DNA of 64,000 nucleotides from Deltaproteobacteria bacterium RIFCSPHIGHO2_02_FULL_40_28 (GTDB taxonomy: Bacteria > UBA10199 > 2-12-FULL-40-28): the NCBI GenBank assembly GCA_001798135.1, contig MGRJ01000022.1, positions 1-64,000 on the forward strand. The letters are read 5' to 3'. Shown one piece after another: positions 1 through 64,000 of this stretch (position 1 is its first letter; every line of letters starts with the position of its first letter). The position numbers and the translations under genes were made by a program. The notes below the pieces were generated by a model. The model was not told where the DNA came from, made no database searches, and saw only the letters and a program-made list of their open reading frames with translations.

Positions 1-8
1 AATTAATT

Positions 9-66
9 GTAGGGGCAGGCCCCTGTGCCTGCCCGATTATGGGCAACCACAGGGGGTTGCCCCTAC
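9..66. repeat. Intergenic palindromic repeat
   Basis: An imperfect inverted repeat: the left arm begins GTAGGGGCAGGC and the right arm ends GTTGCCCCTAC, with TGTGCCTGCCC and GGGCAACCACA facing each other in the middle. The GC content is far above the surroundings. It looks like a dispersed intergenic palindrome rather than a terminator, since no T tract follows. The rest of 1-271 holds the repeat at 86-117 and about 150 bases of AT-rich sequence in which I see no gene. Confidence 0.6.
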
Positions 67-85
67 GGGATACCCGCGATGACAA

Positions 86-117
86 AGATGGATCCCGCCT
101 CCGCGGGAATGACAGAG
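86..117. repeat. REP-like repeat (CCCGCCTCCGCGGG family)
   Basis: A short palindrome, GGATCCCGCCTCCGCGGGAA followed by TGACAGAG. The same unit with small changes occurs at 56856-56888 and twice, in opposite orientations, inside the element at 61021-61153. All copies are intergenic, which indicates a dispersed extragenic repeat family. Confidence 0.7.
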
Positions 118-271
118 GGAAGATGGACCCTTTTGCGAGGATGATGTTTTTCAATATCTCCTTATCATCTTAGAAATTGAATTTCTTCTCATTTTGATTG
201 ATAAAATTAGAAGCAGCAACCCCTTTCTTATTGAAGAAATACCCTTGGTCTTTTCATTTTTTTGATTATAA

Positions 272-2968
272 GTGGGACCCATGGATTCTGTTATTTTTCA
301 TAGGCTTATTTCTAGGGTAACCAGACCCTCTCAGTACCTAGGGGGCGAACTCAATGCCATTAAAAAAGATTGGGATCAAACCCCCATCCGCATTGCACTT
401 ATTTTCCCAGATAAATACGAACTGGGAATGTCTCATGTGGGACTTAAAATTCTCTATGATATTCTCAATAAAATTCCAGATGTTGTTTGCGAGAGAGCCT
501 TTGCCCCAGATTTAGACATGGAAGAAGCTCTTCGTAAAGAAAACTTCCCTTATTTTTCCCTCGAATCCCATCGCCCCCTTTCTGATTTTGATGTGGTTGG
601 TTTTTCTTTTACTTACGAGCTTACGTATACCAATTTTTTAAATATTTTAGATCTAGCTCATATTCCACTCAGGCAAAAAGAGAGAACCGAAAACATGCCT
701 CTTATTCTTGGTGGGGGAGGGTGTATCACCAATGCCGAACCTCTGGCTCCCTTTCTTGATTGTGCCCTGATTGGAGACGGAGAAGAAGCTGTTCTCGATT
801 TAGTCAATCGCATTCGAGAAAAAAAATTAAATCAGTCGCAACAATCCAAACAATCCCGACCATCCCGACAAGATTTTTTAGAATCTCTTTCAGATCTTGA
901 TGGAATATATATTCCTTCCTTGTTTGAACCCCAATACAAAGAAGATGGCACTCTCTTGCAAATGATTCCCTTAAAAAAAGGCTATGAAAAAGTTAATAAA
1001 CGAATTCTTCAAAATTTAGATCAAGCCCCATACCCCACTTCCTTAGTTGTTCCTTCCGTTAAATTAATTCACGATCGCATTGGAATTGAAATTCAGCGAG
1101 GATGTAATAGGGCTTGCCGTTTTTGCCAAGCAGGTTACATCGATCGCCCCGTTCGTCAACGCTCCCCTCAAAATGTTCTCGATATTGCAGAAGAATCTCT
1201 TCAAAAAACAGGCATTGGAGAAATATCTCTCCTCTCCCTTTCTGCTGCCGATTACGGCTGCTTGGTGGACACACTTCGTGTGTTAAATAATCGTTATTCT
1301 GAAAATCGTGTGGCGATTTCTGTTCCTGCCACGCGCACCGAAAAACTTTCTCCTGAATTAGTAGAACAAATTAAAAGAGTGAGAAAAACAGGATTTACCA
1401 TCGCCCCAGAAGCAGGGTCAGAACGCATGCGACGTGTGATTAACAAGGGCAACAAAGTAGATGATCTATTTCAAGCCGTACGTAATGCCTTCTCACAAGG
1501 ATGGGAACTTTTAAAACTCTACTACATGGTAGGACTTCCCTTTGAAACCGATGCAGATGTACTAGGCATAGCTGATGAAGCCAATGCAGCAATTTCTATC
1601 TGCAAAGAATATACCGGAAACTGCGATCTTAATTTAAGCATTTCTTCCTTTGTACCCAAACCTCACACTCCATTTCAGTGGGAACCCCAAATGAGTTTGG
1701 AAGAAACTCATCGAAAGTTTAATTTAATTAAATACCAGTTAAAAGATCGCCGTATTCGCTTTAAACACCATCACCCCGAAATGAGTTACATCGAAGGTCT
1801 TTTCTCTCGTGGCGATCGCCATGTGGCAGATTTAGTTGAAATTGCTTTTCAACTCGGCGCTCGTTTCGATGAATGGGAAGAACATTTTAATTTTCCCCTC
1901 TGGCAAAAAGCTATTTCAAACTGGGGAAAAGATCCAGCCTTCTACCTCCATCGCAGACGTACCAAAGACGAAATTCTCCCCTGGGATCACCTTCTCGCTC
2001 AAATGAATAAAGATTTTTTGTGGAACGAACTCGAAAAAGCCCATGATGCTGCCTTTGCTACAACCTGGATAACTCCAGAACAACCCAACAAAAAAAATGT
2101 GGAAGTCGGATTTACCGAAGATTGTAGCATCAAACGGTGCTCCAATTGCGGTATCTGCGACTATCGCAAAATTAAAAATCGTATCTTCGTTATGGGAACC
2201 GAAGAAATTATGGCTAAAAAAGGTCACCGTGAAGCCTACGGGTGGGTGGCTTCGGAGGCTTCGCCTCTTTATAGTAATGCGGTAATCGATAAGACGTCAA
2301 AATTTGCTTACCGGTTTCGCTACTCTAAAAGAGGCCTGGCCCGCTACATGGGACACCTCGAAGTAATGGGGATTATTAAAAGAGCCCTCACCAGGGCTAA
2401 AATTCCCCTCTGTTACTCCCAAGGATTTCACCCCCAGATAAAGTTAGCCATGAGTCACCCCCTTAGTGTAGGAATTGAAAGTGATTGGGAGTTTTTTGAT
2501 ATCGAAACTTATGAAGAAATAAATGATAATAAAATCAAAGAGTTATCTTCAATGCCCCAGGGGTTAAAAATCCTTGAGTGTATAGCCATTGACAGAAAAA
2601 CCCCCTCTCTGTATTCTCAAGTAGAAGAGGTTACTTACCAGGTTAAAAGTAAAAACTGGGATGGGATCCCCAAATTTGGGGAAGCCTTAGAAGAATTTAA
2701 TCAAAAAACAGAGTTTTGGTGGAATAAAGAAAATAAAAAAGGTGTTAAACGGCTTGATTTGAAAAAGCTGGTCCGTGTTGACACCACAAATTGGCCAGAA
2801 ACCCTGGTGATGGTCACAAGGGTTTTCCCCGAAGGAACGGTTGGACCCATGGATGTTTATGCAGCACTCACCGGGTCAACTCAGAGGGATTGGCCAGAAA
2901 TTGAGTTTTTAAAAACAGGAGTCCGCTGGAAAAATTCGGGAATGTCTTTAGAATCAACTTCAAGTTGA
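272..2968 (+). CDS. B12-binding radical SAM protein (TIGR03960) fused to DUF2344
   Basis: An 898-residue two-part protein. The N-terminal two thirds match the TIGR03960 radical SAM type: a B12-binding-like Rossmann region with the GGGGC loop near residue 150, then the radical SAM cluster motif CNRACRFC near residue 278 and an EAGSERMR segment typical of the barrel. A Cys-rich patch (CSIKRCSNCGIC, near residue 615) separates it from a C-terminal DUF2344 domain (YSKRGLARYMGHLE, then SQGFHP). This fusion commonly lies beside RNase E/G genes, as here; the exact reaction is not established, though a role in RNA or ribosome modification is plausible. The listed start is GTG; an ATG nine bases on (281) is equally possible. 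Residues about 188-199 are encoded by a 9-bp tandem repeat (833-868). It probably heads the run that continues into rng and the ABC genes. Confidence 0.9.
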   Translation: MGPMDSVIFHRLISRVTRPSQYLGGELNAIKKDWDQTPIRIALIFPDKYELGMSHVGLKILYDILNKIPDVVCERAFAPDLDMEEALRKENFPYFSLESHRPLSDFDVVGFSFTYELTYTNFLNILDLAHIPLRQKERTENMPLILGGGGCITNAEPLAPFLDCALIGDGEEAVLDLVNRIREKKLNQSQQSKQSRPSRQDFLESLSDLDGIYIPSLFEPQYKEDGTLLQMIPLKKGYEKVNKRILQNLDQAPYPTSLVVPSVKLIHDRIGIEIQRGCNRACRFCQAGYIDRPVRQRSPQNVLDIAEESLQKTGIGEISLLSLSAADYGCLVDTLRVLNNRYSENRVAISVPATRTEKLSPELVEQIKRVRKTGFTIAPEAGSERMRRVINKGNKVDDLFQAVRNAFSQGWELLKLYYMVGLPFETDADVLGIADEANAAISICKEYTGNCDLNLSISSFVPKPHTPFQWEPQMSLEETHRKFNLIKYQLKDRRIRFKHHHPEMSYIEGLFSRGDRHVADLVEIAFQLGARFDEWEEHFNFPLWQKAISNWGKDPAFYLHRRRTKDEILPWDHLLAQMNKDFLWNELEKAHDAAFATTWITPEQPNKKNVEVGFTEDCSIKRCSNCGICDYRKIKNRIFVMGTEEIMAKKGHREAYGWVASEASPLYSNAVIDKTSKFAYRFRYSKRGLARYMGHLEVMGIIKRALTRAKIPLCYSQGFHPQIKLAMSHPLSVGIESDWEFFDIETYEEINDNKIKELSSMPQGLKILECIAIDRKTPSLYSQVEEVTYQVKSKNWDGIPKFGEALEEFNQKTEFWWNKENKKGVKRLDLKKLVRVDTTNWPETLVMVTRVFPEGTVGPMDVYAALTGSTQRDWPEIEFLKTGVRWKNSGMSLESTSS
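833..868 (+). repeat. 9-bp tandem repeat, four units, inside CDS
   Basis: Four 9-mers in a row: CAGTCGCAA, CAATCCAAA, CAATCCCGA, CCATCCCGA. They are read in frame as a Gln/Ser/Pro/Arg-rich linker. The last units are the reverse complement (rotated) of the unit at 3048-3083 in the next gene. Confidence 0.7.
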
Positions 2969-3005
2969 ATCGTTCCTTCCTTCCCATGATAAACGGAAAA
3001 TTTTA

Positions 3006-4697
3006 ATGAGCCCTTATTCACCTCGAAGGCATTTTTATGGCAGAAATAGTCGAGATAGTCGGGATAGCCGGGATGGTCGGGATGAACGTCGCGGTGGTAC
3101 TGCCGAAAGAGCTATAAGCCGTAACGAACTCATCATGAACATCTCTCCCGGCGAAACACGCATTGCCCGCTTAGAGAACGGAAGTGTAGCTGAGCTTTTC
3201 ATCGAACGCGCTGAAGAACAACCCATTGTTGGAAATGTTTACAAAGGGATTGTCACCAGAGTTCTTCCAGGGATGCAGGCTGCTTTCTTGGATATTGGCA
3301 TAGAAAAAGCAGCTTTCCTTTATGTTACCGACGTGATCCCCGATATGTTTGATGAAGATATCGATGAAGAAGAGGAAGAAACAAGTACAAATGAGCCAGG
3401 CGCTCTTCCAGAACCTACTCCTCTGGCCAACCCTGCTGAAGGAAATCAAAGACAAGATAACAGAAGATTCCGAAGACCACGTGGCCCTCTTCCTAAAATT
3501 GAAGATCTTCTTAAAGAAGGACAACATGTGGTGGTTCAAGTGGCCAAAGATCCTATTCGTACCAAGGGAGCCAGGGTTACTTGTCATATCTCGTTTCCAG
3601 GACGGTATGTGGTTTATATGCCAACCGTTGATCACTTGGGAGTTTCCAGAAGAATTGGCTCCTATGAAGAAAGAAGCCGTCTTAAAAAAATTATTACCGA
3701 ACACAAACCCTCACGGGGAGGTTTTATTGTACGCACAGTCAGTGTGGGAGCCGCTGAAGAATCTCTCATCGCTGATATGAAAAATGTTGTGTCCCTTTGG
3801 GAAGGTATGGCCAGTAAACAAGAGAAGGCCAAGCCGCCAACACGCCTTTATCAAGATTTAGGTTTGGTATTAAGGTCGGTTAGAGATTTAATGTCATCCG
3901 AAATTACACGCCTGGTCATTGATTCCCAAGAAGATTACCAGGAAATTCTTAAATTCATGAAGCAATTCATGCCAGAATTAACTAATCGTGTGGAATTTTA
4001 TAATGGTGAAACTCCACTTTTTGATGTGTTTGGTATCGAAACCGAAATCAACCGCGCCTTGGGTAAAAAAGTATGGCTTAAATCGGGAGGCTACTTGATC
4101 GTTGATCAAAGTGAAGCTTTAACTGCCATTGATATTAATACGGGACGTTTTGTAGGAAGAGACGATTTTGAAGAAACCATTTTGCAAACCAATTTAGAGG
4201 CAGCAGAAGAAATTGCCTATCAATTAAGACTCCGCAACATTGGGGGCATTATCATCATCGATTTTATCGATATGGAACGATACGCTAATCGCCAAAAAGT
4301 TTTTTATACTTTAAAAGATGCCCTGCGCAAAGACAAGGTACGAACCACCATTACTAAAATCTCCGAGCTGGGATTAGTGGAGATGACAAGAAAAAGAACC
4401 CGGGATTCGCTTACCCAAATGCTTTCTGAAACTTGTATGAGCTGCCATGGAAAAGGACATACCAAGTCTCCTCTCACAGTTGCCTTTGAATTATTTCGAG
4501 AATTAAATCGCACCGTACATCACTTAGATGGAAAATCCATTGTGCTTGATGTACATCCTAGGGTAGCTCAAGTTTTATTTAATGAAGCCAGAGAACGCCT
4601 CGATTATTTTGAAAAAGTTTTTAAAAAGCGTATTATTGTTGAAGCCCTTGAAGGGTTTCCTGTAGAACAGTTTCAAATTTCAGCTAAACGTTCATGA
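3006..4697 (+). CDS. rng: Ribonuclease G/E family endoribonuclease
   Basis: A 563-residue member of the Rne/Rng family, single-strand-specific endoribonucleases acting in rRNA maturation and mRNA decay. An S1-like region starts near residue 70 (GNVYKGIVTRVLPGMQAAFLD). It is interrupted near residues 114-165 by an acidic then basic insertion (DEDIDEEEEE, RRFRRPRG). The catalytic metal-binding acidic motifs are present: AIDINTG near 373 and IIIIDFIDM near 415. The zinc-link cysteines are at CMSCHGKG near 477. The length is close to RNase G plus the insert, without the long RNase E scaffold tail. The N-terminus carries an unusual SRDSRDSRDGRDERR stretch made by a 9-bp repeat. It ends in an ATGA overlap with the ABC ATPase gene. 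Confidence 0.95.
   Translation: MSPYSPRRHFYGRNSRDSRDSRDGRDERRGGTAERAISRNELIMNISPGETRIARLENGSVAELFIERAEEQPIVGNVYKGIVTRVLPGMQAAFLDIGIEKAAFLYVTDVIPDMFDEDIDEEEEETSTNEPGALPEPTPLANPAEGNQRQDNRRFRRPRGPLPKIEDLLKEGQHVVVQVAKDPIRTKGARVTCHISFPGRYVVYMPTVDHLGVSRRIGSYEERSRLKKIITEHKPSRGGFIVRTVSVGAAEESLIADMKNVVSLWEGMASKQEKAKPPTRLYQDLGLVLRSVRDLMSSEITRLVIDSQEDYQEILKFMKQFMPELTNRVEFYNGETPLFDVFGIETEINRALGKKVWLKSGGYLIVDQSEALTAIDINTGRFVGRDDFEETILQTNLEAAEEIAYQLRLRNIGGIIIIDFIDMERYANRQKVFYTLKDALRKDKVRTTITKISELGLVEMTRKRTRDSLTQMLSETCMSCHGKGHTKSPLTVAFELFRELNRTVHHLDGKSIVLDVHPRVAQVLFNEARERLDYFEKVFKKRIIVEALEGFPVEQFQISAKRS
3048..3083 (+). repeat. 9-bp tandem repeat, four units, inside rng
   Basis: Four consecutive 9-mers: AGTCGAGAT, AGTCGGGAT, AGCCGGGAT, GGTCGGGAT. 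They are translated in frame as repeated Ser-Arg-Asp. The same 9-mer family lies in the opposite orientation at 833-868. Confidence 0.8.
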
Positions 4698-5620
4698 TTC
4701 GTGCTCAAAACATCACTAAAGCTTATGGGGCAATTCAAGCCATCTCCGGTATTTCTTTTGAACTTTCAGAAGGGGAAGTAGTTGGTTTTTTAGGTCCTAA
4801 TGGGGCTGGAAAAACAACGACCATGAGAATTTTAGCGGGTTATATTTCCCCAACCTCTGGAAAATGCTGGGTAGAAGATTTTGATATCGGCGAAAATCTT
4901 ATTTTAGCTCGTCAAAAAATAGGATATCTTCCCGAATCAACCCCCCTCTATGGAGATATGGAAGTAAGTGGCTATCTTGCTTATATTGCTTGCCTAAGGG
5001 GAATGGCAAAAACTCTTATCCCAGATGCTATCAAAAAAGTTGTTCAAACTTGCGGTCTCAAAAAAGTCATTGGTCGAAAAATTGCCACCCTCTCTAAGGG
5101 ATATAAACAAAGAATTGGTTTGGCCCAGGCCTTAATTCATGAACCTCCCATTTTAATTTTGGATGAACCAACAGTGGGTTTGGATCCCAACCAAATAGTT
5201 GAAATTCGTGAGCTGATTCGTAATATCGGAAAAAATAGAACTGTTCTTTTATCTTCCCATATTCTTTCCGAAGTAGAACAAACATGTGAACGGATGATTA
5301 TTATTTCAGAAGGAAATATTGTTGCAGAAGGTTCTCCTAAAGAATTGGCTCATCAAAATCAAAAACTAGCTTGCCGAGTAGGAATTTTGGCAACTCAACC
5401 CCAAATTCAAAATGCTTTAACACAACTGCCAGACGCTCATGCAGAAAATTTTGAAAATACAAATGATGGAATTGTTTTTTTTAATTTAAGTTTTAAGGGC
5501 AATGAAGATCATAGGCAGGCTATTTATCATTGGACTGTTAAAAATAATTTTGTACTGATGGAATTAGTACAAGAAAAAGTTTCTTTAGAAAAAATTTTCA
5601 AAAAACTAACCGCCGCATGA
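4694..5620 (+). CDS. ABC transporter ATP-binding protein (GldA/CcmA type)
   Basis: A 308-residue ATPase of an ABC-2 type exporter. It has Walker A GPNGAGKTT near residue 36, the signature LSKGYKQRIGLAQ near 135, Walker B LILDEPTVGLDP near 154 and the H-loop SSHILSEVE near 188. The C-terminal ~90 residues form the accessory domain usual in GldA-like proteins. It overlaps rng by four bases (ATGA), and its own end overlaps the permease start by four bases. The next three genes (permease, GldG-like, DUF4340) form the arrangement known from gliding/exopolysaccharide-type ABC systems. The substrate is unknown, and gliding itself is not implied because no other gld or spr genes are visible. Confidence 0.93.
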   Translation: MIRAQNITKAYGAIQAISGISFELSEGEVVGFLGPNGAGKTTTMRILAGYISPTSGKCWVEDFDIGENLILARQKIGYLPESTPLYGDMEVSGYLAYIACLRGMAKTLIPDAIKKVVQTCGLKKVIGRKIATLSKGYKQRIGLAQALIHEPPILILDEPTVGLDPNQIVEIRELIRNIGKNRTVLLSSHILSEVEQTCERMIIISEGNIVAEGSPKELAHQNQKLACRVGILATQPQIQNALTQLPDAHAENFENTNDGIVFFNLSFKGNEDHRQAIYHWTVKNNFVLMELVQEKVSLEKIFKKLTAA

Positions 5621-6336
5621 AAAATATTTTTACCATTACAAAAAAAGAATTTCTCGAAACTTTTTTTTCACCCCTGGCCTATGTTTTTTTGGTTGTTTTT
5701 GTGGTCTTGGTTTACTGGTTCTTTTTTAGTGACCTTTTTTTGTTGAACCAGGCTAGTTTGCGGGGGGTCTTTAATTGGGTTCCACTTATTTTTCTTGTTT
5801 TTTTACCTGCAATAACCATGGGTAAGTGGTCTGAAGAAAAAAAATCTGGAACCCTGGAAATTCTTTTAACTCTCCCTGTTAAAGATTTTGAAATTGTTTT
5901 AGGAAAATTTCTTTCTTCTTTTCTTTTTCTTTTAGTGGCTCTTTTTCTAACTACCCCTTTAGTAGGTTTGGTGGCCCTGCTGGGTGATTTGGATGGCGGA
6001 GCTATTTGGGGTGGATATTTGGGATTGATTTTTCTGGGCGCAGCTTCTCTTGCTATTGGTCTTTTTATTTCTTCATTAACCGAAAGTGCTATTATTGCCT
6101 TCATTATTAGTTTTCTTATTTTGTTTGGACTTCTTTTAATTGGAGAAAGTGTTGTTTTAAGTTTTTTACCTAAACTTTTTGCTTCTTTTTTGTCTTCTTT
6201 AAGTTTGTCCCAACATTTTCAAAGTATTGCGCGGGGAGTGATTGATTCGCGTGATGTGCTTTATTACCTCAGTTTGGCAGGTTATTTTTTATTTTTAAAT
6301 GTGCTGAGTCTTGAATCAAGAAAGTGGAAGAACTAA
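5617..6336 (+). CDS. ABC-2 type permease (GldF-like)
   Basis: A 239-residue integral membrane protein with about six hydrophobic segments. An N-terminal TM is followed by the conserved ABC-2 region near residues 55-80 (VFLPAITMGKWSEEKKSGTLE), then LLTLPVKDFEIVLGKF. That pattern is characteristic of the GldF/NosY-like permease subfamily. It would pair with the upstream ATPase. The start overlaps the ATPase gene by four bases, and the stop overlaps the next start as TAATG, so the genes are probably translationally coupled. Confidence 0.92.
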   Translation: MKNIFTITKKEFLETFFSPLAYVFLVVFVVLVYWFFFSDLFLLNQASLRGVFNWVPLIFLVFLPAITMGKWSEEKKSGTLEILLTLPVKDFEIVLGKFLSSFLFLLVALFLTTPLVGLVALLGDLDGGAIWGGYLGLIFLGAASLAIGLFISSLTESAIIAFIISFLILFGLLLIGESVVLSFLPKLFASFLSSLSLSQHFQSIARGVIDSRDVLYYLSLAGYFLFLNVLSLESRKWKN

Positions 6337-7835
6337 TGAAAAATAAGGGTATCAGCCAAATTTTTTTGATAGCTGCTTTAACAGCCCTTGTTTTAATTTT
6401 AGTAAACTTATTGGCCCATCGTCATTTTGTAAGACTTGATTTAACAGAAGATCATGAATTTACCCTTTCCGAATCAAGTAAGTTGGTTTTAAAAGATTTA
6501 GATGATCAAGTGACCTTTAAACTTTTTTTTACCAAAGAAGTTCCTTCTAATCTTTTGCCCGTTCATCAAGCTGTAGATGATTTATTGGATGAATTTCAAC
6601 GCAATTCTTCCCGGATAAATATTGTAAAAATTGATCCCCAATCATCCCTGCAAATCGAACAAGAAGCAACTGCTTTAGGTATTCCTCCCTTGCAATTAAA
6701 CGTGATTGAAAAAGATAAACGAGAAGTGAGAAAAGTGTATTTGGGTTTGGCTGTTCTTTATGCTGATAAAAAAGAAATTCTTCCCGTGGTGGCCGATTTA
6801 AGATCACTGGAATACGATCTCATTGCAGCCATTCTGAAAGTTACAGCCTTAAAACTTCCTAAGGTAGGTTTGCTTATTCCTGATGCCAATCCAAATGAAA
6901 ATCCCTATGAGGTTATCCAAAAAGTTTTAGAGCAACGAATGGATCTTGTCTCTCTATCTCCAAATGCAACAGACCTAGAGGCAAAGCATCTTGATGCTTT
7001 AATCATTGTTGCTCCTAAAAATCTTCCAGATTTTTTTGTAAAGCAATTAGATGGGCTGTTAAAAAACGGAGTCTCTTTGATTATTTTGGCTGGAAGGATA
7101 GATGTTGCTGGAAACTTGATGGCCACCGAATATCAAACAGGGTTGGAAAACTGGCTTTCCAAACAAGGAATTGGTTTAGAAGCAGGAATTTTAGTAGAAC
7201 CCAAGTATCCAGCTCAGGCTGCTTTTAATTCGGGATTTGTTCAGTATCAAATTCCCTATCTTTTCTTTGTTCGCGTTGTGTCAGCAGGGCTTAATCAAGA
7301 CAGTACAATTACCAATCGTTTGGAAGAAGTTGTTTTCCCTTGGGCTACTACTCTCACAATAAATCCAGTAGAACATTCAGATTGGAAATATGAAATTTTG
7401 GCCCAAAGCTCGGATGAGTCTTTTTTGCAGGAAGGAATTCCTAATGTAAACCCGCAAGCTTTTCAAGATTTTCAATTTCCAGAAGGTTCCAAAAAAAATA
7501 TTGCCATATTAGTTCACGTGCCAGGCAACCCTCGCCCCGCACGTTTGGTTGTGGTTTCTAATTCTATTTTTATGCGGTCGGATTTTCTTAAAGACTATCA
7601 ACACAATTTGATTTTCTTTCAAAATTTAATCGACGAAGTAACTTTGGGAGATCAACTGATTGGCATTCGCTCGCGTGGCAAAACCAATCGCCCTTTGGTT
7701 AATCTTTCCAGTAGTGAAATGGCCACGCTCCGATGGATTTTTGTTATCATGGTTCCTCTTTTGATTGGTATTTTTGGTCTTGTTCTTTATGGTTTAAGAC
7801 GCAGAAAATTGAAAAAATTAAATGATCAATTTTAA
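6336..7835 (+). CDS. GldG-family ABC transporter auxiliary protein
   Basis: I take the ATG at 6336, which overlaps the permease stop, in preference to the in-frame GTG at 6324; this gives 499 residues. An N-terminal TM (residues ~8-26) is followed by RLDLTEDHEFTLSESSK, the hallmark opening of the GldG/DUF7088 extracytoplasmic domain. There is a large periplasmic region and a C-terminal TM near residues 465-490, then a basic tail (GLRRRKLKK). GldG-like proteins accompany GldA/GldF pairs; a role as substrate-binding or energising partner is inferred. The next gene starts immediately after its stop codon. Confidence 0.9.
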   Translation: MKNKGISQIFLIAALTALVLILVNLLAHRHFVRLDLTEDHEFTLSESSKLVLKDLDDQVTFKLFFTKEVPSNLLPVHQAVDDLLDEFQRNSSRINIVKIDPQSSLQIEQEATALGIPPLQLNVIEKDKREVRKVYLGLAVLYADKKEILPVVADLRSLEYDLIAAILKVTALKLPKVGLLIPDANPNENPYEVIQKVLEQRMDLVSLSPNATDLEAKHLDALIIVAPKNLPDFFVKQLDGLLKNGVSLIILAGRIDVAGNLMATEYQTGLENWLSKQGIGLEAGILVEPKYPAQAAFNSGFVQYQIPYLFFVRVVSAGLNQDSTITNRLEEVVFPWATTLTINPVEHSDWKYEILAQSSDESFLQEGIPNVNPQAFQDFQFPEGSKKNIAILVHVPGNPRPARLVVVSNSIFMRSDFLKDYQHNLIFFQNLIDEVTLGDQLIGIRSRGKTNRPLVNLSSSEMATLRWIFVIMVPLLIGIFGLVLYGLRRRKLKKLNDQF

Positions 7836-8435
7836 ATGAAAAAACGTGTTCAAATTTTATTTGGTATCGTTATTATTTTAATTGTTCTTCTTTTTATTTT
7901 TGATAACCCATTTGAAGATAATTTTGCTCCCAAGGAAGTCTTGTTTTTCCCCCATCTTCAAAAAGCAGATATAACGCAGATAGATATTGCTTATTTTATA
8001 AGCGGAGTAAGACTTGCTAGAGTATCCAAGGATAATTGGCAGGTATCTTCTTTTAAAACGGCATTGGCAGAAAAAGTTGAATTAGACAGTGGAACCATTC
8101 CAGGTGAATCTTTGCCCCCTCAAAAAGCAGATCAAAATAAAGTAAATAAACTTTTGGATATTTTATTGGATCTACAAAAAGGAACACCAGTGTCTACTAA
8201 CCCTGATAAACAAGGGGTGATGGAATTAAAAGATATTGCTTTGAATGTAACTCTTTATCGTTCTGATGGTCATCAATTAGCCAAGCTTTGGGTAGGAAAG
8301 CAAACCCCAGGATTTTTGACCAACTATGTGAGAGAAGAGGGGAACGAAATTTATGAAGTAGGGGCTTCGATTAAGGGTTTACTTAATCTTCCAACAGAAT
8401 CGTGGGTGGAAAAACCTGCCCCTATTTTACAATGA
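7836..8435 (+). CDS. DUF4340 domain-containing protein
   Basis: A 199-residue protein whose ATG directly follows the TAA of the GldG-like gene. An N-terminal TM or signal anchor (residues ~5-22) is followed by an extracytoplasmic beta-rich region. Segments such as ITQIDIAYFISGVRLARV and DNWQVSS are typical of DUF4340, a family regularly found as the last gene of GldAFG-like operons. The length is short for the family, which often carries two or more repeats of the domain. The function is unknown. It converges on the peroxiredoxin gene with nine bases between stop codons. Confidence 0.85.
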   Translation: MKKRVQILFGIVIILIVLLFIFDNPFEDNFAPKEVLFFPHLQKADITQIDIAYFISGVRLARVSKDNWQVSSFKTALAEKVELDSGTIPGESLPPQKADQNKVNKLLDILLDLQKGTPVSTNPDKQGVMELKDIALNVTLYRSDGHQLAKLWVGKQTPGFLTNYVREEGNEIYEVGASIKGLLNLPTESWVEKPAPILQ

Positions 8436-8444
8436 CGTTTTTCT

Positions 8445-9023
8445 TTAAGCCGACTGAAAGTATTTTTTAGATTTTTCAGGATCTGGCACCATGGTTTTGC
8501 TGCCTTTAACCCAATTAGCTGGGCAAACTTCTCCTGTTTTAGCAACTGTTTGGAAGGCTTCTAAAACACGAAGTGTTTCTTCTACACTTCGGCCAACTCC
8601 CAAATCGTGCACCACTTCGTAGGCTACCATTCCATCGGGATTAATAAGAAATAAACCACGGAGTGCAATGCCTCCATCCAATAAAACTCCATAATCACTG
8701 GCAATTTTTTTTGTAATATCCGCTAGCAGGGGATAAGCAATTTTTCCAAGCCCCCCGCTTTTGCGATCGGTATTAATCCAAGCTAAGTGAGTAAATTTGG
8801 AATCGATCGAACAAGCAACAACTTCTGCATTTAATTTTTTGAAGGCCTCTATTTTATCAGAAAAAGCAGTAATTTCAGTGGGACAAACAAAGGTAAAATC
8901 GAGAGGATAGAAAAAAAGAACAAGCCATTTGCTCTTGTAGTCGGCTAGTTTAAGTCTTTTAAATTCTCCATGGAGAACAGCGTCAGCTTCAAAATCAGGT
9001 GCTCTTTTTTGGACAAGACTCAT
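8445..9023 (-). CDS. 2-Cys peroxiredoxin (AhpC/Prx1 type)
   Basis: A 192-residue peroxiredoxin that reduces hydrogen peroxide, organic peroxides or peroxynitrite. The peroxidatic cysteine is Cys47 in DFTFVCPTE and the resolving cysteine is Cys167 in GEVCPANW, so it is a typical 2-Cys Prx1/AhpC enzyme. The C-terminal YF-containing tail (KKYFQSA) resembles the motif linked to sensitivity to over-oxidation. A strong ribosome binding site, GAAGGAGG, precedes the ATG. No ahpF or thioredoxin reductase lies nearby, so the reductant is probably thioredoxin supplied from elsewhere (inferred). A large hairpin lies just upstream at 9086-9190. Confidence 0.96.
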   Translation of the reverse strand: MSLVQKRAPDFEADAVLHGEFKRLKLADYKSKWLVLFFYPLDFTFVCPTEITAFSDKIEAFKKLNAEVVACSIDSKFTHLAWINTDRKSGGLGKIAYPLLADITKKIASDYGVLLDGGIALRGLFLINPDGMVAYEVVHDLGVGRSVEETLRVLEAFQTVAKTGEVCPANWVKGSKTMVPDPEKSKKYFQSA

Positions 9024-9085
9024 ACAAAACCTCCTTCAAATTATTTTGAGAAGAGGAAACTAGCATAGTAAAATATGCAGTCAAG

Positions 9086-9190
9086 TACTTCCAAAGAGCG
9101 GGTCCTGCCGCCGGGAGGTTTCCCGCTGGTGCTCGCTCTAAGGCTGCGCGCCATCGGAAGCCCTCCTCCCGGCGTCACCCGCTTTGAAGT
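9086..9190. terminator. Large GC-rich hairpin between flhB/sctU and prx
   Basis: An imperfect inverted repeat of about 105 bases in an otherwise AT-rich area. The left arm runs ACTTCCAAAGAGCGGGT then GCCGCCGGGAGG. The right arm runs CCTCCCGGCG then ACCCGCTTTGAAGT. It sits after the stop of the sctU-like gene (9204) and before the start of prx (9023), both on the minus strand. Its size and layout match the two hairpins at 49241 and 54443, although the central part differs. Confidence 0.6.
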
Positions 9191-9203
9191 AAGTATTGCA
9201 AAC

Positions 9204-10289
9204 TTATGCAGTTGGTTGATTAGGGTTTTCTTTAGCGCGTTTCAGTTCATAAACGGCGGTGAGTACTTCGGCTACGGCATCAAAAAGATCTTCTGGAATT
9301 TCATCCCCAATTTCTAATTGTAAAAGCGACCATGCCAATGGAATGTTACGAATAATGGGTATTCCTTCTTCTTCAGCTATTTCTATAATGAGTTCTGCAA
9401 ATTGGCGCTGACCCTTGGCTGTTAAAGTAGGAGCACTCATTTCATCTTTGTTATATTCTAAAACACAGGCTACATGAATGGGGTTGGTAACCACAGCATC
9501 GGCCTTTTTTACAGCTTTGCGCACATCTCCAAAAGCCATTTCACGATGCAAGCGTCGTCTTTCCCCCTTAATGGCAGGGTCTCCCTCATCTTGTTTGTAT
9601 TCTCTTTTTACCTCATCCTTGGACATACGCATATTTTTCATAAAATTCCAACGTTGCAGTGCGTAATCTAGAAGTGAAATGATCATGAAACAAATGCTCA
9701 CCTTAACTAAAAATGAAAAAAGAAGATCTCCAGTTAATTGTGCTGAACTAAAAATATCAATTTTGGAAGTTGATAAAATGACATCAATGGATTTAAAAAT
9801 GGTTTGATAAGCCAGGTATAAAATAAGGCCAATTTTGACGATATTTTTAAGTAACTCAAAAAGAACTACCACCTTGAACATGTTTTTTAATCCCTCAATG
9901 GGATTCAACTTTTCAAGCTTGGGCGTGACGGGTTCGGTTGCAAAAATAGCTCCCACTTGCATGATGCCTGAGACAAAACCAACAAACATACTCGCAACTA
10001 AAATAGGACCTATGGTTTTGGCCATAGCCAGTAAGCCTGCCATGCACAGATCGTAAAGCGTAGCCGTGTCAATTTTTTGGGATGCTAAGGTGTCAATGCA
10101 AAGTTGAAAGTAGCGTTTATATTCTCCCCCAATAAATGTAAGCATCATGGCAATAGCTGTAAAAGTAGTAATCATAACCAAAACTTGGCTTACATCTCTA
10201 CTTTTGGGAACTTGCCCTTTTTTTCTCGCTTCCCGCAGACGTCTAGGGGTTGCATGTTCGGTTTTTTCTTCGGAGGAAGAATCCGCCAT
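9204..10289 (-). CDS. FlhB/SctU family type III export switch protein
   Basis: A 361-residue protein of the FlhB/YscU (SctU) family, the membrane component that switches substrate specificity in flagellar or injectisome export. It starts with EEKTEHATPRRLREARKKGQVPKS, the family hallmark, here split by residue 25. About four TM segments follow. The autocleavage motif is NPIH near residue 270, preceded by ERRRLHREMAFGD, which is closer to SctU than to flagellar FlhB in my reading. The usual motif is NPTH; the N-P scissile bond is retained. No other flagellar or injectisome gene is in the window, so this is an isolated copy. Flagellar FlhB remains an alternative. Confidence 0.88.
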   Translation of the reverse strand: MADSSSEEKTEHATPRRLREARKKGQVPKSRDVSQVLVMITTFTAIAMMLTFIGGEYKRYFQLCIDTLASQKIDTATLYDLCMAGLLAMAKTIGPILVASMFVGFVSGIMQVGAIFATEPVTPKLEKLNPIEGLKNMFKVVVLFELLKNIVKIGLILYLAYQTIFKSIDVILSTSKIDIFSSAQLTGDLLFSFLVKVSICFMIISLLDYALQRWNFMKNMRMSKDEVKREYKQDEGDPAIKGERRRLHREMAFGDVRKAVKKADAVVTNPIHVACVLEYNKDEMSAPTLTAKGQRQFAELIIEIAEEEGIPIIRNIPLAWSLLQLEIGDEIPEDLFDAVAEVLTAVYELKRAKENPNQPTA

Positions 10290-10331
10290 AATTTTTTAAT
10301 TATAGCTTAATTTTAAGATATTTAGAAGAAA

Positions 10332-10700
10332 CTAAAAAGCTCCTTGTTCTTCTCCCGGAGGGTTTTGTTGTTCTTGGAAACGACGGCGCTCACCTCCACC
10401 TTTTCCACCACGTGGGCCTGGCCGTTGGGGGTTTTGGTTGGGAATAAATTGATTGGTGATGCCAGCAGGATTTTCCCACTGATTTTGATCAGCCAGTGTA
10501 TACATTTTAAAAGCCTTAATACCGGTACATAGCACAGAAAGACTTCCAATGACTAAAATGATGGTTGCTATGATTTTAAGTACAGAGGGGAGTGTTTTAG
10601 AGCCCATCTCATAAGCTTTTAAAAGCAAGAAACTACTGGCAATCATGGTTAAAAGCTCTAGGGCCAAAGTGATGTGGACTAAGAAAAACATGCTATTCAT
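10332..10700 (-). CDS. Small membrane protein, Pro/Gly/Gln-rich tail
   Basis: A 122-residue hypothetical protein. Two hydrophobic segments (about residues 5-28 and 41-63) are followed by a hydrophilic tail rich in Pro, Gly, Gln and Arg (PRGGKGGGERRR). Its start overlaps the end of the upstream lipoprotein gene by eight bases, so the two are probably co-transcribed and perhaps coupled. I do not recognise the family. A predicted role cannot be given beyond membrane location. Confidence 0.7.
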   Translation of the reverse strand: MNSMFFLVHITLALELLTMIASSFLLLKAYEMGSKTLPSVLKIIATIILVIGSLSVLCTGIKAFKMYTLADQNQWENPAGITNQFIPNQNPQRPGPRGGKGGGERRRFQEQQNPPGEEQGAF

Positions 10701-11649
10701 ACAACGCCTCCTTTTGAGAAAAAGTTCTTAAAAAAGATTCTTCTGTAATCTGAGGTTCTTGAACAAAAATAAAACCATCCCTCTCTCCTGTAACAAATAA
10801 TTGGGTTCCATCATCAAGAGTTGTGTAACCCTCTATTTCCATTTCTGTTTCGTAGCAGATAGAAGAAGTTACCGCTTGGGTTTCTAAATCAAATTGATCA
10901 ACAATAAGTCCTTGTTGGTCACTCTCATTTCGTACAAGAACCAATTTTTGTTCTTCTTCATCCCAAAAAAAAGATTGAATAAATTGAGGGGCATCCATCT
11001 CAAAAACCAAAAAATCAGGATCGTCGGTAGTAGAAGCAGAATTGATAAAATTTGGATCATAAAGACGAATCACATTCCCTGTAGAAAAATCAACAATAGG
11101 TTCTAAGCTGTATCCAGCTATAGCCAAGTAGGTTTGACCATTTTTTTCTACATAAGCTACACGATCAAAACCCTCGGTATGCATATCAGTAATTTGAGAA
11201 ATAAGAGCATTGTCAAGGTTTGCTTCTTCCAAAAAAATATTCCAATCGATGACCATTATTTTTTGAAGGGCCCCAATGATTGTGGAATAACCTTTTTTAT
11301 AGGCAATGTTAACAGGATGATCAGAAAGACTTATACCATTTTGAGTAAGGTTTGCCTCCCACACAGCATCTAAATCGTTATTAAGCTCCACAATGCCACC
11401 CAGATTACTTTTTACCAAGTAGAGTTTATTATTGATGAGGTTAGCCGATTGCCAAGTGGTATCGGGGAAGTAAACACCAGAGATCACAAGAGGAAAACAT
11501 CCAGAATCACACATATCAGCAAGACCATTTCCATTTGTATCAGGCGGAGGATTACCTTCAACATAATTTCTTGTCAGACACCAATCGTTTCCAACGGCAC
11601 AAGAAATAAAAAGTAGTAAAAAAAAAGAAATGAAAATGCTATGAAACAT
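10693..11649 (-). CDS. Predicted lipoprotein, WD/NHL-like beta repeats
   Basis: A 318-residue protein with a signal peptide and lipobox (LLFISC, Cys near residue 17). A segment resembling a calcium-binding thrombospondin type 3 motif (DTNGNGLADMCDSGC) follows. The rest consists of short beta-strand-like blocks such as NNKLYLVKSNLGGIVELNNDL and EEQKLVLVRNESDQQGLIVD (each longer than quoted), consistent with a beta-propeller fold. It belongs to a set of lipoproteins of this style in the window (21014, 22527, 54543, 55697). The function is unknown. Confidence 0.7.
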   Translation of the reverse strand: MFHSIFISFFLLLFISCAVGNDWCLTRNYVEGNPPPDTNGNGLADMCDSGCFPLVISGVYFPDTTWQSANLINNKLYLVKSNLGGIVELNNDLDAVWEANLTQNGISLSDHPVNIAYKKGYSTIIGALQKIMVIDWNIFLEEANLDNALISQITDMHTEGFDRVAYVEKNGQTYLAIAGYSLEPIVDFSTGNVIRLYDPNFINSASTTDDPDFLVFEMDAPQFIQSFFWDEEEQKLVLVRNESDQQGLIVDQFDLETQAVTSSICYETEMEIEGYTTLDDGTQLFVTGERDGFIFVQEPQITEESFLRTFSQKEALYE

Positions 11650-11652
11650 ACT

Positions 11653-12426
11653 CTAAGATTCAGGAAGAGCTAAGGGCTGGATATGAGATAATCCCCCATC
11701 AGCTCGAATAGTTTGGCCACAAATCCATTTTGCTTTTTCTGATAATAAAAACATAACGACATCAGCAATTTCTTTGCCTGCTGTTACCCCTCCTACAGGG
11801 GTTAGTTGTTCATTTGCTTTTTTAATGGCCTCGTATAAATCGCCCATGTAAATTTTGGTGGAGGTTGTTGCTAAAAAACCAGGATTCACTGCATTGACAT
11901 TAATTCCTAAAGAAGCAAGTTCTACTCCAAAATACTTAACCAGGGTTTCCAAAGCTGATTTGGCAGCTCCTAAAATACCATGCCTGGGAAGATAAGTGTG
12001 GGTATCGTAACCTGAAATGGCTACGATTTTTCCATTTTGCCCCTTCATCAGTTCTGCACAACGCTGGCAAGCTAAAACAAAACCTGTGATGGTAATCGCA
12101 AAAGTTTTTTCGATGTGATGAGGTTTAATATCAAGCAATGGTTTAAAAGCCGTAGCTGCAGCATTGGCTACAAAATAGTTAAGATACCCATATTTTTCTT
12201 TAACAAAATCGAAAAGACGACTTACATCATCAGTATTGCCCATATCTGCTTGAAGCGTGTAAACATTTGCCCCAACTTTTTTCATCTCGGTTTCAAATTG
12301 TTGAGCTGTAGCCGTATCTTTGCGATAGTTGGTTACTACATGCACCTTTTGAGCAACAAGCTGCCCTACAATCTCCTTGCCGCATCCCTTGATGCCCCCC
12401 GTTACAATGGCCACTTCTGTTTTCAT
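11653..12426 (-). CDS. Short-chain dehydrogenase/reductase, FabL-like, Tyr replaced by His
   Basis: A classical-size SDR. I place the start at the ATG at 12426 (257 residues). The longer reading frame to 12489 would run into the divergent folD start. The nucleotide-binding motif TGGIKGCGKE is near residue 9 and ANAAATA near 88. The active-site stretch aligns without gaps to FabL-type enoyl-ACP reductases (Ser...Tyr-X6-Lys), but the position of the catalytic Tyr is His in RHGILGAAKSALE. Lys is kept. The likely role is reduction of an acyl or carbonyl substrate with NAD(P)H; enoyl-ACP reductase is one possibility. The His could mark a distinct subfamily rather than inactivity. Confidence 0.85.
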   Translation of the reverse strand: MKTEVAIVTGGIKGCGKEIVGQLVAQKVHVVTNYRKDTATAQQFETEMKKVGANVYTLQADMGNTDDVSRLFDFVKEKYGYLNYFVANAAATAFKPLLDIKPHHIEKTFAITITGFVLACQRCAELMKGQNGKIVAISGYDTHTYLPRHGILGAAKSALETLVKYFGVELASLGINVNAVNPGFLATTSTKIYMGDLYEAIKKANEQLTPVGGVTAGKEIADVVMFLLSEKAKWICGQTIRADGGLSHIQPLALPES

Positions 12427-12482
12427 AAATTGATATAAATAATAATACTTGAGGAATTTGTCACTACATTTTAAAAAAGCCT

Positions 12483-13334
12483 GTGGCACAAATCATTGAT
12501 GGAAAAACTATTTCCCAGCAAGTAAGACAAGAAGTGAAAGAAGGCGTTGCCCAGTGGGTAAAAGGTGGGGGAGTCATTCCTGGATTGGCTACAGTTTTGG
12601 TTGGGGATGATCCCGCTTCACAGGTTTATGTTAAAAATAAAAATAAGGCTACCGTAGAGGCAGGAATGCACTCAAGACATATCCCCCTGCCAGTTACAAC
12701 TAGTGAATCCCAACTTTTAGAATTAATTGATAATCTTAATCGTGATTCTTCCATTCATGGAATTTTAGTTCAATTACCACTTCCATCACAAATTAAGAGC
12801 AGCAAAATACTTGAAGCCATTGATCCTAAAAAAGATGTGGATGGTTTTCATCCCATTAATGTAGGGCGCCTGGTTTCGGGAGATGCTACCCTGATGCCTT
12901 GTACGCCTTTGGGAGTGATGAGGCTGATCAAAGAAACAGGAATGGATCTTAGGGGGAAAAATGCCGTAATTGTTGGAAGAAGTAATATTGTAGGCAAACC
13001 CATGGCCCTCTTGCTTTTACAAGCCAATGCTACAGTGACTATTTGCCATTCACACACGAAAGATTTGCAGCAAAAAGTAAAAGAAGCCGATGTAGTGGTG
13101 GCAGCGATTGGGAAACCAAATTTTGTCAAAGGAGATTGGATTAAAACAGGAGCTGTTATTATTGATGTGGGCATTAATCGTTTGCCCAATGGTAAGTTGG
13201 TTGGGGATGTTGATTTTGAAGCAGCAAGTAGGGAAGCTGCTTGGATTACACCTGTGCCAGGGGGAGTAGGGCCCGTGACTATTGCAATGCTGTTAAATAA
13301 TACTTTGTTGGCTACGAAAAATATTAGTCATTGA
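12483..13334 (+). CDS. folD: Bifunctional methylenetetrahydrofolate dehydrogenase/cyclohydrolase
   Basis: A 283-residue enzyme interconverting 5,10-methylene-, methenyl- and 10-formyl-tetrahydrofolate with NADP. The catalytic region YVKNKNKA is near residue 50. ILVQLPLP, DPKKDVDGFHP (family signature), PCTPLGVM, GRSNIVGKPMA (dinucleotide binding) and PVPGGVGPVT (second signature) are all present. The start is GTG at 12483. The following glycine cleavage genes produce methylene-tetrahydrofolate, so the two units form a one-carbon module, separated by a repeat-rich gap. Confidence 0.97.
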   Translation: MAQIIDGKTISQQVRQEVKEGVAQWVKGGGVIPGLATVLVGDDPASQVYVKNKNKATVEAGMHSRHIPLPVTTSESQLLELIDNLNRDSSIHGILVQLPLPSQIKSSKILEAIDPKKDVDGFHPINVGRLVSGDATLMPCTPLGVMRLIKETGMDLRGKNAVIVGRSNIVGKPMALLLLQANATVTICHSHTKDLQQKVKEADVVVAAIGKPNFVKGDWIKTGAVIIDVGINRLPNGKLVGDVDFEAASREAAWITPVPGGVGPVTIAMLLNNTLLATKNISH

Positions 13335-13360
13335 TAAAAACGGGTGGCACGGGGTTTCTT

Positions 13361-13490
13361 GTCCCCTCCCCCTTGAGGGGGGAGGGTTAGGGAGAGGGTG
13401 AAAATTTAGGTCACCCTCCCCCTGCACCCCCTCCCCTCAAGGGAGGGGGGAATTTTCCCTCCCCTTAGGATAAGGGGAGGTTGGAGGGGT
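13361..13490. repeat. G/C-run inverted repeats between folD and gcvT
   Basis: A stretch made of C-runs and G-runs. A first copy, reading CCCCCTTGAGGGGGGAGGG then GAGGGTGA, faces an inverted second copy, TCACCCTCCCCC then CCTCAAGGGAGGGG. A third partial copy, CCCTCCCCTTAGGATAAGGG, follows. It resembles the widespread extragenic repeat read as CCCTCTCCCC...GGGGAGAGGG. A related piece lies inside metH at 44478-44516. It fills almost the whole gap, so the gcvT promoter and leader would lie within it. Confidence 0.75.
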
Positions 13491-13505
13491 TACGACAAAA
13501 CTTTT

Positions 13506-14603
13506 ATGCTTAAACAAACACCTTTGTATGAAGTTCATAAAAAACTAGGAGGCCGAATTGTAGAATTTGGTGGTTGGGAAATGCCCGTTCAATATTCGGG
13601 TATTATGGAAGAACACCGTGCAGTACGCAAAGCTTGTGGCCTGTTTGATATCAGTCACATGGGGCAGGTTTTAATTACAGGCCCCAAGGCTTTAGAGCAG
13701 GTTAATTATTTAACCACTAACGATGTTTCTCAAATTCCAGATGGAAAATGTCAGTATACAGCAGCTCTTTATCCCGATGGAGGAGTTGTTGATGATCTCA
13801 TTGTTTATCGGATAAATGCCGAAAATTTTTTGATTGTGGTTAATGCTTCCAATGACGAAAAAGATTTTAATTGGTTTGTTCAAAACAATCGGTTTGATGC
13901 AAAAATCTTACACGTAAGTCATGCCTATGGTATGTTGGCTCTTCAAGGCCCTAAGGCCAAGGATGTGTTGGCTAATTTGGGTGGGGCTTTGATGACAACA
14001 ACTCTTAATCCCTTCTCTTTTGTGGAAGAAAAGCTCATGGGTATTTCTTGTATTATTTCTCGTACAGGTTATACAGGTGAAGATGGTTTTGAATTTTTAC
14101 TTTCATCAGATAAAGTTGTTGATTTATGGAATAAAATAATTGAGGCAGGGCGACCTTTTGGCTTACTCCCCATTGGTTTAGGAGCAAGAGATACTTTGCG
14201 GTTAGAAGCGGCTCTTTCTCTTTATGGTCATGAGATTGATCAAAAAATTAATCCCTTAGAGGCCAGACTTGCTTGGATTGTCAAACTTGACAAACCTGAT
14301 TTTATCGGCAAATCATCTTTGCAAAAAATTGAAAAAGAAGGCATTACAAGGCACTTGGTTGGTCTTTCTATGATAGATGCAGGTATCCCAAGAGCTGGAT
14401 ATGAAGTGTATGAGGGAGAAAAAAAGTTGGGTTGGATCACCAGCGGTACTTTTTCTCCCAGTTTAGGTAAGGCTATAGCCTTAGCCTTAATTGAAGGGAC
14501 AAAAAAATCAGGGGATGAACTTTTAGTTGGTATTAGAAAACAAAAGGCAAGAGCACAGATTGTGAACTTACCATTTTATCGTAAGAAGAAGGGAAAGATA
14601 TGA
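13506..14603 (+). CDS. gcvT: Glycine cleavage system aminomethyltransferase (T protein)
   Basis: A 365-residue T protein. It transfers the one-carbon unit from the aminomethyl-lipoyl H protein to tetrahydrofolate and releases ammonia. Family motifs seen: FGGWEMPVQYSGIMEEH near residue 21, FDISHMGQ near 47, the folate-binding YTGEDGFE near 195 and the C-terminal GWITSGTFSPSLGKAIALA near 313. It is first in the order gcvT-gcvH-gcvPA-gcvPB, and its end overlaps gcvH by four bases. No glycine riboswitch is visible upstream. Confidence 0.97.
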   Translation: MLKQTPLYEVHKKLGGRIVEFGGWEMPVQYSGIMEEHRAVRKACGLFDISHMGQVLITGPKALEQVNYLTTNDVSQIPDGKCQYTAALYPDGGVVDDLIVYRINAENFLIVVNASNDEKDFNWFVQNNRFDAKILHVSHAYGMLALQGPKAKDVLANLGGALMTTTLNPFSFVEEKLMGISCIISRTGYTGEDGFEFLLSSDKVVDLWNKIIEAGRPFGLLPIGLGARDTLRLEAALSLYGHEIDQKINPLEARLAWIVKLDKPDFIGKSSLQKIEKEGITRHLVGLSMIDAGIPRAGYEVYEGEKKLGWITSGTFSPSLGKAIALALIEGTKKSGDELLVGIRKQKARAQIVNLPFYRKKKGKI

Positions 14604-14986
14604 CAATTCCACAAGATCTTAAATATTCCAAAGAACACGAATGGGTGCGTGTTGAAGGACAAATAGCTACCATTGGTGTAACAGATTTTGCCCAAGAACA
14701 ATTAGGTGATATTGTGATGGTAGAGTTGCCCTCTGAAGGTACTATTTTAACAAAGGACGAATCTTTTGGGGTGGTAGAATCGGTTAAATCAGTGAGTGAT
14801 GTGTTTGCCCCTGTGTCTGGAAAAATTGTTGAAGCCAATGATCCTTTAACCGATAGCCCTGGAATTATGAATGAAGATTGCTATGGGGAAGGATGGATTG
14901 TTAAAGTAGAAATGAGTGACCCAAAAGAGTTGGATAGTTTGATGGATGCTAAAGCCTATCAGGCTTGCCTTGCCGAGGGGCATTAA
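14600..14986 (+). CDS. gcvH: Glycine cleavage system H protein
   Basis: A 128-residue lipoyl carrier protein. The lipoylated lysine is Lys63 in VVESVKSVSDVFAPVSG, and EHEWVR at the N-terminus is typical. It shuttles the aminomethyl group between P and T proteins. The start overlaps gcvT (ATGA). gcvPA follows after seven bases. Confidence 0.97.
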   Translation: MTIPQDLKYSKEHEWVRVEGQIATIGVTDFAQEQLGDIVMVELPSEGTILTKDESFGVVESVKSVSDVFAPVSGKIVEANDPLTDSPGIMNEDCYGEGWIVKVEMSDPKELDSLMDAKAYQACLAEGH

Positions 14987-14993
14987 TCGGTTT

Positions 14994-16337
14994 ATGAGAT
15001 ATTTGCCTCATACTGAAAATGAAATTACCGAGATGCTTGCCACCATTGGTGTAAAAAGTGTTGAAGAACTTTTTCGCAGTATTCCTCCCAGTCTTAAATT
15101 AAATCGAGAACTCAACATTCCTGAAGCTCTTTCTGAAATGGAGCTGCGCAAGGCTTTGCTTCAACTTTCCAAAAAAAATAAAACCATCCGTGATACCATT
15201 ACTTTCTTGGGAGGGGGGGCTTATCATCACTACTTGCCATCAGCCATTTCTCAACTAATTAATCGTGGAGAATTTTTTACAGCTTATACCCCCTATCAAC
15301 CAGAAGTAAGTCAAGGAACCTTGCAGTCTCTTTTTGAATATCAAACCATGGTGTGTGAATTAACAGGCATGGATGTTGCTAATGCCTCTCACTACGATGC
15401 CTCCACAGCTTGTGCCGAAGCCCTTTTAATGGCTCATCGAATTACCAAAAAGAAAAAAGCTCTCGTTGCAAGATCCCTGCATCCCCAGTATCGCAAGGTT
15501 TTAAAAACCTACCTGGTGCGTTTTGGTTACGAAATTGAGGAAATAAAATACAACAAAGATGGCACTCTCGATTGGGAAGATTTTAATGCAAAGCTTAACT
15601 CGGATGTGGGAGCTGTGATGGTTGGCTCTCCTAATTTTTTTGGTGTGATTGAAGATTTGGAAAAAATTGGAGTAAAAACCAAGGCCAATCATTCAATTTA
15701 TATTACCGTAGCCTCTGAGCCGCTTTCTTCAGCACTGCTTGCAACTCCCGGAGGTGTTGGTGCCGATATCGCTGTAATGGAAGGACAGTCTTTTGGGGTA
15801 GGGCTTAATTTTGGTGGCCCCTTTCTTGGAATGTTTGCAACCAGAGCCCAGTATATTCGCAGTATGCCGGGGCGTGTGGTTGGAGAAACAGTTGATGAAG
15901 AAGGCGCCCGTGGTTATGTTTTAACCTTTTCTACACGCGAGCAACACATTCGTCGTGAAAATGCCACGTCTAATATTTGCACAAATCAGGGTTTATGTGC
16001 CCTGATGGCCTGTATTTATTTGTCTCTGATGGGCAAAGAGGGTTTGGTGGAGTTAGCTCAAATTAATTTATCGCGTGCAACCTATGCTAAGGAAAAATTA
16101 GCCAGCATAAAAAGGGTGAAGCCCCTATTTAATGCTCCCATCTTTAATGAATTTGTACTTCATATTCCTAATGCCAGTAGTGTTCTTGAAAAATTAAAAA
16201 CAAAAAATATTTTTGGGGGCATTCTTTTAGAACGTTATTACGAAGAAATGAAAGATGCCGTTCTTGTGTGTGTAACCGAGATGAATTCTAAAAAAGAAAT
16301 TGATACGTTTTGTGAAGAATTGGGACGTGCTCTATGA
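14994..16337 (+). CDS. gcvPA: Glycine dehydrogenase (decarboxylating) subunit 1
   Basis: A 447-residue N-terminal half of the split P protein. I place the start at the ATG at 14994 (MRYLPHTENEITEML). A longer frame reaches back into gcvH but its extra residues do not look like the family. Conserved motifs include FLGGGAYHHY near residue 75, YTPYQPEVSQGTLQ near 107 and FGGPFLGMFA near 277. The two-subunit P protein is common in many bacterial lineages outside the Enterobacteriaceae. It overlaps gcvPB by four bases. Confidence 0.95.
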   Translation: MRYLPHTENEITEMLATIGVKSVEELFRSIPPSLKLNRELNIPEALSEMELRKALLQLSKKNKTIRDTITFLGGGAYHHYLPSAISQLINRGEFFTAYTPYQPEVSQGTLQSLFEYQTMVCELTGMDVANASHYDASTACAEALLMAHRITKKKKALVARSLHPQYRKVLKTYLVRFGYEIEEIKYNKDGTLDWEDFNAKLNSDVGAVMVGSPNFFGVIEDLEKIGVKTKANHSIYITVASEPLSSALLATPGGVGADIAVMEGQSFGVGLNFGGPFLGMFATRAQYIRSMPGRVVGETVDEEGARGYVLTFSTREQHIRRENATSNICTNQGLCALMACIYLSLMGKEGLVELAQINLSRATYAKEKLASIKRVKPLFNAPIFNEFVLHIPNASSVLEKLKTKNIFGGILLERYYEEMKDAVLVCVTEMNSKKEIDTFCEELGRAL

Positions 16338-17818
16338 AAACTTTCAATGAACAAACCATTTTTGAAATTTCTTCATCAGGCCGTAAGGGATATTCTCTTC
16401 CTAAAACAGAAGTGCCCCAGGTTAACCCTGACGAAGTGATTCCAAAGGCTTTTTTAAGAAAAACAAAAGCCAAACTTCCCGAAGTATCTGAATTTGATGT
16501 GGTAAGACACTTTACCCGTTTATCGCAGTGGAATTTTAGCATCGATACCGCTTTTTATCCTTTGGGTTCTTGCACCATGAAGTACAACCCAAGAATTAAC
16601 GAAGAAGTGGCTCGTTTTCCTGGTTTTGCTCTTTCTCATCCCTATCAAGATGAAAAAACCATGCAGGGGAGCTTGCAGTTGATGCATGAACTTCAAAATT
16701 ACCTGTGTGAGATTTCCGGAATGGATTTTTGCACTTTGCAACCTGCAGCGGGTGCCCATGGCGAATTTACCGGACTTTTAATGATTCGCTCTTACCATGA
16801 ATCCAGGGGTAATCCACGCACGAAGGTGATTATTCCAGATTCAGCTCATGGAACAAACCCTGCTTCTGCTGCCATTTGTGGTTACCAAGTTGTGACAGTT
16901 AAAACAGGCAAGGATGGTATTGTTGTTCCTGAAGAGTTAGCGCCTCTTTTGGATAATGAAGTGGCTTGTTTAATGCTTACCAACCCTTCCACCATTGGTT
17001 TGTTCGAAAAAAATATCCAAAAAATTGCAGACCTCTTGCATTCAAAAGGCGCTCTTTTATATTGTGATGGGGCTAACATGAATGCCTTGATGGGAGTGGC
17101 TAGGCCGGGAGATATGGGTGTTGATTGCATGCATTATAATTTGCACAAAACTTTTACAACTCCCCACGGTGGGGGAGGGCCAGGGGCTGGGCCTGTGGTA
17201 GTCAAAAAAATCTTGGAACCTTTTTTGCCTGTACCTGTGATTGTAAAAGAAGGCGACACTTATCGATTAGAGACCAATTGCCCCCAAAGTATTGGGCGAG
17301 TACGTGCTTTTTTTGGAAATTTTGGAATGTTTGTTCGAGCCTATACTTACATTCGTGAATTAGGCCCCGATGGTATTCGCAAAACTTGTGAAATGGCAGT
17401 TCTTAATGCCAATTATTTACGAGCTCTTTTAAAAGATCATTTAACGTTAGCTTACGAGGCCGATAGTTTGCACGAAGCCATTTTTACAGATAAATTTTTG
17501 AAAGATTATTCTACAGGTAAGGTTACTAAAGATGGTCGTCCCATTCCTTTAAAAACTTTGGACATTGCAAAGAGGCTTATTGATTATGGTTTTCATCCTC
17601 CCACAGTTTATTTTCCATTGATTGTTTCAGGATCTCTTATGATTGAACCCACTGAAACCGAAAACAAGCAAACCCTCGATGCCTTTGCCGAAACTGTCAA
17701 AAAAATTCTTGCTGAAGCTAAAACAACCCCTACACTTTTAACCGAAGCGCCCCATACCACTCCTGTTCGCAGGCTTGATGAAGTAAAAGCCGTTCGCGAA
17801 CCAAAACTACGCGCTTAA
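16334..17818 (+). CDS. gcvPB: Glycine dehydrogenase (decarboxylating) subunit 2
   Basis: A 494-residue PLP-binding half of the split P protein, which decarboxylates glycine and loads the methylamine onto lipoyl-GcvH. The PLP lysine lies in MHYNLHKTFTTPHGGGGPG near residue 274. FYPLGSCTMKYNP near 73 and DSAHGTNPASAA near 171 are family signatures. With the upstream genes it completes the P, T and H components; lpd (L protein) is not in the window. A bidirectional terminator follows at 17857. Confidence 0.97.
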   Translation: MKTFNEQTIFEISSSGRKGYSLPKTEVPQVNPDEVIPKAFLRKTKAKLPEVSEFDVVRHFTRLSQWNFSIDTAFYPLGSCTMKYNPRINEEVARFPGFALSHPYQDEKTMQGSLQLMHELQNYLCEISGMDFCTLQPAAGAHGEFTGLLMIRSYHESRGNPRTKVIIPDSAHGTNPASAAICGYQVVTVKTGKDGIVVPEELAPLLDNEVACLMLTNPSTIGLFEKNIQKIADLLHSKGALLYCDGANMNALMGVARPGDMGVDCMHYNLHKTFTTPHGGGGPGAGPVVVKKILEPFLPVPVIVKEGDTYRLETNCPQSIGRVRAFFGNFGMFVRAYTYIRELGPDGIRKTCEMAVLNANYLRALLKDHLTLAYEADSLHEAIFTDKFLKDYSTGKVTKDGRPIPLKTLDIAKRLIDYGFHPPTVYFPLIVSGSLMIEPTETENKQTLDAFAETVKKILAEAKTTPTLLTEAPHTTPVRRLDEVKAVREPKLRA

Positions 17819-17856
17819 ATAGTTTTTTAAACAAGCAAGGATAGAAATTTTTCATC

Positions 17857-17888
17857 TGACTTTTTATCAAATAGCTGATAAAAAGTCA
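17857..17888. terminator. Bidirectional hairpin between gcvPB and the DUF4143 gene
   Basis: A perfect 13-bp inverted repeat, TGACTTTTTATCA and TGATAAAAAGTCA, with a six-base loop. It lies between two convergent genes, so it could terminate transcription from both sides, with A/T-rich tracts within the stem rather than after it. Confidence 0.7.
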
Positions 17889-17898
17889 TCCTCTTGAT

Positions 17899-19053
17899 TT
17901 ATAATTCCGGAATTACTGATTCTAGAAAATATTCAAAAGGACAAACTAAAATATCACCAATTTTTTGAGATTTGTCTCCTTGAAAGACAATGTATTTTTC
18001 TCCCTTTTTTCCAGTGAGATGTTCGAAGGCTTGTAGGCCTTTAACTTGTTTTTTTTCTATCTTTGTTCCAGCCTTAACCTCAATGAGCACTATTTTTTTT
18101 TCAGTTTGTATTACTAAATCTACTTCATTTCCTGTATCAGTGCGAAATGAAAAAAAACGCCAATCTTTTTTTGTTGCTTGAGCATAAAAATAACACTGAA
18201 GGATGAACCAGTGCTCAAATAAATGTCCCAATTCTGTGGGGGTAAAATCTTTTTGTACTAAACCCAAAATGGCGTGGCGTACACCCAGATCGAATAAAAA
18301 AATACGATCGCGTTGGCTAATTCTACGATGATCAGAAGCTGATGTAAAAGGAGAAAGACGTACTGCTAGGAGTGTATCTTCAAGTACAGAATAAAATCTT
18401 CTGATCGTATCTTTGGTAACTTCTGAGTCACTTGAAATTTTGGAGTAGTTAATCCATAAGCCACTTTGCCCCGCTGCTAATTCCAAAAAGCGGGTATAAG
18501 CTCCCACATTGCGTGTAAGACTTTCGGCCTGAATTTCTTCTCTGATGTAAATGTTTGTGTAAGATTTAAGCATTTCCAAACCAGTTAAATCATCTAAGTA
18601 AATTCCAGGAAGGCTTCCTCGTGTGAGACATTTGTGTAAGTCAAATTTTTCTTTAAGTTCCCAGTACAATAAAGGAGAAAGGTGTTCTTCAATAATACGA
18701 CCAGGCAAAAGATTAGCACCCCCTCGTTTCAATTTGCGTGCACTCGAGCCAGTTAAAATAAAACGCGCTGTATATTTTTCATCCACCAGGAATTGGATTA
18801 TGTTGAGAAGCGAAGGGATGCGTTGAATTTCATCAATAAGAATAAGTTTGGGCTGATGGAGGGCCAACAATTCTCTTTTTACTAATCCGGGGTCTTTAAG
18901 ATATTTGAGGTATTGTTCTTCATCTGCAAGGTTTAAAATATAATCTGGACTTAAGCTTTTGACTAAAGTGGATTTTCCTACTTGGCGTGGACCAAGCAAT
19001 AAAACACTTTTTTTATTGGCTTTTAAGCGTTTTTCTATGATTCTGGATAGCAT
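17899..19053 (-). CDS. AAA ATPase with DUF4143 (PD-(D/E)XK-like) C-terminus
   Basis: A 384-residue P-loop ATPase. The Walker A is GPRQVGKST near residue 21 and the Walker B-like ILIDEIQRIP is near 73. The C-terminal half is DUF4143, ending with a PD-(D/E)XK-like core (EVDLVIQ then VLIEVKAG near 320-340). I start it at the ATG at 19053; the frame extends to a TTG at 19068, which lies inside a palindrome. The family is widespread and often horizontally moved; its function is not settled. A second, diverged copy lies at 39107. The gene points away from the cobalamin riboswitch. Confidence 0.88.
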   Translation of the reverse strand: MLSRIIEKRLKANKKSVLLLGPRQVGKSTLVKSLSPDYILNLADEEQYLKYLKDPGLVKRELLALHQPKLILIDEIQRIPSLLNIIQFLVDEKYTARFILTGSSARKLKRGGANLLPGRIIEEHLSPLLYWELKEKFDLHKCLTRGSLPGIYLDDLTGLEMLKSYTNIYIREEIQAESLTRNVGAYTRFLELAAGQSGLWINYSKISSDSEVTKDTIRRFYSVLEDTLLAVRLSPFTSASDHRRISQRDRIFLFDLGVRHAILGLVQKDFTPTELGHLFEHWFILQCYFYAQATKKDWRFFSFRTDTGNEVDLVIQTEKKIVLIEVKAGTKIEKKQVKGLQAFEHLTGKKGEKYIVFQGDKSQKIGDILVCPFEYFLESVIPEL

Positions 19054-19054
19054 A

Positions 19055-19081
19055 TAATCTATTTTCAATGGAAATAGATTA
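19055..19081. promoter_or_regulatory. Palindrome at the start of the DUF4143 gene
   Basis: Perfect 10-bp arms TAATCTATTT and AAATAGATTA with a seven-base spacer, ending one base from the ATG at 19053. The position suits an operator or a start-occluding hairpin. The second DUF4143 gene also has palindromes at its start codon, of different sequence. Confidence 0.5.
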
Positions 19082-19149
19082 ATGTCAAGCTTTTTTCAAA
19101 TTCATCTCCATTCTCTTGACTTATTTTTTGGAAATGACTAAGCCAGCCC

Positions 19150-19343
19150 CATCAGGTTCACCCATGGTGGGTGATGAAAAGGGAAGATGGTGTAAGTCCA
19201 TCACGGTCCCGCCGCTGTAACTCTAACCCTTCGGGGTAAAACCACAAAAGTCACTGTCCGCCAAAGGCGAATGGGAAGACGGTTTTAAGAGAAGTCAGAA
19301 GACCTGCCTGAGACAAGGTTACCTTGTAATATGCGAGGACATC
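19150..19343 (+). ncRNA. Cobalamin riboswitch and leader
   Basis: Clear cobalamin aptamer features in order: CAGGTTCACCC at the 5' side, the core GGGAAGATGGTGTAAGTCC, CCCGCCGCTGTAA, and the B12 box AGTCAGAAGACCTGCC at 19293-19308. The 5' CAGGT can pair with ACCTG of the B12 box to close P1. After the aptamer comes a small hairpin, ACAAGGTTACCTTGT (19313-19327), then GCGAGGA just before the ATG at 19344. That spacing suggests control of ribosome access rather than an intrinsic terminator, as no T tract is present (inferred). It is expected to lower expression of the downstream lipoprotein genes when cobalamin is abundant. Confidence 0.95.
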
Positions 19344-20996
19344 ATGCGGTCTTTTGTTCTTATTTTTATTTTCTTTTTCTGCCTTACGGCCTGCCAAAAT
19401 ACGGGTTTTGTTTTTGATTCTGAGCCAGGTTCTGATGATGACGTCCCAGACACTAACGAAAGTCCTACTCCTTTAAATCCCATAGATCCCACAACAAGTA
19501 GTGTTTCTCTTTTGTCTCTTAATTTGGAGCAAGAAGGAGAAGTTTTTATTCTTGAGGTGGGTCAAACCCAAGACTTAAGTTTTCAGGTTCAATTTTCTGA
19601 TGGCACCATTGAAAATTCAATCACTTCCATTCTCAACTGGCCCAATGGAAGTACAGAAACCATTTTATGGCAAAGTGATAACACAACTGTTGCATCAGTA
19701 GATCAGGGAAGGGTTACAGCCTTGCACGAAGGAGTAGCCTTAATTGGTGCAAGCGTAGGTGAAAAAAATATCCTTGTTGATTTTGTGGTCAATCCTCAAA
19801 CTTCATCTGAAAAAACTCTCACACAGCTTTCTTTTTACCAAGACTCTTATTCACAAACAAGTTCTCGCAGTTTTTTAATAACACTGGATGGAAGTTATTC
19901 TGACCAAACTAGTTTTTCCAACCAGTATGCCGATAATGTTTCTTTAAGATTGGGATGCTCACTTTTACTTTCAAGTAGTCGTCCTGCAGTGGCCGAAATT
20001 ACTCAAGCGGGTGCTGTTATTCCTAAAGCAAATGGGGCAACAAACTTGATTGCTGCTTGCGGCAGTGTGCAGACCTTAAGTGTTTTAACAATTTCTGGTT
20101 TAGATGTCGATGCTCCTTTTGCAGGAACAGAAACCCTGGAATCACTTGCTATTGTTGGGTTAGAGGATGAACAAACATCCGGAAGCGAAGCTTCCCTTTT
20201 TTGTGATGTGACTTTTAATGGCGGGACTGTTTCAAATGCTTCTGGAGATTTTGTTTCACCCGGAGGACAAATTTATTCCATCATTTGGTCTAGTTCCGAT
20301 GAAAGTATTTTTTCTATCGATGAAAATACTGTGAATTTTCTGGTTTATGGTGAAGCCACCCTTCAAGCTGAAGTTGATGGCATGAGTACGACACAAGAGA
20401 TTGCTGTAAAAATGTCTACCGAATGGGCTGCAACCAGTACAGATTATTTTCTTTCCAGTAATGATGAATTTACCCTCACAGAGGAAACTAATGGTGGTTA
20501 CGGTTCCTATCCTAATGCTCTCTATGGTGCACCCTGGACTGGAGGGACCGATGTAGTTTCTTTAGGCGGTGGTGGATCCATTCTTATTCATCTTCAGGAT
20601 TATGTTGTGGTCGATGGAGTGGGTGTTGATTTTACTGTTTTTGAAAATCCTGTTTTAGCCGATGTACTTTTTGCTGAACGTGCACGAGTTTTGGTGAGTG
20701 AAAACGGAACAGATTTTTTTGAATTTTCTTGTGATGAATGGAATACAGCAGAAAATTATCCAGGATGTGCAGGAGTTAATCCTGTAAATGCGCTGGCTAG
20801 TCCCTTTAATCCTTCTATTTCTGGAGGAGATAGTTTTGATTTAGCCGATGTTGGTTTAACATCGGTTTCTTATATTTTAATTGAAGACTTAAATACCTGC
20901 GTAGAAGGTGATCCCACTTATCCCTTATGTGGAGTCAGTTATACTCAGGGTTTTGATTTAGATTCTCTGGTGATCATTAATGGTCAACAGGAATAA
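19344..20996 (+). CDS. Lipoprotein with Ig-like repeats, under B12 riboswitch
   Basis: A 550-residue predicted outer-surface lipoprotein. The signal peptide ends in a lipobox near residue 17 (CLTACQN). An acidic/Pro linker is followed by two or three BIG2-like repeats; each has the WxSxNxxVAxV style (ILWQSDNTTVASVDQGRVTA near 112, IIWSSSDESIFSI near 313). The C-terminal ~170 residues (LGGGGSILIHLQDY, VDGVGVDFTVFENP, SYILIEDL, GFDLDSLVIING) look like a galactose/discoidin-like beta-sandwich found in various cell-surface proteins. It begins directly after the riboswitch and is therefore predicted to be cobalamin-repressed. A role in corrinoid capture is inferred from regulation, not from family. 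Confidence 0.85.
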   Translation: MRSFVLIFIFFFCLTACQNTGFVFDSEPGSDDDVPDTNESPTPLNPIDPTTSSVSLLSLNLEQEGEVFILEVGQTQDLSFQVQFSDGTIENSITSILNWPNGSTETILWQSDNTTVASVDQGRVTALHEGVALIGASVGEKNILVDFVVNPQTSSEKTLTQLSFYQDSYSQTSSRSFLITLDGSYSDQTSFSNQYADNVSLRLGCSLLLSSSRPAVAEITQAGAVIPKANGATNLIAACGSVQTLSVLTISGLDVDAPFAGTETLESLAIVGLEDEQTSGSEASLFCDVTFNGGTVSNASGDFVSPGGQIYSIIWSSSDESIFSIDENTVNFLVYGEATLQAEVDGMSTTQEIAVKMSTEWAATSTDYFLSSNDEFTLTEETNGGYGSYPNALYGAPWTGGTDVVSLGGGGSILIHLQDYVVVDGVGVDFTVFENPVLADVLFAERARVLVSENGTDFFEFSCDEWNTAENYPGCAGVNPVNALASPFNPSISGGDSFDLADVGLTSVSYILIEDLNTCVEGDPTYPLCGVSYTQGFDLDSLVIINGQQE

Positions 20997-21013
20997 ATCT
21001 TAAAGGAGAAATT

Positions 21014-22546
21014 ATGGTTGCCCCTTTAGTTTATTTGGCCCTTGCGGCCGTGCCTTTTATTGCGAGTTGTATGAAAAACGAGGAAGAAGGAGAAACGCCT
21101 ACTCCCGTTGGTCCAGTAACAAATCCCGAAGGAGATACACCCGAAGCTTCCCTAGACACAGGGGTAGATAGTGGAGGAACAACTCCAACAGGTGATGCAT
21201 ATGTTGACGCTGCTATTCCCTCAAATGTAGGCACTTTTGATATCGAAGGGAGTGTTTTTTCTTCACTGTGGGTTAACAATGAAGGTGAAGAGCAGTTTTA
21301 TTATGTGCACAAAGTGGGAGGAACTACCGTTGATGATCCAACAACTCCCGAGCCGGATCCTGTTACTGTTCCCCAAGAATTTTACTTGGGCCAATGCAGC
21401 ACTCTTCCCATTTCTCCAGATCAACAAACAGCTATTTGTGATGATTTAGGTTATGCACTTCCGTTTTCAGATCAAATTGCAGTTTCTTCCCATGTAAAAA
21501 ATTATGAGATTGATGGGGAAGGCGTCATTGTGGTGCCTTACAATAGTGTTGGCCAGGACATGATAGAGGTTGCTAGCACCGATGCTATCACGCTTCAAGA
21601 CTCAGCCGATCATCAAGGTGTGTTTGTGTATGCCACTGATGGAACTTTGTATGCCAATCATAATCTGGCATCAATGACCACAGACTCTGGCTGGAAACTC
21701 TCCGGTGCTGAAGATAGTGCTTATATTTCTGGCCAAAACGAATTGGCTGTTAGTTTTTCCCAGTTTGCAAGTGGAGCAAAAGCGGGTGATGAGAATGTAA
21801 TCACAAATCAATACAACATGGCCTATCCACCAGGAGCTATTGCCTATCTTAACATTGAAAATCCCCTCGATCAAAATCCAAATGTGCGTGTAGTTGAATT
21901 AACCGATGGTGTTGATTATTTCTACAATCCAACAGCCATGCATTTAAAGGATGGTCGCTTGGAAGTTGTGGCTAACTTAGGTACAGGAGATGGAGTTCCA
22001 GTTAAACTTTCTATTGATCCAAGACAAAATGATCTTTCTCTTTCAGGAGCCTTAACGATTGTTACCGAAGGCATTCCTGTTGGAGGTGCTTACAATGCCA
22101 CAGCTACAGAATCGGGGGATTTTTTATTAACAGGAGCCACTGGTTTTGGTGAAGAAAATACGGGTAGCCTTACTCGCATTGCCTCTGATGCCAGTGTGAT
22201 ACCCTATAACGATCTGCCAAATGATTTTACTTTTGTGGCAGGTGCAGAAGGTTTTCATGACGTGGAAGGTCAAGAGGCCCTTGGAAATTATGGTGTGGTT
22301 GTTTCTGGTCAATACGAATACGTTCCAGGAGAAGCAAGCGACGCCTCTCTTTGGTGGTATTACAATGGAAATTGGACAGATTTAGCTTTTGAAGATGCCA
22401 CTGGTGCCCAAGGATTTGCGCTTCCTCCAGTTGTGATGGAGGCGAGTGCTTATGGCAAACAAGGGTCACTTATTTTAGCTCCTGTTTCAGGAATTCGCAC
22501 CGAAACAAGCCCAGTAACCCGTGTGAATGTCTTTGCAACGAATTAA
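21014..22546 (+). CDS. Predicted lipoprotein, beta-propeller-like, B12-riboswitch operon
   Basis: A 510-residue protein with a short signal peptide and lipobox (PFIASC, Cys near residue 19), then an acidic low-complexity linker. The mature part is built from strand-rich blocks such as YNMAYPPGAIAYLNIENP, LKDGRLEVVANLG and NYGVVVSGQYEYVPG, suggestive of a beta-propeller, with no recognisable catalytic motif. It lies 17 bases after the preceding gene with AAAGGAG before its ATG, and its end overlaps the next open frame, so the three lipoproteins read as one operon. The family is not recognised. Confidence 0.8.
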   Translation: MVAPLVYLALAAVPFIASCMKNEEEGETPTPVGPVTNPEGDTPEASLDTGVDSGGTTPTGDAYVDAAIPSNVGTFDIEGSVFSSLWVNNEGEEQFYYVHKVGGTTVDDPTTPEPDPVTVPQEFYLGQCSTLPISPDQQTAICDDLGYALPFSDQIAVSSHVKNYEIDGEGVIVVPYNSVGQDMIEVASTDAITLQDSADHQGVFVYATDGTLYANHNLASMTTDSGWKLSGAEDSAYISGQNELAVSFSQFASGAKAGDENVITNQYNMAYPPGAIAYLNIENPLDQNPNVRVVELTDGVDYFYNPTAMHLKDGRLEVVANLGTGDGVPVKLSIDPRQNDLSLSGALTIVTEGIPVGGAYNATATESGDFLLTGATGFGEENTGSLTRIASDASVIPYNDLPNDFTFVAGAEGFHDVEGQEALGNYGVVVSGQYEYVPGEASDASLWWYYNGNWTDLAFEDATGAQGFALPPVVMEASAYGKQGSLILAPVSGIRTETSPVTRVNVFATN

Positions 22547-22556
22547 AGGAGTTTTA

Positions 22557-23813
22557 ATGAAAAACCTATTTTATCTTTTGTTACTCATTACAAGTTTAAT
22601 AGCCTGCGGATCGCTTAAACAGCAATCTGCAGCTGATGAAGGAGAAGCCGAAGAGGCTGGGGATATTATTCCTGATCCAGATATTGACGTGAGTGAAGAG
22701 GAAATTATCCAGGAAATCCTCTTTTTATTTGGAACAGATTATACTTCTTCTGGTCAATTGTATGTAACTGATGCCGATCCCATTACAGAACTTTTAAATT
22801 CTGGGCTTGCAAGTCTTGGCTCTTCTGCTGTGATTCGTTTTTTTGATGGGTTGCTTTATGTTCTGCATGATGGGTATTCCTTTTTTAGTTCAGATAATGT
22901 GCAAATTATCGATTCGGCAAACAGTTTTGCAACCCAAAATACGTGGTCCACAGGAAATAGCACTAACCCGCACGACCTTGTAGTTGTTGAAAATACCGCT
23001 TATATTACTCTTTATGATGCTGGCAGTGACCCCTCTAATTTAGCTGACAATGGACATCCTGGAGATCTTATTGTGATGGATTTGGCTACTGGCAGCATTA
23101 CAAAAAGAATGAGTTTTTATGATTATCTCAATGTTGATGCCGATATGATGGCTAGAGCTGATCAGATGGTTGTTGTCGGAAACAGGCTTTATGTGTGCAT
23201 CCAGGATTTTGGAAGTGATTTTACTCCTAATGCCCCGGGGAAGTTGGCTGTTATTGATCTGGCCACTAACGAGATTGAAACGGTTTATACTTTAACAGGA
23301 TGGAATCCTGTAGATATTGTTTATTCAGAAACGGCCAATAAGCTTTTTGTTGCCCAGTCGGCAGGGTATGGAGCTTATGATTTTGCAGCCACAGATCATG
23401 GAGGAATTGAAATTGTTCCCTTGAGCAGCCCAACCGCCACCATTTTTTTAACCGATGATATTGCCGATGGGTATATCGAGCGTCTGGTTGTTTCTGAAGG
23501 AAGAGTTTTTGCTGTAGCTTCAGAATTGCAATTTGCTCCTGTGTTTTTGTTTTTATCGGATGTGTGGGTGATGGATGAAAATAACGAGGCAGAAGCTGGT
23601 CTTTCTGTTTTTAGTGCAGATAATGCCGATATTCGTGATATGGTTGCAGATGGCAATGGTTCCTTGTGGATTGCACGAAGAACGATCGAAGTAGGCAGTG
23701 GTGATGCAACAGATCCTCACGTAGATGTGCTTAACAGCACAACGGGAGAAAGTATCGCATCGAATTTAACTTCCGACGTACCAATTACATCGATGGCAAT
23801 CGGACAATTTTAG
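22557..23813 (+). CDS. YncE/BtuG-like beta-propeller lipoprotein
   Basis: The frame is open from 22527, but I prefer the ATG at 22557, which follows AAAGGAG and gives a clean signal peptide with a lipobox (SLIACGS); 418 residues. Blades are visible as repeats of the type GLLYVLHDGY, NTAYITLYD, NRLYVCIQDFG, NKLFVAQSAGY, GRVFAVASE and GSLWIARR, each followed by a short LAVIDL-like strand. That is a YncE/SMP-30-style propeller of about seven blades. The Bacteroides surface protein BtuG, which captures cobalamin, has this general fold. Fold and riboswitch control suggest a similar job (inferred). No BtuB-like TonB receptor is adjacent. Confidence 0.83.
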   Translation: MKNLFYLLLLITSLIACGSLKQQSAADEGEAEEAGDIIPDPDIDVSEEEIIQEILFLFGTDYTSSGQLYVTDADPITELLNSGLASLGSSAVIRFFDGLLYVLHDGYSFFSSDNVQIIDSANSFATQNTWSTGNSTNPHDLVVVENTAYITLYDAGSDPSNLADNGHPGDLIVMDLATGSITKRMSFYDYLNVDADMMARADQMVVVGNRLYVCIQDFGSDFTPNAPGKLAVIDLATNEIETVYTLTGWNPVDIVYSETANKLFVAQSAGYGAYDFAATDHGGIEIVPLSSPTATIFLTDDIADGYIERLVVSEGRVFAVASELQFAPVFLFLSDVWVMDENNEAEAGLSVFSADNADIRDMVADGNGSLWIARRTIEVGSGDATDPHVDVLNSTTGESIASNLTSDVPITSMAIGQF

Positions 23814-23857
23814 AGGTGCTTGCCAATTATTTTTTCTTGTTTTAAACATTTACCTTC

Positions 23858-25018
23858 ATGCAAAAAAAACCTCTTCTCATCATTTTTTTCGTCATTTTTA
23901 TTGATCTGTTAGGCTTTGGCATTGTGATTCCCATCTTGCCTTATTACGCGGCTTCCTTTGGGGCTACAGCTACAAATCTTGGGTGGCTCATGATGTGTTA
24001 TTCGGCCATGCAGTTTCTTTTTTCTCCTTTCTGGGGAGGGCTTTCAGATCGTATTGGACGAAGACCTGTCATTCTTATTTGTTTGGTGGGGATTGGTAGT
24101 TCCCTTGTTTTGTTGGGTATGGCCAAGTCCATGGCATGGCTTTTTCTTGCTCGTCTTTTAGGGGGATTTTTCGGAGCCAACATTTCGGCCGCCACGGCTT
24201 ATATTGCCGATACGACCACCACGGAAAATCGTACCAAGGGTATGGGTATTATTGGAGCTGCTTTTGGTTTGGGTTTTTTATTTGGTCCTGCTTTAGGTGG
24301 AGTGCTTTCTCGTACCAGTTATGGTTTTCCTGCTCTTGTTGCTGCTGGTATTGCAGGGCTTAATTTTATTTTTGCTTTCTTTTTTTTAAAAGAACCCCGT
24401 TTAAACGAAAAAGAAAGAGCTACTCATCGAAGTCACCTTTCTTTATTTTTTATACGTCAAACCTTGCAAAAACAAAAAATAGCCTGGCCCATTTTGTTTT
24501 TTTTTCTAACAACCTTGGGTATTGCTCAATTAGAAACTGCTTTTGGTCTTTTTTTGCTCAAACGTTTTCATTTGGATGCCTACCATGCAGGATTAATTTT
24601 GGCTTTTATAGCTTTGGTGATGGTTTTTATTCAAGGAGGAGCCATTGGTTCCTTGGTTAAAAAATTTGGTGAAAAAAATCTCATTCGAGGCGGTTCTTTG
24701 TTAATGACTCTTGGTTTAGCTCTTGTGGCTGTGAGTTTTTTATTTAATCTTTCACTTGTTGGTTTTTTTATCCATGCCCTGGGTTATGCTGTGGTTAATC
24801 CTTCTCTTGCCGGCCTGGTTTCATCGGAAACCACGGGAGATGTACAGGGTTCTACCATGGGAGTTTATCATTCGGCAGGGAGTTTAGGACGTATTGTAGG
24901 CCCTCTTTTAGCCGGGAGACTTTTTGATTCTTTTGGTGAATCTTATCCGTTTCTTGTTGCTTGTCTCTTTTTTGTGCTGGTTTCATTTTTTGCTTCAGTC
25001 AAATTATCTCAAAAATAA
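23858..25018 (+). CDS. MFS transporter, DHA1/TetA-like
   Basis: A 386-residue permease with about 12 TM segments. The N-terminal half has FIDLLGFGIVIPILPYY and the MFS loop motif GGLSDRIGRRPV near residue 60, both typical of the TetA-like DHA1 drug:H+ antiporters. GAAFGLGFLFGPALGG near 132 is motif C, associated with antiport. It lies 44 bases after the third lipoprotein gene and could be the last gene of the riboswitch unit, which would raise the idea of corrinoid or precursor export or import, but that is speculation. Substrate unknown. Confidence 0.9.
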   Translation: MQKKPLLIIFFVIFIDLLGFGIVIPILPYYAASFGATATNLGWLMMCYSAMQFLFSPFWGGLSDRIGRRPVILICLVGIGSSLVLLGMAKSMAWLFLARLLGGFFGANISAATAYIADTTTTENRTKGMGIIGAAFGLGFLFGPALGGVLSRTSYGFPALVAAGIAGLNFIFAFFFLKEPRLNEKERATHRSHLSLFFIRQTLQKQKIAWPILFFFLTTLGIAQLETAFGLFLLKRFHLDAYHAGLILAFIALVMVFIQGGAIGSLVKKFGEKNLIRGGSLLMTLGLALVAVSFLFNLSLVGFFIHALGYAVVNPSLAGLVSSETTGDVQGSTMGVYHSAGSLGRIVGPLLAGRLFDSFGESYPFLVACLFFVLVSFFASVKLSQK

Positions 25019-25105
25019 TTTTCTCACCCTTTTTTTCTGGACAAGATTTTTCCCCCATAATAGAAGCCCGCATTACCTTTAATGTAGGGACTTTTTGAAG
25101 CCAAG

Positions 25106-25633
25106 ATGCTGAATTTTCAGGAATATAAAAAACAAATATGTGCCATTTTAATTGTGGTTTTGCTTGTTTTTTTTGGTATTGCAACCTGTCTCAGAAAAAC
25201 CGGGGATAATAGAGGTTTTGCACCTACACAACCCATTCCTTTTAGTCATAAAATACATGCGGGAGATAACCAAATTCCTTGTCAGTATTGTCATACAGGA
25301 GCCGATGAATCGCGTCATGCCACTATTCCCCCCATGAATGTATGCATGAACTGTCATAAAGTTGTAAAAACAGAGAGCCCCTTCATTCAAAAAATGGCTG
25401 AGATGTATCAAAAAGGTGAGCCTATCGAGTGGGTTCGGGTTCATGATCTTCCCGATCATGCTTATTTTTTCCATAAAAGACATATTCAGGTGGGAATTGA
25501 ATGTTCTACGTGTCATGGAGCTGTAGAAACAATGGATAAAATAAAACAGGAAAAAATTCTCAACATGGGTTTTTGTGTAGATTGCCATAAGACAAATAAA
25601 GCACCCACAGATTGCGTGGTTTGCCATCAGTAA
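25106..25633 (+). CDS. actA: Alternative Complex III pentaheme cytochrome c subunit
   Basis: A 175-residue protein with an N-terminal TM segment (residues ~11-27) and five CXXCH haem c motifs: CQYCH, CMNCH, CSTCH, CVDCH and CVVCH. Five haems in a class III-like arrangement followed at once by an ActB-type gene identify ActA. It passes electrons from the iron-sulphur/quinol part of ACIII towards the monohaem ActE or the oxidase, on the periplasmic side. It is first of the operon that runs to ctaB; spacing to the next gene is 13 bases. Confidence 0.93.
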   Translation: MLNFQEYKKQICAILIVVLLVFFGIATCLRKTGDNRGFAPTQPIPFSHKIHAGDNQIPCQYCHTGADESRHATIPPMNVCMNCHKVVKTESPFIQKMAEMYQKGEPIEWVRVHDLPDHAYFFHKRHIQVGIECSTCHGAVETMDKIKQEKILNMGFCVDCHKTNKAPTDCVVCHQ

Positions 25634-25646
25634 TGTGTAGGGAATT

Positions 25647-28640
25647 ATGAGTAAGAAAAAAGAAAAATTCTGGGGCAGTTTGGAACAAGCAGAAGATGTG
25701 GGGCGTGAGTTTATCTCTCCTCCAGAAAAACAAGTTGTCAGTGAAATTGATCGTCGTGATTTTTTAAAGTACATGGGCGCGGGTATGTTACTGGCTACAA
25801 TGGCTTGTACCCGCCGTCCTATTGAAAAAATTATTCCTTATGTCAATCGTCCTTTGGAGGTGACTCCTGGTGTTGCTAATTGGTATGCCTCTACTTGCAC
25901 AGGGTGCGCAGCTTCTTGTGGGGTTTTAGTTAAAACCCGCGAAGGCAGGCCTATTAAACTTGAAGGCAATACTGATCATCCCGTTAATCAAGGTGCTTTG
26001 TGTATTCGTGGGCAAGCTTCCTTAATTGATCTTTATAACCCCGACCGACTTGATGGCCCCATTGAAATGAAACGTGATGTCACGCAAAAAGGTCAAATTT
26101 CATGGGCGGTTCTTGATCGCAAAATTCAGGTGAAGCTTGATGAAGTAAAAGCTCGTGGCCAATCTGTTTATGTTTTTACAGGGCTTGCCAATAGTCCTGC
26201 TACTTCAAAATTAATTGAAGAATTTTTAACTGTTTATCCTGGTCGTCACGTAACCTACGATGCATCCTTCCCTGCAGAAATTTTAGATGCTTTTGAACAA
26301 TCTTATGGTTCTCGTTCTCTCCCTCGGTATCGTTTTGATCAAGCACGTACCATTCTTTCTTTTGGAGCTGATTTTTTGGGAACTTGGGTTTCACCTGTTG
26401 AATTTGCCAAAGGTTTTTCTAAGGGCAGAAGAGTTGAAAGTGGATCTATGTCTCGCTTTGTGGCCATTGAACCTGCCTTAACTCTTACAGGCACTAACGC
26501 CGATTTGTATTTTCCTGTAAAGCCTGGGGATGAGCTTTTAGTTGCTTATGCTTTAGCTCATGAAATCCTAGTAAAAAACGCCTTAGGCAATGGAATTTAT
26601 CATACCCTTCTTACTCCTTATTCAATTGAAAATGTAGCAGCCCAGGTGGGAATTAAAGCAGCCATTTTGAAAAAAATTGCTCAAAATTTACTGGATCATC
26701 GTGGCAGTGGACTTATTGTAGGTGGTAATCCAGGTGCTAAAAACGCTGCAGCCCTTCAAGTGGTGGTTAATCTTCTTAATTCAGCTCTAGAAAATGATGG
26801 TGCTACTCTTGATTGGTCTTTATCTCCCAGTTTAGTTTCTACATCTCTTTCTGAATTAGTTGATTTGGTTTCTGAAATGAAAAAAGGCAATGTGGGTGCC
26901 TTATTTATGTTGGATAGCAATGCTGTTTTTTCTCTTCCACGTGAATTAGGTTTTACCGAAGCCTTGAAAAAAGTTTCTTTGTTTGTCGATTTTTCAAATC
27001 AACTCAATGAAACTGCTGTTCTCGCTGATTTTGTAGCTCCTCAAACTCACTTTTTAGAATCCTGGGGAGATAGAGCAGCCTATAAGGGAGTATTGAGTCT
27101 GGTGCAGCCAACCATTGCTCCTTTAATGAACTCACGTTCTTTTGAAGATTCGTTGCTTGTGTGGAAAGGTGCTACAACGAGTTTTTATGATTATTTAAGA
27201 AATTTTTGGCAAAATGAAATTTATCCAAAAGCTGCGACGGGTGTGGGGTTTGAAGCTTTTTGGCAAGAAGCTCTCCAAAAAGGAGTTGTTGATTATCGAG
27301 CCGGCGATGATTCGAAGGCCAAACTTGCTAGTAGCAGAAGTGTGGGAGGGCAAGCTTTAGGTACTTTGCCTGCAACTATAAAGTCGCAAGAAGGTTTTCA
27401 GTTATCGCTTATGCCATCGCTTCAAGTGCTTGATGGACGTTTTGCAAATAATGGATGGCTTTACGAGCTACCCCATGCCTTGTCTAAGGTTACTTGGGAT
27501 AATACTCTTTCAATTTCTCCTGAGGCAGCCAAAGATTTAGGTGTTGTGCAAGGGGAAGTGGTGCGTATTGAAGGAGATGGCTTTAGTTTGGAACTCCCTA
27601 TTTTTGTTCAACCCAAATTATATGGAAAAAGTTTGATGACTGAAGTTGGATATGGACGCACGGTTATTGGTCGATTTGGTGAAAAGGTTGGTGTGAATAC
27701 TTTTCCAGCACAAAAACTGGTCAATCAAAATATTGTGTGGCAGGGGATTACCATTCATTCTATTTCTAAAACAGGTATTCGTGAAAAATTAGCTATAACC
27801 CAGGGAAGTTTTAATACTCATGGCAGACCTGTTGTGCGTGATGCAAGTTACTCTGAATTTTTAAAAGATCCCAAAGCAGGAAACGAAGATTCTACCCATT
27901 TGATGACTCTTTGGACCAAGCACGAATATAAGGGGCATCGATGGGGTATGGCCATTGATACTAGTCTTTGCATTGGTTGTGGAGTTTGTCAGATTGGATG
28001 CCAAGCTGAAAATAATGTGCTTGTTGTTGGTAAAGATCAAGTGAGTATTGGTCGTGAAATGAGTTGGATTCGTATCGATCGTTACTTCAAAGGAGATACA
28101 GCTAATCCCGAAGTTGTTTATCAACCCATGCTTTGTCAACATTGTGAAAATGCACCCTGCGAAACAGTTTGCCCTGTGTTGGCCACCGTTCATAGCGATG
28201 AAGGTCTTAACCAAATGATTTATAACCGTTGTGTAGGAACGCGGTATTGTTCTAATAACTGCCCTTACAAGGTGCGTCGCTTTAATTATTTTGATTATGC
28301 AGAACAAATTCACAAACCAACACACCTGGCTCTTAATCCTGATGTAACCGTGCGAAGCCAGGGAGTGATGGAGAAGTGTTCTTTTTGCACTCAACGTATT
28401 CGTGAAGTAAAAGATACGGCCAGAACAGAAAAAAGAGTTGTGAAAGATGGGGAAATTAAAACAGCTTGTCAGCAAAGTTGCCCAACCGATGCCATTGTTT
28501 TTGGTGATATCAATGATGCAAATTCGATGGTGTTACGTTGGCAGCAAGGCCCACGGGCCTATCGGGTTTTAGAAGAGGTTAATGCCTTGCCCCAGATAGC
28601 GTACATGACCAAGATTAGAAATCATGAGGAGACAACATAA
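25647..28640 (+). CDS. actB: Alternative Complex III molybdopterin-like/Fe-S subunit
   Basis: A 997-residue fusion of a molybdopterin-oxidoreductase-like domain and a ferredoxin-like domain. The N-terminus has a twin-arginine motif, RRDFLKYMGAG (residues ~32-42), followed by a lipobox-like TMAC. The first domain keeps four cysteines (CTGCAASC near 79 and ALCIRG), although in characterised ActB proteins this domain carries no cofactor. The C-terminal part has four cluster motifs: CIGCGVCQIGC, CQHCENAPCETVC, CVGTRYCSNNC and CSFC...CQQSCP. It accepts electrons from quinol on the periplasmic side. The next gene follows after three bases. Confidence 0.95.
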   Translation: MSKKKEKFWGSLEQAEDVGREFISPPEKQVVSEIDRRDFLKYMGAGMLLATMACTRRPIEKIIPYVNRPLEVTPGVANWYASTCTGCAASCGVLVKTREGRPIKLEGNTDHPVNQGALCIRGQASLIDLYNPDRLDGPIEMKRDVTQKGQISWAVLDRKIQVKLDEVKARGQSVYVFTGLANSPATSKLIEEFLTVYPGRHVTYDASFPAEILDAFEQSYGSRSLPRYRFDQARTILSFGADFLGTWVSPVEFAKGFSKGRRVESGSMSRFVAIEPALTLTGTNADLYFPVKPGDELLVAYALAHEILVKNALGNGIYHTLLTPYSIENVAAQVGIKAAILKKIAQNLLDHRGSGLIVGGNPGAKNAAALQVVVNLLNSALENDGATLDWSLSPSLVSTSLSELVDLVSEMKKGNVGALFMLDSNAVFSLPRELGFTEALKKVSLFVDFSNQLNETAVLADFVAPQTHFLESWGDRAAYKGVLSLVQPTIAPLMNSRSFEDSLLVWKGATTSFYDYLRNFWQNEIYPKAATGVGFEAFWQEALQKGVVDYRAGDDSKAKLASSRSVGGQALGTLPATIKSQEGFQLSLMPSLQVLDGRFANNGWLYELPHALSKVTWDNTLSISPEAAKDLGVVQGEVVRIEGDGFSLELPIFVQPKLYGKSLMTEVGYGRTVIGRFGEKVGVNTFPAQKLVNQNIVWQGITIHSISKTGIREKLAITQGSFNTHGRPVVRDASYSEFLKDPKAGNEDSTHLMTLWTKHEYKGHRWGMAIDTSLCIGCGVCQIGCQAENNVLVVGKDQVSIGREMSWIRIDRYFKGDTANPEVVYQPMLCQHCENAPCETVCPVLATVHSDEGLNQMIYNRCVGTRYCSNNCPYKVRRFNYFDYAEQIHKPTHLALNPDVTVRSQGVMEKCSFCTQRIREVKDTARTEKRVVKDGEIKTACQQSCPTDAIVFGDINDANSMVLRWQQGPRAYRVLEEVNALPQIAYMTKIRNHEETT

Positions 28641-28643
28641 GGC

Positions 28644-30011
28644 ATGGAATCAAATGCTAACTTATTAAATCGAGAATCCCTGATTACGCCGCAAAGAAGT
28701 TATGCTGATGTTAGTCGTGATGTGTGTAGGCCGCTCGAAAGTTTCCCAACAGGGCGTTGGTATGTTTGTTTGATGATTTCCCTGGGTGCGCTTTTAATTG
28801 GTGTGGTTGCTGGCTTTCCTCTTTTACGAGATGGTCTTGGAGTATTGGGTATTAACAATGTGGTGGCCTGGGGAACGTTTATTACCAACTTCGTGTTTTG
28901 GATTGGTATTGGTCATGCGGGCACTTTAATTTCGGCTATTTTGTTTTTATTTCGCCAAAGATGGCGAACGGCTGTTAATCGGTCTGCTGAAGCCATGACT
29001 ATTTTTGCCGTGATGACCGCGGGCATATTTCCTATTTTGCACACGGGTCGTCCTTGGTATGGTGCGTTCTGGCTTTTCCCTTATCCCAACCAAAGGCAAC
29101 TTTGGGTTAACTTTCGCTCTCCTCTCGAATGGGATGTATGGGCTGTTTCTACTTATTTTACCATTTCACTGTTATTTTGGTACTTGGGATTAATCCCAGA
29201 TATTGCCTCGGTGAGAGATCGAGCTAAAAATAAAATGCGCAAGTTGGTTTACACCATTCTTTCATTTGGATGGCGTGGAGGAGCCAGACATTGGAATCAT
29301 TATGAGATGCTTTATCTTTTGCTGGCAGCCTTAAGTACACCCCTGGTTCTTTCTGTGCATAGTATTGTGAGTTTTGATTTTGCGGTTTCTATTTTACCAG
29401 GTTGGCATACTACCATTTTTCCACCTTACTTTGTTGCAGGAGCCATTTTTTCTGGTTTTGCCATGGTTGTTACCTTGTTGGTGATTGCTAGAGAAGTTTT
29501 TAATCTTAAAGATTACATTACAACTTATCATTTAGAGAACATGAATAAAATTATGCTGCTTACCGGCATGATGGTTGGATATGCCTACATCATGGAATTT
29601 TTTATCGCCTGGTATAGTGGTAATCTTTATGAGCGTTTTGCTTTTATCAATCGTGCTACCGGGCCTTTTGCTTGGGCTTATTGGATTATGATGAGTTGCA
29701 ATGTGATTACTCCACAAATTTTTTGGTTTCGAAAATTACGCCGCTCTATTCCAATCATGTTTGTGGTTTCGCTGATCATCAATGTGGGAATGTGGTTTGA
29801 GCGTTTTGTTATTATTGTTACTTCACTCCATCGTGATTACTTGCCTTCAAGCTGGGAATATTATGTTCCTACGCGTTACGATTGGGCAATAACGCTGGGT
29901 AGTTTTGGTTTCTTTTTTACATTTTTCTTGTTGTTTTGTCGTGTACTGCCCACCGTTGCAATGTTTGAAGTAAAATCAATAATGAAACCAGGTAAGGAGT
30001 CTTACAATTAG
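28644..30011 (+). CDS. actC: Alternative Complex III NrfD-like membrane subunit
   Basis: A 455-residue integral membrane protein with about ten TM segments, of the NrfD/PsrC family. Characteristic stretches are [20 protein letters not shown] near residue 91 (quinone-site side), [17 protein letters not shown] near 135 and [14 protein letters not shown] near 408. ActC and the paralogous ActF form the membrane core; quinol oxidation is assigned to ActC in studied complexes. Gene order actA-B-C-D-E-F is the canonical one. Confidence 0.95.
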
Positions 30012-30014
30012 TTT

Positions 30015-30548
30015 ATGTCAAAAGTAAAAGTGAAATCAAAAGAAAAAGGCTTGCTTGGAATTTTTTCTGATCCAGAAAAAATTTTAGAAGCTGCTAAAAA
30101 AGTTAGAGCTTTAAAAATCGAAAAAGTTGAGGCTTATACTCCTTTTCCAATTCATGGAATGGAAAAGGCCCTTGGTTTAAAACGTTCTCTTATTCCTTGG
30201 GCCACGCTGGTTTATGGTCTTGCTGGTATTGCCCTTACTTTTCTTTTTCAAAGTTGGACTTCAGCTGTAGATTGGCCATTAAATGTAGGTGGTAAGCCGC
30301 TTATTTCTTGGCCTGCCCTTATTCCTGTTACTTTTGAAGGTATGGTTTTGTTTGCCGGCGTTTTGAGTTTTCTTACTTTTTTTGTGATTAATAAACTTCC
30401 GGATTATTCTAAACCCGTTTTGGATGAGCGTTTAACCAACGATAAGTTTGGTCTTTTTATTGATGAAACAGATGCTGCCTTTGAAGCTGAAAAATTGGAA
30501 GCTTTACTTAAAGAATGTCAGGCGGAGGAAGTAAAAAGAATTTCATGA
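30015..30548 (+). CDS. actD: Alternative Complex III subunit ActD (DUF3341)
   Basis: A 177-residue protein with a soluble N-terminal domain (FSDPEKILEAAKKVR, EAYTPFPIHGMEKALGLKRS) and two TM segments (about residues 58-78 and 108-130), the DUF3341/ActD pattern. It is a structural membrane subunit of ACIII. The ATG overlaps nothing upstream (three-base gap), and its stop overlaps the actE start as ATGA. Confidence 0.92.
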   Translation: MSKVKVKSKEKGLLGIFSDPEKILEAAKKVRALKIEKVEAYTPFPIHGMEKALGLKRSLIPWATLVYGLAGIALTFLFQSWTSAVDWPLNVGGKPLISWPALIPVTFEGMVLFAGVLSFLTFFVINKLPDYSKPVLDERLTNDKFGLFIDETDAAFEAEKLEALLKECQAEEVKRIS

Positions 30549-31102
30549 AAATTTTTTTATTCAATTTATTTTTTGTTGGAATCATGGTGGCTTGTTCATC
30601 AGAAAAACCCACTTATGAATACATGCCCGATATGATGGATTCACCTGCAGTAAAGGCGCAAAAGGAAACCATGCGTTCTCCAGTGGCAGGTACGTTGCCA
30701 CGGAATTATGTACCGTATCCGTATGGAGTAGAAGAGGGTGATCTTGCGGGGCAGCAATTAAAAAATCCACTTTCCATTTCGCGCGAGACTTTAACTTATG
30801 GCAAAGACAGATTTAATACTTATTGCATGGTTTGCCATGGTGCTGATGGAAAAGGGCAAGGAAGTATTGTTCCTAAATTTCCCATGCCCCCTTCTCTTCA
30901 TTCAGAAAAAGTGCGTCAGTGGACAGATGGGCGTATTTTTCATGTTATTACCCAAGGGCAAAATTTAATGTCATCCTATGCTACACAAATAAAGCCAGAA
31001 GAGAGATGGGCTTTAATTCTCTATATGCGAGCTCTCCAAAGGGCGGTAGCACCCAAGGATAGTGATATTGAAGCCTATAAAAAGTACTTGCAGTCACAGT
31101 AA
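30545..31102 (+). CDS. actE: Alternative Complex III monohaem cytochrome c subunit, lipoprotein
   Basis: A 185-residue lipoprotein. I use the ATG at 30545, which overlaps the actD stop and is preceded by GGAGG; the frame itself is open from 30515. A signal peptide and lipobox (IMVACSS) are followed by a cytochrome c domain with one CMVCH motif near residue 93 and an axial methionine candidate in NLMSSYAT near 141. ActE delivers electrons from the complex to the oxidase. actF follows with a good AAAGGAG site. Confidence 0.93.
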   Translation: MKIFLFNLFFVGIMVACSSEKPTYEYMPDMMDSPAVKAQKETMRSPVAGTLPRNYVPYPYGVEEGDLAGQQLKNPLSISRETLTYGKDRFNTYCMVCHGADGKGQGSIVPKFPMPPSLHSEKVRQWTDGRIFHVITQGQNLMSSYATQIKPEERWALILYMRALQRAVAPKDSDIEAYKKYLQSQ

Positions 31103-31112
31103 AGGAGAACCA

Positions 31113-32288
31113 ATGACTTTGCAGACTAAAAAATTTGATTGGTCAACCAAGGAAAAGGGGATTTTCTTAGTCCTTACAGGCATTGGCATTATCACCTTTG
31201 TGGTCAGTTTATTTTATACACACGAACGGGCTTGGGCAGCTTACCTTGTTGGTTATTATTTTTGGTTGTGTGTGGCACTTGGGGGAATTTTCTTTTCAGT
31301 CTTGCAATTCATTGCTGGGGCTTCTTGGAGTGTTACAGTACGTAGGGTAGCAGAAAGTTTTTTAGGATATATTCCCGTGGCGGTTGTTTTATTTGGTGTG
31401 CTTCTTTTTGGAGTGCATACTCTTTTCGAATGGACCCATCATCATGTGGTGGCAGCAGATCCCTTACTCACTGCTAAAACTCCTTATTTAAATGTGCCTT
31501 TTTTTATTATTCGTTCTTTGGCTTTGTTTGTTTTGGTTTTTTTTCTAGGTGGGCGCGTTATTAAAAATTCTATTGCTCAAGATGAAAACGGGGATGTTGC
31601 TTATACTTTTAAAAATCGAAAATTAGCACCGGTTTTTATTTTAGCTTTTGCATGGATGTTTTCTTTTGTCAGTATTGATCTGATGCAATCACTTTCTCCC
31701 CATTGGTTCAGCACTATTTTTGGAGTGTATTGTTTTTCAGGACTTTTAACTTCCAGTCTTGCTATGATTACTTTGCTTGTTATTTGGCTTCGCAAAAAAG
31801 GAGTGCTTGATACTTATGTTTCATCCGATCATTTGCATGATTTAGGAAAACTCATGTTTGCCTTCATGGTATTTTGGGCCTACATTGCCATCTCGCAGTT
31901 TTTACTTATTTGGTATGGCAATCTTCCTGAAGAAACTTTTTATTATCTTGATCGTTTTAAGGGAGGGTGGAGTGGTGTTAGTCTTGCCCTCATTCTTTTT
32001 AAATTTGTTATTCCATTTTTTCTTTTAGTGGCCAGACCTTTTAAGAGAAGCGAGGGTTGGCTTGTGTTTATGGTTCTTTGGTTTATGGCCGCTCAGTGGC
32101 TTGATATTTATTGGCTGGTTTATCCCACTTTTTTTAAGGAAGGCCCGGTTTTTGGTCTTCCAGAAATCGGTATTTTTCTTGGTTTTGCAGGGCTTTTCTT
32201 TTTGAGTGCGGGTTATTTTTTGTCTCGGATTAATCCTGTGGCGATAAAAGATCCCTTGCTTCATGAAGCCCTTCATCATCATCAGTAA
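31113..32288 (+). CDS. actF: Alternative Complex III NrfD-like subunit ActF
   Basis: A 391-residue membrane protein with about ten TM segments. The start is the ATG at 31113 after AAAGGAG; an upstream in-frame ATG at 31062 lies inside actE and is unlikely. Family marks are YYFWLCVALGGIFFSVLQF near residue 45, WTHHHVVAADPLL near 109 and WAYIAISQFLLIWYGNLPEET near 253. It is paralogous to ActC and completes the six-subunit complex. The C-terminus ends in a His run (HEALHHHQ) that overlaps the longest version of the SCO frame. Confidence 0.94.
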   Translation: MTLQTKKFDWSTKEKGIFLVLTGIGIITFVVSLFYTHERAWAAYLVGYYFWLCVALGGIFFSVLQFIAGASWSVTVRRVAESFLGYIPVAVVLFGVLLFGVHTLFEWTHHHVVAADPLLTAKTPYLNVPFFIIRSLALFVLVFFLGGRVIKNSIAQDENGDVAYTFKNRKLAPVFILAFAWMFSFVSIDLMQSLSPHWFSTIFGVYCFSGLLTSSLAMITLLVIWLRKKGVLDTYVSSDHLHDLGKLMFAFMVFWAYIAISQFLLIWYGNLPEETFYYLDRFKGGWSGVSLALILFKFVIPFFLLVARPFKRSEGWLVFMVLWFMAAQWLDIYWLVYPTFFKEGPVFGLPEIGIFLGFAGLFFLSAGYFLSRINPVAIKDPLLHEALHHHQ

Positions 32289-32295
32289 GGTGATT

Positions 32296-33096
32296 GTGAA
32301 GTTTTTGTTTTTGTTTTTGTTCTTTGGCAATTTGGTCGCAAACCTTGATAAGGCAGTTTTTGCAACAGAAGTTATTCCTCCTGAGCTCCAAGGGATTGGG
32401 ATTACCGAAAAGTTAGGAGAAGATTTGCCTTTAGAACTTTTTTTTGTTGATGAAAACGGGGCATCTTTACAGCTCAAAGAGCTTTTAGCTTCTGGCAAAC
32501 CTACTCTTTTAACTTTGGTGTATTATGGTTGCCCTAATCTTTGTGGTTTTCTTTTAAATGGTCTGATGGACACTTTAAAGCAAATGTCCTGGACGGCAGG
32601 GGATCAATTTCAAATTTTAACAGTGAGTATTGATGCCAGAGAAACACCGGATTTAGCTTTAGATAAAAAAGAAAATTATCTTAAAGAATATGGCCGACTC
32701 ATTCATAAAAAAGGATGGAAATTTTTAACCGGCAAAAAAGAAGATATTCAAAAACTAGCAAACTCGGTTGGTTTTGGTTTTCGTTACGATGAAAAACAAG
32801 ATGAATTTGCTCATGCGGCAGTTGTGACGGTGATTAGCCCCAGTGGAAAAATATCCCGTTATTTGTATGGGATTCAGTTTAATCCCAAAGATTTAAAATT
32901 AGCCCTTTTAGAGGCAGCTCAAGGCAAGATAGGAAATGTGGTCGATCAATTTTTACTTTTTTGTTATCACTACGATCCTATCGGTAAAACATATGCCTTG
33001 TTTGCGACCCGATTGATGAAGGTTGCTGCTGGAGTTACTGTACTTGGAATTTTTTTATTTGTTATGATGCAGAAAAAAATTAAGCGAAAGGAGTAG
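32296..33096 (+). CDS. SCO1/SenC/PrrC copper-chaperone-like protein
   Basis: A thioredoxin-fold protein that helps assemble the CuA site of oxidase subunit II. The copper-binding motif is CPNLC, and the distal His is in EFAHAAVVTV about 110 residues later. An N-terminal signal anchor and a C-terminal TM (VTVLGIFLFVMM) are present. The frame is open from an ATG at 32263 inside actF. I prefer the GTG at 32296, just after the actF stop with TAAGG upstream, giving about 266 residues; GTG 32290 is also possible. It sits between ACIII and coxB, where such chaperones are usual. Confidence 0.88.
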   Translation: MKFLFLFLFFGNLVANLDKAVFATEVIPPELQGIGITEKLGEDLPLELFFVDENGASLQLKELLASGKPTLLTLVYYGCPNLCGFLLNGLMDTLKQMSWTAGDQFQILTVSIDARETPDLALDKKENYLKEYGRLIHKKGWKFLTGKKEDIQKLANSVGFGFRYDEKQDEFAHAAVVTVISPSGKISRYLYGIQFNPKDLKLALLEAAQGKIGNVVDQFLLFCYHYDPIGKTYALFATRLMKVAAGVTVLGIFLFVMMQKKIKRKE

Positions 33097-33100
33097 GTAA

Positions 33101-34042
33101 GTGTTTACCTTTTTTGAACTTCCAAAAGCTTCTACCATTGCTGCTTCTATTGATCATCTGTATGATTTTGTGTATTGGGTTAGCTTTGTTAGCTTTGTTG
33201 GGATTGTAGTGGCCTGTCTTTATTTTATATTTAGGTATCATCGAAGCAGAAGTGATCCTAACAAAACTCCTTATATTGAAGGGCATCATCTTTCTGAAAT
33301 AATCATCAGCATTATTTTGTTTATTGTAGTGATGATTATTTTTGCATGGGGTTGGATTGACTATAAAAAGATTATTACGACTCCTCTTAAACCATTAGAA
33401 ATTAATATCACTGGCAAACAATGGCTGTGGGAAACAGAATATCAAAATGGTCGCAGGCTTACTAACGAACTTGTTGTGCCTCTAGGGCAGCCTGTTAAGC
33501 TGGTGATGACTTCTAGCGATGTATTGCATAGTTTTTTTATTCCCAACTTTCGTTTAAAACAGGATGTTATTCCTAATCAGTATACTTTTCTTTCTTTTAC
33601 AGCGATTAAAAGAGGTGATCATCCAGTTTTTTGTGCTGAATATTGTGGCACAGCTCATTCTAAAATGTTGGCCACCGTAAAAGTGATGGAGCCGGTGGAT
33701 TATCAAAAATGGCAACAAGAGTGGGAATTTAAACAAAGAGGCGGAACACCATTAGAAGAAGTAGGTGCTTCTCTTTTTGCCTCTAAGGGCTGTATTGCTT
33801 GCCATACAGCTACCGATCAAAAATTAGTTGGTCCTGGTATGCAAGGTATTTATGATCATGATGTGGAACTTGTAGATGGTTCCAAGATAAAAGTTGACGA
33901 AAATTATCTGCGTGAATCTTTGATGGAGCCTCAAGCAAAAATTGTAAAAGGTTTTGCTCCTGTTATGCCTACTTTTAAGGGTACATTAACAGATCAGGAA
34001 GTGGGAGATTTAATCTCCTATATCAAAAGTTTAGAAAAATAG
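33101..34042 (+). CDS. coxB: caa3-type cytochrome c oxidase subunit II with haem c domain
   Basis: A 313-residue subunit II. Two TM helices are followed by the cupredoxin domain with the CuA ligands in CAEYCGTAHSKM near residue 184 and the upstream His in DVLHSFFIP. A fused C-terminal cytochrome c domain has CIACH near residue 231, defining a caa3 oxidase. It starts at GTG 33101, eight bases after AAAGGAG. In ACIII-linked oxidases this domain receives electrons directly from the complex. Confidence 0.95.
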   Translation: MFTFFELPKASTIAASIDHLYDFVYWVSFVSFVGIVVACLYFIFRYHRSRSDPNKTPYIEGHHLSEIIISIILFIVVMIIFAWGWIDYKKIITTPLKPLEINITGKQWLWETEYQNGRRLTNELVVPLGQPVKLVMTSSDVLHSFFIPNFRLKQDVIPNQYTFLSFTAIKRGDHPVFCAEYCGTAHSKMLATVKVMEPVDYQKWQQEWEFKQRGGTPLEEVGASLFASKGCIACHTATDQKLVGPGMQGIYDHDVELVDGSKIKVDENYLRESLMEPQAKIVKGFAPVMPTFKGTLTDQEVGDLISYIKSLEK

Positions 34043-34056
34043 TTTAAGGGGTATTT

Positions 34057-35652
34057 ATGGCACACGCCGAACATGCACATGCAAATTATCTTGAGGCTAA
34101 AAAAGGCATTTGGTCCTGGCTTGTTACCCTAGATCATAAGCGTATTGGGGTTATGTATTTGTGGACCACTCTCTTTTTCTTTGTGGTGGGAGGCTTGTTT
34201 AGTTTGGGTGTACGTTTAGAACTTTTAAAACCAGGCCCTCTTTTTCAGCCTGATACTTACAATAAAATGTTCACCATGCATGGGGCCATCATGGTTTTTC
34301 TTTTTATCATTCCCATTATTCCAGCAGCTTTAGGGAACTTTTTTCTTCCCATCATGATTGGAGCTAAAGATGTGGCTTTTCCACGGCTTAATCTTTTAAG
34401 TTACTACATTTTTCTTGTGGGGTCATCTCTAGCTGTTGGGGCTCTTATTGCAGGCGGTGTTGATACGGGTTGGACCTTCTACACTCCCTACAGTATTCGG
34501 TCTGCGAGTCATGTTATTTTGATTACCTTAGGAGTTTTTATCAATGGTTTTTCAGGAATTTTAACGGGTTTAAATTTCATGGTAACTCTGCATAAGTTAA
34601 AAGCTCCTGGGATGACTTTTTTTAACATGCCCCTTTTTCTTTGGTCTATTTATGCCACAGCCATTATTCAAGTTTTAGCAACTCCTGTTGTTGGGATTAC
34701 AACTTTTCTTTTAATTTTAGAGCGCGTTTTAAAAATTGGAATTTTTGATCCAGCCTTAGGTGGCGATCCTATTTTATTTCAACATTTCTTTTGGTTTTAT
34801 TCTCATCCAGCAGTGTACATCATGATTTTGCCAGGCATGGGAATTATTAGCGAGGTTGTTACAGTTTTTTCACGTAAACATATTTTTGGTTACAAGGCTG
34901 TGGCTTACTCCAGTTTGGCCATTGCCTTTATTAGTTTTCTTGTTTGGGGACATCATATGTTTGTTTCTGGGCAATCCCCGCTTTCTAATTTTTTATTTTC
35001 CTGGCTTACCATGTTTGTAGCCGTACCAACGGCCATTAAAGTGTATAACTGGACGGCTACGCTTTATCGGGGATCGATTGTACTTGCAACGCCCATGCTT
35101 TATGCCCTTTCATTTTTATTTATGTTTACCATTGGTGGAGTTACGGGGCTTTTCCTGGCGGCTCTTTCGGTTGATGTGCATCTTCACGATACTTATTTTG
35201 TGGTGGCTCATTTTCATTATACGATGATGGGGGGAACTGTGATGGGCCTTTTGGCTGGTATTCATTACTGGTGGCCAAAAATGTTTGGAAGAATGTATCC
35301 TGAACTTTGGGGAAAAATTTCCTGTGCTTTTATTTTTGTTGGTTTCAATGTTACTTTTCTTTCGCAATTTATTTTAGGAAAGTTAGGGATGCCCAGGCGT
35401 TACCATGATTATTTTCCAGAATATGCAGGCTGGAATATGGTTTCAAGCATTGGTTCCTTGTTTATTGGGATTGGTTTTTTAATCATGTTTATTTATTTGT
35501 TCTGGTCTTTAAAAAGGGGAGCTAAGGCACCTGCTAATCCCTGGGATGGGAAAACCCTCGAATGGCAAATTTCTTCGCCACCAATCGAACATAATTTTAC
35601 AAAGGTACCGGCTATTCCTGCCAGTCCTTACGAATACGGAGTAAAGGGGTAA
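34057..35652 (+). CDS. coxA: Cytochrome c oxidase subunit I, A2-type
   Basis: A 531-residue haem-copper oxidase core with 12 or more TM helices. The CuB/haem region [14 protein letters not shown] near residue 375 is intact. The helix VI motif reads [14 protein letters not shown] near 250, not GHPEV; the glutamate of the D-channel is absent and Tyr-Ser precedes HP, which is the defining mark of A2-type oxidases such as Rhodothermus caa3. It reduces oxygen to water with proton pumping. coxC starts three bases after its stop. Confidence 0.97.
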
Positions 35653-35654
35653 TT

Positions 35655-36287
35655 ATGTCGACACATGTTATTCCACATCATTTTGACAATGCTGAGCAAG
35701 CCTATCAATCATCTAAGCTTGGTTTTTGGTTATTTTTAGTTTCTGAAATTTTGCTTTTTGGTGGTTTATTTGTGGCCTACATTGTTTTCAGGTCACTTTA
35801 TCCAGATATGTTTCATGAAGCATCTGGTGAGCTCAATCGTATCATGGGAGGTTTTAACACCATTGTTTTAATTTGTTCTAGTTTTACCATGGCTATGGGA
35901 GTTAACAGAGTTCAACATAATGATCCCAAAAAAGCAGTGATGTTTTTGGCTATTACCATTGCCTTTGCTGCTATTTTTATGGTGATTAAATATTTTGAGT
36001 ATTCCCATAAAATTCATCTTGGGCTACTGCCAGCTGGTTTTTATCATTATGATGGAATTACTCATCCAAGGGCCCCTCTTTTTTTCTCACTCTACTTTGT
36101 CATGACGGGATTGCATGGAGTTCACGTGTTAGTGGGGATGGGTCTTATTACTTGGGTACTCTTGCGTGTCAAGAGAGGTGATTTTTCAAATCAGTACTAT
36201 ACCCCTGTTGAATTAGTGGGACTTTATTGGCACTTGGTAGATCTTATTTGGATCTATCTATTCCCTCTCATGTACTTGATTGGATAA
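35655..36287 (+). CDS. coxC: Cytochrome c oxidase subunit III
   Basis: A 210-residue subunit III with five TM segments. KLGFWLFLVSEILLFGGLFV near residue 22, FFSLYFVMTGLHGVHVLVGM near 136 and YWHLVDLIWIYLFPLMYL near 190 are the family signatures. The two N-terminal helices of the seven-helix form are lacking, as is usual in five-helix subunit III proteins paired with a separate subunit IV. It is the third gene of the oxidase set. Confidence 0.95.
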   Translation: MSTHVIPHHFDNAEQAYQSSKLGFWLFLVSEILLFGGLFVAYIVFRSLYPDMFHEASGELNRIMGGFNTIVLICSSFTMAMGVNRVQHNDPKKAVMFLAITIAFAAIFMVIKYFEYSHKIHLGLLPAGFYHYDGITHPRAPLFFSLYFVMTGLHGVHVLVGMGLITWVLLRVKRGDFSNQYYTPVELVGLYWHLVDLIWIYLFPLMYLIG

Positions 36288-36301
36288 CTTAAGGAGTTGA
36301 T

Positions 36302-37078
36302 ATGAGCGATCATAAACATGATCATCGCAAAACTTATCTCAATGTTTGGTTCATTTTGATGGCTTTAACTGTCATCACTGTTGTTGCAGCCTCTATTAAT
36401 TTTGGAAAGATAAATTTGTTTATCGCCATGGCCATCGCTTCTGTAAAAGCCAGTTTGGTTATTTTATATTTTATGCATTTAAAGGGCGATGCTACTTTAA
36501 ATCAGGTGGTTTTTTTATCTGCTTTTGGTTTTCTAGCTGTTTTTGTTCTTTTAACTTTATCTGATGTGATTGCAAGACCTCCCGTTGCCCCAGTGGTAGT
36601 AACGAAAATTCAAGGAATTACTGGAAACCAGGGAGTAGTGATGGCTCGGCTTAGGAATTCTACTCCAGAACAAATTCAAAAAGGAAAAGCTATTTATATG
36701 GCGCAATGTGCTACCTGCCATGGTGAAAATGCAGATGGTCTTGGCCCTGCAGCAGTAGCTTTCAATCCAAAACCCAGGGATTTTAAATCCGGTTATTGGA
36801 AATTGGGAGGTGAGCCTTCTCGTGTTTATCATACCGTGGAAAATGGAATGCCTGGTACTCCCATGCCTGCTTTTAAGGGATTAACTCCTGAAGATCGTTG
36901 GGCTGTGGTTCATTTTATTCGATCTTTTTCTCCCAATACACCTGCCGATACAAGAGCAACCTTGGCACTGATTGGTTTAAAACCTGATGGCACTCCCCAA
37001 AGTGTTTCAACCGAAAAAGTAATCCCAGAACTTCCCGTTGATTTTATTATTGAGCAGATAGTGAAAGAAAATCCATAG
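36302..37078 (+). CDS. Oxidase subunit IV fused to a cytochrome c domain
   Basis: A 258-residue two-domain protein. Residues 1-95 are a caa3-type subunit IV with three TM helices; the segment VKASLVILYFMHLKGD near residue 48 is typical. A linker then leads to a cytochrome c domain (residues ~120-215) with one CATCH motif near 138 and a methionine ligand candidate in GMPGTPMPAF. Normal subunit IV proteins are about 100 residues, so the haem domain is an addition. The oxidase would thus have two haem c domains, one on subunit II and one here. Confidence 0.9.
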   Translation: MSDHKHDHRKTYLNVWFILMALTVITVVAASINFGKINLFIAMAIASVKASLVILYFMHLKGDATLNQVVFLSAFGFLAVFVLLTLSDVIARPPVAPVVVTKIQGITGNQGVVMARLRNSTPEQIQKGKAIYMAQCATCHGENADGLGPAAVAFNPKPRDFKSGYWKLGGEPSRVYHTVENGMPGTPMPAFKGLTPEDRWAVVHFIRSFSPNTPADTRATLALIGLKPDGTPQSVSTEKVIPELPVDFIIEQIVKENP

Positions 37079-37096
37079 GCGTTACACGCCCATTAT

Positions 37097-38005
37097 ATGA
37101 AAACATTTACCTGGATTGCCCTTTTTCTAGCCTTTGGTGTTGTAGTCTTGGGTGCCTATACACGGCTAACCGATGCGGGCCTTGGGTGTCCCGATTGGCC
37201 AGGTTGTTATGGCAAACCCATTGTGCCACAAATCAACGCAATTGATTCTGGTAAAGCCTGGACTGAAATGATTCACCGCTATCTTGCAGGAAGTTTGGGA
37301 ATTTTTATCCTGATAAATTTTATTTTTTCTCGTTCCAAACTTTCTTTTTGTTTATTTTTGCTTGTTATTTTTCAAGCCCTTTTGGGAATGTGGACAGTGA
37401 CAAAAAAATTACATCCACCCATTGTGATGGCTCATTTATTAGGGGGTATGGTAACGATGGGATTGTTAGCTTTTATCGCTTTCAAACATTCTTTTGTACA
37501 AAAAATTTTAGTTTCTCCAAAACTGTGGAGTACAGTTTTTTTTGGACTTGTGTTGATTGGTTTTCAGATAGCTTTTGGAGGGTGGGTTAGTTCTAATTAT
37601 GCAGCCTTGGTTTGCCCTGATTTTCCTACTTGTTTAGGAAATCTTTTTCCTAATATGGACTGGAATGCTTTTTTTATACCCTATGATACATCTTTGAATT
37701 ACGAGGGTGGTATTTTAAATCATACAGCTCGTGTTACTATTCACATGGTTCATCGTTTTGGAGCTTATGCTGTTGTAGTGTATTGGTTTTGTTTGTTGGT
37801 TTTTCTTTTTCGTCAAAAACAAGCCATACTCATACAAGCAGGTGTTTTAGTTTTAATGGCACTCATCTTTCAATTTTTGTTGGGAGTTTTAAATGTTTTT
37901 ACAAAACTTCCTCTTTTTTTAGCAGTAGCTCACAATGCAGGGGCCGCTCTTTTACTTATTAGTGTTATTCATTTGAATTATCGGTTAAATTCAAGAAAAA
38001 CATAA
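37097..38005 (+). CDS. ctaA: Haem A synthase
   Basis: A 302-residue COX15/CtaA protein with eight TM segments in two related halves. It oxidises the C8 methyl of haem O to give haem A. The first-half motif is GAYTRLTDAGLGCPDWPGC near residue 21, with EMIHRYLAG near 57. The second half has VCPDFPTC near 175, HMVHRFGAY near 218 and VAHNAGAA near 278. The Cys pair typical of the type is present. Its stop lies inside a perfect 20-bp palindrome. Confidence 0.95.
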   Translation: MKTFTWIALFLAFGVVVLGAYTRLTDAGLGCPDWPGCYGKPIVPQINAIDSGKAWTEMIHRYLAGSLGIFILINFIFSRSKLSFCLFLLVIFQALLGMWTVTKKLHPPIVMAHLLGGMVTMGLLAFIAFKHSFVQKILVSPKLWSTVFFGLVLIGFQIAFGGWVSSNYAALVCPDFPTCLGNLFPNMDWNAFFIPYDTSLNYEGGILNHTARVTIHMVHRFGAYAVVVYWFCLLVFLFRQKQAILIQAGVLVLMALIFQFLLGVLNVFTKLPLFLAVAHNAGAALLLISVIHLNYRLNSRKT

Positions 38006-38036
38006 AATACTTAAATTTTAAGTATTTTATGTTTTT
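37996..38036. terminator. AT-only 20-bp palindrome at the end of ctaA
   Basis: Perfect arms AAAAACATAAAATACTTAAA and TTTAAGTATTTTATGTTTTT separated by one base, followed by CAGA. The ctaA stop codon lies within the left arm. The T-run at the end of the right arm makes it terminator-like for + strand transcripts, and the symmetry would serve the minus strand as well. ctaB begins only 67 bases later. Confidence 0.75.
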
Positions 38037-38103
38037 CAGAGCCTATTTTTGTAACCTGATCAGTTATTGACCTCCCCTTGAAACCTCACTATACCCATCC
38101 AAC

Positions 38104-38958
38104 ATGAAACATTATTTAAACCTGACAAAACCACGTATTAGCTTCCTTTTTGCCTTTACAGGCTTAACAGCTTTGGTGATGGAAGGAAACCTCGGTGCTC
38201 GTTCTTTTCAATTTTGGATGATTGGGTTGGCCATTTTTTTGGTGGGAGGGTCAGCTAATAGTTTTAATCAATTTTTTGAAAGAGAAGTTGATGCCCGTAT
38301 GGCACGCACTGCTAAAAAACGTCCTCTTCCTTTAGGATTAGTTTCTCCTAGGGGTGCTTTCATTTTTAGTGTGATGATTGGGTTGATTGGTTTAGGAATT
38401 TTATGTGCTTATGAAAGTTTTTTGGCTTTTGGTTTAGGTTTAGCTACCATTTTATTTTATAGTTTTTATTACACTCTTTGGCTTAAACCAAGAACTCCCT
38501 ACAATATTGTAATTGGCGGAGCGGCAGGCGCAACTGGCCCCCTTATTGCTTGGGCTTGCGTTTCTAACCAGTTATGGGGGATTCCCTTAGTGATGTTTTT
38601 AATTATCTTTTTTTGGACTCCTCCTCATTTTTGGTCTTTGGCTTTGTGTTGCAAGGAAGATTACAAAGAAGTGGGATATCCCATGTTGCCGTTGGTTAAG
38701 GGAGATGAGGAAACCCGCAAACAAATTCTTTACTATTCTTATTCTCTTTTACCTCTTTCACTTTCTCTCTATTTTTTGAAAGGAATGGGGAATATTTACT
38801 TAATTACAAGTTTTATCCTTGGGTTTTTATTTATTTTAGGAGCTCTTAAAATTCGTAAAAATCCTACTATAAAGGCTTATTGGCAATTTTTTGGTTATTC
38901 CATCGTCTATCTTTTTCTGCTTTTTACAGTGATGATTGTGGATGTGATATGGGGATAA
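38104..38958 (+). CDS. ctaB: Protohaem IX farnesyltransferase (haem O synthase)
   Basis: A 284-residue COX10/CyoE prenyltransferase with eight or nine TM helices. It adds the farnesyl chain to haem B. The Asp-rich prenyltransferase motif reads NQFFEREVDARMARTAKKRP near residue 58, and GGAAGATGPLIAWA near 139 and FFWTPPHFWSLAL near 178 are conserved. Together with ctaA it supplies haem A for coxA. The palindrome at 37996 may separate it from the main operon. Confidence 0.95.
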   Translation: MKHYLNLTKPRISFLFAFTGLTALVMEGNLGARSFQFWMIGLAIFLVGGSANSFNQFFEREVDARMARTAKKRPLPLGLVSPRGAFIFSVMIGLIGLGILCAYESFLAFGLGLATILFYSFYYTLWLKPRTPYNIVIGGAAGATGPLIAWACVSNQLWGIPLVMFLIIFFWTPPHFWSLALCCKEDYKEVGYPMLPLVKGDEETRKQILYYSYSLLPLSLSLYFLKGMGNIYLITSFILGFLFILGALKIRKNPTIKAYWQFFGYSIVYLFLLFTVMIVDVIWG

Positions 38959-38977
38959 TCCCATTTTATAGCATTTC

Positions 38978-38996
38978 AATCCGCCTTAAGCGGATT
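38978..38996 (+). terminator. Hairpin after ctaB
   Basis: Perfect 7-bp arms, AATCCGC and GCGGATT, with loop CTTAA, 20 bases after the ctaB stop. The right arm is followed by AGAAATAC, not a T tract. It may act with the larger hairpin at 39005. Confidence 0.45.
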
Positions 38997-39004
38997 AGAA
39001 ATAC

Positions 39005-39058
39005 TTATGGTTGAACAATTAAAATGTACTAATTGAAAGTTAATCAACCATAATTTTT
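39005..39058 (+). terminator. Nested hairpin with T tract before the second DUF4143 gene
   Basis: Outer arms TTATGGTTGA and TCAACCATAA enclose inner arms CAATTA and TAATTG. The outer right arm is followed by TTTTT. This is a plausible intrinsic terminator for the respiratory operon, or an upstream regulatory hairpin of the following ATPase gene. Confidence 0.5.
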
Positions 39059-39085
39059 CTGCAAAAATTTCTTTACCATCTATAC

Positions 39086-39134
39086 TGAAAGTGCTACTTT
39101 CAATTTATGTATATTAATGAAAGTGATACTTTTA
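39086..39134 (+). promoter_or_regulatory. Two copies of a 17-bp palindrome across a start codon
   Basis: TGAAAGTGCTACTTTCA at 39086-39102 is a perfect palindrome with a three-base centre. A second copy with one arm mismatch, TGAAAGTGATACTTTTA, is at 39118-39134. The ATG of the ATPase gene (39107) lies between them. Equal spacing and position suggest a pair of operator half-regions for an autoregulator or a local repressor. Confidence 0.6.
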
Positions 39135-40315
39135 ATAGAGATAAATACTTAATATTAAAAGATAAATTAGATAAAAAGGAATCCTTTTTACTGTTTGGAC
39201 CACGTCAAACTGGCAAATCTACCCTTTTAGAACAGTTATTTGCCGATAGCAAAAAGTCAAAAATATCTTTTTACTGCCAACTCCCTTCAGACCGGCAAAT
39301 TTTAGAAAACGATGCTGAGATCATCAAAAGACGTGTTGAGGCACTACCGGGCCCAAAGCCTGTTCTTGTTTTTATCGACGAAATTCAAAAAGTCCCCCAC
39401 ATCATGGATGTGTTGCAATACCTTATTGATCATCGTCTTATTATCCTTATGGCTAGCGGGTCATCGGCACGTAAAATGAAAAAAATTTCTACTAATTGGT
39501 TACCAGGTCGTGTGAGTCTTCAACATCTTTTTCCTCTAACCTGGGATGAGGTTGGCTTAACTCACATTCCACAGCATCTTAATCGGCATTTGTTGTACGG
39601 ATTTTTGCCGGGTATTTGCCGTTTGAGCGAAAATTCCCAAAAAGAAGAAAAGCTGCGCTCTTATGCCCATCTGTATCTTGAAGAAGAAATCCGTATGGAG
39701 GCTGTGGTTCGGGAGTTGCCACGCTTTGCCAAATTTTTGCAATTAGCCGCACTGGAATCTGGTACATCACCCAATTTTTCCAAATTGGCCTCCCAGATAG
39801 GAGTTACCCACCCCACCGTTCGGGAGTACTTTCAGATTCTGGAAGACACTCTCATTTTGCACCGCTTGAATCCAATGGGAAATTCGCGCAACAAAGTTTT
39901 AGGAAAACCAAAATATTATTTTTTTGATATCGGTGTGAGAAATGCTGCTGCTCACGTGGGACATAGTGAAGGTATTCTCATTTTGGAACATGGAAAGTTA
40001 TTTGAGCATTTTATCGTGCTGGAATGTTTGGCCAGATACACCGGGAAAGCTCGCTTTTTTTATTGGACTGATCACAAAACCGAAGTGGATTTAGTGCTGG
40101 AATTTGCAGAAAAAAAAGTGGCAATTGAAATCAAATCTACAAATAAACCAAATGCTGCTGATTTTAAAGGTTTGCAAGCACTTGGCAAAAAAACCAGGTT
40201 GACCCAGAAACTTTTGATTTGTCGAGTTAATGAACCACAAAAATTCGATGGTGGATTAGCCATTCCTTGGTATAAATTGCACTACTTTATTTCCCACACC
40301 AGAGCTCTAAAATAA
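39107..40315 (+). CDS. AAA ATPase with DUF4143 C-terminus (second copy)
   Basis: A 402-residue relative of the 17899-19053 protein. Walker A is GPRQTGKST near residue 32, Walker B-like VLVFIDEIQKVP near 85, then ASGSSARKMK (sensor-like). DUF4143 follows with a winged-helix-like stretch (LASQIGVTHPTVREYFQILED). The PD-(D/E)XK-like core is EVDLVLEF then VAIEIKSTNK near 325-345. The two window copies are clearly diverged from each other. The C-terminus overlaps the convergent methyltransferase gene by 34 bases. Function unsettled. Confidence 0.88.
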   Translation: MYINESDTFNRDKYLILKDKLDKKESFLLFGPRQTGKSTLLEQLFADSKKSKISFYCQLPSDRQILENDAEIIKRRVEALPGPKPVLVFIDEIQKVPHIMDVLQYLIDHRLIILMASGSSARKMKKISTNWLPGRVSLQHLFPLTWDEVGLTHIPQHLNRHLLYGFLPGICRLSENSQKEEKLRSYAHLYLEEEIRMEAVVRELPRFAKFLQLAALESGTSPNFSKLASQIGVTHPTVREYFQILEDTLILHRLNPMGNSRNKVLGKPKYYFFDIGVRNAAAHVGHSEGILILEHGKLFEHFIVLECLARYTGKARFFYWTDHKTEVDLVLEFAEKKVAIEIKSTNKPNAADFKGLQALGKKTRLTQKLLICRVNEPQKFDGGLAIPWYKLHYFISHTRALK

Positions 40316-41436
40316 TTACGTTCGGGGAGGGATTTTAATTCGGGATGGTCAAAGCTGGGGCCTATTTTTTGGATGAGTTTAATTTTTTGTTCCAAAGTTT
40401 TTGCAGATTCTAAAGTATATTTAATTTGATCTTCTTTACTTAAACGTTCCGTACAGGAAATAGAAATTAATTTTCCACCTGGTTTTAATCTTTTAAAAGA
40501 ATTGATGTGTAAAAATTTCCATGTGTTGGCTAAATTTCCTTTTTGTTTTTTTTGTGTGGAAAGGGAAGGGGGATCTAAAATAATCACATCAAATTTTTCA
40601 TCAGTTTCTTTTTCTAAATATTTCCAAACATCATCGGTTATCCAGTTTTTATCCTCAAAGGGGATTTCCCAGAGATCAAAGAGAGCTTGTGCCTGGGTCT
40701 TACTTGTTTCATGTTGCTCTACAGAAATAACTTTTTGAGCACCTAAACTTTTAGAAATCACTGAAAGGTTTCCATCATTGGCAAATAAATTGAGCATAGT
40801 ATCCCCCTCTTTGACAAGATGGGCTAAAGCTAGACGTACCTCTCTTAAATCGAGAAAAAATCCAGTTTTTAAACCTGAGAGAGGCCATGCCAAAAAAGGG
40901 CATGAATTTTCGATAAACTGGATGGGTTTAGTAATATCACCCTCCCCTCCGTTCCCATGTGGTTCCTTCACGTAAATTTTTTCTATTCCAATTTCCATTA
41001 ATTCTTTTTCCAAAATATTTTTCAAAATTTCTTTCCAAGATTTTAAATAAAAAACAACAATGGCTGTTTTATCGAAGATATCGATGGTTAAACCAGGAAA
41101 TCCATCTGCTTCCCCATGAATTAAACGGTAAGCATTGGTGTTGTAACTGGCTAGATATTTTAATCTTTTGTTGTGTGCTTTTAATAATTTTCGAAAGAAA
41201 TATTTTTCATCAATTAAAATATCTTCCCATTGAAAAACACGGATAGCTATAGCTCCTAGAGGTTCGTAAATACCAATTCCTAAAAAATTATTTGTGGGGC
41301 CCAACAAGCGTACCAATGAACCAATTTTTAATCCACCAAGAGCTGTTGAACATTGATTTTTAAAAATCCAGGGATGGTTTTTCTTCAATGCTGCTTCAAC
41401 CCGTTTATTTACCTGAAATCGTTTTAAATCAAACAT
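40282..41436 (-). CDS. RlmI-like class I SAM-dependent rRNA methyltransferase
   Basis: A 384-residue protein starting at the ATG at 41436 (a TTG six bases upstream is the alternative). An N-terminal PUA-like domain (HPWIFKNQ near residue 20) is followed by an EEHMD/linker region and a Rossmann methyltransferase domain: LNLFANDGNLSV near 218 for AdoMet binding and the catalytic-type motif DPPSLSTQKK near 295, then SISCTERLS. RlmI methylates C1962 of 23S rRNA to m5C; here the family Cys is kept in SISC. The exact target in this organism is inferred. Confidence 0.88.
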   Translation of the reverse strand: MFDLKRFQVNKRVEAALKKNHPWIFKNQCSTALGGLKIGSLVRLLGPTNNFLGIGIYEPLGAIAIRVFQWEDILIDEKYFFRKLLKAHNKRLKYLASYNTNAYRLIHGEADGFPGLTIDIFDKTAIVVFYLKSWKEILKNILEKELMEIGIEKIYVKEPHGNGGEGDITKPIQFIENSCPFLAWPLSGLKTGFFLDLREVRLALAHLVKEGDTMLNLFANDGNLSVISKSLGAQKVISVEQHETSKTQAQALFDLWEIPFEDKNWITDDVWKYLEKETDEKFDVIILDPPSLSTQKKQKGNLANTWKFLHINSFKRLKPGGKLISISCTERLSKEDQIKYTLESAKTLEQKIKLIQKIGPSFDHPELKSLPERNYFRALVWEIK

Positions 41437-41591
41437 ATGCAATTAGTATTTTTAAACCTGATTTTGTTTCAAAATGGCCCAACCTTCTTTGTTGTTTTTT
41501 TTAGAAAGTCAAAATAACCTAATAATTTCAATAACTTTTTATCTCCTGTCTTGGCCCTTTGTTTGCTCCTCTTACCTTTAAGAGGCTTACT

Positions 41592-44039
41592 ATGAGGGGA
41601 GTTGTGTATCAAGGGTATTGGAGGACTTTTCTTTTTTTGACTTGTGTAGGTACAATCCAAGGCTGTGCTGACGATAATAATTTTTTAGGGGTTCCTCATG
41701 AAGCTCCTCAACCATCTTTTGTTGTTTCGGCAGATGTAAGTAAGCTTTCGGTTGCTCCAAGTTCAAATCAATTGACCAAATTTAATTTTGTTACGAATGC
41801 TGTAACTCAAACTGCTTGTGTGAAGGGAAGTTGTGTTGTGTGTACACCAGATGGCTTGGTGAGTTGGGAGGGAAAAACAAATGCGTTTGGGCAGTTAAAA
41901 CTTTCTGTACAAACAATTGAATCTTGGAGGGATGCAAGCAACAATACAGAATTTATTCTTTCTTGCTCTTGCGATGGAGCCCTGGTGCAAACATATCACA
42001 AGGTTAATTTGGCTAAAGAAACAGATCGCGAAATTTCTCTTGGCTCTGTTGATTTTGAAACCACTCTTCCCATGCAGGGAGCTGGCATGAGCATTCCTGA
42101 TTTTAAGGGTTGGTGTGAAGCTGATTATTCAGAAAACATTGAAGGTGAGGGAATTGTTTTAGAGGATATGATCGCAATGCAGAAAACATTGTGGGAAGAA
42201 GTTGCTAACCAAGATTCTAATAATTCTAGAAAATTGGGAATGTTAAAAGAATTTATTTCGGCTTGTGTAGCTACAAATCAAAAAGGGTCTTTGGAGGAGG
42301 GGGAATTTTATCAAAAAGCCCTTCGAGGCGAGCTGACCAATGTTTTAGAATTAGCCCAAGCTGCCTCCAAAGCTTTTTCAATTGATCCTGATGAAATTGA
42401 AAATGTTTTTTCAGAAGCTACAAATATTTTTTATGAGATTGATGAAAAGATAACAAAAGATTTTTTACCTGTTACGGATAGTTTTGCAAATAAACGCCTT
42501 GCTATTGAAGCTCTTCTTATCTACGAAGATTTGGAAAAATGGGATAGAAATGCTTTTTATTTGCTTTATGACACTTATAAAGAAGCCAAAGAAGAGAATG
42601 AAAAGTTAGATCTTGTTGGAGTGGTTGCTGCCATGGATGAACATCTTGGCAAGCTTGATGATTATTGTTTTGAGAAAGGTTGTGAAGATAGCTTTATTAC
42701 TAAAATTTCAAAAAAAGTTAAGGAAGGAAATTGTGATGATTTAGAATTTAATGAATGTCGTGAAAATTATCGCAAACAAGATCAAGCTGCTGAAGAAAAG
42801 AAAAAAGAAATGGAGAAAGAAGAAAAGATAGTAGTCATTCAAGAAAAGAAGGAAAAAGATAAAGAGCGAGATTCTCCTCCAGTTTTGCCGCCACCTCCTC
42901 CTCCAGAGCCCGTTGTAGAAGAACCAAACACCATTTTACTTCCTGTTTTAATGGTGGATTGGGAAGATTTTGTTCCACAAAATATCCCCATAACGAAAGC
43001 AGAGCTTGAAGAAAGTTTAAATGGTGCTTCTGGAGTAGCCCAATATTTCTATGATGTTTCTGGAGGAAAAACTGATCTTGGGTTTGATGTTTTTGGATGG
43101 CTTGAGTCAAATGCCCCTGATTCCTATTTGAAACCACGAGATGATTATATTGTTTACGAAAAAAAATCTAAGGATGATCAATGCAAAAGAGCCGATATTT
43201 TCTTAGATGCTCTAAGAGATATCATTGTCTACCATGATGCTGATCTTGATTTTTATGATGGTGATGAAAATCAAGTGATGGATGGTGCTTTGTTGCTTTA
43301 TGAAGGGAATGATGGACTTTGTGCGGGGAGTGGCCAAATTGATTTAGAGGGGACAGATCTTGTGAATGAAGATGATCCCAATAGTGCTTACTTTGTAGAT
43401 CAAGATGTATCCCTTAATTTGTATCACACTCTACCAGAAGAGGGAACCAACTCTCAAACTTGGGCACGACAGTTGGGGCAACTTTTATTAAGCTTACCTG
43501 ATTATTCTGATCCTGAGTTGAATTTAAATGGTTGGTGTTTGAGTGGAGGAGGGGATGAAGAAAATTTAGTTCATCCCTGTGCTTTTGAAAAATGGCTTTT
43601 TGGAGGTTGGATACAACCCACAACTCTTTCATCAACAGGAACTTATAGTCTTTACGCCAATGAAATTGCAGATGGAAGTTCTTATGATGCAGGTGCTTAT
43701 CTTTATCGCATTGTGATTGATGGTGATCCTAATCACTTTTTAACTATCGAAAGTCATTGGTTTGATACAGGTGCTAATCCAAATACAAAAACCTTGTGGG
43801 CTCATACAGAAACAAACGAAAGTGGTTTGATGATTATGGAATTTAATTCAGGTGAGGTTTACAGACATTATCCCAATCGTAAAGCTGTTAAAGGAAAAGT
43901 TTTACCAGCTTCTGAAGTAAGATCTTTTATTCCTGGCGATGCATTTAACCAATGTTATGAAAGTGTGTGTATTAAAGTAACTCCTCTGAGTGCTCCCGAA
44001 GCAGAAATGAATATGAGCGTGGAAATCACTTCAAAATAA
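41592..44039 (+). CDS. M6 metalloprotease-like lipoprotein without the zinc motif
   Basis: An 815-residue lipoprotein; start at the ATG 41592 after AAGAGG. The lipobox is TIQGCADD near residue 25. The first half is helical and charged, ending with a Lys/Glu coiled stretch and a polyproline hinge (PPPPPPEP near 445). The second half follows the M6 (immune inhibitor A) fold in order: VLMVDWEDF, GVAQYFYDVSGGKTDLGFD, DFYDGDENQVMDGALLLYEG, LPDYSD, and FLTIESHWFD. The expected HEXXH is RQLGQ at residues 626-630 (43467-43481), so the zinc ligands and catalytic Glu are gone. It is probably a binding protein derived from a protease. Confidence 0.8.
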   Translation: MRGVVYQGYWRTFLFLTCVGTIQGCADDNNFLGVPHEAPQPSFVVSADVSKLSVAPSSNQLTKFNFVTNAVTQTACVKGSCVVCTPDGLVSWEGKTNAFGQLKLSVQTIESWRDASNNTEFILSCSCDGALVQTYHKVNLAKETDREISLGSVDFETTLPMQGAGMSIPDFKGWCEADYSENIEGEGIVLEDMIAMQKTLWEEVANQDSNNSRKLGMLKEFISACVATNQKGSLEEGEFYQKALRGELTNVLELAQAASKAFSIDPDEIENVFSEATNIFYEIDEKITKDFLPVTDSFANKRLAIEALLIYEDLEKWDRNAFYLLYDTYKEAKEENEKLDLVGVVAAMDEHLGKLDDYCFEKGCEDSFITKISKKVKEGNCDDLEFNECRENYRKQDQAAEEKKKEMEKEEKIVVIQEKKEKDKERDSPPVLPPPPPPEPVVEEPNTILLPVLMVDWEDFVPQNIPITKAELEESLNGASGVAQYFYDVSGGKTDLGFDVFGWLESNAPDSYLKPRDDYIVYEKKSKDDQCKRADIFLDALRDIIVYHDADLDFYDGDENQVMDGALLLYEGNDGLCAGSGQIDLEGTDLVNEDDPNSAYFVDQDVSLNLYHTLPEEGTNSQTWARQLGQLLLSLPDYSDPELNLNGWCLSGGGDEENLVHPCAFEKWLFGGWIQPTTLSSTGTYSLYANEIADGSSYDAGAYLYRIVIDGDPNHFLTIESHWFDTGANPNTKTLWAHTETNESGLMIMEFNSGEVYRHYPNRKAVKGKVLPASEVRSFIPGDAFNQCYESVCIKVTPLSAPEAEMNMSVEITSK

Positions 44040-47000
44040 TTATTCCATTGTTTCTCTATCTCCCACTCCAAAATAAATACAATCGGGATGATGAAAAACA
44101 ATGGCAGAAACACTGGCTTCTGGATCCATCATGTAACCTTCGGTTAACCCAACTCCAATTTCCTCTGGTTTTAAAAGTTTCCAAATGCCTTCTTGGTCTT
44201 TTAAATCAGGGCAGGCAGGATAGCCAAAGCTGTAACGTTTTCCACGATACTTGGTTACAAAACGATCTTTCATGGTGATTTTAACATCATCCGGAAAACC
44301 CCAATCCTCGCGGATACGCCGGTGCATCCATTCTGCACAGGCTTCTGCTGTTTCAATGGCCAAGGATTGCAGAGCATGAGATTTAAGATATTCACCCTTG
44401 TTTTTAAATTCTTCTGACTTTTCACGAATGCCTTTTCCAGCCGTGACAACAAAAAGAGCAATGTGATCGCGGGTTTTCCCCTCACCCCCGCCCCTCTCCC
44501 CAGGGAGAGGGGAGAGAATGTAATCTGATAAACATAATCCATCTTCTTTGCGTTGTCTGTAAAAACGAAAACTATGCAGGTCTTTTCCATTTTTATCAAA
44601 CAGGCAAAGCTTATTACCTTCACTTTCAGCTTCAAAAAATTGCCATACTGCAGATACTTTCATAAAGTGGGCAGCTTCTTCTTTAAGATTTTCTACAAAA
44701 TCAAAAAGCTCTAAGGCCTTGGGATCTCTGTCTGCTAATTTATTTTCAAAATTTCCCTTAAAACCCAAATGACGCACATAGAGCATTTGAGGATTAATAT
44801 AACTCCATACCTCTTTTAATTGGGGCACACTTCTTACTTTTCTTTCCAATGAAGGAACAGACGGAATAGAAATATCTAGCCTTATTTGTGAAGAACGAAT
44901 TTCAGTTTCTGGAGGTAATTCTTTTTTTGTATTTTTATCATCTGTGCTTACCAATTTTTGTGATTCTTCTAAAAGATTTTCATGATTTTTTGGATCCATG
45001 AGTTTATTGGCTAACCCTAATCCCGTCATGGCATCTTTCGCATAGAGAACAATATGAGAATAATGAGGAGCAATTTTTTTACGTGTAAACTGATCTGAAA
45101 GGGCAGCACCTCCCACTAAAATAGGAATAGCAATGCCTGCGTTTTTTAAATCTCCTACGGTAATACTCATCTGCTGAGCTGATTTTACAAGCAGCCCCGA
45201 TAAACCAATCATGTCGGGTTTGTGTTCTTTATAGGCCTTGATTAATTCTTCGGGTGGAACTTTAATTCCCAGGTTGATTACTTCATAACCATTATTTTTG
45301 AGAATAATTTCCACTAAATTTTTTCCAATATCGTGCACATCTCCTTTTACTGTTGCCAAAATAATTTTCCCTTTAGAAACCACCTCACTTTTTTCCATAA
45401 AACCTTCTAAGTGAGCAACAGCAGCCTTCATAGCCTCAGCCGATTGAAGCACTTCGGCAACGATGAGTTCGTTATTGTTAAATAAACGTCCTACTTCACT
45501 TATTCCAGCCATTAAAGGGCCATTAATGATATCAAGAGGCTTTATTTCTTCTTTTAATTTTAGATTAAGATCATCAATGAGGCCATCTTTTGAACCTTCG
45601 ATAATGTAATTGGCCAGGCGTTGATCAAGAAGGAGATCTTTGGTTTGTTTTTTTTCTTTTTTTGTTTTACCCCGATAAAAATCAGCAATGGCAGCAATAC
45701 TTTTTTGTGAAGAATTAAAAAGTAAATCTTCTGCCAGTTTTTTTTCATCAATTGCAATACTGGCAAAGCGTTCTAGTTTTTCGGAACTCACAATGGCTAA
45801 ATCAAGCCCAGCCTGTGTACAATGGTATAGAAAAACAGAATTAACTATTTCACGTGCAGCTGGGGGTAGGCCAAATGAAATATTTGAAATGCCTAACACT
45901 GTTTTACAATGAGGAAATTCTTTTTTGATGAGACGAATTCCTTCAATGGTTTCTACGGCTCCCCCAATATAATTTGCATCTCCTGTAGCGCACGGAAAAA
46001 CAAGAGGATCAAAAATAATATCTTCTTCGGGAACACCATATTTTTTAGTGAGCAGTTGATGTGAACGCTTGGCTACCTCTAGTTTACGTTCTCTCGTAAA
46101 AGCCTGGGCTTGTACAGGATCTTCATCAATGGTTCCAACTATAACAGCGGCTCCATATTTTTTAATCAAAGGAACAACACGTTCAAATTTTTCTTCTCCA
46201 TCTTCCAGATTGATTGAATTGATGATGGATTTCCCTTGGCAATAGGTAAGAGCTGCCTCAATGGCCTTGGGATCGGTGGTATCAATCATCAAGGGAGCTT
46301 TAATTTTTTTAATAAGCTGAGCATAAAAAGGATCGATATCTGGAAGCTCATCACGATCGGTACTTTGCAAGCATACATCAATCACTTGAGCGCCATTTTT
46401 AATTTGTCGTCTAGCAACATCCGTTGCTTCATCCCATTTTTCTGCATTCACCATGTCTTTAAAAAGACGTGATCCAATCACATTGGTTCGTTCTCCAACA
46501 ATGAGTGGCCTGGTGTCCAGGGTAGCTTCCACTAACTCAATGCCAGAATAAAAACTACGCCCCTTAATTGCATGAGGTTTGCGAGGTTTTTTACCTGCCA
46601 CCATTTGAACAATGGCAGCGATGTGTTTTTCTGTTGTGCCGCAACATCCGCCAACCATGTTAATCCATCCAAAATCTACAAATCTCTCAAGTTGCTTAGC
46701 CAGTGATTGGGGAGTTTCTAAATAGGAACCATCTTCATTTGGAAGGCCTGCATTGGGATAACAAGAAACATAGGAGGGAGCCAACTCATGAATACTGCGG
46801 ATGTGGTCTGTCATAAATTCTGGACCAGTTGCGCAATTAAGACCAATGGCTAAAAGGTCTACATGAGAAAGTGATACCACCAAAGCTTCTGCATTTTGTC
46901 CGGCTAACATAGTGCCCATGGGTTCAATGGTTCCCGAAACAATGAGAGGTCTTTTTACTCTCAATTCGCTTAAAGCTTTGTTGATACCAATAACACCTGC

Positions 47001-47528
47001 TTTAATATTTCGTGTGTCTTGAGCTGTTTCTAAAACCAAAATATCAATTCCACCAATAATTAAACCCTTGGCTTGAATGTAAAAATTTTCGATGAGTTGA
47101 TCAAAAGTAACTCCACCTGTAACAGAAATAGCCTTGGTGGTTGGGCCCATAGAGCCAATAACAAAGCGAGGTTTTTGAGTTGTTGAAAATTCATCGGCAG
47201 CCTTTCGTGCAATTTGGGCTGCTGCTACGTTAATTTCGTGAGCAAGATGTGCAAGTTTGTATTCTCCTAAAACAAGAGGGGTGGCACCAAAGGTATTGGT
47301 TTCAACCAGATCAGCTCCAGCCTCAAAATATTTGCGATGGATATCGAGAATAACATCTGGACGGGTAAGAACCAGATTTTCGTTACACCCTTCAAGATCA
47401 GCTCCTCCAAAATCCTCAGCTGTTAAGTTTTTTTGCTGAAGCATGGTGCCCATGGCGCCATCCAGCACAAGAATGCGTTCAGAAAAAAGCTGTTTTAATT
47501 CTGGGGTACGATCGGGTTTAAGATTCAT
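44040..47528 (-). CDS. metH: Cobalamin-dependent methionine synthase
   Basis: A 1162-residue MetH from the ATG at 47528 (a TTG at 47570 is less likely). Domains in order: homocysteine S-methyltransferase with zinc cysteines in LNCATG and GGCCGTT; pterin-binding domain (VIGSRLFKDMVN, NSINLEDGEEKFE); cobalamin-binding domain with DVHDIGKNLV, where His is the lower axial cobalt ligand; and a C-terminal reactivation domain (GYPACPDL). It makes methionine from homocysteine and methyl-tetrahydrofolate. Its stop codon abuts the stop of the convergent M6-like gene with no gap. A 39-bp repeat is translated inside it (44478-44516). Confidence 0.97.
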   Translation of the reverse strand: MNLKPDRTPELKQLFSERILVLDGAMGTMLQQKNLTAEDFGGADLEGCNENLVLTRPDVILDIHRKYFEAGADLVETNTFGATPLVLGEYKLAHLAHEINVAAAQIARKAADEFSTTQKPRFVIGSMGPTTKAISVTGGVTFDQLIENFYIQAKGLIIGGIDILVLETAQDTRNIKAGVIGINKALSELRVKRPLIVSGTIEPMGTMLAGQNAEALVVSLSHVDLLAIGLNCATGPEFMTDHIRSIHELAPSYVSCYPNAGLPNEDGSYLETPQSLAKQLERFVDFGWINMVGGCCGTTEKHIAAIVQMVAGKKPRKPHAIKGRSFYSGIELVEATLDTRPLIVGERTNVIGSRLFKDMVNAEKWDEATDVARRQIKNGAQVIDVCLQSTDRDELPDIDPFYAQLIKKIKAPLMIDTTDPKAIEAALTYCQGKSIINSINLEDGEEKFERVVPLIKKYGAAVIVGTIDEDPVQAQAFTRERKLEVAKRSHQLLTKKYGVPEEDIIFDPLVFPCATGDANYIGGAVETIEGIRLIKKEFPHCKTVLGISNISFGLPPAAREIVNSVFLYHCTQAGLDLAIVSSEKLERFASIAIDEKKLAEDLLFNSSQKSIAAIADFYRGKTKKEKKQTKDLLLDQRLANYIIEGSKDGLIDDLNLKLKEEIKPLDIINGPLMAGISEVGRLFNNNELIVAEVLQSAEAMKAAVAHLEGFMEKSEVVSKGKIILATVKGDVHDIGKNLVEIILKNNGYEVINLGIKVPPEELIKAYKEHKPDMIGLSGLLVKSAQQMSITVGDLKNAGIAIPILVGGAALSDQFTRKKIAPHYSHIVLYAKDAMTGLGLANKLMDPKNHENLLEESQKLVSTDDKNTKKELPPETEIRSSQIRLDISIPSVPSLERKVRSVPQLKEVWSYINPQMLYVRHLGFKGNFENKLADRDPKALELFDFVENLKEEAAHFMKVSAVWQFFEAESEGNKLCLFDKNGKDLHSFRFYRQRKEDGLCLSDYILSPLPGERGGGEGKTRDHIALFVVTAGKGIREKSEEFKNKGEYLKSHALQSLAIETAEACAEWMHRRIREDWGFPDDVKITMKDRFVTKYRGKRYSFGYPACPDLKDQEGIWKLLKPEEIGVGLTEGYMMDPEASVSAIVFHHPDCIYFGVGDRETME
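44478..44516. repeat. Extragenic-type palindrome inserted in frame in metH
   Basis: The + strand reads CCCCTCACCCCCGCCCCTCT then CCCCAGGGAGAGGGGAGAG, the same kind of G/C-run repeat as at 13361-13490. It spans 13 codons and is translated as LSPLPGERGGGEG, at the edge between the cobalamin and reactivation parts of MetH. The frame is kept. Confidence 0.75.
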
Positions 47529-47586
47529 AATTATCTGAAAGTTATTAACTTTTTGAGATAGGAAAGACAAGAAAAGAGAGATTATC

Positions 47587-47623
47587 TTGACAGGTAAACG
47601 ATCGTTTACCTATAATGGAAATA
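47587..47623 (+). promoter_or_regulatory. lexA promoter with palindromic operator in the spacer
   Basis: A consensus -35 TTGACA (47587-47592), an 18-bp spacer and a consensus -10 TATAAT (47611-47616). The whole spacer, GGTAAACGATCGTTTACC, is a perfect palindrome. The first base of the ATG (47623) lies seven bases after the -10 box, so the mRNA would start at or next to the start codon. Confidence 0.85.
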
Positions 47624-48210
47624 TGCGACAAAGTTATCATTTAGAAGAAATCAGGCAACGTTTATGGAGATTTTTTAGAAGAGAAGGGCGCCTTCCTAGT
47701 TACCAAGAAATGTGTTTTCTTTTTGGTTATGCCTCTAAAAATGCTGCTTTTAAACTCACCAAAAAACTCATTGAAGAAGGCCTTCTTGAAAAAGGGAGTC
47801 AGGGACACTTGGTTCCTAAAAGACTTTCAATTCCCTTAAATGTTTTGGGGGCCGTGCAGGCTGGGTTTCCAACACCCGCAGAAGAAGGTTTGCTTGATAC
47901 TTTTTCTTTGGATGATTATCTTATTCAAAACCCAGAGGCTACTTTTTTACTTCGGGTTACAGGTGATTCCATGATTGATGAAGGTATTCATCCAGGCGAT
48001 TTAGTCATTGTTGATCGAAGTGTTATTGCTAAACACGGAGATGTTGTTTTGGCCCAAATAGATGGAGAATGGACACTCAAATTTTTAGAAAAAAAGAGAG
48101 GGCAGGTTTGTCTCATTGCTGCCAATAAAAATTATCCTCCCTTAATTCCAGAACAAGAACTTGTTTTAGGTGGAGTGATTCGTGGTGTTGTGCGCCGTTA
48201 TGCGGCTTAA
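47623..48210 (+). CDS. lexA: LexA-family repressor (SOS-type, S24 autoprotease)
   Basis: A 195-residue LexA-like protein from the ATG at 47623. An upstream TTG-type start at 47587 would fall on the -35 box and is rejected. The N-terminal winged helix (LPSYQEMCFLFGYASKNAAF) departs from the classic LexA recognition helix but keeps its spacing. The Ala-Gly cleavage site is in VQAGFPTP near residue 80. The catalytic Ser is in GDSMIDEGIHPGD near 117 and the Lys in WTLKFL near 154. It would repress DNA-damage genes and, from the palindrome in its promoter, itself. The end overlaps the convergent oxidoreductase gene by four bases. Confidence 0.92.
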   Translation: MRQSYHLEEIRQRLWRFFRREGRLPSYQEMCFLFGYASKNAAFKLTKKLIEEGLLEKGSQGHLVPKRLSIPLNVLGAVQAGFPTPAEEGLLDTFSLDDYLIQNPEATFLLRVTGDSMIDEGIHPGDLVIVDRSVIAKHGDVVLAQIDGEWTLKFLEKKRGQVCLIAANKNYPPLIPEQELVLGGVIRGVVRRYAA

Positions 48211-49226
48211 AAAGAAATGAGTTTTCCCTTTTCAGAAGAGGATTGATAAATTCCCCAAATAATTTGATGAGCCAGCATTGAAGACCCAGCTTTAATACGA
48301 AGAGGAAAATGATTTGTGAGAGCTTGGATGAAATGGCGAATCACTTTGTAATGCCCAGGGCCATAGTAGTTTGGTTTAAATTTTTCTGGAATATTTTCAA
48401 CTTCCTCGGGGCTTGGGGGTGGGATTTTTAAATCCCATTCTAAAATATTTTGAGAATCAAGAACCACTTTTCCTTTTTTCCCCTCAATGGTGGTGAGGCC
48501 TCGCCATGTATCAGTTTTTGAATTGGTGGTTGCTTGTAAATTAACTTTGATGCCACCCTTAAACTCGATGGTAGCTACTGCTTCGTCTTCCACATCAATT
48601 GTGGCCCTGGTTGTTTTAATTTGGCCTGTCACCGAAACTGGTTTTCCAAAGAAAAAAACAAGTTGATCAATGGAGTGAATAGCCTGGCTCATCAAGACTC
48701 CACCACCTACAAATTTTTTCTTTCCCCTCCAATTTTGATAATACAAATCATCTTTTTTTGTTTGGAGATCAAAAACAACATTTGTAATGGTACCAAAACT
48801 TTCATCCCTGATAGCTTGAGCAACCGCCAAACTGTTATTGTAAAAGCGACGGGGAAGCATTACTCCCAGTAACAAAGGAGAGTGAGTATAAAGAGCCAAT
48901 GTTTTGAGAGCTTGCCTTTCAGAAATAAAAAGTGGTTTTTCACAAAGGGTATTTATTTTTTTTTGAAAAGCAGCTTCAATTTGAGCAGCATGGTAACAAG
49001 GGGGGGTTGCAATAGAACATACATCAAACTGTTCTGTTTCTAAAATTTCTTCGAGGTTGGTGGAGGCTTTTTTAAAACCAAAATCATTTTTAAATTTTTG
49101 TGCATTTTTTTCATTGGTATCAACACAAGCCACAGCTTCAATTTCTTTGGATTTTGAAAAATGATAGGCATGCACAGCTCCTGCTGTTCCACAACCGATG
49201 AGAAGATATTTAAGTTTCTGAGTCAT
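48207..49226 (-). CDS. Gfo/Idh/MocA family oxidoreductase
   Basis: A 339-residue NAD(P)-dependent sugar or inositol oxidoreductase-like protein. The Rossmann motif is LLIGCGTAGAVHA near residue 7, and the family signature CEKPLF is near 94. The C-terminal substrate domain begins with GGGVLMSQAIHSIDQLVFF near 175, including the His common at the active site. The substrate cannot be told from sequence. It is separated from the upstream lactonase gene by the 99-bp hairpin at 49241 and so probably has its own control. Confidence 0.92.
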   Translation of the reverse strand: MTQKLKYLLIGCGTAGAVHAYHFSKSKEIEAVACVDTNEKNAQKFKNDFGFKKASTNLEEILETEQFDVCSIATPPCYHAAQIEAAFQKKINTLCEKPLFISERQALKTLALYTHSPLLLGVMLPRRFYNNSLAVAQAIRDESFGTITNVVFDLQTKKDDLYYQNWRGKKKFVGGGVLMSQAIHSIDQLVFFFGKPVSVTGQIKTTRATIDVEDEAVATIEFKGGIKVNLQATTNSKTDTWRGLTTIEGKKGKVVLDSQNILEWDLKIPPPSPEEVENIPEKFKPNYYGPGHYKVIRHFIQALTNHFPLRIKAGSSMLAHQIIWGIYQSSSEKGKLISF

Positions 49227-49240
49227 ATTGTAAAAAATTA

Positions 49241-49339
49241 AAACACGGAGGGGGGTTCCTGGAGAAGCCGAGGACTGTCTGACGAGCCCTTCGGGGCGAG
49301 GAGTTCCGCAGGCGCCGCAAGGAACCCCCCTCCGTGTTT
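49241..49339. terminator. 99-bp hairpin with conserved core (copy A)
   Basis: Perfect 19-bp outer arms, AAACACGGAGGGGGGTTCC at 49241-49259 and its complement at 49321-49339. The stop codon of the lactonase gene overlaps the right end. The centre (49269-49312) begins CGAGGACTGTCTGACGAGCC and ends GGCGAGGAGTTCCGCAGG, and is nearly the same as the centre of the 54443-54542 hairpin. It lies between two minus-strand genes and probably stops transcription from the lactonase side. Confidence 0.75.
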
Positions 49340-50087
49340 ACAAATTCAATTTCAATTCTTCAAACACTCGAAAATCGTGTGCAGGCAAGATGTAATCTGC
49401 AGCAGCTACAATTTTTTCAAAGCTGGCCCAGGTTTTTTCAAAATCCATATAGCGGCCAATCATACAAAATGGGGAACTTCTTTTTGGATCTTTTTCCAAA
49501 TTATCATAAGTCATCACTGCATCTCCTGCGATAACAAAGCGTCCCTTTGGTGTTACTATCTGAACCGATTGATGCCCAGGTGAATGGCCAGGTGTTGACA
49601 GTACACGAATGCCAGGAAAAATTTCTGCATCTCCATCAAGTAATTCCATTTTTATAGAACGAAAATCAGCAGTGATTCCAATTTTTGGAAATTCATAGGA
49701 GTGATGGTAGGGAAAAATGGGATTTAAGGCAAATTCCCACTCTTTTTTCTGTACCACGTGTTTTGCCTTGGGAAACTTTTGACAATTGGCACAATGATCC
49801 CAATGAAGATGAGTATAAATCACAGTATCAATTTCATGGGTTTTAATTCTCATTTTTTCTAAAGCTTGATCGATGCGTTCACCTGCTTTTTGGCAAGAAC
49901 CAGCATAATGGTATTTTACCGCACGCTCTGTGTCACACATGCCGGTATCTACTAGAATTTTATGGCCGGGATCTTCTACCAACCAGGCTGTTGCAGGGAT
50001 GTCGATTTCTTGATCAAAATTGCGTCCCAAAGTGAGAATGCTTTTATTAACGTGAATGGTTCCAGTTTGAATAGGTGTAATTTTCAT
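49338..50087 (-). CDS. MBL-fold hydrolase, N-acyl homoserine lactonase-like
   Basis: A 249-residue metallo-beta-lactamase-fold protein. The metal motif THLHWDHCANC is near residue 105, the second His in TPGHSPGHQSV near 180 and the bridging Asp in IAGDAVMTYDN near 203. The opening (ILVDTGMCDTERA) and layout are those of AiiA-like lactonases, which open the lactone ring of acyl homoserine lactones, but the family includes other lactonases. It follows the histidine phosphatase gene by four bases on the same strand. Confidence 0.9.
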   Translation of the reverse strand: MKITPIQTGTIHVNKSILTLGRNFDQEIDIPATAWLVEDPGHKILVDTGMCDTERAVKYHYAGSCQKAGERIDQALEKMRIKTHEIDTVIYTHLHWDHCANCQKFPKAKHVVQKKEWEFALNPIFPYHHSYEFPKIGITADFRSIKMELLDGDAEIFPGIRVLSTPGHSPGHQSVQIVTPKGRFVIAGDAVMTYDNLEKDPKRSSPFCMIGRYMDFEKTWASFEKIVAAADYILPAHDFRVFEELKLNL

Positions 50088-50091
50088 TTTT

Positions 50092-50736
50092 TTACAAAGC
50101 CGATTTGTTAACGCTCACTAGTTTCTTTGGCAAGTGAGAAGTTTGATTTAGAATACACGATGTAGCTCTCCCATTTTTGTCCACTTCCAAAATATTGAGG
50201 CACGCATTTGTTTGATAAATTTGAGCAGCCTCATCTACCTTTTTATCCATCAAAATACCCAAGCACATGCGGCCAAAATCACCATGGGCCACTAAAAAAA
50301 TAGTTTGTCCCAAATGAAGGGAAATGATGGATAAAATAAATTTTTTAGCACGCTTGTACAAATCATTAAAAGATTCCCCCTTTTCTGGCCTGTTTTCATA
50401 AGGGTTGGGGAGATTTCTTTCTGTTCTATAAAATTGTGTGCGGCTGGTTCCTTCAAAAATACCAAAACAACGTTCTCTTGCCTCTGGAGTTTTTTGAACA
50501 GAGATGCCGTGGGGTTTGGCGATTATTTGAGCTGTTTCAAAGCCACGAGCTAAATCGCTGGAATAAATCACATCTACTTTTTCATTTTGAAGTGTGCGAG
50601 CCAGATTTTCTGCTTGCTCATAGCCTTTAGGACTTAAAAGGCCATTTTTGTGGCCTTGAAGAAGATCGTCATTATTGCCCATCGTTTCACCATGACGAAT
50701 GATGAAAAGTTTTACTTTGTTTTTTTCTGTAACCAA
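50092..50736 (-). CDS. Histidine phosphatase family protein
   Basis: A 214-residue phosphoglycerate-mutase-like phosphatase. The catalytic RHGETMGN is near residue 13, the second Arg in YSSDLARGFETA near 58, Glu in the ERCFGIFEG segment near 89, and the second His in VAHGDFGRM near 154. The apparent start is TTG at 50736, which overlaps the end of the upstream kinase-HAD gene by 25 bases; no ATG lies before the RHG motif. Substrate unknown; sugar phosphates are typical. It lies between a kinase-phosphatase fusion and a lactonase. Confidence 0.9.
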   Translation of the reverse strand: MVTEKNKVKLFIIRHGETMGNNDDLLQGHKNGLLSPKGYEQAENLARTLQNEKVDVIYSSDLARGFETAQIIAKPHGISVQKTPEARERCFGIFEGTSRTQFYRTERNLPNPYENRPEKGESFNDLYKRAKKFILSIISLHLGQTIFLVAHGDFGRMCLGILMDKKVDEAAQIYQTNACLNILEVDKNGRATSCILNQTSHLPKKLVSVNKSAL

Positions 50737-51980
50737 GGGGATAAAGTTTTTCTAAGTTTTGTAGGTGAAAGATACAAAATACCAAAAAAACCTAAATTTT
50801 GAGCCTCACTTACATTTTTTGCCACATCATCAATAAAAACACATTCGTGTGGTTTAAGATTATTTTTTTCTAAAACATAGAGGTAACTCTCAATGCTTGG
50901 TTTTTTGTAACCAATGCGATGAGAAAAATAAACATGATCAAAAACATCATAAAACCGATGATTTTTTAGAACCGCTTTTTCGAGTTCGGGACAAGAATTA
51001 GAGAGAATAAAAAGAGGGTAGGATTTTTTGATTTCACTGAGCAGATCTATCATTTCTGAATCTGTTGGACCATAGAGATGGCCAAAAGCATCAGCTAGTC
51101 TATGAGCCTCGCTTGGATTAATATCTAGACGCTTGGCCATCAGTTTCCAAAATTCGGAAGTAGAAATTTTATTGGTTTCATAAAGTCCAAAGCCTTTTTC
51201 TTTTTCAAAATAAAGTGCGTTGCGAAAAGCATCCATGGTGAGATCAGGTTTTAAATCATTAAGCTCATTGGACACAGCTTCCCAACGTAAGCTTTGCAGT
51301 ACTCCGCCAATGTCAAATAAAAAAGATTTAACGCATTGAAAAGCCTGTGCATTTTTTTCTGATTGAGGAGAAGCCGACCTTTTTAAACTCTCGGTTACTT
51401 TTTTTAAAATGGATGAACCTTGATGATTTGTTTTTGTCGTTTTTAGAGTTTGGGTTTCGGTATTATATTCTAAAAGAGTATAGGGAATATCTGGAAATTG
51501 GTCATCAAGAAGGGGATCGGATGAGTCTTTAATAAGATTATAGAGTTCCATGGTTGAAGCCTTGTTAGAAATTGCATCTGGATTTTTTTGGCGGGCGCTA
51601 AGCCTTTCTTTGATTTCTTCCATGCCACTTACTAGACATTCGATGATAATCAGTTCGGCACCAAAACGAGGAAGAAGTTCATAAACAGCATTTCTTCTCG
51701 TTTGTTTATTAAAATTTCCATCAAGGATAATAATTTGGGAACCATCGATGAGTTTTTCATTCGTTAAATGGACAATTTGATTATAAACTTTTTGGCGATC
51801 AGTTTCTGAATGAAGACTTTCCATAAGGCCCAGGGAGTCACGGATGCTTAAAGTGGTTAACAAAGCTACTTGATGGTCATTGGCTAAGTCAAAATAGAGC
51901 CTTTGCGTGCTTGTTGTTTTCCCTGTGGAAGGGTAACCCACGCAAATCACAACTGTTGTTTTAATATTTAAAGCAGTCAT
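50712..51980 (-). CDS. P-loop kinase fused to HAD-superfamily hydrolase
   Basis: A 422-residue two-domain protein. Residues 1-190 are a small P-loop kinase domain (VGYPSTGKTTSTQRLY near 15, then IIILDGNFNKQTRRN near 80). The rest is a HAD-IA hydrolase: FLFDIGGVL near 220 with the nucleophile Asp, SNSCPELE near 326 (motif II Ser) and IGYKKPSIESY then FIDDVAKNV near 350-380 (motifs III and IV). The second Asp of DXD is Gly, as in YihX-like members. The order kinase then HAD recalls T4 polynucleotide kinase-phosphatase, but HAD subclass differs. It probably acts on a phosphorylated small molecule or nucleotide. Confidence 0.85.
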   Translation of the reverse strand: MTALNIKTTVVICVGYPSTGKTTSTQRLYFDLANDHQVALLTTLSIRDSLGLMESLHSETDRQKVYNQIVHLTNEKLIDGSQIIILDGNFNKQTRRNAVYELLPRFGAELIIIECLVSGMEEIKERLSARQKNPDAISNKASTMELYNLIKDSSDPLLDDQFPDIPYTLLEYNTETQTLKTTKTNHQGSSILKKVTESLKRSASPQSEKNAQAFQCVKSFLFDIGGVLQSLRWEAVSNELNDLKPDLTMDAFRNALYFEKEKGFGLYETNKISTSEFWKLMAKRLDINPSEAHRLADAFGHLYGPTDSEMIDLLSEIKKSYPLFILSNSCPELEKAVLKNHRFYDVFDHVYFSHRIGYKKPSIESYLYVLEKNNLKPHECVFIDDVAKNVSEAQNLGFFGILYLSPTKLRKTLSPWLQKKTK

Positions 51981-52143
51981 AAAAGAGTTTTAAACTAGTG
52001 GAAAAGAGCTAGGGCGTCAATTGTAATTAACTAGTTGATTTTATTACATAAATTTTTTTGACTCTTTGTGGCAAAAAGAACGAAACTTTTTTGAGCTTAA
52101 AACCGATACAAAGTTTGTCAATGGTGATCCAAGGAGTAAGCCC

Positions 52144-52320
52144 ATGTTAGAACAAAAATTAGAGCAGAAAATAGTCAAGCTTTTAGAGCAAATTTCGCTT
52201 CAACTCAAAGAAATCGCGACTACTCAGGTAATTATCCGTGAAGAAATAGGTGCGCTGAAGGTGGAATTTGAATTGGGTGCAAATCCCCCCGAAAAAGATT
52301 TACCTGTTCTCATGCATTAA
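52144..52320 (+). CDS. Small hypothetical protein, coiled-coil-like
   Basis: A 58-residue protein starting at the ATG at 52144, eight bases after AAGGAG (the open frame extends to 52066 but has no ribosome site there). It begins with a heptad-like stretch, LEQKLEQKIVKLLEQISLQL, continues with IREEIGALKVEFELG and ends with PPEKDLPVLMH. It is probably an amphipathic helix or coiled coil. Its end overlaps the convergent ygfZ gene by 11 bases. Function unknown. Confidence 0.6.
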   Translation: MLEQKLEQKIVKLLEQISLQLKEIATTQVIIREEIGALKVEFELGANPPEKDLPVLMH

Positions 52321-53182
52321 GAAGTCGAATGATTTTACTGCCTAGCATAACAGGCATTTTATTGTCGTATGCCTTGGAAGAAAGATATCCCAACATAAAA
52401 AAACCAGAATGATCAGTTGCTTGTGCCACTGAGGTTAGTTTTCCCACTTCTTTGTCTTGAGAAAAAAGGAGATCCCCTTGTTGGGGGATTGTTTCACTTT
52501 TTTCCATTTTAAAATGGCAAAGAATTTTATTTACATGCCCCTTGTAATGGAGTCGCGCAATAATTTCTTGGCCTAAGTAACATCCCTTCGTAAAATGAAG
52601 GGCCAAGTCAAGTTTTCCTTCTTGCGGGAGATTTTCTTCAGTGACATCAATGCCTACCTGAGGAATGCCCGCTTCAATTCGCATTGCTTCTGCCTTTTCA
52701 GGGGAACACAAGACAAAACCATTTTTTTTAAGAACATCGAGAACTTCATTTTGATGAGTGATGTCTCCAATAAGATCAATTCCTGGATATCCTAACCGAT
52801 TTGTGGGGATCATCATTCCTTTGTTTTTCCAAGAATCCCAAGACGGATTTTTTGAAAAAAGATGAAGAAAAAAATAACTGGCTGTTTCATCTGTAAGAAT
52901 CACACGAGAGAGAGGTGCTAATCTTCCCAATTGTTCTTTAATTTTATTGAGAAACATTTTTTCACATAAAATAAAAAAGTCTAAATCATTTCGGTATACC
53001 CAGGCATCGGCCATTACCTTTCCCTTGGTATTTAAAAAAAGATTGTAATTACTCTCACCTTTTAAAAGGGTGTTGATGGAATTTGTGAGTTGCCCATGCA
53101 AAAGACTTCCTGCTTTTTCTCCAGAAAGACGCAAAAGTCCCATGTTTTTGAAAAGATAACCTTGTAAAGTGGATGTCTTCAT
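52310..53182 (-). CDS. ygfZ: YgfZ/GcvT-like folate-binding Fe-S maintenance protein
   Basis: A 290-residue relative of GcvT. The family signature with conserved Cys, KGCYLGQEIIARLHYKGHVN (K...C...G), is near residue 195. This group (YgfZ, IBA57) binds tetrahydrofolate and supports assembly or repair of some Fe-S enzymes and tRNA thiomethylation. The window holds a B12-type radical SAM protein and ActB as possible clients (inferred). It is divergent from the SLT lipoprotein with only 16 bases between start codons. Confidence 0.9.
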   Translation of the reverse strand: MKTSTLQGYLFKNMGLLRLSGEKAGSLLHGQLTNSINTLLKGESNYNLFLNTKGKVMADAWVYRNDLDFFILCEKMFLNKIKEQLGRLAPLSRVILTDETASYFFLHLFSKNPSWDSWKNKGMMIPTNRLGYPGIDLIGDITHQNEVLDVLKKNGFVLCSPEKAEAMRIEAGIPQVGIDVTEENLPQEGKLDLALHFTKGCYLGQEIIARLHYKGHVNKILCHFKMEKSETIPQQGDLLFSQDKEVGKLTSVAQATDHSGFFMLGYLSSKAYDNKMPVMLGSKIIRLLNA

Positions 53183-53198
53183 GAAATGATCAAAACTG

Positions 53199-54434
53199 AT
53201 GAGATTTTGTTTTGCTCTTATCCTCCTCTTTTTTTTATTCCTTTTTCAAACAGCCTGTCAATTGTCAGTTTTGGATCTTTTTAACGGGGGAGATGATTCA
53301 GATGATCCCCAGGTGGAAAGTATTGGAGGAAACCCTTCTGCAGGTTCTCGTACCATTTATGAAAATGTGAATTTAAATGATTTGTGTTTGGATGATGCTT
53401 GCGAAGCCCCCTATGAAGAATTACCTGATGATTGGTTTGTCACTGATGGCCAAGAGCCTCTGGATTCTTCTCAGTGTAATTATGATTATAATCCAAATCT
53501 TCTTTCTACTTTTATAATGGGCAAACCAGGTGAAGGGGTTAATGGACTTAATCTTCTTTTTTCAAAGGAGGATTTGTTTTTTTTAGCCTGGATTTCTATC
53601 CGTGAAAAAATTAATCCTTATTTTTTGATGGGAGTTATTTCACAAGAATCAGCAGGAAATTGTTCTCTTGTTTCCAGTTCGGGTGGTGAAGGGTGTTTTC
53701 AAATTACAAATACTTTTGGTCAAGGACAATTATTGGATAGTTACCCTGATCGAACCGAAGATTGGCATTGGTCTACCCGTACAGAAGATTATCCCGAAAG
53801 TATTTTTCTGGATCTGGAAGATTATTTTGGAGAAATACCAGATTCTGATCAATACCGGCTAACCCTTGATGCCCAAGCTTCTGAAATTGATGGAGTAGAT
53901 GTTTCGAGTGTTGTTAATTTTCCATTTGGTTCTATTGGTTCTGGGCTTTATTTTTTTTGGCAGCCCTATCTTTTATTTTTTAGTTATTCTTCTGCAGAAA
54001 ATAATGCACAAAATCTTTTTGAAACAGCTAATGGAAAGGCTGCTTGGCAAGCCGCAGCTTATAATGGCGGAGCCTATGGAGCAGCAGAGGCCTTGCGTGA
54101 TTTCGGGGAAAATTTTTTAGCAGATATGGCGGAGGAAACAGAAGATTATGCAGGACGTGTTGTTGATTATTGTAAAGAATATGAGGCCGGTAGTGAAATT
54201 TTTGAAGAAAGTTTCGATTTTGATGATATTGTCTTGTTTATTGATTTATTAAGCTACACCTATCCAGACGATTGGGTAGATTGGAATGCGTTGAAATCTG
54301 AAGTGTATCAAAACTTTTTTTCAGATGGTACGACTACGCTTTCTTTTGTGGATGATATTAAAGCGGTGGTGTATGTGATTTCAACCTACGAGGAAGCACT
54401 AGCGCCAGAATGGCCAGAAGAAAATTCCTTGTAA
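53199..54434 (+). CDS. Lipoprotein with lytic transglycosylase (SLT) domain
   Basis: A 411-residue lipoprotein: lipobox FQTACQLS near residue 20, then an acidic linker. The SLT fold is shown by INPYFLMGVISQESAGNCS near residue 148 (catalytic Glu in the QESAG motif), GEGCFQITNTFGQG near 167 (the GxxQI motif) and WQAAAYNGGAYGAAEAL near 285 (AYNxG motif). An acidic insertion lies between the second and third motifs. It would cleave peptidoglycan from the outer membrane. The C-terminal ~90 residues are not recognised. The terminator-like hairpin at 54443 follows. Confidence 0.85.
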   Translation: MRFCFALILLFFLFLFQTACQLSVLDLFNGGDDSDDPQVESIGGNPSAGSRTIYENVNLNDLCLDDACEAPYEELPDDWFVTDGQEPLDSSQCNYDYNPNLLSTFIMGKPGEGVNGLNLLFSKEDLFFLAWISIREKINPYFLMGVISQESAGNCSLVSSSGGEGCFQITNTFGQGQLLDSYPDRTEDWHWSTRTEDYPESIFLDLEDYFGEIPDSDQYRLTLDAQASEIDGVDVSSVVNFPFGSIGSGLYFFWQPYLLFFSYSSAENNAQNLFETANGKAAWQAAAYNGGAYGAAEALRDFGENFLADMAEETEDYAGRVVDYCKEYEAGSEIFEESFDFDDIVLFIDLLSYTYPDDWVDWNALKSEVYQNFFSDGTTTLSFVDDIKAVVYVISTYEEALAPEWPEENSL

Positions 54435-54442
54435 GATTAATT

Positions 54443-54542
54443 AAGACTGGAAAGGGGTATTTCTTTCGTCCCTGCGGAACTCCTCGCCTTGAAGGCTCGT
54501 CAGACAGTCCTCGCTCCTCAAGAAACACCCCTTCCCAGTCTT
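54443..54542. terminator. 100-bp hairpin with conserved core (copy B)
   Basis: Outer arms of 23 bases, AAGACTGGAAAGGGGTATTT at the left and AACACCCCTTCCCAGTCTT at the right, pairing with two mismatches. The centre (54471-54513), read on the minus strand, begins CGAGGACTGTCTGACGAGCC and ends GGCGAGGAGTTCCGCAGG, as in copy A at 49241. It separates the convergent SLT and propeller lipoprotein genes and touches the stop of the latter. Confidence 0.75.
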
Positions 54543-55694
54543 TTAGAACCTCGCATCTACATCTTCGCTTCCAACATCGGTGTAAACCAGGTCGCCAGAA
54601 GTTTCTGCAGCCATATAAACCGTTATCCCAACATCATCGGTGTCTTTGTAGATGTCGATGCTGGTTAAGTTATCTGTTGCTGTAGATAAGGTTGTATTGG
54701 AATAAGTTGAAATAGTTGAATCGATGGTGAGCATATTGATGGTGCCATCAGATAAAGCAACATAACCAAAAATAGTTCCATCTGATATGCTTGTGATTCC
54801 TAAAGATCCAACCGCACTACTAATGCCTAATCCAGAAGAAAGAAGTCCATCTTGCAGCGCAGTATCGCTACTGGTTATCCCTGTTGCACTTGCAAAATCA
54901 GTGGCTACAAGCTGAATATACACCTCTTGTTCATCAGAACGATGAGTTAAAAGTACAGTTCCCGTGCTGTTAGAAACTACAGCCACATCATTAGTGGGGA
55001 TATTTAAATCGATGGTGGTTGTAGCAAGTGTTGCAGTATTAACAACTGTAATCACTTGTTCACTCGTTGTGCCAGATGAATTGGCTACAAAAAGGTGCGA
55101 ACTTGCCAGGGCCATTTTATTTGGTTTGCCTGCAATAGTTACAGAATTAAGGAGATTTCCCGTTGTGGTACTAAAAACATACAATGCACCCAAAGTTAAA
55201 TCAGTGACAAAAAGTTGATTGTTATCGTCATCTACAAAAAGTCCGCCAGGGATATTATCGGTATCTGTGGTTGATGTATCACTATCTTCAAAAATAAGTG
55301 GAGAGTTTGAAGCTACACTTAAGGTTATTCCATCAAAATCTAAAACTAAAATTCGATTAAAGACGGCTTGGTTTTCATCGTTTACTTGTTTTCCTGCAAT
55401 AAAAATTTTGGTGGAAGTATCTTGGGCTTCTACAGCCATTGCAATAGGACTGCTTGGCAAAAGATCGAAAATTGCTTCTTCTCTATCTTCGGTGACAAAG
55501 GGTTGGTCTCCAATGCTACTCCTGTCAGAGGCTGCTACAATATGCAGCACGCCATTATTTTCTAAAATAAAAAGGCGATTATTGGTGGAATCAATAGCAA
55601 CTAAAGTAGGTTCATCATAAAGAGGATTTTGTCCATCTCCACCACAATGGATAAAGGCAAAAACTAACAGAAGAACTAAAAAAACTTTTTTCAT
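54543..55694 (-). CDS. Predicted beta-propeller lipoprotein
   Basis: A 383-residue lipoprotein with lipobox FAFIHCGGDG near residue 18. The mature part shows repeated blade-like units: NNRLFILENNGVLHIV, NNQLFVTDLTLGALYVFS, SSHLFVANSSGT and VLLTHRS, the pattern of NHL/YncE propellers. It starts two bases after the stop of its upstream neighbour, a similar protein. No catalytic motif is visible; a binding or scaffold role at the outer membrane is likely (inferred). Its stop codon abuts the hairpin 54443-54542. Confidence 0.8.
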   Translation of the reverse strand: MKKVFLVLLLVFAFIHCGGDGQNPLYDEPTLVAIDSTNNRLFILENNGVLHIVAASDRSSIGDQPFVTEDREEAIFDLLPSSPIAMAVEAQDTSTKIFIAGKQVNDENQAVFNRILVLDFDGITLSVASNSPLIFEDSDTSTTDTDNIPGGLFVDDDNNQLFVTDLTLGALYVFSTTTGNLLNSVTIAGKPNKMALASSHLFVANSSGTTSEQVITVVNTATLATTTIDLNIPTNDVAVVSNSTGTVLLTHRSDEQEVYIQLVATDFASATGITSSDTALQDGLLSSGLGISSAVGSLGITSISDGTIFGYVALSDGTINMLTIDSTISTYSNTTLSTATDNLTSIDIYKDTDDVGITVYMAAETSGDLVYTDVGSEDVDARF

Positions 55695-55696
55695 AC

Positions 55697-56854
55697 TTAA
55701 TCTGGGAAAGAAGCTACTACGTTTAAAGTTTGTGTATTAATCACTGAAATTGTATTGGATCCAAAATTAGCTACAAAAACATAAGGCACTGAATTGAATG
55801 TTCCAAGAGCCAAAGAAAAAGGATCAACTCCTTCTTTAAAACCAGTGTCTTGATCTTTTAATGAAATCAAATCAATTTGTTCAAAAAGATTCAGATCAAT
55901 GACTGAAATAGTGCGATCATCTGAGTTGGCAACATAGGCTCTGTTACCCGTTGTATCAATAACAAGGCCTTGAGGATCATGTCCCAAATCAACAACATCA
56001 ATCACTAAAGTAGAATCATCAATGGCTTCTGGAGGGCTGGTTGTTGCGGAAACTTGATTAGGGTCAAAAACCCACAAAGAAGGTTCATCTCCACCATTTA
56101 CAGCATAAATGTAGGTTCCATCAGTGGCCATTCCACGCGTATCAAGGGTTCCCTGGATAACATGGGTTAACTCTAAAGAAGTTAAATCAACAATAAAAAT
56201 ATTTCCATTTCCGTTAGAAATAAACGCTCGCAAATTTGTTTCATCAAAAACAATATCTTCAACTCTCTCAGCATTTGTATCCTCAATGTCAGCATCTGTT
56301 GCTGTTGTGAGATCGATACTGGCTGTTCGATCAAGTGTTGAATTATACAAATGCAGTGCATTATCAGCAACAACAAGCAGATCCCCATTGTTTCGCACCA
56401 CAATACCAAAGGGATTTTCACCGCCCTGGGTTTGCACTCCTTCGGTAATGGATCCGCTAGCAATGGTGTAGGTAGCTAAAATATCTTCATTGGGATCATC
56501 AAAGAGCGCTTCACGAAAGGGAATATACAGTGTGGTTCCATTAGAGGCTATTTGAGTTCCATAATTAGGGGCTGCAATAATGGAGGTTGCAGTAAGCACT
56601 GGGGCATCTGTATCTGTGGCATCTACGAAGATAACTGCCAGAGAACCCTGATTGTAAAACACATCCACATTGGAATTAAGAACAATAATTTGATTATTGG
56701 CAGCATCTGTAAGGATAGAAATGGGATTGGGAAGATCAACATCGGCTGTGCTCGTTGAAAGGGGCACTTCAGGAAAAACATCATTCTCCGAGGCACAAGA
56801 AATGAGGGTAATAAAAAAAGAGAAGGCAAAAAAGTAAACAAAAAAACGTTTCAT
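55697..56854 (-). CDS. Predicted YncE-like beta-propeller lipoprotein
   Basis: A 385-residue lipoprotein, lipobox LISCASEND near residue 20. Blades are seen as NNQIIVLNSNVDVFY, NGDLLVVADNALHLYN, NLRAFISNGNGNIFIVDL, TYIYAVNGGDEPSLWVFD, NRAYVANSDDRTISVIDL and VFVANFGSNTISVINT; the last two have the YVAN...ISVID signature of YncE-type repeats. It is first of a two-gene unit with the 54543 gene. The family is common among environmental Gram-negative bacteria with unknown ligands. Confidence 0.85.
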   Translation of the reverse strand: MKRFFVYFFAFSFFITLISCASENDVFPEVPLSTSTADVDLPNPISILTDAANNQIIVLNSNVDVFYNQGSLAVIFVDATDTDAPVLTATSIIAAPNYGTQIASNGTTLYIPFREALFDDPNEDILATYTIASGSITEGVQTQGGENPFGIVVRNNGDLLVVADNALHLYNSTLDRTASIDLTTATDADIEDTNAERVEDIVFDETNLRAFISNGNGNIFIVDLTSLELTHVIQGTLDTRGMATDGTYIYAVNGGDEPSLWVFDPNQVSATTSPPEAIDDSTLVIDVVDLGHDPQGLVIDTTGNRAYVANSDDRTISVIDLNLFEQIDLISLKDQDTGFKEGVDPFSLALGTFNSVPYVFVANFGSNTISVINTQTLNVVASFPD

Positions 56855-56855
56855 A

Positions 56856-56888
56856 AGATGGATTCCCGCCTTCGCGGGAATGACAGAA
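56856..56888. repeat. REP-like repeat between ppdK and the propeller genes
   Basis: GATGGATTCCCGCCTTCGCG then GGAATGACAGAAG, a further copy of the family at 86-117 and 61021-61153. It fills the whole gap between the stop of ppdK and the start of the next gene on the minus strand. Confidence 0.75.
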
Positions 56889-56889
56889 G

Positions 56890-59583
56890 TTATTGTTTGG
56901 CCTTGCTGGATTTTTTATCCTTAATAGCAGCTTGGGCTGCTGCAAGACGTGCAATGGGTATTCGATACGGTGAACAGCTTACATAGTCAAGCCCGATCGA
57001 ATGACAAAAAGTAACCGAAGCCGGATCGCCACCATGTTCACCACAAATCCCTAACTTTAAATTACGATTTACCTTTTTGCCCTTTTCTTTGCTCATTTTC
57101 ATTAAAGCCCCTACACCTTCAACATCTATACTGACGAAGGGATCTTCTGAAAGAATATGATTTTCTATATAGAAGGGTAAAAACTTGGCAGCATCATCAC
57201 GAGAAAGGCCGTAGGTAGTTTGGGTTAAATCATTGGTTCCAAAGCTGAAAAATTCTGCTTCCTTGGCTATGGCGTCAGCTGTAAGAGCTGCACGAGGTAG
57301 TTCGATCATGGTTCCAATGAGGTATTTAATTTTAACACGCATCGATTCCATCACTGCATTGCAAACAGCAATGGCATTTTTTCTCATCAGAGCTAGTTCA
57401 TTTACATGTCCAACCAAGGGAATCATAATTTCTGGAATAATTTTAAAACCTTCTTCTTTCACCAATTCACAAGCAGCTTCCATAATGGCTCGTACTTGCA
57501 TGTCATAAATTTCAGGGAAGGTAATGCCTAACCGACAGCCCCTGTGTCCTAACATGGGATTAAATTCTTTGAGTGATTCGTTTTTTTCTTTCAAGAGTTG
57601 TACTGGAATACCCATACTTTGAGAAAGATTTTCTAATTCTTGGTCTGTATGGGGAAGAAATTCGTGCAAGGGAGGATCTAAGAGACGAATCGTCACAGGA
57701 AGATTTTTCATTTCACGAAAAATTCCCTTAAAATCTTGTTTTTGCATTGGTAGAATTTTGGCCAGAGCTTTTGCGCGCCCTGCTTGATCTGGAGATAAAA
57801 TCATTTCACGCACAGCTTCAATGCGTTCGGCGTCAAAAAACATATGTTCGGTACGACAAAGGCCAATACCCTCGGCACCAAATTTACGAGCCACCTTTGC
57901 ATCATGAGGTGTATCGGCATTGGTTCTTACATTGAGTTTGCGGTGGCCATCCACCCATCTCATTAAGGTTCCAAAATCACCTGATAGTTCTGCCTCAACA
58001 GTTTCAACTTGACCCAACATGACCTCTCCGGTGGAACCATCAAGAGTAATCCAATCTCCTTCTTTGATGATAAGATTGTTTCTGGCTTTAAAAGTTTTTG
58101 AGGTAACATCGATGACTATTTCACCACAACCAGCCACGCAACACTTACCCATCCCTCTGGCTACAACCGCGGCATGAGAGGTCATGCCACCACGAGCTGT
58201 TAAAATACCTTCTGATACATGCATGCCATGAATATCTTCGGGTGAGGTTTCTGCACGTACTAAAATCACCTTGTTCAAACCAGTTTTGGCTACAGCCTCA
58301 TCTGCAGTAAAAACAACTTGGCCTGTTACAGCTCCTGGAGATGCAGGCAGCCCTTTTGCAATCACATGTTTTGATGCCTTGGGATCTAATTGTGGATGGA
58401 GAAGTTGATCTAATTGATTGGGTTGTACTCTTAAAATCCCTTCTTCTTGACGAATCATTTTTTCGCGTACCATATCCACGGCAATTTTAATGGCAGCCTG
58501 GGCTGTTCTTTTTCCATTTCGAGTTTGCAGCATCCATAATTTACCTTGTTGAATGGTAAATTCGATATCCTGCATATCGCGATAATGTTTTTCTAAAGTT
58601 TTATAAATACTCACCAGTTCACGATAACATTTGGGAAGAGTTTCCTCCATCGAGGGAAGGTTAACCCCACTGCGTTTTTTAGCAGCAATGTTAATGGGCT
58701 GTGGGGTACGAATACCTGCCACCACATCTTCACCTTGGGCATTGATGAGATATTCTCCAAAGAAAACTTTTTCGCCTGTTGAAGGATCACGGGTAAAAGC
58801 CACCCCCGTTGCAGAATCATTTCCCATGTTGCCATACACCATGGATTGCACATTAACAGCTGTTCCCAAATCTTCAGAAATAGTGTTGATACGGCGGTAT
58901 TCGATGGCGCGCTTGGTCATCCATGAGTTAAATACCGCTCCAATAGCGCCCCACAGTTGTTCTCTGGGGTCATCAGGAAAATCTTTACCTGTATATTCCT
59001 TAATTTTGGCCTTGAAGGCGTAAACCAAATCTTTCCAATCCAAGGCCGTCATTTCATTATCAAGTGTAATCCCTTTTTGATGTTTTTTTTCTTCGAGAAG
59101 ATGTTCCAACTTGGAGATGTTCATCTTCATCACCACATTGGCGTACATTTGTACAAAGCGGCGATAGCTATCGTAGGCAAAACGCTCATCCCTGGTTTTT
59201 TTGATAATGCCTAAAACAACACGGTCATTAAGGCCTAAATTTAAAATGGTATCCATCATTCCGGGCATACTAACCGGGGCTCCTGAGCGAACAGAAACCA
59301 AGAGTGGATTTGTATCAGAACCAAAGGTAGCTCCCATGGTTTTTTCCACAAGAGCCAGATTTTTTTCTACTTGATCACGAAGCCCCGAGGGATATTTTTT
59401 ATTGTTACGATAATATTCGGCACACACCTCGGTTGTAATAGTAAATCCAGCGGGAACAGGAATACCTAGGTTTGTCATTTCAGCAAGATTAGCACCCTTA
59501 CCACCCAAAAGATTTTTCATGACGGCTTTTCCGTCAGCCTTTTTATTACCAAAAAAATAAACGTACTTTTTACGTGCCTTCAT
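56890..59583 (-). CDS. ppdK: Pyruvate, phosphate dikinase
   Basis: An 897-residue PPDK, which interconverts pyruvate, ATP and phosphate with PEP, AMP and pyrophosphate. The N-terminal ATP-grasp domain has LLGGKGANLAEM near residue 25. The phosphohistidine domain has GGMTSHAAVVARGMGKCC near 458, with the catalytic His. The C-terminal PEP/pyruvate barrel has LCRTEHMFF near 570, SFGTNDLTQTTYGLSRDD near 770 and CGEHGGDPASV near 840. It starts three bases after glyS with AAGGAG upstream, so the two are co-transcribed. It allows reversible glycolysis or gluconeogenesis. Confidence 0.97.
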   Translation of the reverse strand: MKARKKYVYFFGNKKADGKAVMKNLLGGKGANLAEMTNLGIPVPAGFTITTEVCAEYYRNNKKYPSGLRDQVEKNLALVEKTMGATFGSDTNPLLVSVRSGAPVSMPGMMDTILNLGLNDRVVLGIIKKTRDERFAYDSYRRFVQMYANVVMKMNISKLEHLLEEKKHQKGITLDNEMTALDWKDLVYAFKAKIKEYTGKDFPDDPREQLWGAIGAVFNSWMTKRAIEYRRINTISEDLGTAVNVQSMVYGNMGNDSATGVAFTRDPSTGEKVFFGEYLINAQGEDVVAGIRTPQPINIAAKKRSGVNLPSMEETLPKCYRELVSIYKTLEKHYRDMQDIEFTIQQGKLWMLQTRNGKRTAQAAIKIAVDMVREKMIRQEEGILRVQPNQLDQLLHPQLDPKASKHVIAKGLPASPGAVTGQVVFTADEAVAKTGLNKVILVRAETSPEDIHGMHVSEGILTARGGMTSHAAVVARGMGKCCVAGCGEIVIDVTSKTFKARNNLIIKEGDWITLDGSTGEVMLGQVETVEAELSGDFGTLMRWVDGHRKLNVRTNADTPHDAKVARKFGAEGIGLCRTEHMFFDAERIEAVREMILSPDQAGRAKALAKILPMQKQDFKGIFREMKNLPVTIRLLDPPLHEFLPHTDQELENLSQSMGIPVQLLKEKNESLKEFNPMLGHRGCRLGITFPEIYDMQVRAIMEAACELVKEEGFKIIPEIMIPLVGHVNELALMRKNAIAVCNAVMESMRVKIKYLIGTMIELPRAALTADAIAKEAEFFSFGTNDLTQTTYGLSRDDAAKFLPFYIENHILSEDPFVSIDVEGVGALMKMSKEKGKKVNRNLKLGICGEHGGDPASVTFCHSIGLDYVSCSPYRIPIARLAAAQAAIKDKKSSKAKQ

Positions 59584-59586
59584 TAC

Positions 59587-60903
59587 CTACTCCTTCATTT
59601 GAACATGCTCATTCAAAAAATTTTCAATTTGATTTAAATCAATGCGTTCTTGTTTGGTTGTATCGCGATGACGAATGGTGGCTTTGCCATCGTTTTCGGT
59701 TTCAAAATCGATGGTAACACAAAAGGGGGTTCCAATTTCATCATGTCTTCGATAGCGTTTTCCGATACTGCCCGAATCGTCATAATCGCTCATAAATTTT
59801 TTTCGCAAGTCTTTTTCGATTTTTTGGGTTTTTTCTTCTAATTTTTTTGACAGAGGAAATACGGCAACCTTGTAAGGTGCAATACTTGGTGCAAATTTAA
59901 GTACAATGCGTTCTTCACCATCCACGGTATCTTTGTGGTAAGCATCACAAAGCAGGGTTAAAAATGTTCGATCTACTCCTACCGAGCATTCGATAACAGA
60001 GGGAACATATTTTTCTTTTTTTGCGTCATCAAAATATTGGAGATCTTTTTTAGAAAACTTGATGTGTTGGCTTAAATCGTACGAAGCCCTGTTTGCAATA
60101 CCTTCTAGCTCGGACCATCCCATTGGAAATTCGTATTCGATATCCACACAACCTTTGGCATAGTGGGCCAGCTCGTCTTTTTCATGCGGGCGCAGTCTTA
60201 GTTTTTCTTTTTTTACCCCTAAACTATAAAACCAGTTGAGCCTTTCAGTGTACCAGTATTTGTACCACTTTTCTCCTTCTTCATCACCAGGACGAATAAA
60301 ATATTCCATTTCCATTTGTTCAAATTCACGCGAACGAAAAATAAAATTACGCGGGGTAATTTCGTTTCGAAAACTTTTACCAATTTGTGCAATGCCAAAA
60401 GGGATTTTTTTCCGCGCTGTTGTCATCACATTTTTAAATTGTGTAAAAATAGATTGGCAGGTTTCGGGACGCAGATAAGCAATGCTCCCTTGATCTTCTA
60501 CAGGACCAACATAGGTTTTAAACATTAAATTAAAAGAACGTGGTTCAGTAAGTTCACCACCACACTCTCCAGGTTTTTTACTGGGTTTTTCAGGACAAAT
60601 GGCGTCTTTGAGATGATCGGCTCTAAAACGGCCCTTGCACTTTTTACAATCCACCATGGGATCAGAAAAACAATCGAGGTGACCAGAGGCCTTCCAAGTT
60701 TCGGGGTGGGCAATAATGGAGGTGTCAATTCCTGCTATATCATCCCTCCATTCCACCATCCTTTTCCACCAAGATTGTTTGATATTATTTCGAAGGAGCA
60801 CACCCACAGGACCAAAATCCCAAAACCCATTGATTCCACCATAGATTTCGCTGGATTGAAAAACAAAGCCGCGGCGCTTGGCCATTGAGACAATTTCTTC
60901 CAT
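59587..60903 (-). CDS. glyS: Glycine-tRNA ligase, single-chain class II type
   Basis: A 438-residue glycyl-tRNA synthetase of the homodimeric type, as in Gram-positive bacteria, archaea and eukaryotes, rather than the alpha2beta2 type of most Proteobacteria. Motifs: RRGFVFQSSEIYGGINGFWD near residue 10, a zinc-like cysteine set (CKKCKGRF near 85 and CPEK, CGGEL), TYVGPVEDQGSIAYLRPETCQ (motif 2 region), FRSREFEQMEMEYF near 190 and SVGVDRTFLTLL near 308 (motif 3). C-terminal anticodon-binding domain APYKVAVFPL. ppdK follows. Confidence 0.97.
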   Translation of the reverse strand: MEEIVSMAKRRGFVFQSSEIYGGINGFWDFGPVGVLLRNNIKQSWWKRMVEWRDDIAGIDTSIIAHPETWKASGHLDCFSDPMVDCKKCKGRFRADHLKDAICPEKPSKKPGECGGELTEPRSFNLMFKTYVGPVEDQGSIAYLRPETCQSIFTQFKNVMTTARKKIPFGIAQIGKSFRNEITPRNFIFRSREFEQMEMEYFIRPGDEEGEKWYKYWYTERLNWFYSLGVKKEKLRLRPHEKDELAHYAKGCVDIEYEFPMGWSELEGIANRASYDLSQHIKFSKKDLQYFDDAKKEKYVPSVIECSVGVDRTFLTLLCDAYHKDTVDGEERIVLKFAPSIAPYKVAVFPLSKKLEEKTQKIEKDLRKKFMSDYDDSGSIGKRYRRHDEIGTPFCVTIDFETENDGKATIRHRDTTKQERIDLNQIENFLNEHVQMKE

Positions 60904-61020
60904 ATAAGGGGGATATTGCTACAACACGGAAACCTTTCCCGTCAAGTTAAAAAGATGAATGTTTTTCATACTTTAACTTCCTTGGAGAGTCCTTGACAGG
61001 CTCTTAAAAAATAGCAATAG

Positions 61021-61153
61021 TGGGTCTGTTGAAGAATGTCATTCCTCTGTCATCCCTGCGAAGGCAGGGATCCAGAACTTATTGAAAAGACTGGATTCCC
61101 GCCTCCGCGGGAATGACAGAATTAGTGGAAAACTACATTTTTCAACAAGCCCA
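61021..61153. mobile_element. MITE-like element with terminal inverted repeats
   Basis: About 133 bases flanked by TAG on both sides (possible 3-bp target duplication). Ends: TGGGTCTGTTGAAGAATGTC on the left and, read inwards from the right, TGGGCTTGTTGAAAAATGTA; these match at about 16 of 20 positions. Inside is a second inverted pair, CTGTCATCCCTGCGAAGGC and CTGGATTCCCGCCTCCGCGG, which belong to the REP-like family at 86-117. It has no coding capacity. It lies between the divergent glyS and patatin genes. Confidence 0.7.
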
Positions 61154-61168
61154 TAGTTACTTTGATAG

Positions 61169-62047
61169 ATGATAATCATGAAGAAAAAAGCTTTAGTTTT
61201 GGAAGGGGGAGGTATTCGCTCGGCCTATCTTTCTGGTGTGCTTTTAGCTTTTCATCAAAAGAAGCTAACAGGTTTTGATTATGTTTTAGGCACATCTGCT
61301 GGGGCTTGTTGCGGAGCTAATTTTATTGCGGGCGAACCTGAGAAAAATCGACGGATCCTTGAAGACTATTTGACTGGTCGTCGTTTTGTTCGTTTTGGCA
61401 ACTTATTTTCTAAAGAAAACATTGTTGATATTGATTACCTGGTTGATGAAGTTTGTAAAAATCATGTGCCTTTGAATATTGAAAAGATCAGGAAAGCTGC
61501 TCCTACCTTGATGGTTACGGCTACTCACTATCAACATGGAGGCGCAGTTTACTTTAACAGTCGCGAGCACGATATTCACGAAATTTTGAGAGCCAGTTGT
61601 GCCATGCCCTACCTTTATCGCAAACAGGCTTGCTACAGAGGAGAGCGCTTTATTGATGGGGGCATGGTTGATTCTATTCCTGTAAAAAAAGCGATAAATC
61701 TTGGAGCAACCGATATTATCGTTGTAGGAACAAGAGAGGAAGGGTATCGCAAGTCACCTGACCTGTTGCCAAATTGGGTTCATAGGCTTTTTTATCCTGA
61801 TAGTCCCCAGATGCCTCAGGTTTTTGAACTTCGTTCTAAAAGGTATAATCAAGCCATCGATTTAATTTGCAATCCCCCACAGGGTGTTAAAATTCATTTT
61901 TTACGTCCTAGTCAAAAATTATCTGTTTCCAAAACTACCCGCTCTAAAAAACGTGTGCATGAGGCTGTAGAACTAGGTTTTAAAGATGGGATGAAGTTTA
62001 CAAGTGAGAAAGGAGCTGCTTCTTTTGTCTCCCAAATTTCACCTTGA
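61169..62047 (+). CDS. Patatin-like phospholipase
   Basis: A 292-residue serine acyl hydrolase. The oxyanion region is LEGGGIRSAYLSGVL near residue 10, the nucleophile elbow GTSAG near 43 and the catalytic Asp in DGGMVDSIPV near 172, the Ser-Asp dyad of the patatin/YjjU family. It closely resembles the YjjU type by length and by a C-terminal basic region (SKTTRSKKR). No signal peptide, so it is probably cytoplasmic or membrane-attached. The ATG 61169 is used; an ATG three codons on is possible. Confidence 0.92.
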   Translation: MIIMKKKALVLEGGGIRSAYLSGVLLAFHQKKLTGFDYVLGTSAGACCGANFIAGEPEKNRRILEDYLTGRRFVRFGNLFSKENIVDIDYLVDEVCKNHVPLNIEKIRKAAPTLMVTATHYQHGGAVYFNSREHDIHEILRASCAMPYLYRKQACYRGERFIDGGMVDSIPVKKAINLGATDIIVVGTREEGYRKSPDLLPNWVHRLFYPDSPQMPQVFELRSKRYNQAIDLICNPPQGVKIHFLRPSQKLSVSKTTRSKKRVHEAVELGFKDGMKFTSEKGAASFVSQISP

Positions 62048-62084
62048 ACTCACTGGTAAAATCCACTAGCATCCAACATCTTTC

Positions 62085-62870
62085 ATGTTATTTTTTAATA
62101 TAAAAATCAGGCAGGTTGTTGTTTTTGGATTGATGGGTCTTTTTATTTTCACCACAGCTTGTTTAGAAGAAGGAAAACGTCGTCCTGTTTCTTCAGGAAA
62201 TGTGGATGGGGAGTTAAATCGTTGTCTTTCTTTAGCCTCTCGTAAAAAATATGAAGACGCGGTTGAATGTTTAGAAATTTTTAAAAGCCGCTATCCTTCT
62301 GGAGACAAGGCAGCCAGTGCTGATCTTTTAATTGCCGATAGTTATTTTCGAAAAAAAGATTACCTCGTTGCAGCAGAAGCTTATCAGGAATTTTTAAGAC
62401 AATACCCCACTCATGCTAAGGCAGCTTATGCTTATTTTCAGAGTGGGCTTTCTTATTTGCGGTTTCTGCCCAAGTCGATTGCTAGAAATCAAGAGCATCT
62501 CGATTTGGCAATTAAAAATTTGGCCCTGGTTGTGGAGTATTATCCAGATTCAGATATGTTTCGGCCAGCTCAGCACGAGCTCCATCGGGCCTTGGGTCGT
62601 ATGGCTGCCAGGGATTATTACATTGCCAGGTTTTATTATCGTTTTGGTGAATACAAAGCTTCCATTCTGCGTTTTGAAGAAATTGTTACTAAATATCCAG
62701 GTGTGGGGTATGATGAAAAAAGTTTTTACTATTTAGTGCTAGCACATATTCGTTCGGGCCAGATTGATCAAGCAAGGCGGGCTTCCGAAATATTTGCCGA
62801 TCGTTTTCCTAGAAGCCCCCTGGCCAAGAAAATGACTCAAAAGGTTTCACAAGTTTCGAAAAAAGGTTAA
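62085..62870 (+). CDS. bamD: BamD-like outer membrane assembly lipoprotein
   Basis: A 261-residue lipoprotein with lipobox FTTACLEE near residue 26 and five TPR-like helical repeats. Blocks such as KYEDAVECLEIFKSRYPSG, KDYLVAAEAYQEFLRQYP, PDSDMFRPAQHELHRALGRM and GEYKASILRFEEIVTKYPG match the BamD/YfiO pattern in order and length. It would act with BamA in inserting outer-membrane beta-barrels. The next gene also encodes TPRs. Confidence 0.85.
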   Translation: MLFFNIKIRQVVVFGLMGLFIFTTACLEEGKRRPVSSGNVDGELNRCLSLASRKKYEDAVECLEIFKSRYPSGDKAASADLLIADSYFRKKDYLVAAEAYQEFLRQYPTHAKAAYAYFQSGLSYLRFLPKSIARNQEHLDLAIKNLALVVEYYPDSDMFRPAQHELHRALGRMAARDYYIARFYYRFGEYKASILRFEEIVTKYPGVGYDEKSFYYLVLAHIRSGQIDQARRASEIFADRFPRSPLAKKMTQKVSQVSKKG

Positions 62871-62896
62871 CCCCAGAGGGGCTAGCCCCAAAGGGG
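62871..62896 (+). other. GC hairpin before the TPR gene
   Basis: An almost perfect palindrome, CCCCAGAGGGGCTAGCCCC then AAAGGGG, centred on CTAG, right after the BamD stop. The right arm runs directly into the GGGAAGGGAG ribosome site of the next gene, so a hairpin could affect its translation or weakly terminate. Confidence 0.5.
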
Positions 62897-62908
62897 AAGG
62901 GAGTGTGT

Positions 62909-63637
62909 ATGGATGCTGATGTTAGGCTTTTACTCGAAAAGGGGAAAACCCTTTTTAAGAATCAATCCTATAAAAAGGCAGAGAGTATTTTTCGTAAAAT
63001 TGTAGCTGCAGGTCACGATTATGCCGATGTTTATAATTTATTGGGGATGATTTACCATTATGATGGTAACTATAGTGATGCCATTGATTCTTTTAAAAAG
63101 GCTCTCCGTTTAAATCCTCATTATACTGAAGCTCTTTTGAATTTAACTGTACTCTACAATGATTTGGGGGACTACAAACTTTCCAAACAACTTTTGTCCA
63201 AAACCAAAAAAGAAATTAAAAAAACCAAAGACCAGATCGATCCCTTTATCAAAGGGAAGCTTGCCAACAAACACTCCGAAATTGGTGATTTATATCGTGG
63301 TGTTGGATTATTAGGCCAGGCTGTTAACGAATATCAACGGGCTTTAGAGTTGGCAGAGGGTTTTCAGGATATTCGTAATAAAATGGCTGTTTGTTTGCGT
63401 GAATTGGGACATAAAAAAGAAGCTTTAAAGGAATTTAAAACCATTATTTCAGATAGGCCTGGTTATGCAGAAGCTGTTGTTCAACTAGGGGTTACTTTTT
63501 ATTCGCTTGGTCAAAAAAAGGATGCTAAAAAAGTATGGCAAAAATTGGCCCAAAAAGATCCGCGGAATCAAATGGTTAAAATGTATTTAAAACTCACTGA
63601 AGGAGCCCCTAAATTGTCACGGCAAAAAAGCCGTTGA
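62909..63637 (+). CDS. TPR repeat protein
   Basis: A 242-residue protein from the ATG at 62909, which has the purine-rich AAGGGAG at the right distance; GTG 62903 is too close. No signal peptide is seen. TPR units: YKKAESIFRKIVAAG, ADVYNLLGMIYHYDGNYSDA, PHYTEALLNLTVLYNDLGDY, VGLLGQAVNEYQRALELA, and AEAVVQLGVTFYSLGQKKDA. It is probably a cytoplasmic scaffold or chaperone-like adaptor, with no catalytic motif. A short hairpin, ACGGCAAAAAAGCCGT, spans its last codons. Confidence 0.85.
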   Translation: MDADVRLLLEKGKTLFKNQSYKKAESIFRKIVAAGHDYADVYNLLGMIYHYDGNYSDAIDSFKKALRLNPHYTEALLNLTVLYNDLGDYKLSKQLLSKTKKEIKKTKDQIDPFIKGKLANKHSEIGDLYRGVGLLGQAVNEYQRALELAEGFQDIRNKMAVCLRELGHKKEALKEFKTIISDRPGYAEAVVQLGVTFYSLGQKKDAKKVWQKLAQKDPRNQMVKMYLKLTEGAPKLSRQKSR

Positions 63638-63693
63638 GAAAGCTAGGAGGGTGTGATACTAAAGCGCAAATCAATTTCTACTAGGAGGAATTA

Positions 63694-64000
63694 ATGAAAA
63701 CTTTAATAACGTTTTTACTGGGTGCGATGCTCCTGTTGGTTACAGGTGTAACGTATGCTGAAACAGCTTGCGGTGGTATTGTGCAATTTAATGATGATTG
63801 TTCTAACAGTGGTCGTGGGTGGCATTATAGTTGTTGTCCCGATGGTTATCGTGTTCAAGGTGTTGCTTATAACGACATCAAAGGCCAAGACCATGTGGAT
63901 GCTATTAGTGCAGTTTGTCGTAGTATTTCCAAGGGAAATGACATCATGACAGAAGATTTTTCTCGTCAACCTAAAACCTTTGTTTGTGATAAATCTGAAG
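63694..64000 (+). CDS. Cys-rich secreted protein, truncated by window end
   Basis: A partial gene, at least 102 residues, missing its C-terminus because the window ends. The start is ATG 63694 with a near-ideal AGGAGG site eight bases upstream. A clean signal peptide (MKTLITFLLGAMLLLVTG, cleavage after TYA) precedes a mature part beginning ETACGGIVQFNDDCSNS. Six cysteines so far (TACGG, DDCSN, YSCCPDG, AVCRS, FVCDK), suggesting disulphide bonds. A motif GWHYSCCPDGYRVQGVAYND is notable. I do not recognise the family. The strong ribosome site suggests high expression. Confidence 0.75.
   Translation, partial: MKTLITFLLGAMLLLVTGVTYAETACGGIVQFNDDCSNSGRGWHYSCCPDGYRVQGVAYNDIKGQDHVDAISAVCRSISKGNDIMTEDFSRQPKTFVCDKSE

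Follow-up and report, generated by a model that had tools for sequence, protein, structure and literature searches.

Gene arrangement of the riboswitch-led operon

Within the window, by which we mean the whole 64,000-nt stretch of DNA that was analysed, a cobalamin riboswitch is followed on the same strand by three open reading frames, separated from each other by intergenic gaps of 17 and 10 nt (Table 1). All three encode proteins with an N-terminal signal peptide ending in a lipobox cysteine (LTAC in protein 1, IASC in protein 2 and LIAC in protein 3), followed by an acidic linker. The original prediction had described a well-formed B12 aptamer directly in front of three consecutive lipoprotein genes. 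The covariance search bears this out, as the aptamer extends over model positions 1–189, the full length of RF00174, and scores far above the curated gathering score of 31.5. A whole-genome search (2.16 Mb) showed that the copy in the window is the single cobalamin riboswitch of this genome.

Table 1 Features of the operon and its leader (window coordinates).
Feature	Position	Strand	Remarks
Cobalamin riboswitch aptamer (RF00174)	19139..19325	+	cmscan 95.7 bits, E 1.4e-22
Candidate expression-platform hairpin, ACAAGG-UUA-CCUUGU	19313..19327	+	read from the sequence; putative function
Shine-Dalgarno sequence of gene 1, GCGAGG	19333..19338	+	ViennaRNA pairing probability 0.99
Protein 1, lipoprotein, 550 aa	19344..20996	+	Big_2 Ig-like domain, aa 71–140; BtuH-like C-terminal domain, aa ~381–547
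P1C, BtuH-like C-terminal domain of protein 1	20484..20984	+	conserved beside cobalamin riboswitches
Protein 2, lipoprotein, 510 aa	21014..22546	+	diverged relative of the protein 3 family; has relatives at the equivalent place of the operon in L070, L087 and L060
Protein 3, lipoprotein, 418 aa	22557..23813	+	BtuG-like (DUF5074/YncE) beta-propeller

The aptamer ends 18 nt upstream of the start codon of gene 1. Because this short spacer leaves little space for an intrinsic terminator, translational control is the natural reading, and we infer that the riboswitch acts on gene 1 at this level. The candidate hairpin at the 3′ end of the aptamer presents at its loop the sequence UUAC, the complement of GUAA in the L5 loop of the aptamer (UGUAAGU). 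In the fold predicted by ViennaRNA, the Shine-Dalgarno sequence pairs with CCUUGU (19322–19327), which is an alternative to this hairpin. The related locus L070 has a hairpin at the equivalent place, 5 nt upstream of an identical Shine-Dalgarno sequence. The direction of switching is assumed by analogy with other B12 riboswitches.

Downstream of the operon lies a gene for an MFS transporter (23858–25018), which is likewise its neighbor in L070, L087 and L091, with one orientation or the other. This gene is probably conserved there by synteny and not a component of the system.

Domain assignment of the three lipoproteins

Protein 3 matches the Pfam family DUF5074 with an E-value of 4.3e-5 and 23.2 bits, under the cut-off of 27.2, and 7 of the 23 members of its family match DUF5074 at E ≤ 0.01. 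A direct search of the PDB with the single sequence gave no match. The profile of the protein 3 family, searched against the PDB, retrieved BtuG1 (8blw chain B) with an E-value of 3.4e-21, together with other surface chains of the YncE family. By profile, protein 3 is a BtuG-like propeller.

Clear relatives of protein 2 were found solely at the three loci given in Table 1. A PDB search with the profile of protein 2 returned no match, and AlphaFold gave no usable model from the single sequence (pLDDT 33). Aligned by hhalign with the protein 3 family, the protein 2 profile reached 90% and a score of 54.8, compared to scores of at most 16 for 15 column-shuffled controls and at most 17 for reversed ones. 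Since this score lies far over the controls, protein 2 is probably a second, strongly diverged capture propeller. The two propellers that had been predicted are thus on different footing, with sequence and profile evidence for protein 3 and profile–profile similarity for protein 2.

The Ig-like part of protein 1 was recognized as Big_2 (E 1.6e-6), and the single sequence retrieved only Ig-type matches (intimin) from the PDB. The C-terminal domain (P1C) was searched as a profile. At E ≤ 5 this profile matched a single PDB chain, 8blw_B (E 0.0074), at residues 432–498, which belong to the BtuH part of that chain, a piece homologous to BtuH2 (7biz). The alignment with the BtuH piece of 8blw_B scored 23.1 bits, compared to a highest value of 7.1 among about 4,000 scored shuffles, and the alignment with BtuH2 scored 15.0 bits, compared to 8.7 for the best shuffle. 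With hhalign, P1C and BtuH matched at 93% over 56 columns. The likeness extends over some 60 aligned residues, and its scores are modest. These comparisons suggest that P1C resembles the B12-binding domain of BtuH. At the level of structure, the P1C model (pLDDT 78) yielded neither BtuH2 nor BtuG1 among the top 50 Foldseek matches and had only weak matches to CBM32 and F5/8-type C jelly rolls, with TM-scores up to about 0.4. The description of protein 1 as Ig-like and discoidin-like therefore stands.

In a Pfam search with the 39 members of the P1C alignment, no family was found at E ≤ 0.1. As this includes DUF4465, we rejected the assignment of P1C to the DUF4465 (BtuJ) family. The NCBIfam model NF033170 (LIC_13355) matched all 39 P1C domains at E ≤ 0.1 (best 4.5e-14), but the protein in the window reached 14.8 bits versus a curated cut-off of 120 and is at most a distant relative of LIC_13355.

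Distribution of P1C within and beyond the phylum

To the phylum of the window's organism belonged a sample of 46 genomes, 41 with RF00174 and 40 with P1C, which was present as a single copy each time. In 30 of these 40 genomes, P1C follows the riboswitch on the same strand at a distance of 0.2–5.1 kb, an arrangement with a chance probability of about 0.002 per genome; among the other 10, several have P1C on short or broken contigs. The common gene order starts with the riboswitch, followed by a TonB receptor and then by the P1C protein and the propeller in either order, and some loci continue with btuF, btuC, btuD and a TonB gene. The riboswitch-linked P1C is usually accompanied by btuB and often by btuFCD.

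Most members of the class have the riboswitch upstream of btuB. In the order to which the window belongs, it is found upstream of the capture lipoproteins only, with the receptor elsewhere, in G000, G039, G040, G043, G044 and G045, which carry proteins of the protein 3 type, the protein 1 type and sometimes the protein 2 type behind it. G041 is the one genome of this order that has a riboswitch before the receptor as well.

With protein 1 as the query, a scan of one genome from each species, by protein sequence alone, identified 24 P1C relatives, which are distributed among Deltaproteobacteria, Myxococcota, Chlorobiota, Kapaibacterium, KSB1, Zixibacteria, Gemmatimonadota, Calditrichota, Planctomycetota and others. 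A cobalamin riboswitch was present in 17 of these 24 stretches and was located upstream on the same strand in 15. In five cases (L010, L011, L012, L014 and L015) propeller and P1C form one protein, and in L010, L011, L014 and L015 the fusion follows a riboswitch and a TonB receptor. Two fusions (L010:6903-8813 and L015:3073-4971) have a type IX secretion sorting domain at their C terminus, suggesting that they are exported to the cell surface in Zixibacteria and Calditrichota.

The BtuB-type transporter and a probable need for imported B12

Statements on the genome as a whole are based on family searches. The original prediction had noted no btuB or btuFCD behind the aptamer. This is correct for the surroundings of the operon, but the genome does have one BtuB-F-C-D-TonB set, on contig C9, lacking a riboswitch and unlinked to the operon in the window. 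Here, the TonB receptor and the FecCD permease, each the sole one found in the genome, lie side by side, accompanied by BtuF-, BtuD- and TonB-like genes. The best model for the receptor is TIGR01779 (vitamin B12 receptor; E 9e-31, under the equivalog cut-off) and its best PDB matches are to E. coli BtuB. The leading model is BtuF for the binding protein and BtuC for the permease.

A permissive Rfam scan upstream of the C9 btuB gene detected no decayed riboswitch. The receptor operon of G041, which has its riboswitch, is syntenic with the C9 operon including two downstream genes, and this synteny suggests that the lineage of the window lost the riboswitch in front of btuB. In the leader of the C9 btuB gene we observed a dispersed repeat (L028:8432-8479, corresponding to C9:30432-30479 in the genome), of which a second copy with 3 mismatches lies at C9:101691. 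It occupies the place that the riboswitch has in the G041 operon, and its insertion may be linked to the loss. Another, G+C-rich inverted repeat in the same stretch (L028:6160-6246) attracts spurious Rfam microRNA matches and is probably a repetitive element.

CbiC and CobS were not found in the genome by these searches. Eight matches to B12-binding domains were identified, among them one in a MetH-sized protein encoded within the window. Lacking CbiC and CobS and possessing eight B12-binding domains, the organism seemingly does not synthesize B12 and most likely imports corrinoids.

A proposed role in regulated corrinoid capture

We consider it quite likely, judging from sequence, that the locus is a corrinoid-capture operon under riboswitch control that feeds an unlinked transporter. 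At low cellular levels of cobalamin, the riboswitch would permit translation of protein 1, and proteins 2 and 3 would be translated along with it through the tight coupling of the genes. The three lipoproteins would then be displayed on the outer membrane, probably facing outward, where corrinoids would be bound by the BtuH-like jelly roll of protein 1 and by the BtuG-like propellers (protein 3 and probably protein 2). Corrinoids would be passed to the lone TonB receptor BtuB, whose gene lies at a distant site of the genome, and imported by BtuF-BtuC-BtuD. With plentiful B12, the riboswitch would turn off the capture layer; the transporter operon, having no riboswitch, would stay outside this control. 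Both the binding of B12 by the lipoproteins and their surface location with hand-over to BtuB are putative steps of this scheme.

Alternatively, the lipoproteins might reside in the periplasm, at the inner leaflet of the outer membrane, and serve corrinoid buffering or storage instead of capture from outside. A lipobox by itself is silent on the leaflet, and to our knowledge there is no established surface-export signal for this lineage. Still, we regard a periplasmic location as unlikely because BtuG and BtuH are located at the cell surface (PMC6143338, PMC8941943) and because the fused homologs in L010 and L015 bear type IX sorting domains, which direct proteins to the cell exterior.

The operon could also be repressed by B12 while its products serve another purpose under B12 scarcity, for instance attachment to B12-producing cells or to particles. 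Many adhesins have Ig-like and F5/8C/CBM32-like folds, and the related LIC_13355 of Leptospira has been described as binding laminin and plasminogen (PMC11891782). However, the same modules are located beside btuB and btuFCD in most members of the phylum and resemble the B12-binding proteins BtuG and BtuH, which makes such another purpose improbable. Finally, the riboswitch lies upstream of btuB in most of the class and btuBFCD lies elsewhere in this lineage, as expected for a relic of an ancestral btuB operon without meaningful control of the present genes, but this is very improbable given the intact aptamer (95.7 bits), its short distance to the start codon and the retention of the riboswitch with capture genes in other families of the order, which implies selection.

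Capture of the BtuG/BtuH kind outside Bacteroidetes, as originally predicted, is therefore the best reading of the locus. It agrees with the profile matches to BtuG1 and BtuH2 and the co-location with riboswitches throughout the phylum, and is backed too by the module fusions in other phyla, the unlinked B12 transporter and the absence of CbiC and CobS. With somewhat less confidence, we favor the broader view that P1C represents an unnamed cobamide-binding family of the BtuH kind, tied to riboswitches, spread over about ten phyla and present in one copy per genome in the phylum, and that regulation is split in the window's order, where the capture layer and not the transporter would answer to B12.

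Comparison with known capture systems

Lipoprotein-mediated capture of B12 at the cell surface is well studied in gut Bacteroides. The same pairing of riboswitch and proteins in many phyla makes such scavenging look far more common than the gut examples, and if our reading is true, capture of the BtuG/BtuH type would be a general trait of B12-dependent Gram-negative bacteria across many environments. It would also provide a conserved domain without a Pfam entry that is open to direct expression and testing, a testable function for proteins unnamed or filed near LIC_13355, and a case in which the capture layer is regulated separately from its transporter.

The locus is not categorically new, since BtuG, BtuH and DUF4465/BtuJ systems are already known. 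BtuH homologs have been published in Firmicutes (PMC8941943), and B12 binding outside Bacteroidetes has been published for DUF4465 proteins (PMC13398666). What appears to be new in the literature searched is the linkage of P1C to riboswitches throughout the phylum and across phyla, the relation of P1C to BtuH, and a regulated capture layer set apart from a transporter operon without riboswitch.

DUF4465/BtuJ proteins are jelly-roll B12-binding lipoproteins encoded beside DUF5074 propellers and TonB receptors in eight bacterial clades (PMC12751083, PMC13398666); P1C members differ from them in having no DUF4465 match. For the laminin- and plasminogen-binding LIC_13355, no B12 role was proposed (PMC11891782). 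In architecture, a counterpart of protein 1 is BtuH2 of B. thetaiotaomicron (BT1956, PDB 7biz), a lipoprotein in which Ig-like domains precede a C-terminal B12-binding domain (PMC8941943). Protein 1 shares the lipoprotein nature and the combination of Ig-like and C-terminal domains, and the composition is consequently not new, contrary to what had been supposed. The sequence similarity to BtuH2 is weak, although above shuffled sequences, and P1C with its ~170 residues is shorter than the BtuH2 domain.

A further comparison is with BtuG1 of B. thetaiotaomicron (BT1490, PDB 8blw chain B), a propeller with a C-terminal BtuH domain, an extension described previously (PMC10404256). Protein 3 resembles its propeller and P1C its BtuH extension, and riboswitch control, predicted for the present locus, is shared. 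In contrast to BtuG1, the modules are separate proteins here, in another phylum and away from btuB. BtuG is usually encoded with btuB in Bacteroidetes, as are the corresponding genes in many members of the phylum, but not in this genome, whereas the five fusions from other phyla have the modules in the same order as BtuG1.
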